Assembly: GCA_018701175.1 (NCBI GenBank)
Contig: JABIWF010000137.1
Location: 1 to 47,994 of the forward strand
Direction of reading: 5' to 3'
DNA from: Methanobacteriota archaeon
Lineage (GTDB): Archaea; Thermoplasmatota; Poseidoniia; Poseidoniales; Poseidoniaceae
Length of the DNA: 47,994 nucleotides
Shown: positions 1 through 47,994 of the stretch, piece by piece
Layout of the letters: every line of letters starts with the position of its first letter
Position numbering within the stretch: the stretch's first letter is position 1
The notes under the pieces: model-generated
Told to the model about the DNA's origin: nothing
Database searches by the model: none
What the model saw: only the letters and a program-made list of their open reading frames with translations
Made by a program: the position numbers and the translations under genes

Positions 1-807
1 ATCAACGCAGAGATTGAAGTGATTTTGGATGAAATAGTCGAAAACAAGCAGGAAGATATCGGAGGTTCAATTTTGATTACTGCCGAAGACACCCAACAAG
101 GTGTTGCGGGAATCACAGTGACCGTTTACATGTACTCCGAGAACGGCACACAACTGTCGAATCCACTGCAACCGCTAACCGATGCAAACGGTGTTGCAGA
201 GTTTGATTTCAATTCTGACCCACCGTTTGGAGATGTTGACGAATGGGGAAGAGTTACACTTGAGATTTTAATCAACGACCCTCGCCTCTCCCAACAAACC
301 TTAGATGAGTTCGCTTCCAATTCTGGTGAAGCATCGATGTTGTCGTACAAGTTCCAAGAGGAAGAAAAGCAAGTACCTTCGTGGGCATATCTCTTGACAC
401 TTCTCGTTCTTGGTCTTGTTGCTGCTGGTGTAGTGACCTACCGCCGACGTCAATCTGCAGAGTTGCTCCAAGAAGCTGCAGAAGTGTTCGCTTACACTGC
501 GGAATTACTTGCTGCAGGCGATTCAGTGCGTGAGTCTATCTTCACTTGCTACCAAAACCTCTGTTCGATTTTCCAGCAGAATGGATTCCTGCGACGTGAT
601 TTCGAGACGGTTCGTGAGTTCGAAATGGCAATCCGACAAGCAATGCCGCAGATTTCTGAAGAGGCCCTTCTTGCACTCGACAACATGTTCGAGCAAGCAA
701 GGTACAGCCGTGAAGAAATGGGCGAGCAGCACCAAACTGCCGCAACTCAGGCACTCGGCCGAATGGGTGAAGAAATTTCGAATTTGACGAAGATTCCACC
801 ACGGTGA
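1..807 (+). CDS. C-terminal part of a membrane-anchored surface protein with DUF4129-like cytoplasmic tail (partial)
   Basis: The reading frame is open to the left edge, so the true start lies outside the window. The visible part has three regions. First comes an extracellular beta-rich segment with a pattern like 'LTDANGVAEFDF', typical of Ig-like or carboxypeptidase-regulatory folds. Next is one transmembrane helix (SWAYLLTLLVLGLVAAGVV) followed by a YRRR stop-transfer signal. Last is a cytoplasmic helical tail of about 115 residues. The tail resembles the DUF4129 domain found at the C-termini of transglutaminase-like and other large surface proteins in archaea and actinobacteria: a helix pair with a conserved Tyr, then an FETVREFE segment. 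The assignment rests on pattern and topology only. The function is unknown; a role in surface polymer handling would be a guess. Confidence 0.75.
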   Translation: MNAEIEVILDEIVENKQEDIGGSILITAEDTQQGVAGITVTVYMYSENGTQLSNPLQPLTDANGVAEFDFNSDPPFGDVDEWGRVTLEILINDPRLSQQTLDEFASNSGEASMLSYKFQEEEKQVPSWAYLLTLLVLGLVAAGVVTYRRRQSAELLQEAAEVFAYTAELLAAGDSVRESIFTCYQNLCSIFQQNGFLRRDFETVREFEMAIRQAMPQISEEALLALDNMFEQARYSREEMGEQHQTAATQALGRMGEEISNLTKIPPR

Positions 808-835
808 AGTTCTCGTTCAACTGCAACAGCACTCA

Positions 836-982
836 GTGGACGCCCTTCTTTGGGACTATGCGACTGTGTTGCAGTCAATGCTCTTCAGTAGTGGACGACC
901 AGTGATGATCCATTTGGTTTGGAATGTGGCGATAGAGCACTGGATTCGGATGAAAAAACGCTCATACCTCTTTGTACTCTGA
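836..982 (+). CDS. possible 48-codon ORF or remnant
   Basis: After the stop of the preceding gene, a different frame stays open from 788 to the TGA at 980-982 and translates into protein-like sequence (LLWDYATVLQ, then MIHLVWNVAIEHW) with ordinary codons. There is no ATG near its beginning. GTG at 836 is the first usable start, and no Shine-Dalgarno sequence precedes it. It could be a small gene, the remnant of a decayed one, or chance. The rest of the 808-1025 interval shows nothing recognisable. Confidence 0.2.
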   Translation: MDALLWDYATVLQSMLFSSGRPVMIHLVWNVAIEHWIRMKKRSYLFVL

Positions 983-1025
983 CTACATCCAGAATGAACC
1001 TTCGAGGTAAAGAACAATCCATGGA

Positions 1026-1526
1026 CTACCAACGGAGATGGAGTCTGCCGTTGATGAAATGGGCCTTTACTTCACCCGCTTCAGCAGGCAAAGGTACGAC
1101 GCGCAATAGGTCATCATGCTCGGCTTCTTTGACGACCAGTCGGAGTTTGCGGTGTGCTTCTCCTTGCAGGGTTGAGATTTCGATGTCCCCTTCCTGCGCT
1201 CCGTGGAGAGGAATCATCAATCCATCTGGATTGACTGTGCCGTGCAACTGTTCGACCATCCATGTGAGTTGACGTTCTGGTGCAACTTCGGCGAGATGCG
1301 ATTCTGGAATCATTCCAGCGGCGACAAGAACCTGCTGATGGTTCATCTGAACTTCAGACAGGTGGTCGGCTTGGACCTGAAAGTCAGCATGCAACTGTTC
1401 GGGTTGGGCGTCAAGTCCAATTGGGCTTGCATGTGCCTCTTTCATGTCTTCAATTTCAGAAGAATCAGTCTGTATTACTACGGGTTCCCATGTCGACATG
1501 GTGCTCCGGTTGTGTGCGGCCTCCAT
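1026..1526 (-). CDS. Hsp20/CS-fold-like small protein
   Basis: A 166-residue acidic protein. The N-terminal half is rich in Glu, His and Gln and looks helical. The C-terminal ~75 residues have the beta-sandwich pattern of alpha-crystallin/Hsp20 or CS domains: a basic strand (HRKLRLVV), a 'VVPLPAEAGEVKAHFINGRLHLRW' type ending that matches the family's V-x-LP...A.F.NG.L.I pattern, and a Trp end. ATG at 1526 has GGAGG ten bases upstream; ATG at 1499 (GGAG four bases upstream) is an alternative start. It begins 31 bases after the stop of the helicase gene on the same strand, so the two are probably co-transcribed. A chaperone-like or protein-interaction role is inferred from the fold; the match is moderate. 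Confidence 0.55.
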   Translation of the reverse strand: MEAAHNRSTMSTWEPVVIQTDSSEIEDMKEAHASPIGLDAQPEQLHADFQVQADHLSEVQMNHQQVLVAAGMIPESHLAEVAPERQLTWMVEQLHGTVNPDGLMIPLHGAQEGDIEISTLQGEAHRKLRLVVKEAEHDDLLRVVPLPAEAGEVKAHFINGRLHLRW

Positions 1527-1557
1527 GAACCTTCGTCCTCCGTAGTTTCATTTGACT

Positions 1558-3660
1558 CTACACTTCTTCAACGGTGTGGACTCGAGAGAAGAACCTTCGA
1601 GCGAAACTGGCCGTTGTCTGTGGGTCGTTGGTGGCGTTCATTCTCAAGTCACTCGGATAACAACTGATGTAGGTGCGGTCGGTATGACGCTGGTCCAATA
1701 ACAGAATGAGCGCTCGATCTCCAATCGAGCGTATTGGGCGTCCCATCGCTTGAAGAATTGCATTGATTGCTGGTTGTGTAACGGTGTATCTCCAAGCGTT
1801 ATTTTTCCCGAACCTGTCTCCAGCGTAAGCCTTCAACGAGTCTGATAAAACCGATGGAGGGGCGTTCGGTATGCCTATGCAAGCAACGGCGTCAAGTATC
1901 CCTCCGTTGTAATCGATACCCTCGGAAAGTCTTGCGCCATAGACTCCGCACAGCAGTACTCTCTGTCCAGCTTCTTTTTCAGAACGAAGGTTTTCGACGA
2001 GTGAGTCGATGTCGTTCTTACTCCATTCCCGGCTTTCCATGACTTTCCGGATTCCTTTGAACCGATGTTCCGCCAATATTTCCTCCATCATCCTGTATGA
2101 GGGGGCGAACACTGCAATGTGGCCTGGAGTCCCATCGATGAGCGCTTGGAGGTGGTTGCGTATTTTTGACCACATTGCTGGTGATCTCTGCGTATATTTG
2201 GTTGTCACATCACCAGCAACCAAAACTGGTCGGCGTTCTCCGGCGAATGGAGATGAATAGGCGGTTTTGGTTGTTTTTTCTGCTGGCAGGTCGAGAATGT
2301 CAGCATACATCTTCGGTGGATACAGTGTGCCTGACATGAGAATCGCACCGTGTACCGACTCAAACACAGGCCCAGATACAAGACCAGGGTCAAGAAGGTG
2401 AGAAGTGATTCTTCCTTCACGCCCTTTCGAACTGAACACCAGGCTGAGAGCAGTTGTTTTACCGAACATTTCGATGCATTTCAGAATGTGCCCCATCTTG
2501 TGTGCGTCTGGCTCCATGGTGTCTTCATCTTCACCCGTTTCGAGTTCCACTTCAACCCGTAGTAATACGTCAGCGAGTCTCGGCAATCTGTGCGCTCTTT
2601 CGACAGCTAAATCTTCTCTGTTGATGTTTTCGCCAAGTGTTTTTTGACCCGTAAGGCCTTCGTACTCGTCGCAAGATCGGTGTATGATGTCAAGGAAACG
2701 TTCAACTTCAACACCTCCCTCTTCTTTGTCACTCATCAAGTCTGAGTGCAGTTGGCGGAAGAGGTCTGCTGTTTTCGTACGGGCAATTTTCATTACTTCA
2801 AACGCCCATGTAGCCACATCTAACTCAAGGGCAATAGGCACGGAATTATTTTGCTGGTATGATGCTGTGAGTGCTCCGACGTATTCTTCCAATTCCATGG
2901 TCGTGTTGCGTGCAATGGTCGGAGTAATGCTGCGTTCCATGGTCATTCGAATTCGGTCTGGGAGATTGTGTGCTTCATCGACCACGACAATGATGTCCTT
3001 GAGTGAAATCCCCATTGCTTCAAGGCTTGACTGGCGTACTCCCTCGTCAAAAATGTGGTTGTAATCGCCGACGAACACATCCGCCAGTCCTGCAGCTTCT
3101 CGGGCAGCCTTCCAAGGGCATGTTTGAGTAATTTCACCACCGACTCTGTGGATTTTGGTTAATTCAACCAGTTCATCGACATGCAGCGGGCTGTCAAGAA
3201 TGCGCTTGGTGAGTCCGGGTGCACTTGTGATCCATGGACGGCATGATTTGGTTTTTCTCGCTGTGCTGCACATCATCGAGAAGACGAGGTTTGATTCTTT
3301 GGCAAACGGTTGAACACACATTCCCGATTGACCAATCATGTCAACAAGCGTGATTGGTTCTTTGCCGGTCCGTCGCTGGTTAATGCGACGAACAGTATCG
3401 ACAACTATGCGATGCTGACTTTGTCTCGAGGTGAGAAAAAATACATGCTTTTTCGTAGGTGATTTCTGGGTAATTTCCAGTGCTGCAGACAGTGCCGCAG
3501 CCGTCTTTCCAATACCGGTTGGTGCTGCGGCCAAGTGGTATCCTCGACTTCGAAGTGCTTCAGTTGATTCACGAATCATCTCAACTTGCCCAGGTCGGGG
3601 TTTTTCATGAGCAAGGTACTCAAACATCTCAGTTTGGACTTGACTCCCCTCCTCTGTCAT
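1558..3660 (-). CDS. XPD/Rad3-family DNA helicase with Fe-S cluster
   Basis: A 700-residue superfamily 2 helicase expected to unwind DNA 5'-to-3' in repair. Visible motifs are the Q-motif-like start (EKPRPGQVEMI), Walker A APTGIGKT at residues 46-53, a DEAH box (VVVDEAH) at about 228-231, and motif VI (QAMGRPIRS) near the C-terminus. Four cysteines between Walker A and DEAH (C115, C131, C140, C181) fit the 4Fe-4S cluster of the XPD/FancJ/DinG group. The start is uncertain. ATG at 3660 lacks a Shine-Dalgarno sequence, while the internal ATG at 3627 gives the MFEY...RPGQ beginning typical of archaeal XPD. Upstream on the same strand are a small ORF and a ribbon-helix-helix regulator; downstream is the Hsp20-like gene. 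Confidence 0.9.
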   Translation of the reverse strand: MTEEGSQVQTEMFEYLAHEKPRPGQVEMIRESTEALRSRGYHLAAAPTGIGKTAAALSAALEITQKSPTKKHVFFLTSRQSQHRIVVDTVRRINQRRTGKEPITLVDMIGQSGMCVQPFAKESNLVFSMMCSTARKTKSCRPWITSAPGLTKRILDSPLHVDELVELTKIHRVGGEITQTCPWKAAREAAGLADVFVGDYNHIFDEGVRQSSLEAMGISLKDIIVVVDEAHNLPDRIRMTMERSITPTIARNTTMELEEYVGALTASYQQNNSVPIALELDVATWAFEVMKIARTKTADLFRQLHSDLMSDKEEGGVEVERFLDIIHRSCDEYEGLTGQKTLGENINREDLAVERAHRLPRLADVLLRVEVELETGEDEDTMEPDAHKMGHILKCIEMFGKTTALSLVFSSKGREGRITSHLLDPGLVSGPVFESVHGAILMSGTLYPPKMYADILDLPAEKTTKTAYSSPFAGERRPVLVAGDVTTKYTQRSPAMWSKIRNHLQALIDGTPGHIAVFAPSYRMMEEILAEHRFKGIRKVMESREWSKNDIDSLVENLRSEKEAGQRVLLCGVYGARLSEGIDYNGGILDAVACIGIPNAPPSVLSDSLKAYAGDRFGKNNAWRYTVTQPAINAILQAMGRPIRSIGDRALILLLDQRHTDRTYISCYPSDLRMNATNDPQTTASFARRFFSRVHTVEEV

Positions 3661-3781
3661 ATCGTGAGTTCTGCGTCGACACCTCTAAAGGATTGGGGAG
3701 CAAATGTATGCAGCGGTTGCACTGCTGTGAATCATTGTGCCCAGGTATGTGGGGGTCCTGAGCACGTGGGAACCAACCAAC

Positions 3782-3985
3782 TTAGCAAGCCGGTGTGGAA
3801 TCTGAGTCCCCCCGCCCGTCTTCCGAGGGGAGGTGTGTTGGGTTTTGGTTCAAAGAACCAGTTCGTCCAGCGCGTGCAAGACGGGCACGCAGACGCAAAG
3901 CGGCAAATCCGTACGGCTTGGACATGTCCCGTACGGCATTGAAGGTGGCATCCCGAGACTCGCAATCATCGTTCTGCCAATTCAT
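3782..3985 (-). CDS. small basic hypothetical protein
   Basis: A 67-residue ORF between the ribbon-helix-helix gene and the helicase gene, all on the minus strand. A good Shine-Dalgarno sequence (GGAGG, eight bases before ATG at 3985) and a 28-base gap from the regulator support translation. The middle is rich in Arg and Leu (FAALRLRARLARAGR) and the end is Ser/Asp-rich. No family is recognised. Its position suggests a partner of the regulator, as in an autoregulated two-gene unit, but that is inference. The 121 bases between it and the helicase start show nothing else. Confidence 0.4.
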   Translation of the reverse strand: MNWQNDDCESRDATFNAVRDMSKPYGFAALRLRARLARAGRTGSLNQNPTHLPSEDGRGDSDSTPAC

Positions 3986-4013
3986 TCCCATCCCCTCCTG
4001 CACTCTCACCCAC

Positions 4014-4388
4014 TCACTCGTGGTATTCTTCGCGTCGTATCGTTGAATTCCTTGCTTCCGCAACGAGTTCATCGAGTTGTTGTGTCAATTCAGAACGTGC
4101 CTTGATGGCTTGTTCTATGTAGAGTGAAAGCCCTTCTTGGGCTGCGGCTTCAGGTGTAGTCCCTTGAAGCTCATACAATTGGCCGAGCAACATCTTGTCG
4201 CCGTAGCCGAGAGGTATTCGTATGGAGTCCATTCCAGTAAGCAACGGTTGCCCCTTGAGGAATTGTTGAATGGCCATGCGGATGACATCGGAACGATTTC
4301 GTGCACCGTCGACTCCAACGCGTGCTTCAAGCAAAGCGATTTCTTCCTCAGTAATTCTGAGCGAGACAAGGTTGCTTGGGTTGGCCAT
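4014..4388 (-). CDS. ribbon-helix-helix (CopG/NikR-like) transcriptional regulator
   Basis: A 124-residue protein. The N-terminus has the ribbon-helix-helix pattern: a beta strand (NLVSLRITEEEIALLEAR) followed by NRSDVIRMAIQQFL, matching the family's 'R-S-E-hydrophobic-I-R-x-A-hydrophobic' second helix. A C-terminal helical region of about 70 residues may bind a ligand or a partner. ATG at 4388 is chosen because GGAGG lies seven bases upstream; a longer frame to 4418 adds ten unlikely residues. A perfect inverted repeat surrounds its TATA box (see the adjacent regulatory feature), which fits self-repression. The downstream small ORF and helicase may be in the same transcript. Confidence 0.8.
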   Translation of the reverse strand: MANPSNLVSLRITEEEIALLEARVGVDGARNRSDVIRMAIQQFLKGQPLLTGMDSIRIPLGYGDKMLLGQLYELQGTTPEAAAQEGLSLYIEQAIKARSELTQQLDELVAEARNSTIRREEYHE

Positions 4389-4400
4389 TTTGATTCCTCC

Positions 4401-4437
4401 GTAACATTGGGTAGGCAAGACGATATATGAATGTTAC
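4401..4437 (-). promoter_or_regulatory. promoter and probable operator of the ribbon-helix-helix gene
   Basis: The half-sites GTAACATT (4401-4408) and AATGTTAC (4430-4437) are perfect inverted copies separated by 21 bases. The TATA-like sequence CATATATCG (minus strand) lies between them at about 4421-4429. With archaeal geometry, transcription would start about 25 bases after TATA, at the downstream half-site. A dimeric regulator bound here would block TBP/TFB or RNA polymerase. This is inferred from sequence only. Confidence 0.5.
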
Positions 4438-4647
4438 CCTTTTGATGACAATTTGACTTACAGATGATTACATAGTAAAAAAGCGGCGTGCGAGGCATAT
4501 GCGCAAATTCGAGTAGTTTTCCAGCCAAGAGCCGTATACGCGAGTTCTGCGGAGTAGAACATTCTAATACGGGTGTCCACAGCACTTTGCATGGCACTCG
4601 AACCGTCTCGTGGTCTCTATCTCTATTTGCGAACTTTGACTGTGGCC

Positions 4648-5037
4648 ATGGAGGATTCTATCCTTACAGACGATGAAGCAACCATTCTGCATATACTCGC
4701 AGAAGCTCTCGGTATTCTCCCGAGTGATACGGCATTTTGCTTGTCTGTTGTACGTGGGAATGAGACGAATCCGTTTGATGGCACAGCTTTTGATTATTCA
4801 GGTCATCATCCTGGCGATGTTGTGACGTATCAAAGTGCGCTGGTGGCTGCTCTTGATGATGAAGTCATTACTGAAGATGAATGGGCCATGCTTACCGCTT
4901 TGAGAAACATTGTCGGTATTCAAGAAGACCAACATGCAATGATCGAGGAAGCCATTCATGCAATGGCGGAAGTCGATGCAAACGGGGTTCGAAGACTTGA
5001 ACGTCTACAGCGGTACATGACGGTCTGTCCGTTTTGA
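4648..5037 (+). CDS. TerB-like helical protein
   Basis: A 129-residue acidic protein. Two copies of an 'L/I-T-x-D/E-E-x-x-hydrophobic-L-x-x-hydrophobic' helical start (ILTDDEATILHILAEALGI and VITEDEWAMLTALRNIVGI) resemble TerB/DUF533-type all-helical domains, which occur in tellurite-resistance and membrane-associated stress proteins. No transmembrane segment is seen. The frame extends upstream to 4573, but the added residues look unlike protein, so ATG at 4648 is preferred; no clear Shine-Dalgarno sequence is present. The gene stands alone between divergent and downstream promoters. The family match is tentative and the function unknown. Confidence 0.6.
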   Translation: MEDSILTDDEATILHILAEALGILPSDTAFCLSVVRGNETNPFDGTAFDYSGHHPGDVVTYQSALVAALDDEVITEDEWAMLTALRNIVGIQEDQHAMIEEAIHAMAEVDANGVRRLERLQRYMTVCPF

Positions 5038-5118
5038 TGCATCCTCTTTGACGATTAAACAAGCGTCAGTCCGATACTATCGACGGTAATACTTAGAAAG
5101 GGTGTTTCTTTGGGGCGA

Positions 5119-6499
<1,381 letters not shown>

Positions 6500-6603
6500 T
6501 TCCGACACCTCTTACGAAGTGTACCTCCTTGCTGAGGCACCTCTACAGTCGACAGAGTCCATTGAGATCACATTTAGCAAGATGGTTTCATTTCCCAAGG
6601 CAA

Positions 6604-7062
6604 CTATCGGCTTACTTCATCAGGTCTCAATACCCGCTCACAGGCCCATCTTCCGTTCGATTCGGAAAGGAAGGCGCATGCACCGGGTGGCATTGAATGG
6701 TAAATTCCTGTGATTTGATAGAGAACCATTTCACATCCAGGATTATGCGTTACAAGAAGTAAAGTTTCATCGCTATGCGTACTCTCGATAAACTCATGAA
6801 TGGTTTCTGTCGAGGCGAGGTACAATTCATCTTTGGGTTCAGTTGGAATTCCATGGTATTCTGCCAACAGTTCCACAGTTTCCATCGTTCGTCTTGATGA
6901 ACTCACCAATATTCTGTTTGGTATCCACCCATGTGAGCGTATGCGACTTGGAGTTTTTTTGGCATCATGCTTTCCTTGATTGGTCAACGCCCTCTCAAAG
7001 TCAGTTGGAGCGTTCGGGATGGTTTGTGCGTGCCGCATAATCAATACTCGTCGTTGTACCAT
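6604..7062 (-). CDS. SixA-like phosphohistidine phosphatase (histidine phosphatase superfamily)
   Basis: A 152-residue member of the branch-1 histidine phosphatase fold. The catalytic RHA (in LIMRHAQT) is near the N-terminus, an SSSRRTMETVELL segment corresponds to the conserved 'SSPxxRAxxTA' motif, and the second catalytic His lies in VTHNP. The small size without a cap domain matches SixA, which removes phosphate from histidine in phosphotransfer proteins; the real substrate here is unknown. ATG at 7062 follows GAGG closely and places RHA at the usual distance. A TTG at 7086, overlapping the stop of the upstream gene, is the alternative. It is probably the last gene of a transcript coming from the thrombospondin-repeat gene. 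Confidence 0.8.
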   Translation of the reverse strand: MVQRRVLIMRHAQTIPNAPTDFERALTNQGKHDAKKTPSRIRSHGWIPNRILVSSSRRTMETVELLAEYHGIPTEPKDELYLASTETIHEFIESTHSDETLLLVTHNPGCEMVLYQITGIYHSMPPGACAFLSESNGRWACERVLRPDEVSR

Positions 7063-7086
7063 TTGCCTCAACTCAGGCTCAACCAA

Positions 7087-10000
7087 TCACTCTGCTTGAT
7101 ACGGAATCCATTGGCCGGTTTCATTATCGTAATAATACAGGCTTCCATCAGCAGATTTCGACCAATTGACCCCATTCTCTTCCCATTGTTGAGATTCAGT
7201 CTCAATTGCTGGCAAATCTTTTGCTGATTCATCGTTCATGAACGCTTCAGTTGCGGTATCGCCGTGGCTTTGGGTGGCGAATGGAGAATTGTTTTCCGGT
7301 AGGTTTTGGTTTCTTCGAACAACAAGTACCGCACCTAGGCCACAGATGATGAGTAAGGCCAAGATTGCGTAGAGGAGGCCGAAACCACTCGATTCAGCGT
7401 CCTGTTCAGATCGGTTTGGATCGTTTGGATAGTAGTCGTAGGTGTCTGAGATGCCGTCTCCGTCAGAATCAGTCGTTTCGTTTGGGTCAAGAGGGAAGTC
7501 GTCTTCAGCGTCGTTAACATTGTCCATGTCGGTGTCCATCTGTGAAAGAGCGCATCCATCATCAAAGACAATTGAACTCTCTGGCGTCAATGGGCACGTG
7601 TCGTCAATGTTGGACACCCCATCGTTGTCATCGTCAAGTTGGTATCCTGAACATCCGTCCAAGTCGATGCTGTGAGATTCATCTGTATCTGGGCACAAGT
7701 CTTTGTCGTTGTTGACTGAATCGTTATCTTGGTCGAGTTGAGATGCAGCACAACCTACAGAGTTCACTTGTTGTCCGCTCGGAGTCGCAGGGCACAAATC
7801 TACGGTGTCATCAATCATATCGTCATCGGCATCGCGCTGGTATTCTGCACAACCAAACGAGTCAGTTATGATTCCAATCTCGGTATCTGGGCACTGGTCT
7901 GCATCGTTCTTGATAGCGTCACTGTCGTCGTCTTTTTGTGCGTCTGCACAGCCGTTTTCATCAACTTCAGTGTTGACAACTGTCATCGGACATGTGTCCA
8001 TCATATCGTTGATGCCATCGGTGTCAGTATCACGTTGTGCAGCCGAGCAGCCGACGCCGTTGACCGGCATCTCTGGCGTGGTTGAAGGGCATTCATCGAG
8101 TTGGTCGTTGATGCCGTCAGCGTCGGTATCTCGCTGAGTATCAGCGCATCCTGCTGCATCGACTTCATAGCCAAGAGGCGTGAGTGGGCAAGCGTCAAAC
8201 AAATCCATGACTCCATCGTTATCAGCGTCTTCTTGAGAGCCAGAACATCCCGTCGAGTCGACCGTTTCACCGGGTGGAGTGGATGGGCATGCATCTGCAC
8301 TGTTTGAAACACCATCGAGGTCATCGTCTTTCTGCTGCTCTGAACAACCGTTCAAATCGACAGATTGTCCGGCAGGAGTGTTCAAACACTGGTCGGCTGA
8401 AACGCCGTTCGCATTGTCTCCGTATCCGTCACCATCAGCATCGAACCATTGTGTTGGTTCTGTTGGGAATTTGTCTGCAGCGTTACCGTTTTGATTATCT
8501 CCATAGCCATCTCCATCTTCATCGGACCACTGTGTTCCGTCCATAGGGAATGCGTCAGGGTCGTTACCTGCTTGGTTGTCACCATACCCGTCCGAATCAA
8601 TATCCGCCCACTGCGTACTGTCCGCCGGGAATGCATCTCCGTTGTTGCCGGTGGGATTGTCCCCGTATCCATCTCCATCTTGGTCAGCCCACTGTGTGCT
8701 GTCGGTTGGGAACTCGTCAGGTGAATTTCCAGTTGGATTGTCTCCATATCCGTCTCCATCTTGATCAGCCCATTGTGTGCTGTCTGTCGGGAATTGATCA
8801 CCGTTGGTTCCGTTCGGGTTGTCACCGTAACCGTCTCCGTCTTGGTCTGTCCATTGTGTGCTGTCGGCAGGATACTCGTCTGCATAATTACCTGACGCGT
8901 TGTCTCCATAGCCATCACCATCAGAATCGGACCATTGTGTCGGGTCGTATGGGAATGCATCAGAATTGTTGCCGTTTTGGTTGTCACCGTATCCATCGGT
9001 ATCATAGTCAGACCATTGCGATGAATCGTTCGGGAATGAATCCGGTGAATTACCGGAAGGATTGTCTCCATAGCCATCACCGTCCATGTCCGAGTATTGA
9101 GTTGAATCGTTCGGGAATACATCGACTTCATCATCGTAACCATCGTTATCTGAATCCTTTTGTGATAATGCACAACCGTCGATATCGACGATTGCACCCG
9201 CAGCGGAGTTCGGGCAAAGGTCGACTTCATTTGCTACCGAATCGTTGTCATCGTCAAATACAAGGTTGAAACATCCACTGTCACCAATCAGCTGGACGTT
9301 CGTGTTGGAGTAAAGAAGAGCCTCTGCACAGTATGCGCCTGATATGTTCGGTGTTGAGTAGGTGAAGGTTGGCAGACTCATGTTTTGAGCAGTTGCGGTA
9401 AAACTCGTCAATGAGGTTGATGCAATGCTTGCACCTCCTGCATCGGTAATTCGTATGAGCGACTTGTATGAATCACCCGGTACCAAATCTGAACCTTTCA
9501 CATCGACGTTATTTGTTGCTGCAGTACTGCTTGAGGAGAAACTGTCAACGACCAACGAGGGCAGTTGAGGGATAAATGCATCATCATGAATGCCAATATA
9601 TCCATCTCCTGTTGTTAGGTTGATTGCAGAGTTGGCTGTATAGAGTATACCAACCAAGATATGTTCATCCATGGTTGTAATACCGCTCCAGTTGATAAGC
9701 CAACTTTCTGTTGTCGAAGAACTGGTGAAATTGATGTATTCCTGGTAAACAGCCGAGGCATTGAGTGCGAGATTAATGTCATTTGTTGAGTTATAATTAT
9801 TCTCGAAATCCACATCGTTTAACACGAACCACCAGAGTGTGTAATCTGTATTGGCGGTCAAGTTGGTTGCAGAGTGTGAGCCTGAAGTTGAGGACAATAC
9901 GGTTGATTGCAGGACTTCAATCATCGTACATTCCGAGTCAAAAGAGAGGAATCCGGAGGCGTCTGAAAGAGTGACATCAATGCAGTAATCTGATTCAACC

Positions 10001-11196
10001 ATTATTGGACTTTGTAGGGTAAAGGTCGTGTTGTATGCAGTGCCGTTTGCAGTGAAATTCATTGTTGAAGAAGGACTTGTCAAAGTGGTCCCGTTGATGT
10101 AGGTCTGATCTACTGAGTAAGTGACTGAATAGTTTGTACCTGATGTAAGTCCGATCATTTCTGCCGTTGAAGATGTAAGTGTAGTTTGGTATACATCAAT
10201 CGATTCCATGGATTGACCGCCTCCAGGTAAGTCTGTCGTGATTTCAATATCATAGACATTAGAAACCGCTCCTGAGCTAAATGTAGAATAGTGGTACACC
10301 TTGAAATAGTTCGTTGTATTCGTTGTAGCGGTGTATTCTGCAGCCTCATTGTCGGAGGAAGAACTCATTGAACCGAAATTATTGAAGGAAAGAGACATCC
10401 CTGTAGAACTTTCGATAATCGCATCAACATCCCCATTGGCGTGAGTGAATGTCAAATTGAAGTAATAGGTCACACCGCTGATCATTTGTATTTCGAAATA
10501 ATCATCATTGGCGACTGATGCAGAATTTATTTCAACACTTAAGCCAGTACAATAGATTGGTAAAATTGATGCTACGGTTGCAGTTGCAGGAGAGTCGTTT
10601 GGTTCTAAGATGTCCGGTGAAGTCCCAGCACCTGTACATGGATTAGGGATGGCGCTTCCATTGCTGCCTCCGGTACCACTGCTGGCCGTGAATTTTGAAA
10701 GCGTAAGATTCCAAGTTCCAGAGCCAGAGAATCGGGTGATCTCGATGTAAACCATGCCGCCAGGCGAGTTAGTATTGTTGGTTGAAAGCGTTTCTGGATT
10801 CGATACGTTTGAGGAACCAAGCCACGTGAGATTCGCGTCATAAAAGGCTAAATCGAAGTCGTTAAAGATCGTTGTTCCGTTTGGATAGGTTACCGAAGGT
10901 GTGAATGAAAGAGTGGCAGACAGGCCTTGATTTACGCTTAATGCAACGCGAAGGAAGTCATAGTCGTCGCCATAGTCAAGTTCTCCAGAACCGGAATAGG
11001 ATGAGGTGAAGATATAGTTGGTAATGCTCACACTCGTGTTGTCTGGCAAGTCGCCGCCAGAATTGAGATCATTCTGGTTTGGACCGACTGCAGATGCATT
11101 GAAACTCGCCATGCTGATACTTGTGAAAAGCAGAAGCATTGCCATTGCAACTGCGCGGAATTGTCGTGAGCCGCCTTTCGTTTGGTAAGAGGACAT
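7087..11196 (-). CDS. giant secreted thrombospondin type 3 repeat protein with C-terminal membrane anchor
   Basis: A 1369-residue protein with a Sec signal peptide (AVAMAMLLLFTSISMASFNASA). Two beta-rich regions follow that resemble bacterial pre-peptidase C-terminal domains; the second starts with the typical DILEPNDSPATA. Then come Ig-like or other beta domains up to about residue 640. A long array of Asp-rich calcium-binding thrombospondin type 3 repeats follows: first 27-residue units ending in DSTQW, then 33-residue Cys-containing units (DACP...GC). One transmembrane helix (LLYAILALLIICGLGAVLVV) precedes a cytoplasmic tail of about 75 residues that ends in a WW-domain-like segment, NWSKSADGSLYYYDNETGQW. 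Asn-x-Ser/Thr sites are abundant, so glycosylation is likely. The expected role is a long cell-surface stalk, adhesin or binding protein. No catalytic domain is recognised. Confidence 0.9.
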   Translation of the reverse strand: MSSYQTKGGSRQFRAVAMAMLLLFTSISMASFNASAVGPNQNDLNSGGDLPDNTSVSITNYIFTSSYSGSGELDYGDDYDFLRVALSVNQGLSATLSFTPSVTYPNGTTIFNDFDLAFYDANLTWLGSSNVSNPETLSTNNTNSPGGMVYIEITRFSGSGTWNLTLSKFTASSGTGGSNGSAIPNPCTGAGTSPDILEPNDSPATATVASILPIYCTGLSVEINSASVANDDYFEIQMISGVTYYFNLTFTHANGDVDAIIESSTGMSLSFNNFGSMSSSSDNEAAEYTATTNTTNYFKVYHYSTFSSGAVSNVYDIEITTDLPGGGQSMESIDVYQTTLTSSTAEMIGLTSGTNYSVTYSVDQTYINGTTLTSPSSTMNFTANGTAYNTTFTLQSPIMVESDYCIDVTLSDASGFLSFDSECTMIEVLQSTVLSSTSGSHSATNLTANTDYTLWWFVLNDVDFENNYNSTNDINLALNASAVYQEYINFTSSSTTESWLINWSGITTMDEHILVGILYTANSAINLTTGDGYIGIHDDAFIPQLPSLVVDSFSSSSTAATNNVDVKGSDLVPGDSYKSLIRITDAGGASIASTSLTSFTATAQNMSLPTFTYSTPNISGAYCAEALLYSNTNVQLIGDSGCFNLVFDDDNDSVANEVDLCPNSAAGAIVDIDGCALSQKDSDNDGYDDEVDVFPNDSTQYSDMDGDGYGDNPSGNSPDSFPNDSSQWSDYDTDGYGDNQNGNNSDAFPYDPTQWSDSDGDGYGDNASGNYADEYPADSTQWTDQDGDGYGDNPNGTNGDQFPTDSTQWADQDGDGYGDNPTGNSPDEFPTDSTQWADQDGDGYGDNPTGNNGDAFPADSTQWADIDSDGYGDNQAGNDPDAFPMDGTQWSDEDGDGYGDNQNGNAADKFPTEPTQWFDADGDGYGDNANGVSADQCLNTPAGQSVDLNGCSEQQKDDDLDGVSNSADACPSTPPGETVDSTGCSGSQEDADNDGVMDLFDACPLTPLGYEVDAAGCADTQRDTDADGINDQLDECPSTTPEMPVNGVGCSAAQRDTDTDGINDMMDTCPMTVVNTEVDENGCADAQKDDDSDAIKNDADQCPDTEIGIITDSFGCAEYQRDADDDMIDDTVDLCPATPSGQQVNSVGCAASQLDQDNDSVNNDKDLCPDTDESHSIDLDGCSGYQLDDDNDGVSNIDDTCPLTPESSIVFDDGCALSQMDTDMDNVNDAEDDFPLDPNETTDSDGDGISDTYDYYPNDPNRSEQDAESSGFGLLYAILALLIICGLGAVLVVRRNQNLPENNSPFATQSHGDTATEAFMNDESAKDLPAIETESQQWEENGVNWSKSADGSLYYYDNETGQWIPYQAE
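7497..8380 (-). repeat. tandem 99-bp coding repeat (33-residue Cys-containing thrombospondin type 3 units)
   Basis: About nine units follow the pattern D-x-D-x-DG(V/I)-x-(D/N)-x-x-D-x-CP-x-T-P...VD-x-x-GC-x-x-x-Q. The two cysteines per unit probably form disulfides, as in classical thrombospondin type 3 repeats. The array lies between the 81-bp array and the membrane anchor in the protein. Confidence 0.85.
8390..9095 (-). repeat. tandem 81-bp coding repeat (27-residue thrombospondin-like units)
   Basis: About eight full units plus a partial one encode D-x-DGDGYGDN...G...D-x-FP-x-DSTQW. The DGDGYGDN core and the STQW end are nearly invariant, while the middle (P-T-G-N-S-P-D-E) varies. The third-base positions also differ between units, so the array is not a very recent expansion. 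Each unit offers an Asp-rich calcium-binding loop. Confidence 0.85.
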
Positions 11197-11267
11197 ACCC
11201 CAACCATTTGCTACAGGTTTATGACAGTATGGAGTGACGGAATTGTTACTTCTTACGGAGTTTGGAG

Positions 11268-11507
11268 TTAAATTGCAGTTGGTGCTACATGACCTTCTTT
11301 TTTGTCGGCAGGTTTTCGAACTCGGGACCAGACTCCGCCCATCAATTCATCGTGATGTGCGTCGCAGTAGTGGAATCGGCGGTAAGCCTCTCGGAAGGAA
11401 TATGCTTTCTTGCCTGTAGCCACGAGATATCCTTCGGGGGAAAGTCGAGAGACAATCGTGCCTTCCACACCGCATCCTGGGAAATCACACACAGTTGTGC
11501 CGGGCAT
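11268..11507 (-). CDS. small putative zinc-binding protein
   Basis: A 79-residue protein with two Cys/His pairs: CDFPGC near the N-terminus and HYCDAHHDE near residues 45-53. They are separated by a strand-turn region (GTIVSRLSPEGYLVATGKK). The arrangement suggests a treble-clef or zinc-ribbon-like fold. No family is recognised. ATG at 11507 is chosen because the domain begins just after it. A GTG at 11567, sixteen bases after the stop of the biotin carrier gene, would add 20 residues and is a real alternative. It is the last gene of the acyl-CoA carboxylase gene string, though a shared function is not evident. Confidence 0.6.
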   Translation of the reverse strand: MPGTTVCDFPGCGVEGTIVSRLSPEGYLVATGKKAYSFREAYRRFHYCDAHHDELMGGVWSRVRKPADKKEGHVAPTAI

Positions 11508-11582
11508 GATTGAGTGTAGCGCTGACAGGTCTTTAAGTGTCGTATGGAATCGCAGATTCGATTTCACTTTTACGGGTACGAA

Positions 11583-11984
11583 TTACTCTGTTCCAGGCAG
11601 AGGTTCAATGACCACAAGAGGAATATTTGCTTCAATTGCTTGACCTTCTTCGCAATGAACGACAGTGACAGTTCCACTGATCGGTGCTTGAATCTCATTT
11701 TGCATTTTCATGGCTTCAAGGATGAGAATAACCTGTCCCTCAGTAACACTGTCGCCTTCGCTGACTTCAACCGTGACAACTTTGCCGGGGATGTTTGCAG
11801 ACACGGTTCCGGATTTCTTCTTATTGCCGCTACCGGTTCTCTTCTTTTTGGCAACAGGTACTGCATCTGGGATCTCAATTTCAAAGGTCTTGCCTTCAAC
11901 CGTTGCGGACCAAACCTTTCCTTCACCTTCGATGGTAACTTCAAATTCTACTCCGTCAACAATTACTTTTCGTGTTTCAGACAT
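11583..11984 (-). CDS. biotin carboxyl carrier protein of acyl-CoA carboxylase
   Basis: A 133-residue protein with a C-terminal biotinyl domain. The biotin attachment motif EAMKM carries the acceptor lysine K93, and the flanking glycines (PGKVV...EGD...G.I) of the lipoyl/biotinyl fold are present. The N-terminal ~45 residues form a beta-rich region (KVIVDGVEFEVTIEG), and a Lys/Gly-rich linker connects them. It carries carboxybiotin between a biotin carboxylase (not in the window) and the carboxyltransferase encoded upstream. It starts four bases after the stop of the small-subunit gene, so translational coupling is likely. The fused methyltransferase/biotin ligase at 30985-32457 is a plausible modifying enzyme. 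Confidence 0.92.
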   Translation of the reverse strand: MSETRKVIVDGVEFEVTIEGEGKVWSATVEGKTFEIEIPDAVPVAKKKRTGSGNKKKSGTVSANIPGKVVTVEVSEGDSVTEGQVILILEAMKMQNEIQAPISGTVTVVHCEEGQAIEANIPLVVIEPLPGTE

Positions 11985-11988
11985 TGTT

Positions 11989-12183
11989 TCACTTCCATGG
12001 TGAGCGGCTCGCTCTTCTGTGCATAAGGGAGGATTGTCCCATGTTCATTCGACGATGATCCTGCGACCATGCAAGTCCGGGCTTACGCGCAACCTGTCCG
12101 GGGTCATCGCCGCCCTGTGAGAGCATTGACATGACCGCAGCAATGGCAGCCATCCGGAGTGTTTCTTCGTTCGTTTTGGACAT
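11989..12183 (-). CDS. small subunit of the acyl-CoA carboxylase (delta/epsilon-like)
   Basis: A 64-residue protein between the carboxyltransferase and biotin carrier genes, with ten bases or fewer on each side. The N-terminal helix (EETLRMAAIAAVMSML) and the later 'W...HRRMNMGQSSLMHRR' segment resemble the short delta or epsilon subunits of biotin-dependent acyl-CoA decarboxylases and carboxylases, which have an 'AAIAAA' helix and a 'W..GR..LM..R' end and help hold the carrier and transferase together. A GAGGTG Shine-Dalgarno sequence overlaps the upstream stop region. The assignment rests on position and weak pattern similarity. Confidence 0.6.
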   Translation of the reverse strand: MSKTNEETLRMAAIAAVMSMLSQGGDDPGQVARKPGLAWSQDHRRMNMGQSSLMHRRASRSPWK

Positions 12184-12193
12184 GTTTCACACC

Positions 12194-13747
12194 TCACAAT
12201 GGGATGTTGCCGTGTTTACGGGCTGGGCGAAGTTCCTCTTTGTCGATGAGCATTTCGAGTGCCCTGCAAAGTTTACTTCTCGTTTGATTCGGTTCGATGA
12301 CATCATCGAGGTATCCGAGTGCAGCAGCAGTGTAGGGGTTTGCGAATTTCTCATTGAAATCTTCTGTCAAACGTTGTCGTTCTTGTTCAGCATTTCGGGA
12401 ACTTGATATTCGCTTACGGTGAATGATTTCTACGGCACCGTCTGCTCCCATCACTGCGAGTTCGCCGGTTGGCCATGCGACGTTATAATCACCTCGAATG
12501 TGCTTCGAAGACATGACATCGTATGCTCCTCCGTACGCCTTGCGAAGAATGACTGTGAGTTTGGGCACTGTTGCTTCTGCAAATGCATAGAGTAGCTTCG
12601 CTCCGTGGCGAATGATTCCACCCCATTCTTGATTGGTGCCGGGTAGGAATCCTGGCACGTCTTCAAGCGTGACAAGTGGGATGTTGAAGGCATCACAGAA
12701 TCGAACAAACCGTGCCGCTTTATCGCTAGCATCAATGTCGAGACATCCTGCTAGAACTTTGGGTTGGTTTGCTACTACACCAACGGTGTGACCTCCAAGG
12801 TGGCCAAAACCGATAACGATGTTTTGAGCCCAATCGGATTGAACTTCAAGGAATCCTCCATCGTCTAGAATTTCAGTAATCACATCAACAACATCGTATG
12901 CCTTTGTGGCTTGGTCAGGCATGATGGAATCGAGCGCATCGCATGAACGGTCAATCGGATCGCTGGTTTTCTTCAGAGGCGGGCGTTCAAGGTTGTTTTG
13001 CGGGAGTAGGTCACACAAGTCCCTCGCCATTTGGATGGCAGCCTCATCATCGGCAACGGTGAAATGAGATACGCCCGACTTAGTTCCATGTGTCGATGCT
13101 CCACCAAGGTCTTCGAAACTGACTTCTTCATTGGTGACTGTCTTGATGACTTCTGGACCAGTGATGAACATGTAGGACGATTCTTCGACCATGATGATGA
13201 AATCAGTGATGGCAGGTGAATAGACAGCGCCACCAGCACATGGGCCCATGATGACGGAAATTTGAGGTACAACTCCGGATGCACGAACATTTCGGAAAAA
13301 GATTTCAGCATAACTCCCCAGTGATGCAACACCTTCTTGGATTCTTGCGCCGCCTGAATCGTTTAGTCCAATGACTGGCCGACCAGTTTTGAGCGCCATG
13401 TCAAGTACCTTGCATATCTTTAGTCCGTGCATTTCGCCGAGTGAGCCACCGTAGGCTGTAAAGTCCTGAGCGAATGTGAAGACTTGGCGGCCGTTAATCG
13501 AACCGTGCCCAGTTACGACTCCATCGCCAGGTATGATGTCATTATCCATGCCGAAGTCTCGACATCGGTGTTCGACAAGCGCATCAATTTCTTGGAACGT
13601 GCCTTCATCAAGAAGAACTTCAATGCGTTCTCGCGCCGTCATTTTTCCTTTTTGGTGCTGCCTGTCAATCCTTTCTTGACCTCCTCCAATCTCACTGCGA
13701 GATTTACGATTACGTAGGTCTTGAAGTCGTTCTTCAGTCGATGCCAT
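12194..13747 (-). CDS. pccB: acyl-CoA (probably propionyl-CoA) carboxylase carboxyltransferase subunit
   Basis: A 517-residue carboxyltransferase of the PccB/MmdA family. It moves the carboxyl group from carboxybiotin to propionyl-CoA, giving methylmalonyl-CoA. Visible features are the start '[17 protein letters not shown]', the oxyanion-hole glycines GGARIQEGV and [19 protein letters not shown] in the N-terminal half, and the second crotonase half with '[29 protein letters not shown]'. Length is normal. It is the first gene of the minus-strand string, and GGGGAAG precedes the ATG at 13747. Propionyl-CoA specificity is supported by the divergent methylmalonyl-CoA mutase genes, not by residues alone. 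Confidence 0.93.
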
Positions 13748-13907
13748 AGGCTTCCCCGAACGCCCTACGCAAAACCCGCCCTTATGCGTTGCCTATGGAT
13801 GAATTGAGAAATGTCCGTATTTTCGGGCTTCTTCCAGTTTCGTGATTTCAATACCTTTTACATTATTACAGGGGTGTGTTGATAGGGAGGCAGCGTATGC
13901 AACAACC
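13748..13907. promoter_or_regulatory. divergent promoter region between carboxylase and mutase genes
   Basis: This 160-base region separates two divergent gene sets of one pathway, so it must hold both promoters. On the plus strand, ACCTTTTACATTATTACAG (about 13850-13870) is AT-rich and may contain the mutase TATA element. On the minus strand, CGCATAAGGG (about 13780) is a weak candidate. No clear operator is seen. Confidence 0.35.
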
Positions 13908-14354
13908 ATGAGCGAACCGTGGCGAATCGTTGTTGCCAAGCCGGGTTTAGACGGTCATGACCGTGGTGCTAAAGTTGTAGCAAGAGCGTTACGAGACGCA
14001 GGAAATGAAGTTATTTACACCGGTCTGCGTCGAAGTGCACAACAAATTGTCGACACTGTTCGTGACGAAGACGCTCGATTTTTGGGGTTGTCCTCTCTCT
14101 CCGGTGCGCATCAGCATCTTTTCCCTCGAGTCTGCGATTTGCTCAAGCAAGAAGGTTTGAACGACGTGATTGTCTTCGGAGGCGGAATTATTCCAGTCGA
14201 TGATAGGGATGCCTTGTTTGCTTGCGGAATACGCGCCATTTTCGGACCAGGAACGCCGACGTCAGAGATTTTACAATTCATCGAAGAAGCAGTGCAAGTA
14301 GAAAACTCCGGTGTTGGTGAAGCGAGCGACTGGTATTGGACCTCATCGGCATGA
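13908..14354 (+). CDS. methylmalonyl-CoA mutase small (B12-binding) subunit
   Basis: A 148-residue cobalamin-binding domain protein. DGHDRG at residues 15-20 is the DxHxxG motif whose His coordinates cobalt. LSSLSGAH and the GGGIIP loop complete the nucleotide-tail pocket. In archaea the mutase is often split, with the catalytic (beta/alpha)8 subunit encoded elsewhere, as here. ATG at 13908 (MSEPWRIVVAKPG) matches the family start; the frame continues to 13842 but adds unlikely residues. Nine bases separate its stop from the MeaB gene. It converts (R)-methylmalonyl-CoA to succinyl-CoA together with the missing subunit. Confidence 0.93.
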   Translation: MSEPWRIVVAKPGLDGHDRGAKVVARALRDAGNEVIYTGLRRSAQQIVDTVRDEDARFLGLSSLSGAHQHLFPRVCDLLKQEGLNDVIVFGGGIIPVDDRDALFACGIRAIFGPGTPTSEILQFIEEAVQVENSGVGEASDWYWTSSA

Positions 14355-14363
14355 GGTGCTTGA

Positions 14364-15275
14364 ATGACTGCAGAATTTCTCACCGATGCCAAAACTGGAG
14401 ACCGTCGTTCGTTGGCACGAACACTGAGTGCGATTGAAAACAGGACGCTTCGCCTTGATGAGGCCCTCGCCGTTCTTGGTCCAGTTCCAGTATCTGAAGA
14501 TGGTAACTGGCAAACATTAGCCATTACCGGTGCACCGGGAGTGGGTAAGTCGTGCTTATTGGACGGATTGCTGACCTCTTGGGCCAAACAAGGTTTACGT
14601 GTCGCTGTTTTGGCAGTTGACCCTTCATCTCCTCGCACGGGAGGTGCTCTTTTGGGTGATCGAGTACGGATGACTGTCGTGGATGACAAAGAACTCAATC
14701 AGCAAATCTATCTGCGCTCAGTCGCAACTCGTAAAGCCTCAGGGAGTGTCCCAGTTATCGTCGAAGATATGACCAAAGTTTTGCTCTCGCTCGGATGGGA
14801 AAAAGTCGTTATCGAAACGGTTGGTGCAGGTCAATCAGAAGTACGCTGTGCTGCCTTAGCCGACCGTATCGTGGTGGTTGAAGGGCCAGCTCGTGGAGAT
14901 GGTATTCAGGCAGAAAAAGCAGGTTTACTCGAACTTGCAGATGCGGTGCTTGTGAACAAATCTGATCTGCCTGGTGCGGAATTACACGCCGATGAAATCC
15001 GAGAATCGTTTGAATTGGGTATCGGCTCAACCCCGCCTGTTGCTCTCACTTCTGCCCTCCACGGTACTGGAATCGATGATGCAGCAACCGTTCTACTCGG
15101 CCTTCCCTCCTCCGGCCGTTCAGTTCGTGCAAGATGGAGGGAGCGGCTTCTTGCGTTTCATGAACGGAAAATATTGGAGTCTCCAAAACTCGATGATTTA
15201 CTCCATAAGTTAGCGAAGGGTTCAATTGATTTGAACGAGGCCATGTCGCTCATAGGTGCATTTACCGATGAGTGA
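14364..15275 (+). CDS. meaB: MeaB/ArgK-type GTPase, chaperone of methylmalonyl-CoA mutase
   Basis: A 303-residue G3E-family P-loop GTPase that loads and protects the cobalamin cofactor of methylmalonyl-CoA mutase. Walker A is GAPGVGKS (residues 56-63). VLAVDPSSPRTGGALLGDRVRM is the MeaB signature, ETVGAGQSE is the switch/Walker B region, and NKSD is the guanine-specificity motif. It follows the B12 subunit gene by nine bases. Its stop overlaps the start of the next gene (ATGAGTGA). Confidence 0.95.
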   Translation: MTAEFLTDAKTGDRRSLARTLSAIENRTLRLDEALAVLGPVPVSEDGNWQTLAITGAPGVGKSCLLDGLLTSWAKQGLRVAVLAVDPSSPRTGGALLGDRVRMTVVDDKELNQQIYLRSVATRKASGSVPVIVEDMTKVLLSLGWEKVVIETVGAGQSEVRCAALADRIVVVEGPARGDGIQAEKAGLLELADAVLVNKSDLPGAELHADEIRESFELGIGSTPPVALTSALHGTGIDDAATVLLGLPSSGRSVRARWRERLLAFHERKILESPKLDDLLHKLAKGSIDLNEAMSLIGAFTDE

Positions 15276-15891
15276 ACAAGTCGAACTAACAAATCCCGTT
15301 GAACTCTCCGTCGGAGGTATGAAAGGGCATCTTTTTCGCAGGTCAATCCACCTTGGAATGTCTTTCTTGCCACTCATTTACTTTGAATGGGGAAAATCTG
15401 TGTCCGATTCGCTCGGATTGACGCTGCCTCAGTTCGTTTCCACAGTGGTTTTCCTTTTGTTTGTAGCAGAAGCAACCCGCCTCAAGTTTGGGATTACGAT
15501 CTATGGGCAGAGAGAATACGAGGCGCGACAAATCTCAGCCTTGGGTTGGGGTGCATTTGGTATTGGTCTGGTCTTTTTATTGGCGCCCACAAAAGAATAC
15601 ATTTGGCCGTTAATTCTCTCGCTTTCACTGGGTGACCCTTTCCTTGGTGAAATGAGACGCAAAGGGATGGATACCCGTAATGTCATTCTCTCTTCTACCT
15701 TGTTTCTCTTCGTCGTCTGGGTCGCTTGCTGGCACTTTGTCCAAACACCATTTTGGTTAGCGTTTCTCTTCGCTCCGCTGTGTGTTGCGTCTGAATGGCC
15801 TCGTTTGAGATACATCGATGACAATGCCACGATGGTTTTGATACCTCTCGGTATGATTCTTCTGCTTGAACCATTCCTTGGCTTAATCTAA
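15268..15891 (+). CDS. dolichol kinase/CDP-diglyceride-synthase-like membrane protein
   Basis: A 207-residue polytopic protein with about six transmembrane helices. Hallmarks of the Sec59/Dgk1/VTE5 family are an N-terminal 'HLFRRSIHLGMSFLPL' segment, GDPFLGEMRRKG in the middle (family: GD-x-x-x-x-x-x-G), and a C-terminal 'E-W-P-R...DDNATMVLIPL' (family: E....DN..I.P). Such enzymes phosphorylate polyprenols or diacylglycerol using CTP. In an archaeon the substrate is likely an isoprenoid alcohol such as dolichol used for protein glycosylation, but this is inference. ATG at 15268 overlaps the meaB stop; a GTG at 15256 is an alternative. Confidence 0.7.
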   Translation: MSEQVELTNPVELSVGGMKGHLFRRSIHLGMSFLPLIYFEWGKSVSDSLGLTLPQFVSTVVFLLFVAEATRLKFGITIYGQREYEARQISALGWGAFGIGLVFLLAPTKEYIWPLILSLSLGDPFLGEMRRKGMDTRNVILSSTLFLFVVWVACWHFVQTPFWLAFLFAPLCVASEWPRLRYIDDNATMVLIPLGMILLLEPFLGLI

Positions 15892-15955
15892 CGCTCTCTC
15901 TGAGAAAGATGATTCCATATGTTCAAATGTCGGTTCTAACTGGGAAGGTTGAGTG

Positions 15956-16078
15956 ATGAGGATGAGTGAAGAGGCCAAAGGTTCCGAACCCCCACAGATT
16001 ACCTATTTTGTCGTGTTTTCTCTGGCCATTCTTTTCTTGGCTATTTCAATGGTCCAATATCCACTTTGGAATCTTTGA
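15956..16078 (+). CDS. small single-span membrane peptide (40 residues)
   Basis: A short ORF, MRMSEEAKGSEPP..., followed by one strongly hydrophobic segment (TYFVVFSLAILFLAISMV) and a short QYPLWNL end. GGAAGG lies seven bases before ATG at 15956; ATG at 15962 is also possible. The soluble N-terminus plus a single helix is typical of small accessory subunits or regulators of membrane complexes. It lies 64 bases after the dolichol-kinase-like gene and 41 before asnB. No family is recognised. Confidence 0.55.
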   Translation: MRMSEEAKGSEPPQITYFVVFSLAILFLAISMVQYPLWNL

Positions 16079-16119
16079 AAGGGCAATGATTCAAGAGGGT
16101 CGCCTTTGAGGGTCGCTTT

Positions 16120-17904
16120 ATGTGTGGTCTAGGAGGGATGTTAGGTAGCCCTGACACTTCTGTGATTCACCGAATGAATACTCTTTTGTCACATCGAGGC
16201 CCTGATGGCAATGACGTCTGGTCCGATGATTCCATAGCCCTTGGGCACACTCGGCTCGCAATTGTCGACCTAGTAGGTAGTGCACAACCCTTGTTCGGTC
16301 CAACAGGCGAAGTGCTCATTGTCAACGGTGAAATCTACAACCATCGCACAATACGGAGTCAATCACCCCATTATCCTTGGAATACTCGAGGTGATTCGGA
16401 ATCCATTTTATCGCTTCTCCATTCGGCCAAGAGCAACTCGAACGATGCACTTACTGCTCGTCAGCATGCACGCTGGTTGTCGCAGTTGAATGGGATGTAC
16501 GCAATCGCTCTTTGGGATGCTGAGGCAAAGCAACTCATACTTGCTCGAGACCCTATGGGTATCAAACCGCTGGTTCGCACTCAGGTTGACGGCTCCTTGC
16601 TGTTTGCCAGCGAAACGAAGGAACTTCGTGCGCATGAATCTTACACCCCTGCTCTCGATGAGTTGGCTCTTGTGGCACGGTTAGCTTGGGAATATCCCCT
16701 TGATGGAACGACTTTGCTCAAGGATGTGGTTCAAGTTCGGCCGGGAACTGTGGAAGTTTGGTGTCTCGGTGATGAAGGTCAACCCCATCTGAGTGATTCT
16801 GCAGTGATTGAACGGCAACGCGTCGAACCATCTGCTGCATGGAATCCTGACACACAATCTGAGGCTCTATTGGAGAGTTTTGTAGCAGGTGTTTCGGAAC
16901 GGCTTATGTCTGATGTGCCAGTTGGTATCGTACTCTCAGGTGGCCTTGATTCATCATTGGTCGCTGCCGTGGCACATGAGGCTGCTGAACGAGCGCAGCA
17001 ACCAGTTCCTGCATGTTGGACCGTTGCAGAAAGTGAAGACAACCCTGATTGGATGGCTGCAGAAGAGGTCGCTTCATCCTTCGATCTTGAACACCATCAG
17101 CATATCCTTGAACAGGATTCTTTCGAGACCAAATTACCAGATTTAGCTTGGCATGGTGAAGACTTGGATGTGACCGTCCTGTTTTTCCAGCCACTTTTTG
17201 AGAAGATGTCTGAGCATGTCAAAGTTGGACTCTGTGGGCAAGGTGCAGATGAGTTGCATGCAGGATATCCCCGATACCGTGATTTGAAGCAGCACAGTGA
17301 TTTGATCGATGCACGTTTGGCATCAATGTCGCATCCTTTCGCTCGCCAAATCGAGAACAAGGCTCTTCCAATCGGTGAACATTGGTATGACTCGGACCAT
17401 ACCGGAACAAGCCATACCGATTCGCTCGATGAGTTTCTTCAATTCGAACTCGATCACGGTCAACTTTCAAATTTCCAACTCCGCTTAGTTGACCGCCATT
17501 CTATGGCGCATTCTCTTGAAGTGCGAGTGCCTTTCCTGTCATCCTCTCATCGCCAGGCCAGCCACCGGTTGCCGATGGACTGGCGCCTTCCCTCAAACGG
17601 TGATGAAAAGGCAGCTCTTCGCTCAGCAGCGGCCCTTACTTCATTGCCGCGAAACATCGTTTATCGACCAAAACTTCCCGCTGGACGAGCCACTTCTCCA
17701 AGCTTGATTGACTCATTACTCAACGACTTCAAGCCACAAAGCGAAGCAATAATTGCGCGATATCCACTGTTGGCTGGGGCATTGAACACTCAACCTGAAA
17801 TAGCACTTGGTTTAGGGCTGTTTGAAGCAATGCATTTGCATGGAGATGGGCGACGTAAGCCCAATGGTTCAACATATGATTTGCTCAGTGAGGTGATTGG
17901 ATGA
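16120..17904 (+). CDS. asnB: asparagine synthetase, glutamine-hydrolysing (AsnB type)
   Basis: A 594-residue two-domain enzyme. The N-terminal glutaminase starts MCGLGG, with the catalytic Cys2 exposed after Met removal; SHRGPDG, NGEIYN and GDSE correspond to its substrate loop. The C-terminal synthetase has the pyrophosphate loop LSGGLDSS. It makes asparagine from aspartate, glutamine and ATP, although AsnB-like proteins can also amidate other substrates. The C-terminus (RPKLPAGRATSPSLIDSLL) is of the longer archaeal/bacterial type. Its stop overlaps the start of the next gene (ATGA), so the two are translationally coupled. Confidence 0.92.
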   Translation: MCGLGGMLGSPDTSVIHRMNTLLSHRGPDGNDVWSDDSIALGHTRLAIVDLVGSAQPLFGPTGEVLIVNGEIYNHRTIRSQSPHYPWNTRGDSESILSLLHSAKSNSNDALTARQHARWLSQLNGMYAIALWDAEAKQLILARDPMGIKPLVRTQVDGSLLFASETKELRAHESYTPALDELALVARLAWEYPLDGTTLLKDVVQVRPGTVEVWCLGDEGQPHLSDSAVIERQRVEPSAAWNPDTQSEALLESFVAGVSERLMSDVPVGIVLSGGLDSSLVAAVAHEAAERAQQPVPACWTVAESEDNPDWMAAEEVASSFDLEHHQHILEQDSFETKLPDLAWHGEDLDVTVLFFQPLFEKMSEHVKVGLCGQGADELHAGYPRYRDLKQHSDLIDARLASMSHPFARQIENKALPIGEHWYDSDHTGTSHTDSLDEFLQFELDHGQLSNFQLRLVDRHSMAHSLEVRVPFLSSSHRQASHRLPMDWRLPSNGDEKAALRSAAALTSLPRNIVYRPKLPAGRATSPSLIDSLLNDFKPQSEAIIARYPLLAGALNTQPEIALGLGLFEAMHLHGDGRRKPNGSTYDLLSEVIG

Positions 17905-19121
17905 CCTTGGTTCATAACTTAACAGATTTGCTCGAAAACAACCGGCAGAAAATAACCGAATGGATGGATTCGAAGCGTAAGGAAGTCCCCATCCCCATAT
18001 ACGGAAGCGTTGACATTCGCGACGCAGGGTGGAAAATTGGCGTCGTGGATGCTAACCATTTCCCAGCCGGTTTCAATAACGTCTCCGAAGAAGACAAGCC
18101 GAACTTGGCTCAACTGTTACAGAATCACATCAAGAGGGAATACGACGACTGCCAATGGGTTCACTTGTATCCAGAATCACATACCCGCAACAAAGGATAC
18201 GTCGAAAACATTGCAGCTCTAAAGGAACTGCTCCTGCTCGGAGGCTTCAAGTGTACCGTTGGTTCGCTTGATTTTGAAAATCTAGGGCATTTGCTCGGTC
18301 TTTCAGGCCCGCTCAAACTGGATCCAGTATCGTCAGAAACTATTGACGGTGAAGAAGTCTTGATGATTTATGGGGCTACTCCTGATCTTGTGCTGTTGAA
18401 CAATGACCTCACAGAAGGTTTGATTGAAGGATTTGGCAACCAGGTTGTTTCCCCACCACCTTCAATGGGCTGGCATCGTAGACGGAAATCACAGCATTAT
18501 GAAGTGCTAGAGGAATACGTCGAAGAAATTGCTGAACTTCTTGGCATTGACTCGTGGTTCTTGATGGCGGATTGGTTTGTCTCGAACGATAAATGCCTCG
18601 AAAAGGAAGCATGCAGAAAGGACCTCGCCCGTGAAGTGGATTCATTTCTCGATTCAATACGCAAAAAGTACGAGGAGCTGGGGATCGAACGAGAACCAGT
18701 TGCCTTCATCAAGAACGACCGAGGAACGTATGGACTCGGAATCATGGCGGTTCACAGCGGTGCAGAACTTCTTGAACTCTCCAACCGGAAAATGAAGAAA
18801 CTCATGTATTCGAAAGGCGGCGTTAATGTAGATAATTTCTTGATTCAAGAAGGAATCCCTACTTCGCTAAAGACAGATGAGGGTGCACCCGTTGAACCCG
18901 TCGTCTATTTGGTCGATGGGCAAGCCAGTTCATGGTTCTATAGAATCAATGCTAAGCGTTCGGACATTGAAAATCTCAATTCTCCAAGCGCTACATTCGA
19001 ATCATTTGCTCAATCAGGTCGCCGCTACGGTGAACACGCTCATGGATGGCATGCTCTTGTTGCAGAACTCTCGATGTTAGCAATGGGCAAAGAATTGCTA
19101 TCGTACGGTAGCAGTGAGTAA
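17901..19121 (+). CDS. gshA: glutamate-cysteine ligase, Thiobacillus ferrooxidans/proteobacterial type
   Basis: A 406-residue protein. The N-terminal GSVDIRDAGWKIGVVDANHFPAGFNN and a central Y-P-E-S-H-T-R-N segment are hallmarks of the gshA subfamily first named from Thiobacillus ferrooxidans, which has an ATP-grasp-like C-terminal half. Here that half shows FIKNDRGTYGLGIM. The enzyme joins glutamate and cysteine to gamma-glutamylcysteine, the thiol used directly by haloarchaea or extended to glutathione elsewhere. No glutathione synthetase gene is in the window. It overlaps asnB by four bases. Bacterial origin by transfer is plausible but untested. Confidence 0.82.
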   Translation: MTLVHNLTDLLENNRQKITEWMDSKRKEVPIPIYGSVDIRDAGWKIGVVDANHFPAGFNNVSEEDKPNLAQLLQNHIKREYDDCQWVHLYPESHTRNKGYVENIAALKELLLLGGFKCTVGSLDFENLGHLLGLSGPLKLDPVSSETIDGEEVLMIYGATPDLVLLNNDLTEGLIEGFGNQVVSPPPSMGWHRRRKSQHYEVLEEYVEEIAELLGIDSWFLMADWFVSNDKCLEKEACRKDLAREVDSFLDSIRKKYEELGIEREPVAFIKNDRGTYGLGIMAVHSGAELLELSNRKMKKLMYSKGGVNVDNFLIQEGIPTSLKTDEGAPVEPVVYLVDGQASSWFYRINAKRSDIENLNSPSATFESFAQSGRRYGEHAHGWHALVAELSMLAMGKELLSYGSSE

Positions 19122-19157
19122 CCCGCTCTTGCTAAGAGGAGAACCTCATCGGCAATC

Positions 19158-19832
19158 ATGAACAGGGCGTGGATGTACATCGGGACCATCGCCCTTGGGC
19201 TTTGGTTTTCTGCTACATCGTGCAACGGCCTGTTGGCCGATGAATACGCTGAATGGCCCGTGAATATTTGGTGTTGGGGCTTGTTTGCTTGGTACTACCG
19301 TTCTGGTGAACGCAAGCAGCGCATCGAAATGCTGACGGTCGTAGCTTTCGCTACACCAATGGAACTCTTCTTCAGCGAAGTGTGGGTTATTTACGAATAT
19401 CAACGAGATCTGATGCCGTTATTCGTTCCTGCCGGTCATTACTTTTTGTTCGACCTTGGAAGGATTTGCGCGGACAAAATCAAAGAGAATTGGGCACTCC
19501 CAATGCTTCTCCCTCTCGTTCCAATCGTCTTCTACGGAGCATGGACCGGCGGCGATACTTCTGCAGTACTGCTTCTCGTATTTGTTCTCATGTTCATCCG
19601 TTTGGGCCCTCAGCCTCGATTGTATGCCGCAATGGTATGGGCAGCGTTGGGAATGGAAATCGTCGGGACGTCTCTCGGAAACTGGACATGGGCAAGTGAA
19701 GTGCCATGGACGGGCCTAACTGCCTGGAATCCACCTCTGTTGGTAGGTTCATTCTACTGTTTAGGTGATTTATTGGTTAATTTGGCAGTCGTCAAGTTTG
19801 AAGGGAAGGACCGATTGGAGGTTCATGCATGA
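19158..19832 (+). CDS. polytopic membrane protein of unknown function
   Basis: A 224-residue protein with about seven hydrophobic helices. Polar signatures within or near membranes include MELFFSEVWVIYEY, VPAGHYFLFDLGR and GNWTWASEVPW; conserved-looking acidic, His and Trp residues in membrane loops suggest an enzyme or cofactor site. GAGGAG lies upstream of the ATG. Its end overlaps the ferredoxin gene by four bases (ATGA). The coupling to a ferredoxin suggests a membrane redox or hydroxylase-type activity, but no family is recognised. Confidence 0.7.
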   Translation: MNRAWMYIGTIALGLWFSATSCNGLLADEYAEWPVNIWCWGLFAWYYRSGERKQRIEMLTVVAFATPMELFFSEVWVIYEYQRDLMPLFVPAGHYFLFDLGRICADKIKENWALPMLLPLVPIVFYGAWTGGDTSAVLLLVFVLMFIRLGPQPRLYAAMVWAALGMEIVGTSLGNWTWASEVPWTGLTAWNPPLLVGSFYCLGDLLVNLAVVKFEGKDRLEVHA

Positions 19833-20161
19833 CCTCATCCGATGAGTTGCGAAAGCGCCGTGAGCAAGAGGCGGTTCGTATACGAACTTCTCTGAACCGT
19901 CTACGGGGCGAACAGCGTGCATCCATCAAAGGAGGGGAGTCGACAGTAGCATTTGTCGAAGAACGCCTTTGCATCGGGTGTGACCAATGCACAATCGTTT
20001 GTGATGACGATGCTATTGAGATGTACAAAGTTGCAATGGCAAGTCCACTTATTCAAGTTGAATCGAATCAAAAAGCGAAAATTTTGCGTGATGATTGCAC
20101 AGGATGTCGACTCTGTGTATTGGCTTGTCCAACAGACGCAATCACAATGATAGACAGATGA
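19829..20161 (+). CDS. ferredoxin with two 4Fe-4S clusters
   Basis: A 110-residue soluble electron carrier. Two clusters are predicted from CIGCDQCTIVCD and CTGCRLCVLACP. In each, three Cys in CxxCxxC plus a fourth Cys three residues on give complete four-Cys sets. An N-terminal basic helix of about 40 residues (ELRKRREQEAVRIRTSLNRLRGE) is an unusual extension and could bind a partner or membrane. It overlaps the preceding membrane protein gene and is nine bases before the next, so the three are probably one functional unit. Confidence 0.88.
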   Translation: MTSSDELRKRREQEAVRIRTSLNRLRGEQRASIKGGESTVAFVEERLCIGCDQCTIVCDDDAIEMYKVAMASPLIQVESNQKAKILRDDCTGCRLCVLACPTDAITMIDR

Positions 20162-20170
20162 GGTGTTTGA

Positions 20171-20461
20171 ATGTCCAAGAATGATAAACAAGATACAGCC
20201 CAACGTTTCGGTGGAGAGTTTGGTCCTTACCGCAAGGAAGGAACACCTGGCGTTTCCCTTTCAACATTCAAGACGCTGGTTTGGACCTCGAACATTGGTG
20301 GAATGCTGCTTGTGGTCATTGCGCTGGAAATGCTCTTTGTGCGACAAATGTTTGGTTGGGGTCTTGCATCTCTCATTCTCGGGGTTTTGATTGCACTGTT
20401 CCCGTCGAACTATGAAATCACAGGGATGGACGAGGGTCAGTCGCCACCATCAGGCGATTAA
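20171..20461 (+). CDS. two-helix membrane protein of unknown function
   Basis: A 96-residue protein with a polar N-terminus (RFGGEFGPYRKEGTPG), two close transmembrane helices (GGMLLVVIALEMLFV and LASLILGVLIALF) and an acidic C-terminus. It follows the ferredoxin gene by nine bases, and its stop abuts the stop of the convergent SAP-domain gene. The context suggests a membrane anchor or partner for the ferredoxin. No family is recognised. Confidence 0.65.
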   Translation: MSKNDKQDTAQRFGGEFGPYRKEGTPGVSLSTFKTLVWTSNIGGMLLVVIALEMLFVRQMFGWGLASLILGVLIALFPSNYEITGMDEGQSPPSGD

Positions 20462-21235
20462 CTATACTCGCATTTCTTTCTGGCACGATGGACATTGGAT
20501 CTTGCCAGAGTATCCCGCAGGGACTTGAAGAGATGCGCTGCAGTGCGTGCATTGAACCTTGTCTTTGTCGGAACTTGTGCTTGAATCTAGTCCGAAGGCG
20601 CGTTCGATATTGGCCGGCCACCCTGGTTTAAGCTGTGACATGAAAATTGGAAGAGCAACGAGTGCCATGCAAATGAATGAACACATAATGGATGTCAAAA
20701 TCATCTGTTCGCCCCACGCTACAGACACCGGGTTCGGATTGTCGCCGTGGAAAATCACACTCAGCATTCCAGATACAATCAATACACCCAAGGTCAAGTA
20801 TACTCCGTTGCGGTATCCGGCGTAAAGTATTGCTCCACCAACGAGGAAACCAATTCCAAGAAGGAATGCTGGAATTGAAAGGAGCCAAGATTCATCGCTG
20901 CTTCCAATACCAATCGAGAATACCATGGCCCAAAACAACCTGAAGAAGGCGTAGAGAATGACAAACCCACCGATGGTCTTTGACATCTCTTCTTTTTGGC
21001 TTTGCACTCGGATGTATTGGGGCTGAGGCTGAACATAGCCGCCCATCGGTTGCGTTTGATACATTGGCATAGGCATAGGCTGTGGTGCTGGAGCAGCACG
21101 TGTCTGGAAGGGGTTGGATGCTTCGTCGTTCTCCATCAATCGGATGATGACTTCATCTTTGTTTCCGGAAACCCGGAGTCCACGTTCTCTGCAGAGCGTT
21201 TTCAGTTGAACGACGGTCATTCCGTTGTAGTCCAT
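20462..21235 (-). CDS. SAP domain - transmembrane - zinc ribbon protein
   Basis: A 257-residue protein with three parts. Residues 6-37 (MTVVQLKTLCRERGLRVSGNKDEVIIRL) match the SAP motif, a helix-extended-loop-helix that usually binds DNA. A Pro/Met/Gln-rich linker (PMPMPMYQTQPMGG) follows. Next come about four transmembrane helices (110-220), and a C-terminal zinc ribbon has CTHC and CPSC pairs. The SAP and zinc-ribbon ends would both lie in the cytoplasm if the helix number is even. It stands as a single gene on the minus strand. A role in linking DNA or RNA to the membrane is a possible reading, but SAP-like motifs in archaeal membrane proteins may bind proteins instead. Confidence 0.75.
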   Translation of the reverse strand: MDYNGMTVVQLKTLCRERGLRVSGNKDEVIIRLMENDEASNPFQTRAAPAPQPMPMPMYQTQPMGGYVQPQPQYIRVQSQKEEMSKTIGGFVILYAFFRLFWAMVFSIGIGSSDESWLLSIPAFLLGIGFLVGGAILYAGYRNGVYLTLGVLIVSGMLSVIFHGDNPNPVSVAWGEQMILTSIMCSFICMALVALPIFMSQLKPGWPANIERAFGLDSSTSSDKDKVQCTHCSASLQVPAGYSGKIQCPSCQKEMRV

Positions 21236-21285
21236 ACACTGTGTTGTGCCTACTGCGTAAATATATGTTCTTCCGGTTTAGAGGC

Positions 21286-24114
21286 TTAAGCTTCGACTTC
21301 TGTGACTGTGATCACTTCAGTAGCAGCCTTTGCTTTCTTTGCTTCGACTTGCCGTGCGAGGAAGGAAACAACATCGAGAATTTCAATGTCTTCGTAACGT
21401 TCGTCACCCTCAAACTTGAGGCATTCAAAGTGAGATACACACTTCGGGCAAGAAGTGAGCATGGTGTCCGCTCCAGTTGCTCGGATTTCTTCCATGCGTG
21501 TTACACGCAGTGAACGAGCATTCTCGTTGCATGACATCATACTGGATACACCGCAACACATTGCGTCTTCACCGTGGTGTTCCATCTCGACGATTTCCAC
21601 ACCTTCGACACCAGCAATGAGTTCACGAGGTTCTTCGTAGATACCCATTTGTCGGCCAAGGCGGCACGGGTCGTGGTAGGTCACCGTGGTTTCTTCCTCA
21701 GCCTTGAGGTTCATGTCAAATCCGTTTTCGATGAGGAACTCTGTCGTGTGCATGACTTTGACACCTTCAAGTTCGTAGTCTCGAGCGAAGGTTCGGAAAC
21801 ATTCAGCACAAGATGAGACGAGAGTGTCAATTCCAGACTGTTCAATCTTCTTTTGATTGTAGGCCTTAAGTTTCTCAAAGACTTCATCGAGGCCTTGCCA
21901 CTTTTGGTCGTGACCACAGCACTTGAGGAAGTCACGGCCAAGGTAGGATACATCCATCTCCATCTCATCAAAGAGGGTGAATGCAGATGTAGTCGCATCG
22001 CCAAGGTTCATTTCTCCCTCATTGACATGTGAGAATACCATTTCTTGGTCGAGGTAATCGACACAGCCAGGGTAGTAACCGATGTTCGAGGTAAGCGGGT
22101 AATCTTCGACAGCGACGAAGTCTTCGTTTGCTGCTTCTTCTGCTTCAGCGGCAAGAACAGCTTGAAGGACGGTGTGAGCAATTTCTGCTTGTGGTCCACC
22201 GACAATGAGTGAGCGACGAATATCGACGTAAGAGTCGTAATTGACCAGTTGTGGGCAGGCATTGGTACATGCTGTACAGGTTAAACACGAATAGAGAGGA
22301 ACGCCATCATCCTCATTGTTCCATGAGTTGTAGATGATGTTGAGTTTGTCTCCACCGTTGAACAAACGGACAGGACACGCATCATCACAAAGGTCACATC
22401 CGTAGCACTTGTTCATCTCGAACTCGTATCCTCGTCCCATCGAGCGTAAGACGACGAAGACGATTGCTCCGAAGGTCAAACATGGAATGAACATTGCGTA
22501 GGTGAGTTTGGCGTCAAGCGCCTTTGGGTTCGTGTGATAGGTCGGGTTTTCAATGGCTGCAAAGCTTGTTCCACCTGCTGCCATGTCTGTCGAACTGGAG
22601 AGGTTCACAGTCGTTCCTGCAAGTGCAGTTGGCGCACCTTCTCCCCAAACAAGGAGCGGCTGGAAGGTTGCGATACTGAAGGCAGTCTCTGTTTGGATAC
22701 TGTTGTTGAGAGCTAGAGCACCACTTGCTGCGACCGTGTATTCGTAGGAATAGGTGCCAACTGGTAGTTCTACAGTTGCTCCAGCACAGTTGTCAAAAGT
22801 TGAAACGACCTTGCCTTTGTTATCGGTCACGGTCAATGTTGTTGCGATCATCGATGCTGTAGAGATGTCGTTAATCTTACGCTCTGAAGAACGGTACTCA
22901 CAGCTGAGGTCGGTCGTAAGCGTCTCGATGGATTCGTGGTGGCCGTCCGGGAAGAGGGATGTGTCTTCGGTCACAGTGAATGTCCCGATATCGATCCATC
23001 CGTCTCCGCCGTTGAAGGTTGTACTGCCAGCAGCAGCATTGATGCCGTTTGCAGCGTCTTGGTGGCCGTTTGCATCGTTGAAGTCAATGATGATGTAACG
23101 GGCAGGTTGGTAAATCATCCAATCGAGCCAAGCGGTTGTCGGAACAATTTCTGTATCACTCCATCCACGTTCGTCGGTAAATTCGTTTGTTGCGTGAACA
23201 TGAACATCTGTTGGCTGCGTACGCATTGCCTCAAGTTCAGGATAGTAGTCATGCGTGAGGCCCTTGATGGTGAGCAAACCGCCTTGGTCCCAGAACCCAT
23301 CGTCGTAGGTGTCCCATGTTGCCACAGTTCCTGCTGTTGAAATCAACAAAGTGCCGATAAGGATTTGCTTGGCATGGCTTGGCTTGAAACCAGCACCCCA
23401 TGCTTTAACCATCATTCCACGAGCGAGGAAATAGAAACATATCCATGCTAATACTCCAGTCATTACCCAAGGAATCGTGTTGAAGGCTTCTGCCACCCAT
23501 GGTTCACGAACACCACACAAGAGGTCGCCGTGACTGTCCAGTTTACAGTAATCTGAACGGTTCTTTTCATACAGTTCCAAGAAGATATTAATCGAGAACA
23601 CAGATATGAACCAAATGTGTGCGAGGTAGACTGCACCTGCTGTGGCGAACCACGGGTCTTCCACTGGTCGCTTTTCACGACCGCCGAGGAAAGGTGGTAG
23701 TGCGAGGATGCTTACTGGGATTCCGGTAAGTGCAGCGCCCCACCATGCAGCGTTCCATGGGAACACAGGTTGGCCGACGATTTCACCGATGAATCCTGTT
23801 GGGACTGTAAATTGTGGCAAGTATTCACCCCATCGAAGGTATCCGTAGGAAAACAACACATACCAATCAGGGAAAACGAAACCTGCTTGAGCATATGGAT
23901 CTGCCGCACCGTGCAATGGTGGTGGAATCAACCAGGCATAGAACAACAATACTGCTGCCATGAACGACAGAAGAATCGTGTCACGCAGAACTTCATGAGG
24001 CCAGAAGCCGTGACCGGTTCGCGTGCGAGTTCGCTTTCCAGCAACCTCTTGCAATTGTTCTTTCTCCTCCATGTATGAAGAAGCAACACGTCCGAAATTT
24101 TCGATTAGTCCCAT
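21286..24114 (-). CDS. cytochrome b6f subunit IV-like domain fused to HdrD-like iron-sulfur protein
   Basis: A 942-residue fusion, last gene of the Rieske/cytochrome b operon; GGAGG lies seven bases before the ATG. Residues ~30-185 resemble cytochrome b6f subunit IV: FWPHEVLRD (family WPNDLL), two helices around the quinol-site motif FPDWY at 81-85 (family PEWY), and a third after REKRPVEDP. Two more helices follow (~215-280), then an unrecognised ~250-residue, probably extracytoplasmic, beta-rich domain, and a helix at about 540. The cytosolic end carries two ferredoxin-type clusters (C570/573/576/580 and C610/613/616/620). Two CCG domains follow (FLKCCGHD...SSCAEC and DAMCCGVS...TSCPKC), as in HdrD and GlpC, which hold noncubane 4Fe-4S clusters in HdrD. 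Electrons could pass between the quinol site and a cytosolic thiol/disulfide or carrier. Confidence 0.88.
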   Translation of the reverse strand: MGLIENFGRVASSYMEEKEQLQEVAGKRTRTRTGHGFWPHEVLRDTILLSFMAAVLLFYAWLIPPPLHGAADPYAQAGFVFPDWYVLFSYGYLRWGEYLPQFTVPTGFIGEIVGQPVFPWNAAWWGAALTGIPVSILALPPFLGGREKRPVEDPWFATAGAVYLAHIWFISVFSINIFLELYEKNRSDYCKLDSHGDLLCGVREPWVAEAFNTIPWVMTGVLAWICFYFLARGMMVKAWGAGFKPSHAKQILIGTLLISTAGTVATWDTYDDGFWDQGGLLTIKGLTHDYYPELEAMRTQPTDVHVHATNEFTDERGWSDTEIVPTTAWLDWMIYQPARYIIIDFNDANGHQDAANGINAAAGSTTFNGGDGWIDIGTFTVTEDTSLFPDGHHESIETLTTDLSCEYRSSERKINDISTASMIATTLTVTDNKGKVVSTFDNCAGATVELPVGTYSYEYTVAASGALALNNSIQTETAFSIATFQPLLVWGEGAPTALAGTTVNLSSSTDMAAGGTSFAAIENPTYHTNPKALDAKLTYAMFIPCLTFGAIVFVVLRSMGRGYEFEMNKCYGCDLCDDACPVRLFNGGDKLNIIYNSWNNEDDGVPLYSCLTCTACTNACPQLVNYDSYVDIRRSLIVGGPQAEIAHTVLQAVLAAEAEEAANEDFVAVEDYPLTSNIGYYPGCVDYLDQEMVFSHVNEGEMNLGDATTSAFTLFDEMEMDVSYLGRDFLKCCGHDQKWQGLDEVFEKLKAYNQKKIEQSGIDTLVSSCAECFRTFARDYELEGVKVMHTTEFLIENGFDMNLKAEEETTVTYHDPCRLGRQMGIYEEPRELIAGVEGVEIVEMEHHGEDAMCCGVSSMMSCNENARSLRVTRMEEIRATGADTMLTSCPKCVSHFECLKFEGDERYEDIEILDVVSFLARQVEAKKAKAATEVITVTEVEA

Positions 24115-24131
24115 GATTTAACCTCCGAGTA

Positions 24132-24998
24132 TCAATGTGGTTCTGCAATGCCTTGTACCCAGACAATGAATAAGTGAATAATAATTAGAGTTGTAACGAT
24201 GACTGGCAGGATGAATACGTGAATGAAGTACATCCGAGTGACGGTACGCGAGGTCAAAGAGGAACCACTGAACAGCAGGGTTGCGATGTACTTTCCAACA
24301 AGTGGGCTCGAGTTCGCCAAGTTGATTCCGATAACTGCTGCACCGTATGCAAGCGTATCCCAAGGCAAGAGGTAGCCGGAATAGCCAAACACGATGGTCA
24401 AAGCCATGAGTGCAACACCGATTAACCAGTTGAGTTCACGAGGATTGCGGTATGCGCCGGTGAAGTAGACTCGGCACATGTGCAGGAACACACTGGCAAC
24501 CATGAAGTGCGTACACCAGTGATGGACAGCACGGATGATGTAACCGAACGGAAGTTCGGTCATGATGAATTGCATGCTTGCATAGGCTGGTGAAGGGTCT
24601 CCTTCTCCACCAGGAACGTAGTAGATGCCGAGCACTGTTCCGGTGACTACCAAAATGATAAACGACAGGAACGAAATTCCGCCCAAGCAATAGAGTGGAT
24701 ACCAGTACCAAATGATACGGAGTTTGTATTTCTCAGCGTGCGAGAGTGGCATTTGGCGGTGCATGTTGTAGTATGCGCCTTTGGACATGTTCCAGTAGTC
24801 TTGGAGTCGGAAACGAGTGTCGAGCCATGAGAATACCCAAAGGAACAGACGTTCTGCAAAGCCCATTTTGCCGGTTGATTCTACTGCACGTAGAATTTCA
24901 CGGCGTGGCGTGTCGCTGCTTTCTTGACGAAGCGTCAAAGCAACAAGCACCACGACAAAGGCGATGAAAAACCAGAGAACCCAAAACATTGTTGTCAT
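24132..24998 (-). CDS. cytochrome b, b6-type N-terminal half
   Basis: A 288-residue membrane protein that binds two hemes b in the quinol-oxidising complex. Likely ligands are H159 and H173 in one helix (AVHHWCTHFMVASVFLHMCR; 14 apart) and H260 and H275 in another (YFIHVFILPVIVTTLIIIH; 15 apart). The 15 spacing is that of cytochrome b6 rather than mitochondrial-type b. GYSGYLLPWDTLAYGA is the conserved quinol-site region. An extra N-terminal helix (MFWVLWFFIAFVVVLVALTL) and a ~60-residue polar stretch precede the standard start. The missing C-terminal half is supplied by the downstream fusion gene, 17 bases away. A GAGGTG Shine-Dalgarno sequence is present. Confidence 0.93.
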   Translation of the reverse strand: MTTMFWVLWFFIAFVVVLVALTLRQESSDTPRREILRAVESTGKMGFAERLFLWVFSWLDTRFRLQDYWNMSKGAYYNMHRQMPLSHAEKYKLRIIWYWYPLYCLGGISFLSFIILVVTGTVLGIYYVPGGEGDPSPAYASMQFIMTELPFGYIIRAVHHWCTHFMVASVFLHMCRVYFTGAYRNPRELNWLIGVALMALTIVFGYSGYLLPWDTLAYGAAVIGINLANSSPLVGKYIATLLFSGSSLTSRTVTRMYFIHVFILPVIVTTLIIIHLFIVWVQGIAEPH

Positions 24999-25009
24999 TT
25001 ATGTTCACC

Positions 25010-25855
25010 TCAGTCACAGTATGTGTACCAGTCGAGATAGTCTACGATGCCCTCGATCACATCGCCATTCAATACAATGGGGATTATGGGGAGTCCAACT
25101 GGGGCAGGGCCTCCAGCTTTTCGAATTCCCGCATACTTGAATGTGGAACCGTTTGACCGGTTTCGGTTGGTGTTCATCTCCAAAACAGTTGGATCAAACC
25201 GTGAAGAGTGGCATATGCAGAAGAGTTTGGTTCCACCGTCGTCTCCACCGCCAGGTGTCCAAGAGTCTTCAGTGAATGAGTTTGAAACAAGTTGCCATCC
25301 AGGGATGCAACAAAGATGCGTACATCGTCCGAAAATCATCACTAAGTTGTCAGATGGGAGAAGTCGTGGGTCTGCATCGCTCAAGTCTTCAAAGTGGCCG
25401 ATGGTTTTTCCTGTTTCATCGACTCCTTCGGTAAATTGGAAACGGGCCTTGCCGTTCGAGGTTGGAGAGGAGGCGTATTCGCTGTGAGTGACGTAGGTGA
25501 CGACGACAGGGACGCCGTTCCAAATTCCAGAAGCGCCAGATGTGCCGGTGTTGGATTTAGCAGCTTCATCAACAAAATCTTGTCTTGTCATCAGTTGCTC
25601 GTGCTTTGCACCGTACCAAGCTTCGTCCTCACGCCCCTTTGCCCAGAACTTTACGCCAAGTTCACCTTCGTTGCTGCCTCCAGGTGGGAGCAGAATTGCT
25701 GCAAATCCGAGGACGCCGAGTGAGGCAGCCAAAACGCCAGTGGCAGTATTGAATCCGTAGCGGAGGAATTGGCGTCGATTAATCGACGAGGAGATTGATG
25801 CGACGCCTGCTTCCCCTGCAGACGGTGCTGGTTTGAGGTCATATTCACGTGCCAT
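25010..25855 (-). CDS. Rieske 2Fe-2S protein with twin-arginine-type anchor
   Basis: A 281-residue protein. The N-terminal INRRQFLRYGF plus a hydrophobic helix (VLAASLGVLGFAAILL) is a twin-arginine signal anchor, as usual for Rieske proteins exported folded. Cluster ligands are C178 and H180 in CTHLCC, and C213 and H216 in CICHSS; C183 and C215 would form the stabilising disulfide. C182 replaces the Gly of the usual CTHLGC, giving an extra cysteine. The domain is long (about 100 residues before box 1, with insertions). It would move electrons from quinol at the cytochrome b subunit to an external carrier. It lies 11 bases before the cytochrome b gene. Confidence 0.95.
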   Translation of the reverse strand: MAREYDLKPAPSAGEAGVASISSSINRRQFLRYGFNTATGVLAASLGVLGFAAILLPPGGSNEGELGVKFWAKGREDEAWYGAKHEQLMTRQDFVDEAAKSNTGTSGASGIWNGVPVVVTYVTHSEYASSPTSNGKARFQFTEGVDETGKTIGHFEDLSDADPRLLPSDNLVMIFGRCTHLCCIPGWQLVSNSFTEDSWTPGGGDDGGTKLFCICHSSRFDPTVLEMNTNRNRSNGSTFKYAGIRKAGGPAPVGLPIIPIVLNGDVIEGIVDYLDWYTYCD

Positions 25856-25861
25856 TTTAGA

Positions 25862-26308
25862 TCACCACTTGTATTCCTTCCAGTCTTTCTGGTGTTCCGG
25901 AACGAACTTGTTCATTCCGTGCTTGACAATGATGGTGTCAGGCAAAACGAATTTGAGGTAAGCCATACCCATCAAGCAGAGCGTGACGAGCATCATGGCG
26001 ACGTGGTAGGCGAGTTGCTGTTGGTCCCAGCCCTTGGCGAGTCCGTAAATCATTGAGAACACCCAGAAGCAAGACCAGAATATACCCCACACGAAGAAAG
26101 CCATAATGAGGTTTGAGCCACCTGATGGAGCAAGGGATGCACTGACAATAGTGCCGGATTCTGCTAGATTGAAAACACCGTGGTCAATCGCAGATTGCAT
26201 TTGATCTTCGGTAAGAGATGCATCTTCCAATGCGGTTCGGGCATCTTCCACGCTGACTTTTCCACTGGCGACCTTGCGAAGTAGGGTCGTGATTGTATCG
26301 TCCATCAT
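25862..26308 (-). CDS. two-helix membrane subunit of the Rieske/cytochrome b operon
   Basis: A 148-residue protein. The N-terminal cytosolic helical region (TTLLRKVASGKVSVEDARTALEDASLTEDQMQSAI) resembles a small helical adaptor. Two transmembrane helices (IMAFFVWGIFWSCFWVFSMIYG and YHVAMMLVTLCLMGMAYLKFV) and a polar, Lys/Trp-ending tail follow. Its start overlaps the stop of the preceding gene, with GAGGTG close by; ATG at 26305 is an alternative. The Rieske gene begins six bases downstream. The tight packing makes a structural subunit of the complex likely. No family is recognised. Confidence 0.7.
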   Translation of the reverse strand: MMDDTITTLLRKVASGKVSVEDARTALEDASLTEDQMQSAIDHGVFNLAESGTIVSASLAPSGGSNLIMAFFVWGIFWSCFWVFSMIYGLAKGWDQQQLAYHVAMMLVTLCLMGMAYLKFVLPDTIIVKHGMNKFVPEHQKDWKEYKW

Positions 26309-27144
26309 TGGTCACCTCTTCGCATGAGTTTGTATCGCAATCGAAGTTGATTGGTTCGTCCTGAGTAGGATGTGGAGAAACTGTATCGCAGCATTAATCC
26401 GGCGAAAATAATTACGAGAATAACTGCGCCAAATCCGAGTAAACCGAGCCAGTGTGCTCGAAGTTCAGCACCCATGTGTTCGAGGTCGACGCCGCTGTGA
26501 GCTGGCTCTGGAGGGCTGACGTTTCCATCACCGGCAAAGAGTGTTCGAGTACCAAGTGCTGTTGTCGTATCGCTCCCCTCTTGAAGGGAGAAAAGCAATT
26601 GATTCCACTTGTCTTCTTGGCCGCCTGCGTTGTTGAGTTGGTCACCGTTCACTGCGTTCCCAGTAATCCAAAAGTTGACAACTCCAGAGTCGGATGCAGG
26701 TGCTTGCCATGTGATGGTCCAAAGCCGTTCTGGCTCATCTGCGGTTGCCTCTGTGTGGGTGAGGGTGGTGACGTCTTCGTCCCAATTTTGAACTCCTTCC
26801 CCTCCAAGAACGCCATCCGTTGTGCGAATTGCGAATCCTGCAGTGTAGACGCCTGATGCCGGTGGTCCTCCGATGATTTGGAGCGTCATGGTGTATGTTT
26901 CTCCACCAATCCATCCGTACGGCACATCGTCGAGGATGATTTGAACAGAGTTGTCGGCTGCTTCGTTGTGGCAAAGACAACCCTCTTTCGCAACATCGTC
27001 GATGGTTTCTCCAGCATTGTCTTGAGCACCTCCTACGCCGCTGTGAAGCGAAGTAGCAAAGCCCGGGACGAGCAGTAAAATCGCTAGCGCGAGCACTACT
27101 CCCGAACGTGTGGAAAATGAGTTCCTTAGCATAGCCTCACCCAT
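26305..27144 (-). CDS. secreted, C-terminally anchored protein with CxCH motif and Reeler-like domain
   Basis: A 279-residue protein, first gene of the Rieske/cytochrome b operon. It has a signal peptide (VVLALAILLLVPGFATSLHSG), then C56-L-C58-H59 in KEGCLCHNEA, and a beta-sandwich region with Y-G-W-I-G-G-E-T-Y-T and 'GVYTAGFAIRT' patterns reminiscent of Reeler-type domains. A C-terminal transmembrane helix (LGLLGFGAVILVIIFAGLML) and a basic cytoplasmic tail follow. CxCH has one residue fewer than the CxxCH heme c motif, so covalent heme is not assured; a metal site or atypical heme is possible. By position it could replace cytochrome c1/f or dock the external acceptor. ATG at 27132 is an alternative start. 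Confidence 0.75.
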   Translation of the reverse strand: MGEAMLRNSFSTRSGVVLALAILLLVPGFATSLHSGVGGAQDNAGETIDDVAKEGCLCHNEAADNSVQIILDDVPYGWIGGETYTMTLQIIGGPPASGVYTAGFAIRTTDGVLGGEGVQNWDEDVTTLTHTEATADEPERLWTITWQAPASDSGVVNFWITGNAVNGDQLNNAGGQEDKWNQLLFSLQEGSDTTTALGTRTLFAGDGNVSPPEPAHSGVDLEHMGAELRAHWLGLLGFGAVILVIIFAGLMLRYSFSTSYSGRTNQLRLRYKLMRRGDQ

Positions 27145-27351
27145 GTGAATAGACCCACCAGTAAGTGCCCCTTAAACATTCCCAGCAAAAACCATCGGCA
27201 ACATCAACGCAGTGAGTCGATTATAAACGAAATCGGGGGTTCTTAAATCGTTCGTTGTCGATACCAACCTTTCCTTTGAAATTTCACTGTTTTGAGCACT
27301 TTTGACACGAGAGTTCATCTATCGATGACGTCTGGGGTGAATGGGTATCGC
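27145..27351. promoter_or_regulatory. divergent promoter region of the Rieske/cytochrome b operon and the TPR gene
   Basis: On the plus strand, TTATAAAC (27221-27228) is a good TATA box and TTCTTAAATCG (27240-27250) a weaker one. On the minus strand, an AATGTTTAAGG element (about 27172-27182) sits roughly 30 bases before the operon's first ATG. No Shine-Dalgarno sequence is seen just before that ATG, so a short-leader or leaderless transcript is possible. No operator-like repeat is evident. Confidence 0.4.
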
Positions 27352-27645
27352 ATGGCAGCACATTTTGACAACACCTACGAACTTTCTCCCGAACAACTTG
27401 AGCAACTCGATCAGGCTGAGGAAATGATGCTCCGCAATGACCTTGGAGCGGCGGAACGGCTTCTGCTCTCGATGCTTGAGGGAGATGGTGAATGCATCCC
27501 CGTCTTATCCAATCTTGGACATCTTTATGGCCGCCATCTTTCCGAATTCGAAACCGCCATTGAGTATTACGACCGAGTCCTCTCGCTCGAGCCAGATAAT
27601 GCATGGGCAAGAGACGCTCGACGACGATACCTCCGTTACGTTTGA
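27352..27645 (+). CDS. TPR-repeat small protein
   Basis: A 97-residue helical protein with about two tetratricopeptide repeats. LDQAEEMMLRNDLGAAERLLLSML is followed by LSNLGHLYGRHLSEFETAIEYYDRVLSLEPDNAWARD, a textbook TPR pair (L.NLG..Y......A...Y..AL.L.P.N). TPRs bind other proteins. ATG at 27352 is preferred because the repeats start soon after it; ATG at 27325 and TTG at 27292 are in frame. It precedes the FtsZ-like gene by 50 bases on the same strand. Confidence 0.75.
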   Translation: MAAHFDNTYELSPEQLEQLDQAEEMMLRNDLGAAERLLLSMLEGDGECIPVLSNLGHLYGRHLSEFETAIEYYDRVLSLEPDNAWARDARRRYLRYV

Positions 27646-27695
27646 GCACGTCAATCACAGCCAAAGTTCATTGAGGTTCGGCTGAATGGTCGTTC

Positions 27696-28613
27696 ATGGA
27701 AGCCTCTCACATCCTCATTGCTGGTGTGGGTGGACTTGGCTGTTCCTGGGCCAAAGGTGCTCACCTTCGTTGTGAAGGAAATGCCGACCTCTGTCTGGTC
27801 GATGCGGATGATGCGAGTTTTACTGACAGTGGATCTGCACATCTTCTTCGGCTTGGCCATGCCCTTGATTCGGTCGGTTGTGCGGCACTCCCTCCGCTGG
27901 CTGAACAAAGGATGCGGGGTTACTCTTCTCTGGCCCGAACGGTACTCGAACCTGTCGAGTTGGTCTTGTTGTTGACTGGACTTGGTGGCGGAACAGGCAC
28001 GGGTGCTGCCCATGAATTTGCTCGCCAAGCACGGCAATCCGGGGCAATTGTAGTTGCCGTTGCCGCTCTTCCGTTTGATGTCCAAGAAACACGTGCCGAA
28101 ATCGCTCAGGAAGGTCTTCAGCGGCTTGAGAAAATTTCTCACGTGACCGTTCGCTTGTCTTTGGAGCGTCTTGCACGGCAAGCGCGAGAGCGAGGCAAAG
28201 CGTGGCAGATGGGAGCTGAGTGGGTTGAAGACTTGGTGGAAGGATTGGTTCGAACACTGATGCGTATGGGACTCATCAATCTGGACCTCATGGATTTGCG
28301 GGCCATCGTCGAAAAAGAAGGCGAGGCTACACTCCTTGTCGGCACCGGTCGACCTGACGACCCGGAGGGCATCTTGCAATCTGCACTCATGGCACCACTG
28401 GCTGAACTGGATGTGGGTGGTGCTCAAGGCTGCTTGATTCAGGTTGAAGGTGGAATTGGTATGACTATTGGTCAAGTCGATGAAGTTGCAAACATGTTTA
28501 CTGAAGCACTGGACCCGAATGCTCAGGTCATTTTGGGCGCTCGAGTCAGCGATGATCTTGAAGATACCATCCGAGTCGTAACTTTGCTCTCAGGCATCCG
28601 TAGTGATGCTTAG
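27696..28613 (+). CDS. divergent FtsZ/tubulin-superfamily GTPase
   Basis: A 305-residue protein. GVGGLGCSWAKG at the N-terminus corresponds to the FtsZ GVGGGGxN loop, GLGGGTGTG at 95-103 is the tubulin signature, and INLDLMDLR matches the T7 loop NxDxxD that completes GTP hydrolysis in polymers. The C-terminal region (GGIGMTIGQVDEVANMFTEALDPNAQVILGARVSDDL) follows FtsZ. The N-terminal domain is shorter and diverges between residues 30 and 80, and no C-terminal membrane-anchor peptide is visible. It could be the cell's division FtsZ, a CetZ-like paralogue or a separate group. Its last four bases overlap the convergent membrane protein gene. Confidence 0.82.
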   Translation: MEASHILIAGVGGLGCSWAKGAHLRCEGNADLCLVDADDASFTDSGSAHLLRLGHALDSVGCAALPPLAEQRMRGYSSLARTVLEPVELVLLLTGLGGGTGTGAAHEFARQARQSGAIVVAVAALPFDVQETRAEIAQEGLQRLEKISHVTVRLSLERLARQARERGKAWQMGAEWVEDLVEGLVRTLMRMGLINLDLMDLRAIVEKEGEATLLVGTGRPDDPEGILQSALMAPLAELDVGGAQGCLIQVEGGIGMTIGQVDEVANMFTEALDPNAQVILGARVSDDLEDTIRVVTLLSGIRSDA

Positions 28614-29974
28614 TCTTCCAATTCGATGACCTTGTTCCATTCAACATCTTCGCCGATGGTATTGCCAACTTCACCGCTCCACTGCACGTCTTCGTCTTCT
28701 TGCCAAACTTCATCGTTTTGCTCTTCTGAGGCAGGTTTAACCTCAACTTCTTTTTTATTCAATACGGCAGTCTTGGAGGCGTGTTCATCAATTCGTCGCT
28801 GAACATCAACTTCCACATCGTGCTGGGAAAGCACCTTGTTGAGTATACTTCGTTGCATCCAGGTAATGGTAAGGAACGCAATGATGTGTCCGATGACCAT
28901 GACATAGGTGATGTCGTCTAGAGCTGTAGCCAGCATAGCGACGCTTCCAGCGTAAGCGTATCCGAACGCCAAGCCCCAAGGCAAGGCGTTTTCTGTGGAA
29001 AGGAGTTTGAACTTCGGGCCGATAGATTTGGATGTAAGTGTCCAAATAGCCATAAAGACGGTGAACATCATGAGCAGGACTTCTTCGATGAATATCTCGA
29101 TGGTTTGTTGCGACATCACCAATTGTCGCCATACGGTGAGCAGATGCCAAGTGGCAAAAATGTGAGCAAAAAGCGTCCAGCGGCGTGTGAACTTCTTCAA
29201 AGCCTTGTCATGCATGGCGGTTCGTCGTGCCTCACGAGTCCAGAATGCGGTTAGTCCAAAGGCAGCAGAAGCGATAACGAGGAATACGACGTTCGATACA
29301 ATGGCGTTCGTGATGTCCCATTCTTTCTCGTAAAGAAACTCAAACCCAATCAGTCCAATGAGCGAAAGGGACAGGATAACAGTGTACTGAAACACGGCTA
29401 GAGTCACGATATTTCCAGTCGTGGCTTGCTTGTCAGGGAGATTCTTGGCGGAAAGCGAAGATGCCCATGAACTGAATGAGCGTCCTTGAGCGATCGCCCA
29501 TATGACAAATAATGAGGCAAGGCTGATTGGAAACACGGCTGGAAGGTCGGTTGCAGAGTCCTGACTGAACAGAATCATAATGAGAATTCCAATGGCGATT
29601 GCAACAGCGAGTGGGAATGCACAGATTTTGAGGCTGGCCTTCACTTTTTGGAACATATTGAATTGGGAAACATCCACATTGCCGGTGACGGTAATCCAAG
29701 ATCGAACCTTCTCATTGGCAGAAAAAATTGCAGTGATTGCATATCCGAGTGAGAGAGAAATGAAACCAAGCGCTGCAATATCTTCTCCGTTGTTAGAATT
29801 CGCTACAAAATAAAGGGCAGTTGACATGAGTACAATCATGAACAAATGTGGCATTGTTTTGGGAGACAGGAGGGTTTTGATGAGAGCGATTAAGGATGTC
29901 TCATTCGCAGCGAGTTCTTTCAAGAGATCTTCCGGAGGGCTCGTGCTACGCTCGACGCTCGTTTCGCCCTCCAT
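28610..29974 (-). CDS. polytopic membrane protein with acidic Trp-containing tail
   Basis: A 454-residue protein with roughly ten transmembrane helices and a cytoplasmic N-terminus of about 40 residues. The C-terminal cytoplasmic tail of about 75 residues is highly charged and ends in repeated acidic-Trp elements (EVWQEDEDVQWSGE... and DVEWNKV), which look like interaction motifs. A good Shine-Dalgarno sequence (GAGGAG) precedes ATG at 29974. It is convergent with, and overlaps by four bases, the FtsZ-like gene. No transporter or enzyme family is recognised. Confidence 0.7.
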   Translation of the reverse strand: MEGETSVERSTSPPEDLLKELAANETSLIALIKTLLSPKTMPHLFMIVLMSTALYFVANSNNGEDIAALGFISLSLGYAITAIFSANEKVRSWITVTGNVDVSQFNMFQKVKASLKICAFPLAVAIAIGILIMILFSQDSATDLPAVFPISLASLFVIWAIAQGRSFSSWASSLSAKNLPDKQATTGNIVTLAVFQYTVILSLSLIGLIGFEFLYEKEWDITNAIVSNVVFLVIASAAFGLTAFWTREARRTAMHDKALKKFTRRWTLFAHIFATWHLLTVWRQLVMSQQTIEIFIEEVLLMMFTVFMAIWTLTSKSIGPKFKLLSTENALPWGLAFGYAYAGSVAMLATALDDITYVMVIGHIIAFLTITWMQRSILNKVLSQHDVEVDVQRRIDEHASKTAVLNKKEVEVKPASEEQNDEVWQEDEDVQWSGEVGNTIGEDVEWNKVIELED

Positions 29975-30036
29975 GTCTGCTCCTCGGATTCCTCTATTTT
30001 CATACTATGCACGATTTTAACATCAAAGGTATTGAA

Positions 30037-30050
30037 GGAGGTGCACCTCC
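30037..30050 (+). promoter_or_regulatory. 14-base palindrome containing a Shine-Dalgarno sequence
   Basis: GGAGGTGCACCTCC is perfectly self-complementary and sits eight bases before the ATG of the Pop5-like gene. Its left arm is a full Shine-Dalgarno sequence and its right arm is the complement. In mRNA it could pair with itself within or between molecules, or in DNA it could bind a dimeric protein. An in-frame GTG begins at 30041 inside it. Confidence 0.4.
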
Positions 30051-30058
30051 AATCAACC

Positions 30059-30445
30059 ATGGCTAAGCGCTTGTCCAAAGCATTGCGCGGCAAACGAAGA
30101 TGGGTGGGTGTCGCATGTTCGCCAGAATTCGAAAACCGCTCCTCGCTCCAAGCTCACATGGAGCAACTTTGGAACGTGTTTGGTATTGAATCGAAGATTC
30201 GATTAATGGAGTTCTACCCTGCATCTTCTCCAGAAGTGGAACAGATCACATCGACCCTCGGTGCGTCTCAGCCGCTCACATACGCAGTTCTACAAGTACC
30301 TCATCCTTCGTTTGCACTGCTTCGCAACTTTATCGAAGGTGAAGACTCCATGTCCACGCACAAACTTCGCAGTTGCACCAGCAGTGGGAAAATCCGATTG
30401 GTGCGAGAACGCATGGGTATGCCAAAGCCATCGAGAAAACGGTAA
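30059..30445 (+). CDS. RNase P protein component 2-like (Pop5/Rpp14 family)
   Basis: A 128-residue basic protein. The start (KRLSKALRGKRRWVGV) and end (RSCTSSGKIRLVRERM) follow the archaeal Pop5 pattern of an 'R-x-KRRY' strand and 'SGTI-x-x-x-R-x-K' near the C-terminus; a helix and an ATLYLV-like strand (TYAVLQVPH) lie between. Pop5 binds the catalytic RNA of RNase P, which trims tRNA 5' ends. The middle is divergent, so the match is moderate. ATG at 30059 (MAKRLSK) is preferred over upstream GTG/TTG codons in the same frame. The next gene is 39 bases away. Confidence 0.6.
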   Translation: MAKRLSKALRGKRRWVGVACSPEFENRSSLQAHMEQLWNVFGIESKIRLMEFYPASSPEVEQITSTLGASQPLTYAVLQVPHPSFALLRNFIEGEDSMSTHKLRSCTSSGKIRLVRERMGMPKPSRKR

Positions 30446-30484
30446 CACCGCCACCTTCATTTGTTTACCCTCGCAGGACCACTC

Positions 30485-30988
30485 ATGGCTGGAGGGGGCA
30501 CTGCACCTGCGATGAAGATGAGTGATTTGTTCATTCTCCTCGGCGTGACCTTTTTGGTTGGTGGTTTGTTTATCCATGGTCTTGCTTTCGCAGAACCCCT
30601 TTCTTCGGAAGATGCCGAACCGTACACCAGTGGGGCATCATTGATGAAAGGTGATACATTGGAATTTACAGTTGACGCCATTAACGAGTCGAATGTCGTA
30701 ATCGAAATAATGTTTGACGATGACGAATCAGTGTACTCGGAATCTTTGGTTCTAGCGCCGGGTGAATCGGCTTCGGATGCCTTTGAGGCTACCGAAGGCG
30801 GATATTATTCTTACACGGTGGAGTTTACCAAAGGAGAAGGAGAAGTCTTCGTTGATGTTGACCGCCAACTTCTTGTTGATTTCATCATCTATCCTCTCGG
30901 CGCCATCTGCCTTGTCTTCGGACTGTACAAGAGAAAGGATGAGAAGATGGGGGAATCCATTGATGCAGTGCTCGAAGATGGAAACTAA
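30485..30988 (+). CDS. membrane protein with two helices and an extracytoplasmic beta domain
   Basis: A 167-residue protein. An N-terminal signal-anchor helix (LFILLGVTFLVGGLFIHGLAF) is followed by an external acidic domain of about 85 residues with strands such as GDTLEFTVDAINESNVVIEIMF and YYSYTVEF. A second helix (FIIYPLGAICLVFGLY) and a charged tail follow. The layout resembles small archaeal proteins with an emp24/GOLD-like or similar beta sandwich between two helices. ATG at 30512, preceded by GGAGGGGG, is an alternative start. Its stop overlaps the stop of the convergent fusion gene by four bases. The function is unknown. Confidence 0.65.
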   Translation: MAGGGTAPAMKMSDLFILLGVTFLVGGLFIHGLAFAEPLSSEDAEPYTSGASLMKGDTLEFTVDAINESNVVIEIMFDDDESVYSESLVLAPGESASDAFEATEGGYYSYTVEFTKGEGEVFVDVDRQLLVDFIIYPLGAICLVFGLYKRKDEKMGESIDAVLEDGN

Positions 30989-32457
30989 TTCCGTGTACAC
31001 TTTGTCCATTGAATATCTTCGCCGTCATCGATGGAAAACGTACGCTTTTTTTCGTCGACAAGTACGATATTACCGTCCATTTTGAGTGCTTCAAAAGCCA
31101 TCTTCTTCTTTCTATAGATTGGTGCTCCGAGTAGTTGTATGCTTCTGGAGAATGTCGATTCAAACAGAGCGTTCACCTCGCTCGTTTTTACAGGGGAGAT
31201 CCCGTTCTTTTGTTCGAACCATGAGGCAACAGCAGCATGGATTATGGGTGTGAATTTTTCTGTTGATGCATGCTCCGACAATTCATCCAATGCGGCGAGT
31301 GAAAAATTCTCCTTGTGAGGGTTGGAACTCGACATGTTGCATCCAATGCCAAGGACGATTCGCGTTTTTTTACCCCTGCTGCTGCTTTCGACAAGAATTC
31401 CTCCAACCTTACGCGTTTGGTCTACGATGTGCAACAACACATCGTTGGGCCATTTCAGTGCGATGCATTCGGGAGGTGTATCCATTGCCACAACCGCCTC
31501 ATACAGCGCCAATCCCGCCCTCAATTGCAATTGGTTTGGATTGGGTATGCCTCGTATTTCGTCGATGACCCATGATGCGGCGAACGCCTGTTCCTCGTGA
31601 ATCCAAGGCCGTCCTCTTCTTCCGTGCCCCGAGATTTGTCGACCAGCCTGAAGCATTGTTCCGATTCCAGCCGTTGATTTCAGCAATGCAGTATTGGTTG
31701 AATCTATACTTTCCACATAGTTCGACTCTGCGGCCACATATGGCTTCCAAACCCCGAGAACCTCCAATCGTTCTCCATCCTCAAAGATGTCTGATGCGAC
31801 GGTTCGAACAGCGAATCCATTCGCAAGGCATACAGTTCGTGCTCTACCGCCTTTCTCGTTCTGAGAAACCAGTAGGAAAGCAACTCCGTCCATCTTGAGG
31901 AGTGAGTTTGATTTCAAATGACCCATGAGGCGCGCAACCAGGCCTTTTTGATCGGTGTCAAGCAGTGCTGCTTCCTCCAATGGTCCTAACAATGGCGTGT
32001 CTTCTTCGTGGGTAAGGTAGGGGAGGTTCCACACGATGACGTCGAATGGTTCTCGACCGGCCCATTGTTCCACTGAGCCATCCGTGTTCGGTCCAGGGCC
32101 ACCCTCATTTGCTTCGATGACAACACCGTTTGATGCTGCAGCGTTTCTGGTTGCAGCCACGGCAAATGGGTTGATATCGCACGCAGTAACCTCGAAACCG
32201 AGTTGTGCGGCGAAAATTGAAACTGCGCCTGAGCCACATCCAATTTCCAACAGACGTTTACCGCCAGAATTCGGTAAATTCGCAATGGTTTGTGCCATAA
32301 GATCTGTGTCTTCTCGAGGAGGGTAAACGGTCGGAGGGATGAGGAGTTGTATTTCACGGGCTTGAGGTGTTCTCCAAACCACATACTTTGCCGTCCTTTC
32401 AAACCGTTCAATTTCCTGCTCGGCATCCTTTGGGCCGAATATTTTCTCGTTTCCCAT
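30985..32457 (-). CDS. methyltransferase fused to biotin-protein ligase
   Basis: A 490-residue fusion. Residues ~30-240 are a class I SAM-dependent methyltransferase of the HemK/PrmC group: motif I LLEIGCGSGA (69-78), TACDINPFAV, and motif IV NLPY (144-147), a variant of NPPY. From about 247 the protein is a biotin-protein ligase: SIDSTNT, the ATP/biotin loop ISGHGRRGRPW (276-286), KWPNDVLL, KVGGILVE, LGIGCN and a C-terminal SH3-like domain. A BirA DNA-binding domain is absent. The ligase would biotinylate the carrier encoded at 11583-11984; the methyltransferase target may be a release factor or another protein glutamine. GAGG precedes ATG at 32457. The frame extends to 32649, but those residues look non-coding. 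Confidence 0.85.
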   Translation of the reverse strand: MGNEKIFGPKDAEQEIERFERTAKYVVWRTPQAREIQLLIPPTVYPPREDTDLMAQTIANLPNSGGKRLLEIGCGSGAVSIFAAQLGFEVTACDINPFAVAATRNAAASNGVVIEANEGGPGPNTDGSVEQWAGREPFDVIVWNLPYLTHEEDTPLLGPLEEAALLDTDQKGLVARLMGHLKSNSLLKMDGVAFLLVSQNEKGGRARTVCLANGFAVRTVASDIFEDGERLEVLGVWKPYVAAESNYVESIDSTNTALLKSTAGIGTMLQAGRQISGHGRRGRPWIHEEQAFAASWVIDEIRGIPNPNQLQLRAGLALYEAVVAMDTPPECIALKWPNDVLLHIVDQTRKVGGILVESSSRGKKTRIVLGIGCNMSSSNPHKENFSLAALDELSEHASTEKFTPIIHAAVASWFEQKNGISPVKTSEVNALFESTFSRSIQLLGAPIYRKKKMAFEALKMDGNIVLVDEKKRTFSIDDGEDIQWTKCTRN

Positions 32458-32612
32458 TTGCCTCGATTTCATCCACCATCGGGTAGCATTTAGCCCTATC
32501 CGAGGGCATTGAATCGGGCCACACAGCCAGTAATCCTTCTTTTCGGGGATTCGCATGGGTAAGCATCGACTCTTCATTGCGGTGACTTGGGACGAAACAT
32601 CACTTGCGTAAC

Positions 32613-32620
32613 CTATAAGA
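32613..32620 (+). promoter_or_regulatory. TATA box of the tRNA-Lys gene
   Basis: CTATAAGA lies about 45 bases before the mature tRNA 5' end. A start about 25 bases downstream leaves a leader of roughly 20 bases, as is usual for archaeal tRNAs. GGGCAAAAAGCCC (32635-32647) could form a small hairpin at the transcript start. The remainder of 32458-32660 shows nothing else clear. Confidence 0.5.
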
Positions 32621-32660
32621 ACAGTTGGTAAGTCGGGCAAAAAGCCCAAGTTGCTATTTT

Positions 32661-32734
32661 GGGCCTGTAGCTCAGTCAGGTAGAGCGTCGGACTTTTAAT
32701 CCGATGGTCGCGGGTTCGAACCCCGTCAGGCCCG
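32661..32734 (+). tRNA. tRNA-Lys (anticodon UUU)
   Basis: A 74-base cloverleaf. The acceptor GGGCCTG pairs with CAGGCCC and is followed by discriminator G. The D-arm is GCTC...GAGC, and the anticodon stem TCGGA/TCCGA encloses the loop CTTTTAA with anticodon TTT. The T-arm is GCGGG-TTCGAAC-CCCGT, with one G-U pair. No intron is present and CCA is not encoded. It lies 50 bases before rpoH on the same strand and may share its transcript. Confidence 0.97.
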
Positions 32735-32784
32735 CCTGATTGGGTTTACAGGCTCGAATAGTTGGGCATGAGCGGGGTATGAGG

Positions 32785-33435
32785 ATGGTAGTAAAAAGCG
32801 CAACAAAGAAGCGACTCATGGAGCTTGGAGTTTCCGAAGAGTCCGCACACAAATTAGCAACTGATCGAAACATGACCGACATCAAGGCAATGTCCTCTGA
32901 TGAAGTCGCATCCACTCTCGGTGTCTCCAAAGACTCTGAACAATTCATTAGCACCATGTCTGTAATCGCAGAACAAGGCTCTCGTCGACGCTCGAAGTCG
33001 AAGAGCAAGAAAATCACCATCCGTGCAAAAGCCATTGATGATTTCGACCGACCTGAAATCACCATGCGTTTCAACGCACTCAATCACGATCTTGTACCTC
33101 ATCAAGAACTGGTCGGCGGTGCAAACATCTCTGTCGAAGAACAATTTACCATCGAGAGCGAAGAACTCGCTCCTTGGGAAATGGTTCAAACCGATGATGA
33201 AACTGGTGAGCCGCGTCTTGCCAAGGAATGGCTTCCGAAAATCCTCATTACGGACCCAGTCGTTCAAGTCATCAAAGAAACTGCGGAAGCACAAGACAAC
33301 GCTCGTCTTGCTGCTGACCCAGACCACAAACCACTCGCTGCAGGTTGGATCGCCGACCGCGTACTGAAAGTTATCCGCAAGTCCCCATCTGCGGGTAGAA
33401 CAGTTGCCTACCGACTAATTGTAGAGGGTAACTGA
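32785..33435 (+). CDS. rpoH: RNA polymerase subunit H (Rpb5 C-terminal homologue) with N-terminal extension and insertions
   Basis: 216 residues against the usual ~75-85. The conserved RpoH core is recognisable: HDLVPHQELV, then LPKILITDPVV, then VLKVIRKSPSAGRTVAYRLIV at the end. Residues 1-65 form a helical extension ([27 protein letters not shown]...) nearly identical in layout to the N-terminus of RpoA'' in this operon. A basic linker (RRRSKSKSKK) follows. Two insertions interrupt the core: about 30 residues after HQELV, and about 20 (KETAEAQDNARLAADPDHK) where others have a short GAKEGD turn. ATG at 32785 is chosen by analogy with RpoA''; ATG at 32779 is possible. It is the first protein gene of the polymerase operon, 15 bases before rpoB. 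Confidence 0.9.
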   Translation: MVVKSATKKRLMELGVSEESAHKLATDRNMTDIKAMSSDEVASTLGVSKDSEQFISTMSVIAEQGSRRRSKSKSKKITIRAKAIDDFDRPEITMRFNALNHDLVPHQELVGGANISVEEQFTIESEELAPWEMVQTDDETGEPRLAKEWLPKILITDPVVQVIKETAEAQDNARLAADPDHKPLAAGWIADRVLKVIRKSPSAGRTVAYRLIVEGN

Positions 33436-33450
33436 GGGGAGGTGTAAATT

Positions 33451-36400
33451 ATGCAAGAAATCATTCAATCATTTTTCAAAGAACGTAGCCTCGTCAACCA
33501 CCAACTCGCTTCATACGACGACTGTATCCCGTCTGGCGACAATTCAATCTCCCGCATGGAGAAAATCATTCGTAACATTCGCGTCGGAACCGACGAAGAA
33601 ATCAACGATGACCTTGGCGGTTACATCAAACTTGACGTTGTCGACCACGACATCACTATTCGTTTGAAGAACATCAAACTCGGTGAACCAACCATTCGTG
33701 AAGCAAACGGTGCTGAACACCCATCCACTCCAATGGAATGCCGTCTGCGAAAGCTCACCTACATGTCCCCGGTAACCATTGACTTCCAAATTTCTCGTAA
33801 CGGTGTACCTTCACCAGTCGAGTCTGGAGTTCAAGTCGGAAGCATGCCAATCATGGTCCGCTCTTCCCGCTGCAACCTTCACGCTAAGCACATTGCTGGA
33901 GAACGCCAACTCTATCCTACCACTTCTACTGAAGACTCCGCACTTTGGGATGATTTGCTCCGTAAGCGAGGCGAAGACCCTCTCGATCCTGGAGGCTACT
34001 TCATCATCAACGGAACAGAACGTGTCCTCATCTCCATGGAAGATCTTGCTCCAAACCGTGTCACTGTTGAAATCAACAAGCGGTACGCTAAGCGAACCGA
34101 AGTCGCTAAGATTTTCTCACAGAAAGACGGTATGCGCAAGCCACTCAACGTTGAAAAGCGTCGAGATGGAATGCTCATGGTCAAAATCAGCACAGCTGGA
34201 ACAACCGCAATCCCTGTGGTTCTTCTCATGCGTGCACTCGGTATCGAGAACGACCAAGAAGTGTTCCAAACCGTTGCAGGTCCTACTGAGACATTCAAGT
34301 ACATCGTTGCTAACCTCAACGAAGTCAACGACAATGAAGAGTATGCTGTTCAATCACGTGATGAAGCTCACGAATGGTTGCAGAAGAAATTCGCTGCTGG
34401 TCAACAAAAGGAATACCGCGAACAGCGAGTGAACCAACTGCTTGACCGTGAACTTCTCCCTCACTTGGGCGACCAACCAGGAGACCGTAAGAAGAAAGCA
34501 ATTTTCCTCGGACGTATCGTTCGACAAGTTCTCGAAATGGCACTTACCAACCGTGAACCAAACGACAAGGACCACTACGCAAACAAGCGAGTTCGACTTG
34601 CTGGTGATTTGATTGAAGACTTGTTCCGTGTGTCGAGCGGCCAACTTGCTCGTGACCTCAAATACCAACTGGAGCGCCACCACAACCGCAAGCGAGAACT
34701 GAAAATCACTTCCTGCTTGCGCCCTGATGTCTTGACCTCCAAGATTATGCACGCTCTTGCTACTGGAAACTGGGTCGGTGGACGATCTGGTGTCAGTCAA
34801 TTGCTCGACCGAACGACCTACCTCGCTTCGTTGTCGCACATGCGCCGTGTCACCTCTCCTCTTGTCCGCAGCCAACCTCACTTCGAGGCACGTGACCTGC
34901 ACCCAACTCAATGGGGTCGCCTGTGTCCGAACGAAACACCCGAAGGGCAAAACTGTGGCCTGGTCAAGAATGCTGCTCAGATGATTGACATCTCCGAACA
35001 CATCAGCGAAGTCGAAGTTCGTGAACAACTTGACGAACTCGATGTTAACAGTGAACTCGAAGACTGGAGTTCCGGTGACCGTATTCACGTCAACGGTGAC
35101 ATCTACGGTATTCACAAGAACGGTAAGAACTTGGTTCGCCACTTCAAGTCGGCTCGCCGACGTGGAACTATTCCTGCTGAAGTTTCAATCCGTCACGACA
35201 AGGAAAACAAGGACATCTTCATCAACACCGACAAGGGGCGTATTCTACGACCTTTGGTCATTCTTTACGATGGCGCACCTCGTTTGACCGGAGAACACCT
35301 TCAAGCACTCCGTGATTCAGAAATGACCTTCAGAGACCTCGTCAATGATGGTGTCGTTGAATGGGTCGATGCAGAAGAAGAAGAAGACCTTCTCATCGCA
35401 GCACGTCCATTCGTCCTACCTGAAACAGTTCCATCCGGTCCTCTCGCTGGTCGCCCGCTGACCAACGAGAACGTCGAATGGGTCAACCTCGGTGAGCCAG
35501 GTGCAACCGAAGCAAAGCTCGTTGCTAAGGTTCGAATGCCAAACGGTGCTTGGGACTCCGCAGAAATTTCGCTACCGTTGCTTTACGATGAAGAATACAC
35601 GCACTGTGAAATCGACCCACAACTCGTTTTGGGTGTTTGTGCTTCATTGATTCCATACCCTGAACACAACTCTACCCCTCGTGTTACCGGTGGAACAGCA
35701 ATGGTCAAGCAATCTCTCGGTCTACCGAGTTCAAACTACAGAATGCGACCTGACACCCGTGCTCACATCCTCCATTACACGCAACGTTCGATCACTCGAA
35801 CTGCTGCAATGGAATCGACGCACTTTGACGACCGCCCTGGTGGACAGAACTTTATTGTCGCCATTATGTCGCTTCACGGCTATAACATGCAAGACGCTGT
35901 CATCATGAACAAGGGTTCAGTCGACCGTGCACTAGGACGCTCAACATTCAACCGAACTTACAACGCCGAACGCCGCCGATTCCCTGGTGGTCAAGTTGAG
36001 GAAATCGAAAAGCCAGGCAGCTCACTGCAAGAAGTCAAGGGGCTCAAACCTGAAGAGGCCTATCGACATCTCGAAGCAGACGGATTGCCATTGCCAGAGA
36101 TGTACCTCGAAGGTGGGGATGTTTTGGTCGGTAAGACCAGCCCACCTCGTTTCCTTGAAGAATCCGCTGGTGGCGCTTTCCTGCTTGCTCAAGAACGACG
36201 TGAATCTTCGATGCTCGTCCGACACGGTGAGAAGGGATACATTGACAATGTCTACGTGACCGAATCCCTCGACTCAGGCCGCTTGGTCCGAGTTATGGTT
36301 CGAAGCCACAAGGTCCCAGAAGTTGGTGACAAATTCGCATCTCGACACGGACAAAAGGGTGTTATTGGACGCCTTGTTGAACCTGAAGACATGCCGTTTA

Positions 36401-37058
36401 CCGCAGACGGTATCGTTCCTGACTTGGTCATTAACCCACACGCTATTCCATCACGAATGACTGTTGCACACGTTCTGGAAATGATCGGTGGCAAAGTTGG
36501 TTCGATGGAAGGCCGTCGTATCGATGCTACCGCTTTCCGTGGAGAAAAGGAAGGCAGTCTACGTGACGGACTTGTCCGAAACGGACTTGCCCACACAGGC
36601 CGTGAAACAATGATTAACGGTGAAACTGGAGAAGTTTACCCTGCTGATATTTTCATCGGCTGTATCTACTACCAGCGTTTGCACCACTTGGTGTCGTCGA
36701 AGATTCACGCTCGTTCTCGTGGACGTGTTCAAATCCTCACTCGTCAGCCTACTGAAGGTCGTGCCCGCCAAGGTGGTCTGCGATTCGGTGAAATGGAACG
36801 TGACTGTTTGATTGCACACGGTGCATCGATGGTCATCAAGGATCGACTGCTCGATGAATCGGACGGTATTGACATGTATGTCTGTGCTCAATCCGGTCAC
36901 ATCGCTTGGTACGACCCGAAGCGACGCACCTACGTCAGCCCGATTCATGGTGATGGCGCAGAAGTATACAAAGTACAAACATCCTATGCATTCAAGCTGC
37001 TCCTCGACGAAATGAAGAGTTTAGGTGTGGCCATGCGTCTTGAACTGGAGGACCGAAG

Positions 37059-37062
<4 letters not shown>
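33451..37062 (+). CDS. rpoB: DNA-directed RNA polymerase subunit B (single chain)
   Basis: A 1203-residue full-length B subunit, not split into B'' and B' as in methanogens and haloarchaea. This fits the Thermoplasmata line. Recognisable parts are the N-terminal lobe, 'RDLHPTQWGRLCPNETPEGQNCGLVKN', 'NFIVAIMSLHGYNMQDAVIMNKGSVDRALGRS', 'KFASRHGQKGVIG' and the C-terminal clamp ending 'HARSRGRVQILTRQPTEGRARQGGLRFGEMERDCLIAHGAS'. The zinc-ligand cysteines of the usual C-terminal clamp are reduced: only one Cys (DMYVCAQSG) is seen where a CxxC pair is common. GGGGAGGTG gives a strong ribosome site. Its end overlaps rpoA' by four bases. Confidence 0.97.
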
Positions 37063-41815
<4,753 letters not shown>

Positions 41816-41862
41816 TTATTTTCTACCCATGAGAAACAATGTGGAGTATGGAGGAATAAAAT

Positions 41863-42162
41863 ATGGACCTAAGCCGACAACTGAAGAATGCAATTGCAAC
41901 TGGAGACCTACGATTTGGACAACGCCAAGCACTCGATGCGTGTGCTCGTGGTGAAGCGAAAGTCGTGATTTTCGCTGCAAACTGCCCAACCGAATTTATC
42001 GATGAATTGCACGCCAATCACCCTGAAGTGACCAAATTCCGTGCAAGCATGGTAAACCGTGAACTTGGAATTGCCTGTGGTAAGCCGTTTTCGGTTTCTA
42101 CAATCAGCATCATCGATGCTGGTGACAGCGATTTGTTGCAGCTCGAAACCAACCTTGAGTGA
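41863..42162 (+). CDS. rpl30e: ribosomal protein L30e
   Basis: A 99-residue protein of the L7Ae/L30e RNA-binding fold: LSRQLKNAIATGDLRFGQRQALDACARGEAKVVIFAANCP, then ELGIACGKPFSVSTISIIDAGDSDLL. The family's 'G......A......K.v..a.n.p' and 'LG.acGk.f.v....i.d.G.s' are both present. GGAGG lies eight bases before the ATG. Archaeal RNA polymerase operons commonly continue with rpl30e, which confirms the assignment. NusA, S12 and S7, which often follow, are absent here; instead a TTTTT run (42169-42173) suggests termination. Confidence 0.95.
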   Translation: MDLSRQLKNAIATGDLRFGQRQALDACARGEAKVVIFAANCPTEFIDELHANHPEVTKFRASMVNRELGIACGKPFSVSTISIIDAGDSDLLQLETNLE

Positions 42163-42235
42163 TTGCCGTTTTTCAGGCTAAATCACCTGAACTTGGTAGC
42201 AAAGGTTTGATGTCAGTCGGCGGTGTCGTTGGGCT

Positions 42236-45200
42236 ATGCGCCCTATGAATACTCGACTCTCAGCACTCTTGCTAACATTCTTGATGCTCGCCTCGGTCAT
42301 GGTCTTACAGACTCCTGTCCCCGAGTCTATTCTCGCCGAAGGGGAAACCGAGGATGTTCAATTCACCTCAGGCCGTGGAACTTCATCTTCGTATCTTTTG
42401 GCTGGTGGTTCTAACGCTCAAAGCATTGACGCGAATCACATTGCAGCACTTGGTTCGGGTGGATGGATTGTTGGTTCGGAATTCAATACTTCACTCACTT
42501 TTGGAACGAATACGCTCCAACCAACCTCGCCGTATGCGAACTACGGTGAATTTTTCCTGGCAGTGGCCGATGAAACAGGTGTCTGGCGCTCTGTTTTCGG
42601 AGCGGATCACAGTTACGGTGCAGGTGGACTTTCTTTCTTAACCGATGTAGCAGTTGACGTCTCTGGAGATATTGCAATTTCCGGCTATTTCTATGGTGAA
42701 ATCGCATTCCCAAGTTTCCAAGGGCAAAACATCATCTTGTCCAATACAAATTCTGGTTACCACTTTGAAGGGTTCGTTGCTACTGCGACCCCCAACGGCG
42801 ATTGGCAATGGGTGAAAGGCCTCGAAACGGTCGTGAACGGTTCAGGCGAATACAGTTCAACAACCGGCGTCGCATTTTCTGCTAATGGTGATGTACTGCT
42901 CACTGGAGAATTTGAAGGCGAAACGGACTTTGGTGGCGTTTCATTGAACGTCTCGAACGCACAAGTCTATGTCACAAGCTATGATTTCTCCTCTGGCTCA
43001 TTGAATTGGGTTACCAGCGGTGGCGGTGTCGGTGTCAACCGAGTTTTCGATATGGCTCCGACAACGAACGGCGGTGTGAAGATTGCAACAATTTCTGATG
43101 GCTTTTCACTGTGGGATTCGACCAGTTACCTCGCCAAAGGTACAATTGATGCAGTCGTTGTTGAATTGGATTCAAGCGGTGGTCTTGTCGGCGTAAATGG
43201 TTACGGGACTCCAAATGAGCAAACCATCATCTTGGACATCGAAATAGACTTCAATGGCGACACTTACTATGCAGGTACGTTCGGTGGTACATTAACTGGC
43301 ACCGGATGGTCAGCAACCGCATCCTATGGCGGTAACGATATTTTCATCGTACGTGAGGCTGTCTCTTCCGCTAACAGTTGGGCGTTTGTTTCTGGTTCAA
43401 GTCAAGCTGATGAACCCCAAGGTCTTGCAATTACTTCCAACGGTTTAGTCGTGTATGGCGGATATATCATCGCCCAACACACTGCAAGTTCGTACACACT
43501 CACTCCTTCGAATCACGATGGATTCGTTGTCGGTCTTTCATCGTCTGGCTCGGCTGAATGGGTTGAACAAATCGGTGGTTCTCAATACGATTACGCTTGG
43601 GATCTTGCTGTTAACTTCACCGACGCAATCGGTGTCGCTGGTTCTTATTCCGGTTCGATGACCCATGCAGGGACACCCGTCACATCAACCGGTGGCCGGG
43701 ATGCGTTCATTTGGGCGTTTGACCCTACCGCATTGAAGGATACAGACAGCGATAGCATCGTTGACGTGGACGATAATTGTCCGACAGTTTCCAACCCGAC
43801 TCAAGCAAACACAGACATGGACGATAAGGGCGATGCATGCGATTCAGACGACGACAACGATGGCCTCACCGACAACTTCCCTGATCTTTGCCCTCGTGGT
43901 GGTGAATTCAACTGGACAAGCATGCAAGACGCATCCAACCCTTCTGCTTCGAGCGATTGGGATAACGACGGCTGTAAAGACGACGTTGAAGACCTCGATG
44001 ACGACAACGATCAGGTTCTCGATGTGGACGACATTTGCCCATACACTTCCTATGACCCTCCACGGCCAACATGGATTTCCGATTCCTCAAACGACCTCGA
44101 TGGTGACGGTTGCCGTGACTCTGACGAAGACGTTGATGACGATGCGGATGGTTTCGACGATGTCGATGACGACTGCCCGACAACTTCTGGAACATCGACG
44201 CTCGGTACCACTGGATGTCTTGACTCTGACAGCGATGGCTGGTCGGACACTTACGATGATTGTCCGACTGAGGCTGGTAACTCAACCCTTGGAGGCAAGA
44301 ATGCTTGCCCAGATTTGGATGGTGACGGCTGGTCGAATACCGATGATGCGTTCCCGAACGATGTGACGCAGTGGTTAGACGCAGATACAGACGGCTATGG
44401 AGATAACCAGCAAGGTCTCTCTCCAGACGATTGCTCCACTGTTCCAGGCACTTCAACCGTTGACCGATTGGGATGCTTTGATTCCGATGAAGACGGTTAT
44501 TCGGATGCTGATTCTACATGGTACATCGAAGATGGCGCTGACGCTTTCCCGAACGATGCAACTCAATGGGCTGATTCCGATGAAGACGGATTTGGCGATA
44601 ACTGGGGCAACTCAACTTGGGACGACCGTAAATCTTCTTGGAACGGGATCTATGTTGACGGAGCCACTGAACAAGATGCATGTCCAAATCAATTTGGTAC
44701 ATCTTGGCAACAAGGAATCCTCGGATGTCTTGACACCGATTCAGATGGGTGGGCCGACTTCATGGACGCCTTCGATAACGACCCTACCCAATGGGAAGAT
44801 GCCGATATGGATTCATTTGGTGACAATGAAAGTGGAAACCAACCTGATGCATGCCCTTCGCTCCCTGGCAACTCAACAGCAGACCGCTTTGGATGCATGG
44901 ACACCGATGGTGATGGCTACTCAAACGCTGACATCACGTGGGGATATGAATTAGGTGGCGATGCGTTCCCTGACGAAGCCTCTCAATGGTCCGATGCAGA
45001 TGGCGATGGCTTTGGTGACAATCCTCTCGGAATCACTCCAGATGCTTGCCCAACCGTTCGAGATTCCTCAAGCATTGACCGAATTGGCTGCACAGACACA
45101 GATGGCGACGGATACTCCGACCCTGATGCTTCATGGTCGCTCGCCGATGGTGCCGACGCTTGTATCTCCGGTGCGGGTAATTCTACGGTGGATCGAACCG

Positions 45201-45754
45201 GTTGTTTTGATGCAGACGGTGACGGCTACTCGAACCCATCTGGTGATTGGAAAGTCAGCGACGGAGCTGACGCTTATCCTGATGATCCACTGCGTTGGAT
45301 TAAGGATGCTTCATCAACCGATGGCGCTTCTTCATCCTCGTCGTTAATCCTCGGAATTGGTGCTGTTGTAGCGCTCGCTGCCATTGCAGGTCTTGCCTTC
45401 TTCTTTATTCGTAAGCCAGAAGGTGAAGCCGTCGACAAGAACTGGACTGACAGTAATTTTGCTCCAATGGGTGGCGCAATGCCAGCAATGCCAAACATGG
45501 GCGCGCAACCTGCAGTCATGATGCCAAATTACAGCAACACTCCAGCGCCAATCGCCGGAGGTATGCCAAATATGGCAGCTCAACCTGCCGCAGCCGTTGC
45601 AATGCCAAATATGGCGGCACAGCCATCAGCGCAGCCAGCGCCAGTTCAGCCAGACCCTGCTCGAGAATACTACAGCGGTTTGATTGCGCAAGGATACCCG
45701 CAAGAGAGTGCTGTACAGTACACTCAACAGTACTATCCAGCCTTCCAAGGCTGA
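42236..45754 (+). CDS. secreted beta-propeller-like and thrombospondin type 3 repeat protein with C-terminal anchor
   Basis: A 1172-residue protein with a Sec signal (ALLLTFLMLASVMVLQ). Residues ~50-500 contain repeated blades like 'GDIAISGYFYGEIAF' and 'GDVLLTGEFEGETDFGG', typical of SBBP-type beta-propeller repeats. Residues ~500-1020 are Asp-rich thrombospondin type 3 repeats with Cys pairs (DDNCPT...DACDSDDDNDG; CPTTSGTSTLGTTGC). A transmembrane helix (SLILGIGAVVALAAIAGLAFFFI) follows. The cytoplasmic tail of about 110 residues is rich in Pro, Ala, Met and Asn, with repeated AMPNMAAQP units, and ends in a helical REYYSGLIAQGYPQESAVQY segment. A cell-surface binding or adhesion role is inferred. 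No enzyme domain is seen. It is monocistronic. Confidence 0.9.
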   Translation: MRPMNTRLSALLLTFLMLASVMVLQTPVPESILAEGETEDVQFTSGRGTSSSYLLAGGSNAQSIDANHIAALGSGGWIVGSEFNTSLTFGTNTLQPTSPYANYGEFFLAVADETGVWRSVFGADHSYGAGGLSFLTDVAVDVSGDIAISGYFYGEIAFPSFQGQNIILSNTNSGYHFEGFVATATPNGDWQWVKGLETVVNGSGEYSSTTGVAFSANGDVLLTGEFEGETDFGGVSLNVSNAQVYVTSYDFSSGSLNWVTSGGGVGVNRVFDMAPTTNGGVKIATISDGFSLWDSTSYLAKGTIDAVVVELDSSGGLVGVNGYGTPNEQTIILDIEIDFNGDTYYAGTFGGTLTGTGWSATASYGGNDIFIVREAVSSANSWAFVSGSSQADEPQGLAITSNGLVVYGGYIIAQHTASSYTLTPSNHDGFVVGLSSSGSAEWVEQIGGSQYDYAWDLAVNFTDAIGVAGSYSGSMTHAGTPVTSTGGRDAFIWAFDPTALKDTDSDSIVDVDDNCPTVSNPTQANTDMDDKGDACDSDDDNDGLTDNFPDLCPRGGEFNWTSMQDASNPSASSDWDNDGCKDDVEDLDDDNDQVLDVDDICPYTSYDPPRPTWISDSSNDLDGDGCRDSDEDVDDDADGFDDVDDDCPTTSGTSTLGTTGCLDSDSDGWSDTYDDCPTEAGNSTLGGKNACPDLDGDGWSNTDDAFPNDVTQWLDADTDGYGDNQQGLSPDDCSTVPGTSTVDRLGCFDSDEDGYSDADSTWYIEDGADAFPNDATQWADSDEDGFGDNWGNSTWDDRKSSWNGIYVDGATEQDACPNQFGTSWQQGILGCLDTDSDGWADFMDAFDNDPTQWEDADMDSFGDNESGNQPDACPSLPGNSTADRFGCMDTDGDGYSNADITWGYELGGDAFPDEASQWSDADGDGFGDNPLGITPDACPTVRDSSSIDRIGCTDTDGDGYSDPDASWSLADGADACISGAGNSTVDRTGCFDADGDGYSNPSGDWKVSDGADAYPDDPLRWIKDASSTDGASSSSSLILGIGAVVALAAIAGLAFFFIRKPEGEAVDKNWTDSNFAPMGGAMPAMPNMGAQPAVMMPNYSNTPAPIAGGMPNMAAQPAAAVAMPNMAAQPSAQPAPVQPDPAREYYSGLIAQGYPQESAVQYTQQYYPAFQG

Positions 45755-45798
45755 TGCGAATTCATCTTCACTCAAAGTGAAGGATGCAGATGAAAGGT

Positions 45799-46149
45799 TC
45801 ACTCGGTTCCAACGAGCTTGTAATCATCGGAAAGTGGTGTAGCACCGGTTTCCATGAGAATGATTTGGCCGTCTTTGAAGCGCATGAAGGACATGACTGC
45901 TTCAGAGTCGGAATCGTTTGCGAAGTGGACAATTGAATGAGCGACACCGACTTCATCGTTCTCGAACAAGATGCGGTTGTTTTCTGATTGAGGGGTGCTG
46001 TCGCCACCTGCGAATCCAAGAATGTCAGACTTGCTCATGGTGATTCCACCGACGTGTGGGTTGAAGACGCAGTCATCATGAATGATTTTTGCGAGTGCGT
46101 CGACATCTCCGTTATCCCAGGCTTCGTTGTATGCTGCTATGATAGACAT
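45799..46149 (-). CDS. NTF2/SnoaL-like protein
   Basis: A 116-residue protein with the SnoaL-like alpha+beta fold. The N-terminal helix (IIAAYNEAWDNGDVDALAKIIHDDCVFNPHVGG) is typical: a helix with W, then 'D-x-D-A-L-x-x-hydrophobic-x-x-D-C-V'. Strands with HSIVHFAND and AVMSFMRFKDGQIILME follow. The fold occurs in ketosteroid-isomerase-like enzymes and binding proteins; the substrate is unknown. It is divergent from the metalloprotease gene across 93 bases. Confidence 0.8.
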   Translation of the reverse strand: MSIIAAYNEAWDNGDVDALAKIIHDDCVFNPHVGGITMSKSDILGFAGGDSTPQSENNRILFENDEVGVAHSIVHFANDSDSEAVMSFMRFKDGQIILMETGATPLSDDYKLVGTE

Positions 46150-46242
46150 GGGCTTCGCTAAGGTCGGTAATTCTTAAACTCGCCGCATATTCAATTTACT
46201 CGTACCTTTCACACTCATATAGCGGTGTTTACTGGGAGATTC

Positions 46243-47385
46243 ATGATCAAACACCTTGCTGTACTCATGTGCCTCATTTTCCTTATGGCTCCACTTTCGG
46301 GATGCTTTGGGACTTCTGAGGAATCCGTCACAGACAACACAAGCATTGTTGACGATGCTTCCTTCGATGAAAACATCACGAACGGTGGAAACGAAGATGA
46401 CCAACCAACTCCAGTGTTTTCACCTTACGATGTAGTTTGTCCTGATGGTACGAATGAAACCATCCAATGGGGCAGCGTGACTTGTGCAGCGCCGGTTGCT
46501 TTCAAAGCCGCAGATGTGTCCAACGAAACACTCAATCTCACCCTTGAATGGTACAACATTGCATCTGCTGAATGGGGCAACTTTGGGCCGGTCGAATTGT
46601 TCATCGTTGGCGAGGATGTTGAGGCTGCCAAAGACTTGGAAGACTTGTTTTGTGAACGCCACATGGCGCTTGATGACAATTGGAACGAAGAATGGGATTG
46701 TGCCAATGAAAATTACCAAATCTTCTCGCACTATACGGATGAAGGCGGGGCAGCCATCAGTACCTTCAAGCGAACCTACATTGAATATGATTTCATGATG
46801 ATGATCATGTCGGCAAAGTATCCTGGACCTTCTGAAGACGACTACAAACCGGTAACGCTCCACGAATATTTCCATATTTTCCAACACTCGCACATCAGCG
46901 ATGAGTGCACCGGAGACAGCAGAGATTCATGCGAACGCGATTCGAAAATGGGCGGAGAAAATACTCCATGGTTTGCAGAAGGCGGTGCGGAATTCATGGC
47001 CCAATCTCTGTACTCGGAACAAGACGGCGTTGGTGAGAATTATCTTCGAGAAGTCATGCAGCGTAAACTGGAGATGTCTCAAGAAGGTTACAATGCCCAA
47101 AACACCTCGCTTGACCAGTTGACCTACTCATCCGAAGTAAACGCCTACGATGTTGGCGCATGGTTCATCGCTTATCTTATCCATCACGAGGGTGAGGATG
47201 CCTTCCTGAATGGCTTCTACGGTGACCTCGACGGTTCAGGGTTTGATGCAGCCTTTGAGGACAACTTCAACGCAACAAAGAGCGAATATTTGGCTGATTT
47301 TGATGCGTTCTTCGCCCAACCTGCTGAAGACGTGATGTTGCTCTTCCCAGAGGCTTCGACGGGTAATGATGAGACTACTGAGTGA
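46243..47385 (+). CDS. putative lipoprotein zinc metalloprotease (HExxH)
   Basis: A 380-residue protein. The N-terminal signal ends in a lipobox-like LSGC, so it is probably lipid-anchored outside the cell, followed by an acidic Asn/Asp-rich linker. HEYFH in VTLHEYFHIFQHSH and WFAEGGAEFMA about 40 residues later give the two His and downstream Glu ligands of a gluzincin-type zinc site. Six other cysteines in the mature part may form disulfides. ATG at 46243 has GGGAG just upstream and is preferred over 46225. CTCATATAGCG (about 46214-46223) is a possible TATA box. The peptidase family and substrate are not identified; peptide scavenging would fit the lifestyle. Confidence 0.78.
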   Translation: MIKHLAVLMCLIFLMAPLSGCFGTSEESVTDNTSIVDDASFDENITNGGNEDDQPTPVFSPYDVVCPDGTNETIQWGSVTCAAPVAFKAADVSNETLNLTLEWYNIASAEWGNFGPVELFIVGEDVEAAKDLEDLFCERHMALDDNWNEEWDCANENYQIFSHYTDEGGAAISTFKRTYIEYDFMMMIMSAKYPGPSEDDYKPVTLHEYFHIFQHSHISDECTGDSRDSCERDSKMGGENTPWFAEGGAEFMAQSLYSEQDGVGENYLREVMQRKLEMSQEGYNAQNTSLDQLTYSSEVNAYDVGAWFIAYLIHHEGEDAFLNGFYGDLDGSGFDAAFEDNFNATKSEYLADFDAFFAQPAEDVMLLFPEASTGNDETTE

Positions 47386-47456
47386 TTTCACGCGCCACGT
47401 TCGGGCACACCGTGGGGTATGGCCGACCATATAGCAACCCGAAAATCCACTTTTAC

Positions 47457-47504
47457 TTCTGCTTCTACAAGCAGAAAAAGACGGACACACCAACCCAGTG
47501 TCCG
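47457..47504. promoter_or_regulatory. two adjacent hairpins upstream of the recombinase gene
   Basis: TTCTGCTT-CTAC-AAGCAGAA (47457-47476) has an 8-bp perfect stem. CGGACAC and GTGTCCG (47482-47488 and 47498-47504) form a 7-bp inverted repeat with a nine-base spacer. They lie between the metalloprotease stop and the recombinase TATA box. They may terminate transcription, bind the recombinase as part of an attachment site, or act as an operator. No direct evidence separates these. Confidence 0.4.
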
Positions 47505-47527
47505 AACTTTTGGCCGTCGCGTGAGTG

Positions 47528-47533
47528 TATATA
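47528..47533 (+). promoter_or_regulatory. TATA box of the recombinase gene
   Basis: TATATA ends 23 bases before the ATG at 47557, and no Shine-Dalgarno sequence lies in between. The spacing predicts a leaderless transcript starting at or near the ATG. Confidence 0.5.
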
Positions 47534-47556
47534 GTAAGCCTGAGAAATCTAAATTG

Positions 47557-47994
47557 ATGGCTAAGCAGAAACAAGCAGAAGAATGCGTTCTCTACGTTCG
47601 AGTATCAACAACTCGTCAAGCGGAGGATGGAGTGAGCATAGATGCTCAAATTGCCAAAGGAAAAGCTAACGCAGAATTTCGTAATTTACTGCTTCCTGAT
47701 GAGAATATTTTCATCGATGACGGAGTAAGTGCCAAGGTTCCATTATGGTCAAGACCTGCTGCTAAGCAGATGAAGGAATTCATCCTCAAGCAGAAAATCA
47801 AGCACATTTTTGCTTACAGAATGGACCGATTATTTCGCAGCACCATCGATTGCCTTGCAACAGTAGAAGAATTAGATGAATTTGGCATAGGAATTCAGTT
47901 TTGTGAATCAGGAGGACAACCTCTTGATTTGTCTTCAGCAGTAGGTCGAATGCTCATCACTATATTGGCAGCCTTTGGTGAAATGGAAAGAAAT
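47557..47994 (+). CDS. serine recombinase (resolvase/invertase family), N-terminal part
   Basis: 146 codons run off the right edge, with the frame still open. The catalytic domain is complete to the E-helix. LYVRVSTTRQ holds the nucleophile Ser17 with Arg15, SIDAQ follows, then FAYRMDRLFRS with the conserved Arg residues, and AAFGEMERN starts the long helix. The insertion after the first strand (FIDDGVSAKVPLWSRPAAKQMKEFI) is like that of large serine recombinases or IS607-type relatives. The missing C-terminus would decide between integrase and resolvase. Codons differ from the neighbours (more TTA, ATA and AGA), which suggests acquired DNA. Start: ATG 47557, leaderless. Confidence 0.9.
   Translation, partial: MAKQKQAEECVLYVRVSTTRQAEDGVSIDAQIAKGKANAEFRNLLLPDENIFIDDGVSAKVPLWSRPAAKQMKEFILKQKIKHIFAYRMDRLFRSTIDCLATVEELDEFGIGIQFCESGGQPLDLSSAVGRMLITILAAFGEMERN

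Follow-up and report, generated by a model that had tools for sequence, protein, structure and literature searches.

The window, the whole stretch of 47,994 nucleotides analysed here, comes from a genome of the Poseidoniales, one of the most abundant groups of archaea in the plankton. On its minus strand lies a gene in which a domain related to subunit IV (PetD) of the cytochrome b6f complex is joined, in a single frame, to an iron-sulfur module of the heterodisulfide reductase (Hdr) type. Directly upstream, on the same strand, are the genes for a cytochrome b6, a Rieske protein, a DUF7318-like protein and a choice-of-anchor-V protein. The features of the locus are as follows.

21286..24114, minus strand: PetD-HdrCB fusion gene, an open reading frame (ORF) of 942 amino acids with an ATG start and without an internal stop
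23389..24114, minus strand: subunit IV (PetD)-like domain, residues 1-242 (family profile and PF00032)
23860-23871, minus strand: PDWY motif, fusion residues 82-85
22522..23301, minus strand: extracytoplasmic insert, residues 272-531 (about 260 residues), a predicted beta-sandwich (AlphaFold2, Foldseek)
22438..22521, minus strand: last transmembrane helix, residues 532-559, running into the Fe-S domain (hydropathy and model)
22240..22419, minus strand: HdrC-like 2[4Fe-4S] domain, residues 566-625 (Fer4 families, HdrC chain matches)
21349..22089, minus strand: HdrB-like domain with two CCG motifs, residues 676-922 (PF02754 twice, Foldseek)
24132..24998, minus strand: cytochrome b6-like four-helix cytochrome b (Pfam Cytochrome_B, PF00033, 5e-42)
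25010..25855, minus strand: Rieske 2Fe-2S protein with a Tat-like signal and CTHLCC and CICHS boxes (TIGR01416, 2e-10)
25862..26308, minus strand: small membrane protein, weakly DUF7318-like (PF24002, E 0.0015, below the cut-off; conserved position)
26305..27144, minus strand: choice-of-anchor-V protein, occupying the operon position of cytochrome c1/f (NF041895, 6e-21)
19829..20161, plus strand: 2[4Fe-4S] ferredoxin (RnfB-like), a conserved neighbour (Fer4_21, 2e-14; rnfB, 4e-12)
20171..20461, plus strand: small membrane protein of 96 amino acids, paired with the ferredoxin (conserved pairing)

Taken by itself, the PetD region of the window (the N-terminal 240 residues) falls below family cut-offs, and a profile built from its close relatives matches b6f subunit IV weakly (E 0.056). 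A profile that also includes distant relatives from the phylum (A6) matches the C-terminal halves of cytochrome b with an E-value of 5.5e-12 and b6f subunit IV with one of 2e-9. PF00032 matches 11 of 19 members of the PetD family and scores 39 bits, against a cut-off of 20.7, on a compact fusion from a related lineage (L098). By transitive homology through the distant-relative profile, the N-terminal domain is confirmed at the level of sequence as a true homologue of PetD. Subunit IV of b6f is not among the top 50 Foldseek matches of the whole predicted structure, and it is therefore on the profiles that this identity rests.

The remainder of the protein is recognized more directly. Pfam detects two CCG domains (1.2e-22), as well as Fer4_8 and related families (3e-7); the ferredoxin-type motifs occupy residues 570-580 and 610-620, and the CCG cysteines are residues 684, 732/733 and 769/772 in the first domain (CCG1) and 817, 853/854 and 889/892 in the second. 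Matches to curated HdrB and HdrC models lie below the curated cut-offs, and the best sequence relative in the PDB is mycobacterial EtfD (profile 4.3e-27). Foldseek searches with the fusion model return EtfD (1.3e-14), LutA (1e-9) and HdrB (about 1e-7, with a TM score by target of about 0.64-0.69). Both sequence and predicted fold thus support an HdrC plus HdrB, or HdrD-like, module. No flavin domain was found in the fusion by Pfam scan. ORF, Pfam and profile evidence agree that the fused frame reported in a preliminary description of this DNA, with its PetD-like and HdrD-like parts, insert, two ferredoxin motifs and two CCG domains, is real.

An AlphaFold2 model built from an alignment of 101 rows has a mean pLDDT of 80.5 and a pTM of 0.52, against a mean pLDDT of 49.5 from 20 close sequences. 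Within this model the insert is mostly at 80-93 and the HdrC region is of low confidence (about 55). By Foldseek, the insert-like beta-sandwich bears a weak resemblance to p24 GOLD domains. Hydropathy analysis of the window protein indicates helices E, F, G and H, one further helix, the insert on the p-side of the membrane and the last helix, while compact versions of the protein have helices E, F, G and H. In both the insert-bearing and the compact forms an even number of membrane spans separates a cytosolic N-terminus from the Hdr module; with the PDWY motif on the p-side, this count would place the Hdr module in the cytosol in either version. The module is accordingly predicted to lie on the cytosolic (n) side, and the cytosolic placing of the Fe-S module put forward in the preliminary description is borne out by hydropathy and model alike.

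That the architecture is an artefact of assembly or binning, or that adjacent genes were joined by chance, can be given practically no weight. Nothing was found in favour of this explanation, and it was rejected, as the fusion recurs in 139 distinct ORFs, in both families of the Poseidoniales and in other classes, including one single-contig genome (G074) and one single-cell genome (L165). All 60 related genomes searched contain a homologue, mostly the full-length fusion; the count includes a few in which just a contig-end fragment or just a paralogue was matched. In a survey of 390 genomes of the phylum Thermoplasmatota, the PetD profile matches 144, and the fusion is present in almost all Poseidoniales, where its length is about 920-990 residues. 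All 80 of the matches listed in a search of named contigs are from Poseidoniales. No fusion was found in a search of plasmids, and two haloarchaeal plasmid operons are without it.

Beyond the Poseidoniales, relatives hold the PetD and Hdr parts either fused or adjacent. In f3, a sister lineage within the same class, PetD is fused to an HdrC-like domain, HdrB is the next gene, and a four-cluster ferredoxin follows. Two lineages from one other small class, f22 and f25, have compact fusions of 789 and 606 residues, respectively. The extracytoplasmic insert is missing from the relatives in all three lineages (L085, L089, L098). In f25 the fusion is followed by an ORF of 511 residues that resembles HdrA-MvhD and lacks most of the HdrA flavin region. 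This combination of an HdrA N-terminus, a ferredoxin part and an MvhD domain, without most of the central flavin region, lies directly after a PetD-Hdr fusion at L125:757-2292 and L098:5435-6379. No Hdr part was found with PetD-cytochrome b in a third class (f4, f15, f21 and f23) or in f31, f32 and f39. These Hdr-less PetDs end in a tail, YExxLNxxYxxR, that aligns with the fusion junction, YExxLNxCYxC, which suggests that the Hdr module was lost from them. The tree is compatible with a single origin of the Hdr link (AU p 0.24) and leaves gain versus loss undecided.

The block of cytochrome b6, Rieske, DUF7318-like and choice-of-anchor-V genes on one side of the fusion, with the ferredoxin and the 96-residue membrane protein on the other, occurs in every long Poseidoniales locus examined, bearing out the linkage to cytochrome b and Rieske genes noted earlier. 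It is whole in 57 of the 80 named contigs listed, many of which are short. The ferredoxin gene is co-directional in 44 of these 57 complete blocks and convergent in 13; in most relatives it lies just downstream of the fusion in the same direction, whereas in the window it is on the opposite strand. A larger, four-cluster ferredoxin follows the Hdr genes in f3 and f22, and that of f3 joins an N-terminus like the zinc ferredoxins of Thermoplasmatales to an RnfB-like 2[4Fe-4S] C-terminus (L089, L097, L099, L101 and related loci). No gene for an NAD(P)/FAD oxidoreductase was found among the block genes scanned. Both Cys-His boxes are present in the Rieske protein. The choice-of-anchor-V protein has a conserved GC[TSL]CHN motif (26965-26982, minus strand), found also in f3 and f4, in which the cysteines and histidine are spaced CxCH and not CxxCH; this is possibly the site of an unusual c-type heme or of a metal. 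Divergent from the complex III block, at 27292-28613 on the plus strand, are ORFs of 117 and 305 amino acids that are conserved neighbours across Poseidoniales, the longer of which has a GGGTGTG motif like that of FtsZ and the tubulins.

The cytochrome b of the window carries the motif YWYPxYCLGG, whose cysteine, Cys104 (24687-24689), occupies what we take to be the position of the residue that holds heme cN (ci) in b6f. The four heme-ligand histidines (helix B, HHW..H; helix D, H..H) are present in the window and in the lineages compared. Cysteine is found at the Cys104 position in 154 of 164 cytochrome b sequences that have the motif, repeats included: in all motif-bearing Poseidoniales, in f22 and f25, in half of f3 and in the Hdr-less f31. 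Elsewhere the residue is serine, threonine or alanine. The complex is presumed on this evidence to be a b6f subtype with a predicted heme cN at Cys104. Among the sequences compared, cysteine is present in 12 of 16 that are Hdr-linked and one of eight that are Hdr-less (12/4/1/7), an association that is suggestive and for which no significance is claimed, as only one or two of the pairs are phylogenetically independent, which is too few.

What the Hdr module does may be approached through its cysteines. In complete Poseidoniales fusions the eight ferredoxin-type and ten CCG cysteines (18 in all) are invariant and residue 771 is glutamate; all ten CCG cysteines are present in f22 and f25 as well. 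By alignment, the CCG1 equivalents of Cys733 and Glu771 in EtfD are Thr539 and His583. The cysteine pattern of the fusion is that of Hdr and not of EtfD. Nearly all related genomes also have a separate paralogue in which an Hdr module accompanies a NarI-like region (the NarI match being weak), with serine in place of Cys733 and histidine in place of Glu771, the ligand signature of EtfD.

L047:1149-3188 (contig C106) in the genome of the window, and also L052 and L053: EtfD/EMO-type paralogue

This paralogue is likely to be the ETF:menaquinone oxidoreductase of these archaea, and its Ser/His signature makes it a better candidate for ETF oxidation than the fusion. That the fusion itself could be such an enzyme (EtfD/EMO), with complex III as its anchor, has in its favour that its nearest solved relative is EtfD and that ETF domains occur in the same genome. 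An ETF-specific role for the fusion is nevertheless improbable and was rejected, since the EtfD signature sits on the separate paralogue and not on the fusion.

The retention of the full CCG set raises another prospect, namely genuine thiol/disulfide chemistry in the HdrB part. At its non-cubane clusters a cytosolic dithiol would be oxidized, or a disulfide reduced, and complex III would couple this reaction to the quinone pool, much as HdrDE couples CoM/CoB thiols to methanophenazine. Such a site would fit the invariance of the ten CCG cysteines, some of which are missing from EtfD, and their presence in f22 and f25. Proteins of the LutA, GlpC and SdhE types, however, have full CCG sets without known heterodisulfide activity, and we know of no thiol substrate in these aerobes. 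Moreover, the f3 lineage is one CCG1 cysteine short, with either Cys733 replaced by serine or Cys772 by glycine. Disulfide catalysis at CCG1 is therefore unlikely as a shared function, the role of an electron wire is the safer common denominator, and we consider a thiol/disulfide site a rather poor prospect.

The reading we favour, at a probability of roughly 0.55, is that the locus encodes a Rieske/cytochrome b complex with an Fe-S wire on its n-side, through which electrons would pass between a ferredoxin-like carrier and the Qn site, more probably from the carrier to menaquinone. Subunit IV of this b6-type complex would carry HdrC-HdrB permanently attached on the n-side. The CCG clusters and the two [4Fe-4S] clusters would form a wire that ends where the last transmembrane helix meets the n-side, adjoining the Qn site, heme bN and, in cytochromes b that have the cysteine, heme cN. 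The wire of EtfD is likewise of the HdrD type: its clusters D1-D4 connect to heme b and so to menaquinone (PMC13083937, PDB 9ojn). By analogy with this arrangement, the Hdr clusters of the fusion would lead to the n-side of the complex. The cytosolic partner would be the ferredoxin encoded beside the fusion; a carrier of this type is the likeliest because the ferredoxin gene is a conserved neighbour and has enlarged forms in f3 and f22. Of the three functions offered in the preliminary description (thiol-driven quinone reduction, bifurcation at the quinol site, or exchange with a cytosolic carrier), this neighbour points to the last. Since the HdrD-type modules of aerobes deliver electrons to quinone, flow would more probably run from reduced ferredoxin, or from a protein served by it, to menaquinone at Qn, and complex III would thus also be a point of electron entry. 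A 2-oxoacid:ferredoxin oxidoreductase domain is present in the genome, and NuoF (Complex1_51K) is missing from it and from 54 of 60 Poseidoniales; both observations are consistent with ferredoxin as a major carrier.

The assembly of the complex, the cluster types, heme cN, the ferredoxin partner and the direction of flow are all points that we infer, and several observations weigh against the favoured reading. The ferredoxin may serve another enzyme, and in the window it is not on the same strand as the fusion. In an organism with a ferredoxin-linked complex I, direct transfer from ferredoxin to menaquinone would be wasteful of energy. At the heme cN position, one group of f3 (f3-g23) has serine despite its Hdr parts. 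Finally, given the pTM and the low confidence of the HdrC region, the relative placement of the domains in the model is unproven.

Electrons might also run along the wire in reverse. Bifurcation of menaquinol at Qo would then give the Rieske protein the high-potential electron, while the other, of low potential, would travel by way of the b hemes and the Hdr module and reduce a cytosolic acceptor, be it ferredoxin, a disulfide or, via another enzyme, nicotinamide. Such a scheme has been proposed for the Rieske/b complexes of Kuenenia (PMC12954380), and the truncated HdrA-MvhD-like gene after the f25 fusion could be read in the same way. Against this, an aerobic heterotroph has no obvious need to make reduced ferredoxin, HdrD-type modules of aerobes, EtfD among them, supply the quinone pool, and the HdrA of f25 is without most of its central flavin domain. 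Outward flow of this kind is therefore judged unlikely. A hybrid is tentatively possible, in which complex III would split menaquinol at Qo and its low-potential branch would exchange electrons, through heme cN and the Hdr chain, with a cytosolic ferredoxin or thiol, related archaea adding an HdrA-MvhD-type subunit. If it were so, respiration, the proton gradient and a cytosolic low-potential pool would be coupled in one enzyme.

The Poseidoniales had no cultured member as of a 2019 survey of MGII, in the accessible portion of which cytochrome b and Rieske proteins are noted, canonical bc1 genes are described as lacking and a subunit IV-Hdr fusion is not mentioned (Tully 2019, PMC6336850). The PetD-Hdr fusion explains why complex III was described as non-canonical, and its gene block provides a concrete list of subunits. 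The survey also calls the NADH dehydrogenase canonical (PMC6336850), whereas NuoF was found here in just six of 60 Poseidoniales genomes. No description of a PetD-Hdr fusion was found in the literature searched, most subscription papers lying outside its coverage; the fusion is probably new to the literature, and our genome survey of it covers the Thermoplasmatota.

Several known systems share parts of this design. Like cytochrome b6f (PetA-D), the complex has a four-helix cytochrome b with the heme cN cysteine, a separate subunit IV with a PEWY-like loop and a Rieske protein, but subunit IV of b6f stops after three helices and has no Fe-S module. An input of electrons from ferredoxin to heme ci is no more than a proposal in b6f. 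It has long been asked whether Fe-S carriers of the cytosol can pass electrons to, or take them from, the Qn site (heme cN) in Rieske/cytochrome b complexes; the fusion complex bears on this question and makes it directly testable, since its donor module is covalently attached. The order of the HdrC and HdrB domains and the full set of CCG cysteines are shared with HdrDE of Methanosarcina and with the HdrBC part of HdrABC. In HdrDE, by contrast, HdrE is a NarI-like cytochrome b, there is no Rieske or cytochrome b6 partner, and the substrate is CoM-S-S-CoB. EtfD/EMO, like the fusion, combines a membrane anchor, two [4Fe-4S] domains and two CCG domains in one chain, yet its anchor is NarI-like, with five helices and one heme b, where that of the fusion is PetD-like, and its CCG1 has Thr and His ligands in place of Cys733 and Glu771.

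The closest known analogue is provided by the anammox Rieske/cytochrome b complexes Kuste4569-4574 and Kustd1480-1485, which have an Fe-S/flavin module on the n-side (PMC12954380). They share with the Poseidoniales block a b6-like cytochrome b, a subunit IV with extra helices, heme cN and [4Fe-4S] clusters that wire a module on the n-side to the membrane part, the heme and the wiring being predicted in the archaeal case. The anammox complexes are bacterial and have multiheme c cytochromes on the p-side, and on the n-side they have a separate, FAD-containing NAD(P) oxidoreductase, whereas the module of the fusion is HdrCB joined to subunit IV itself. The Poseidoniales complex may thus be regarded as an archaeal counterpart to those of the anammox bacteria.
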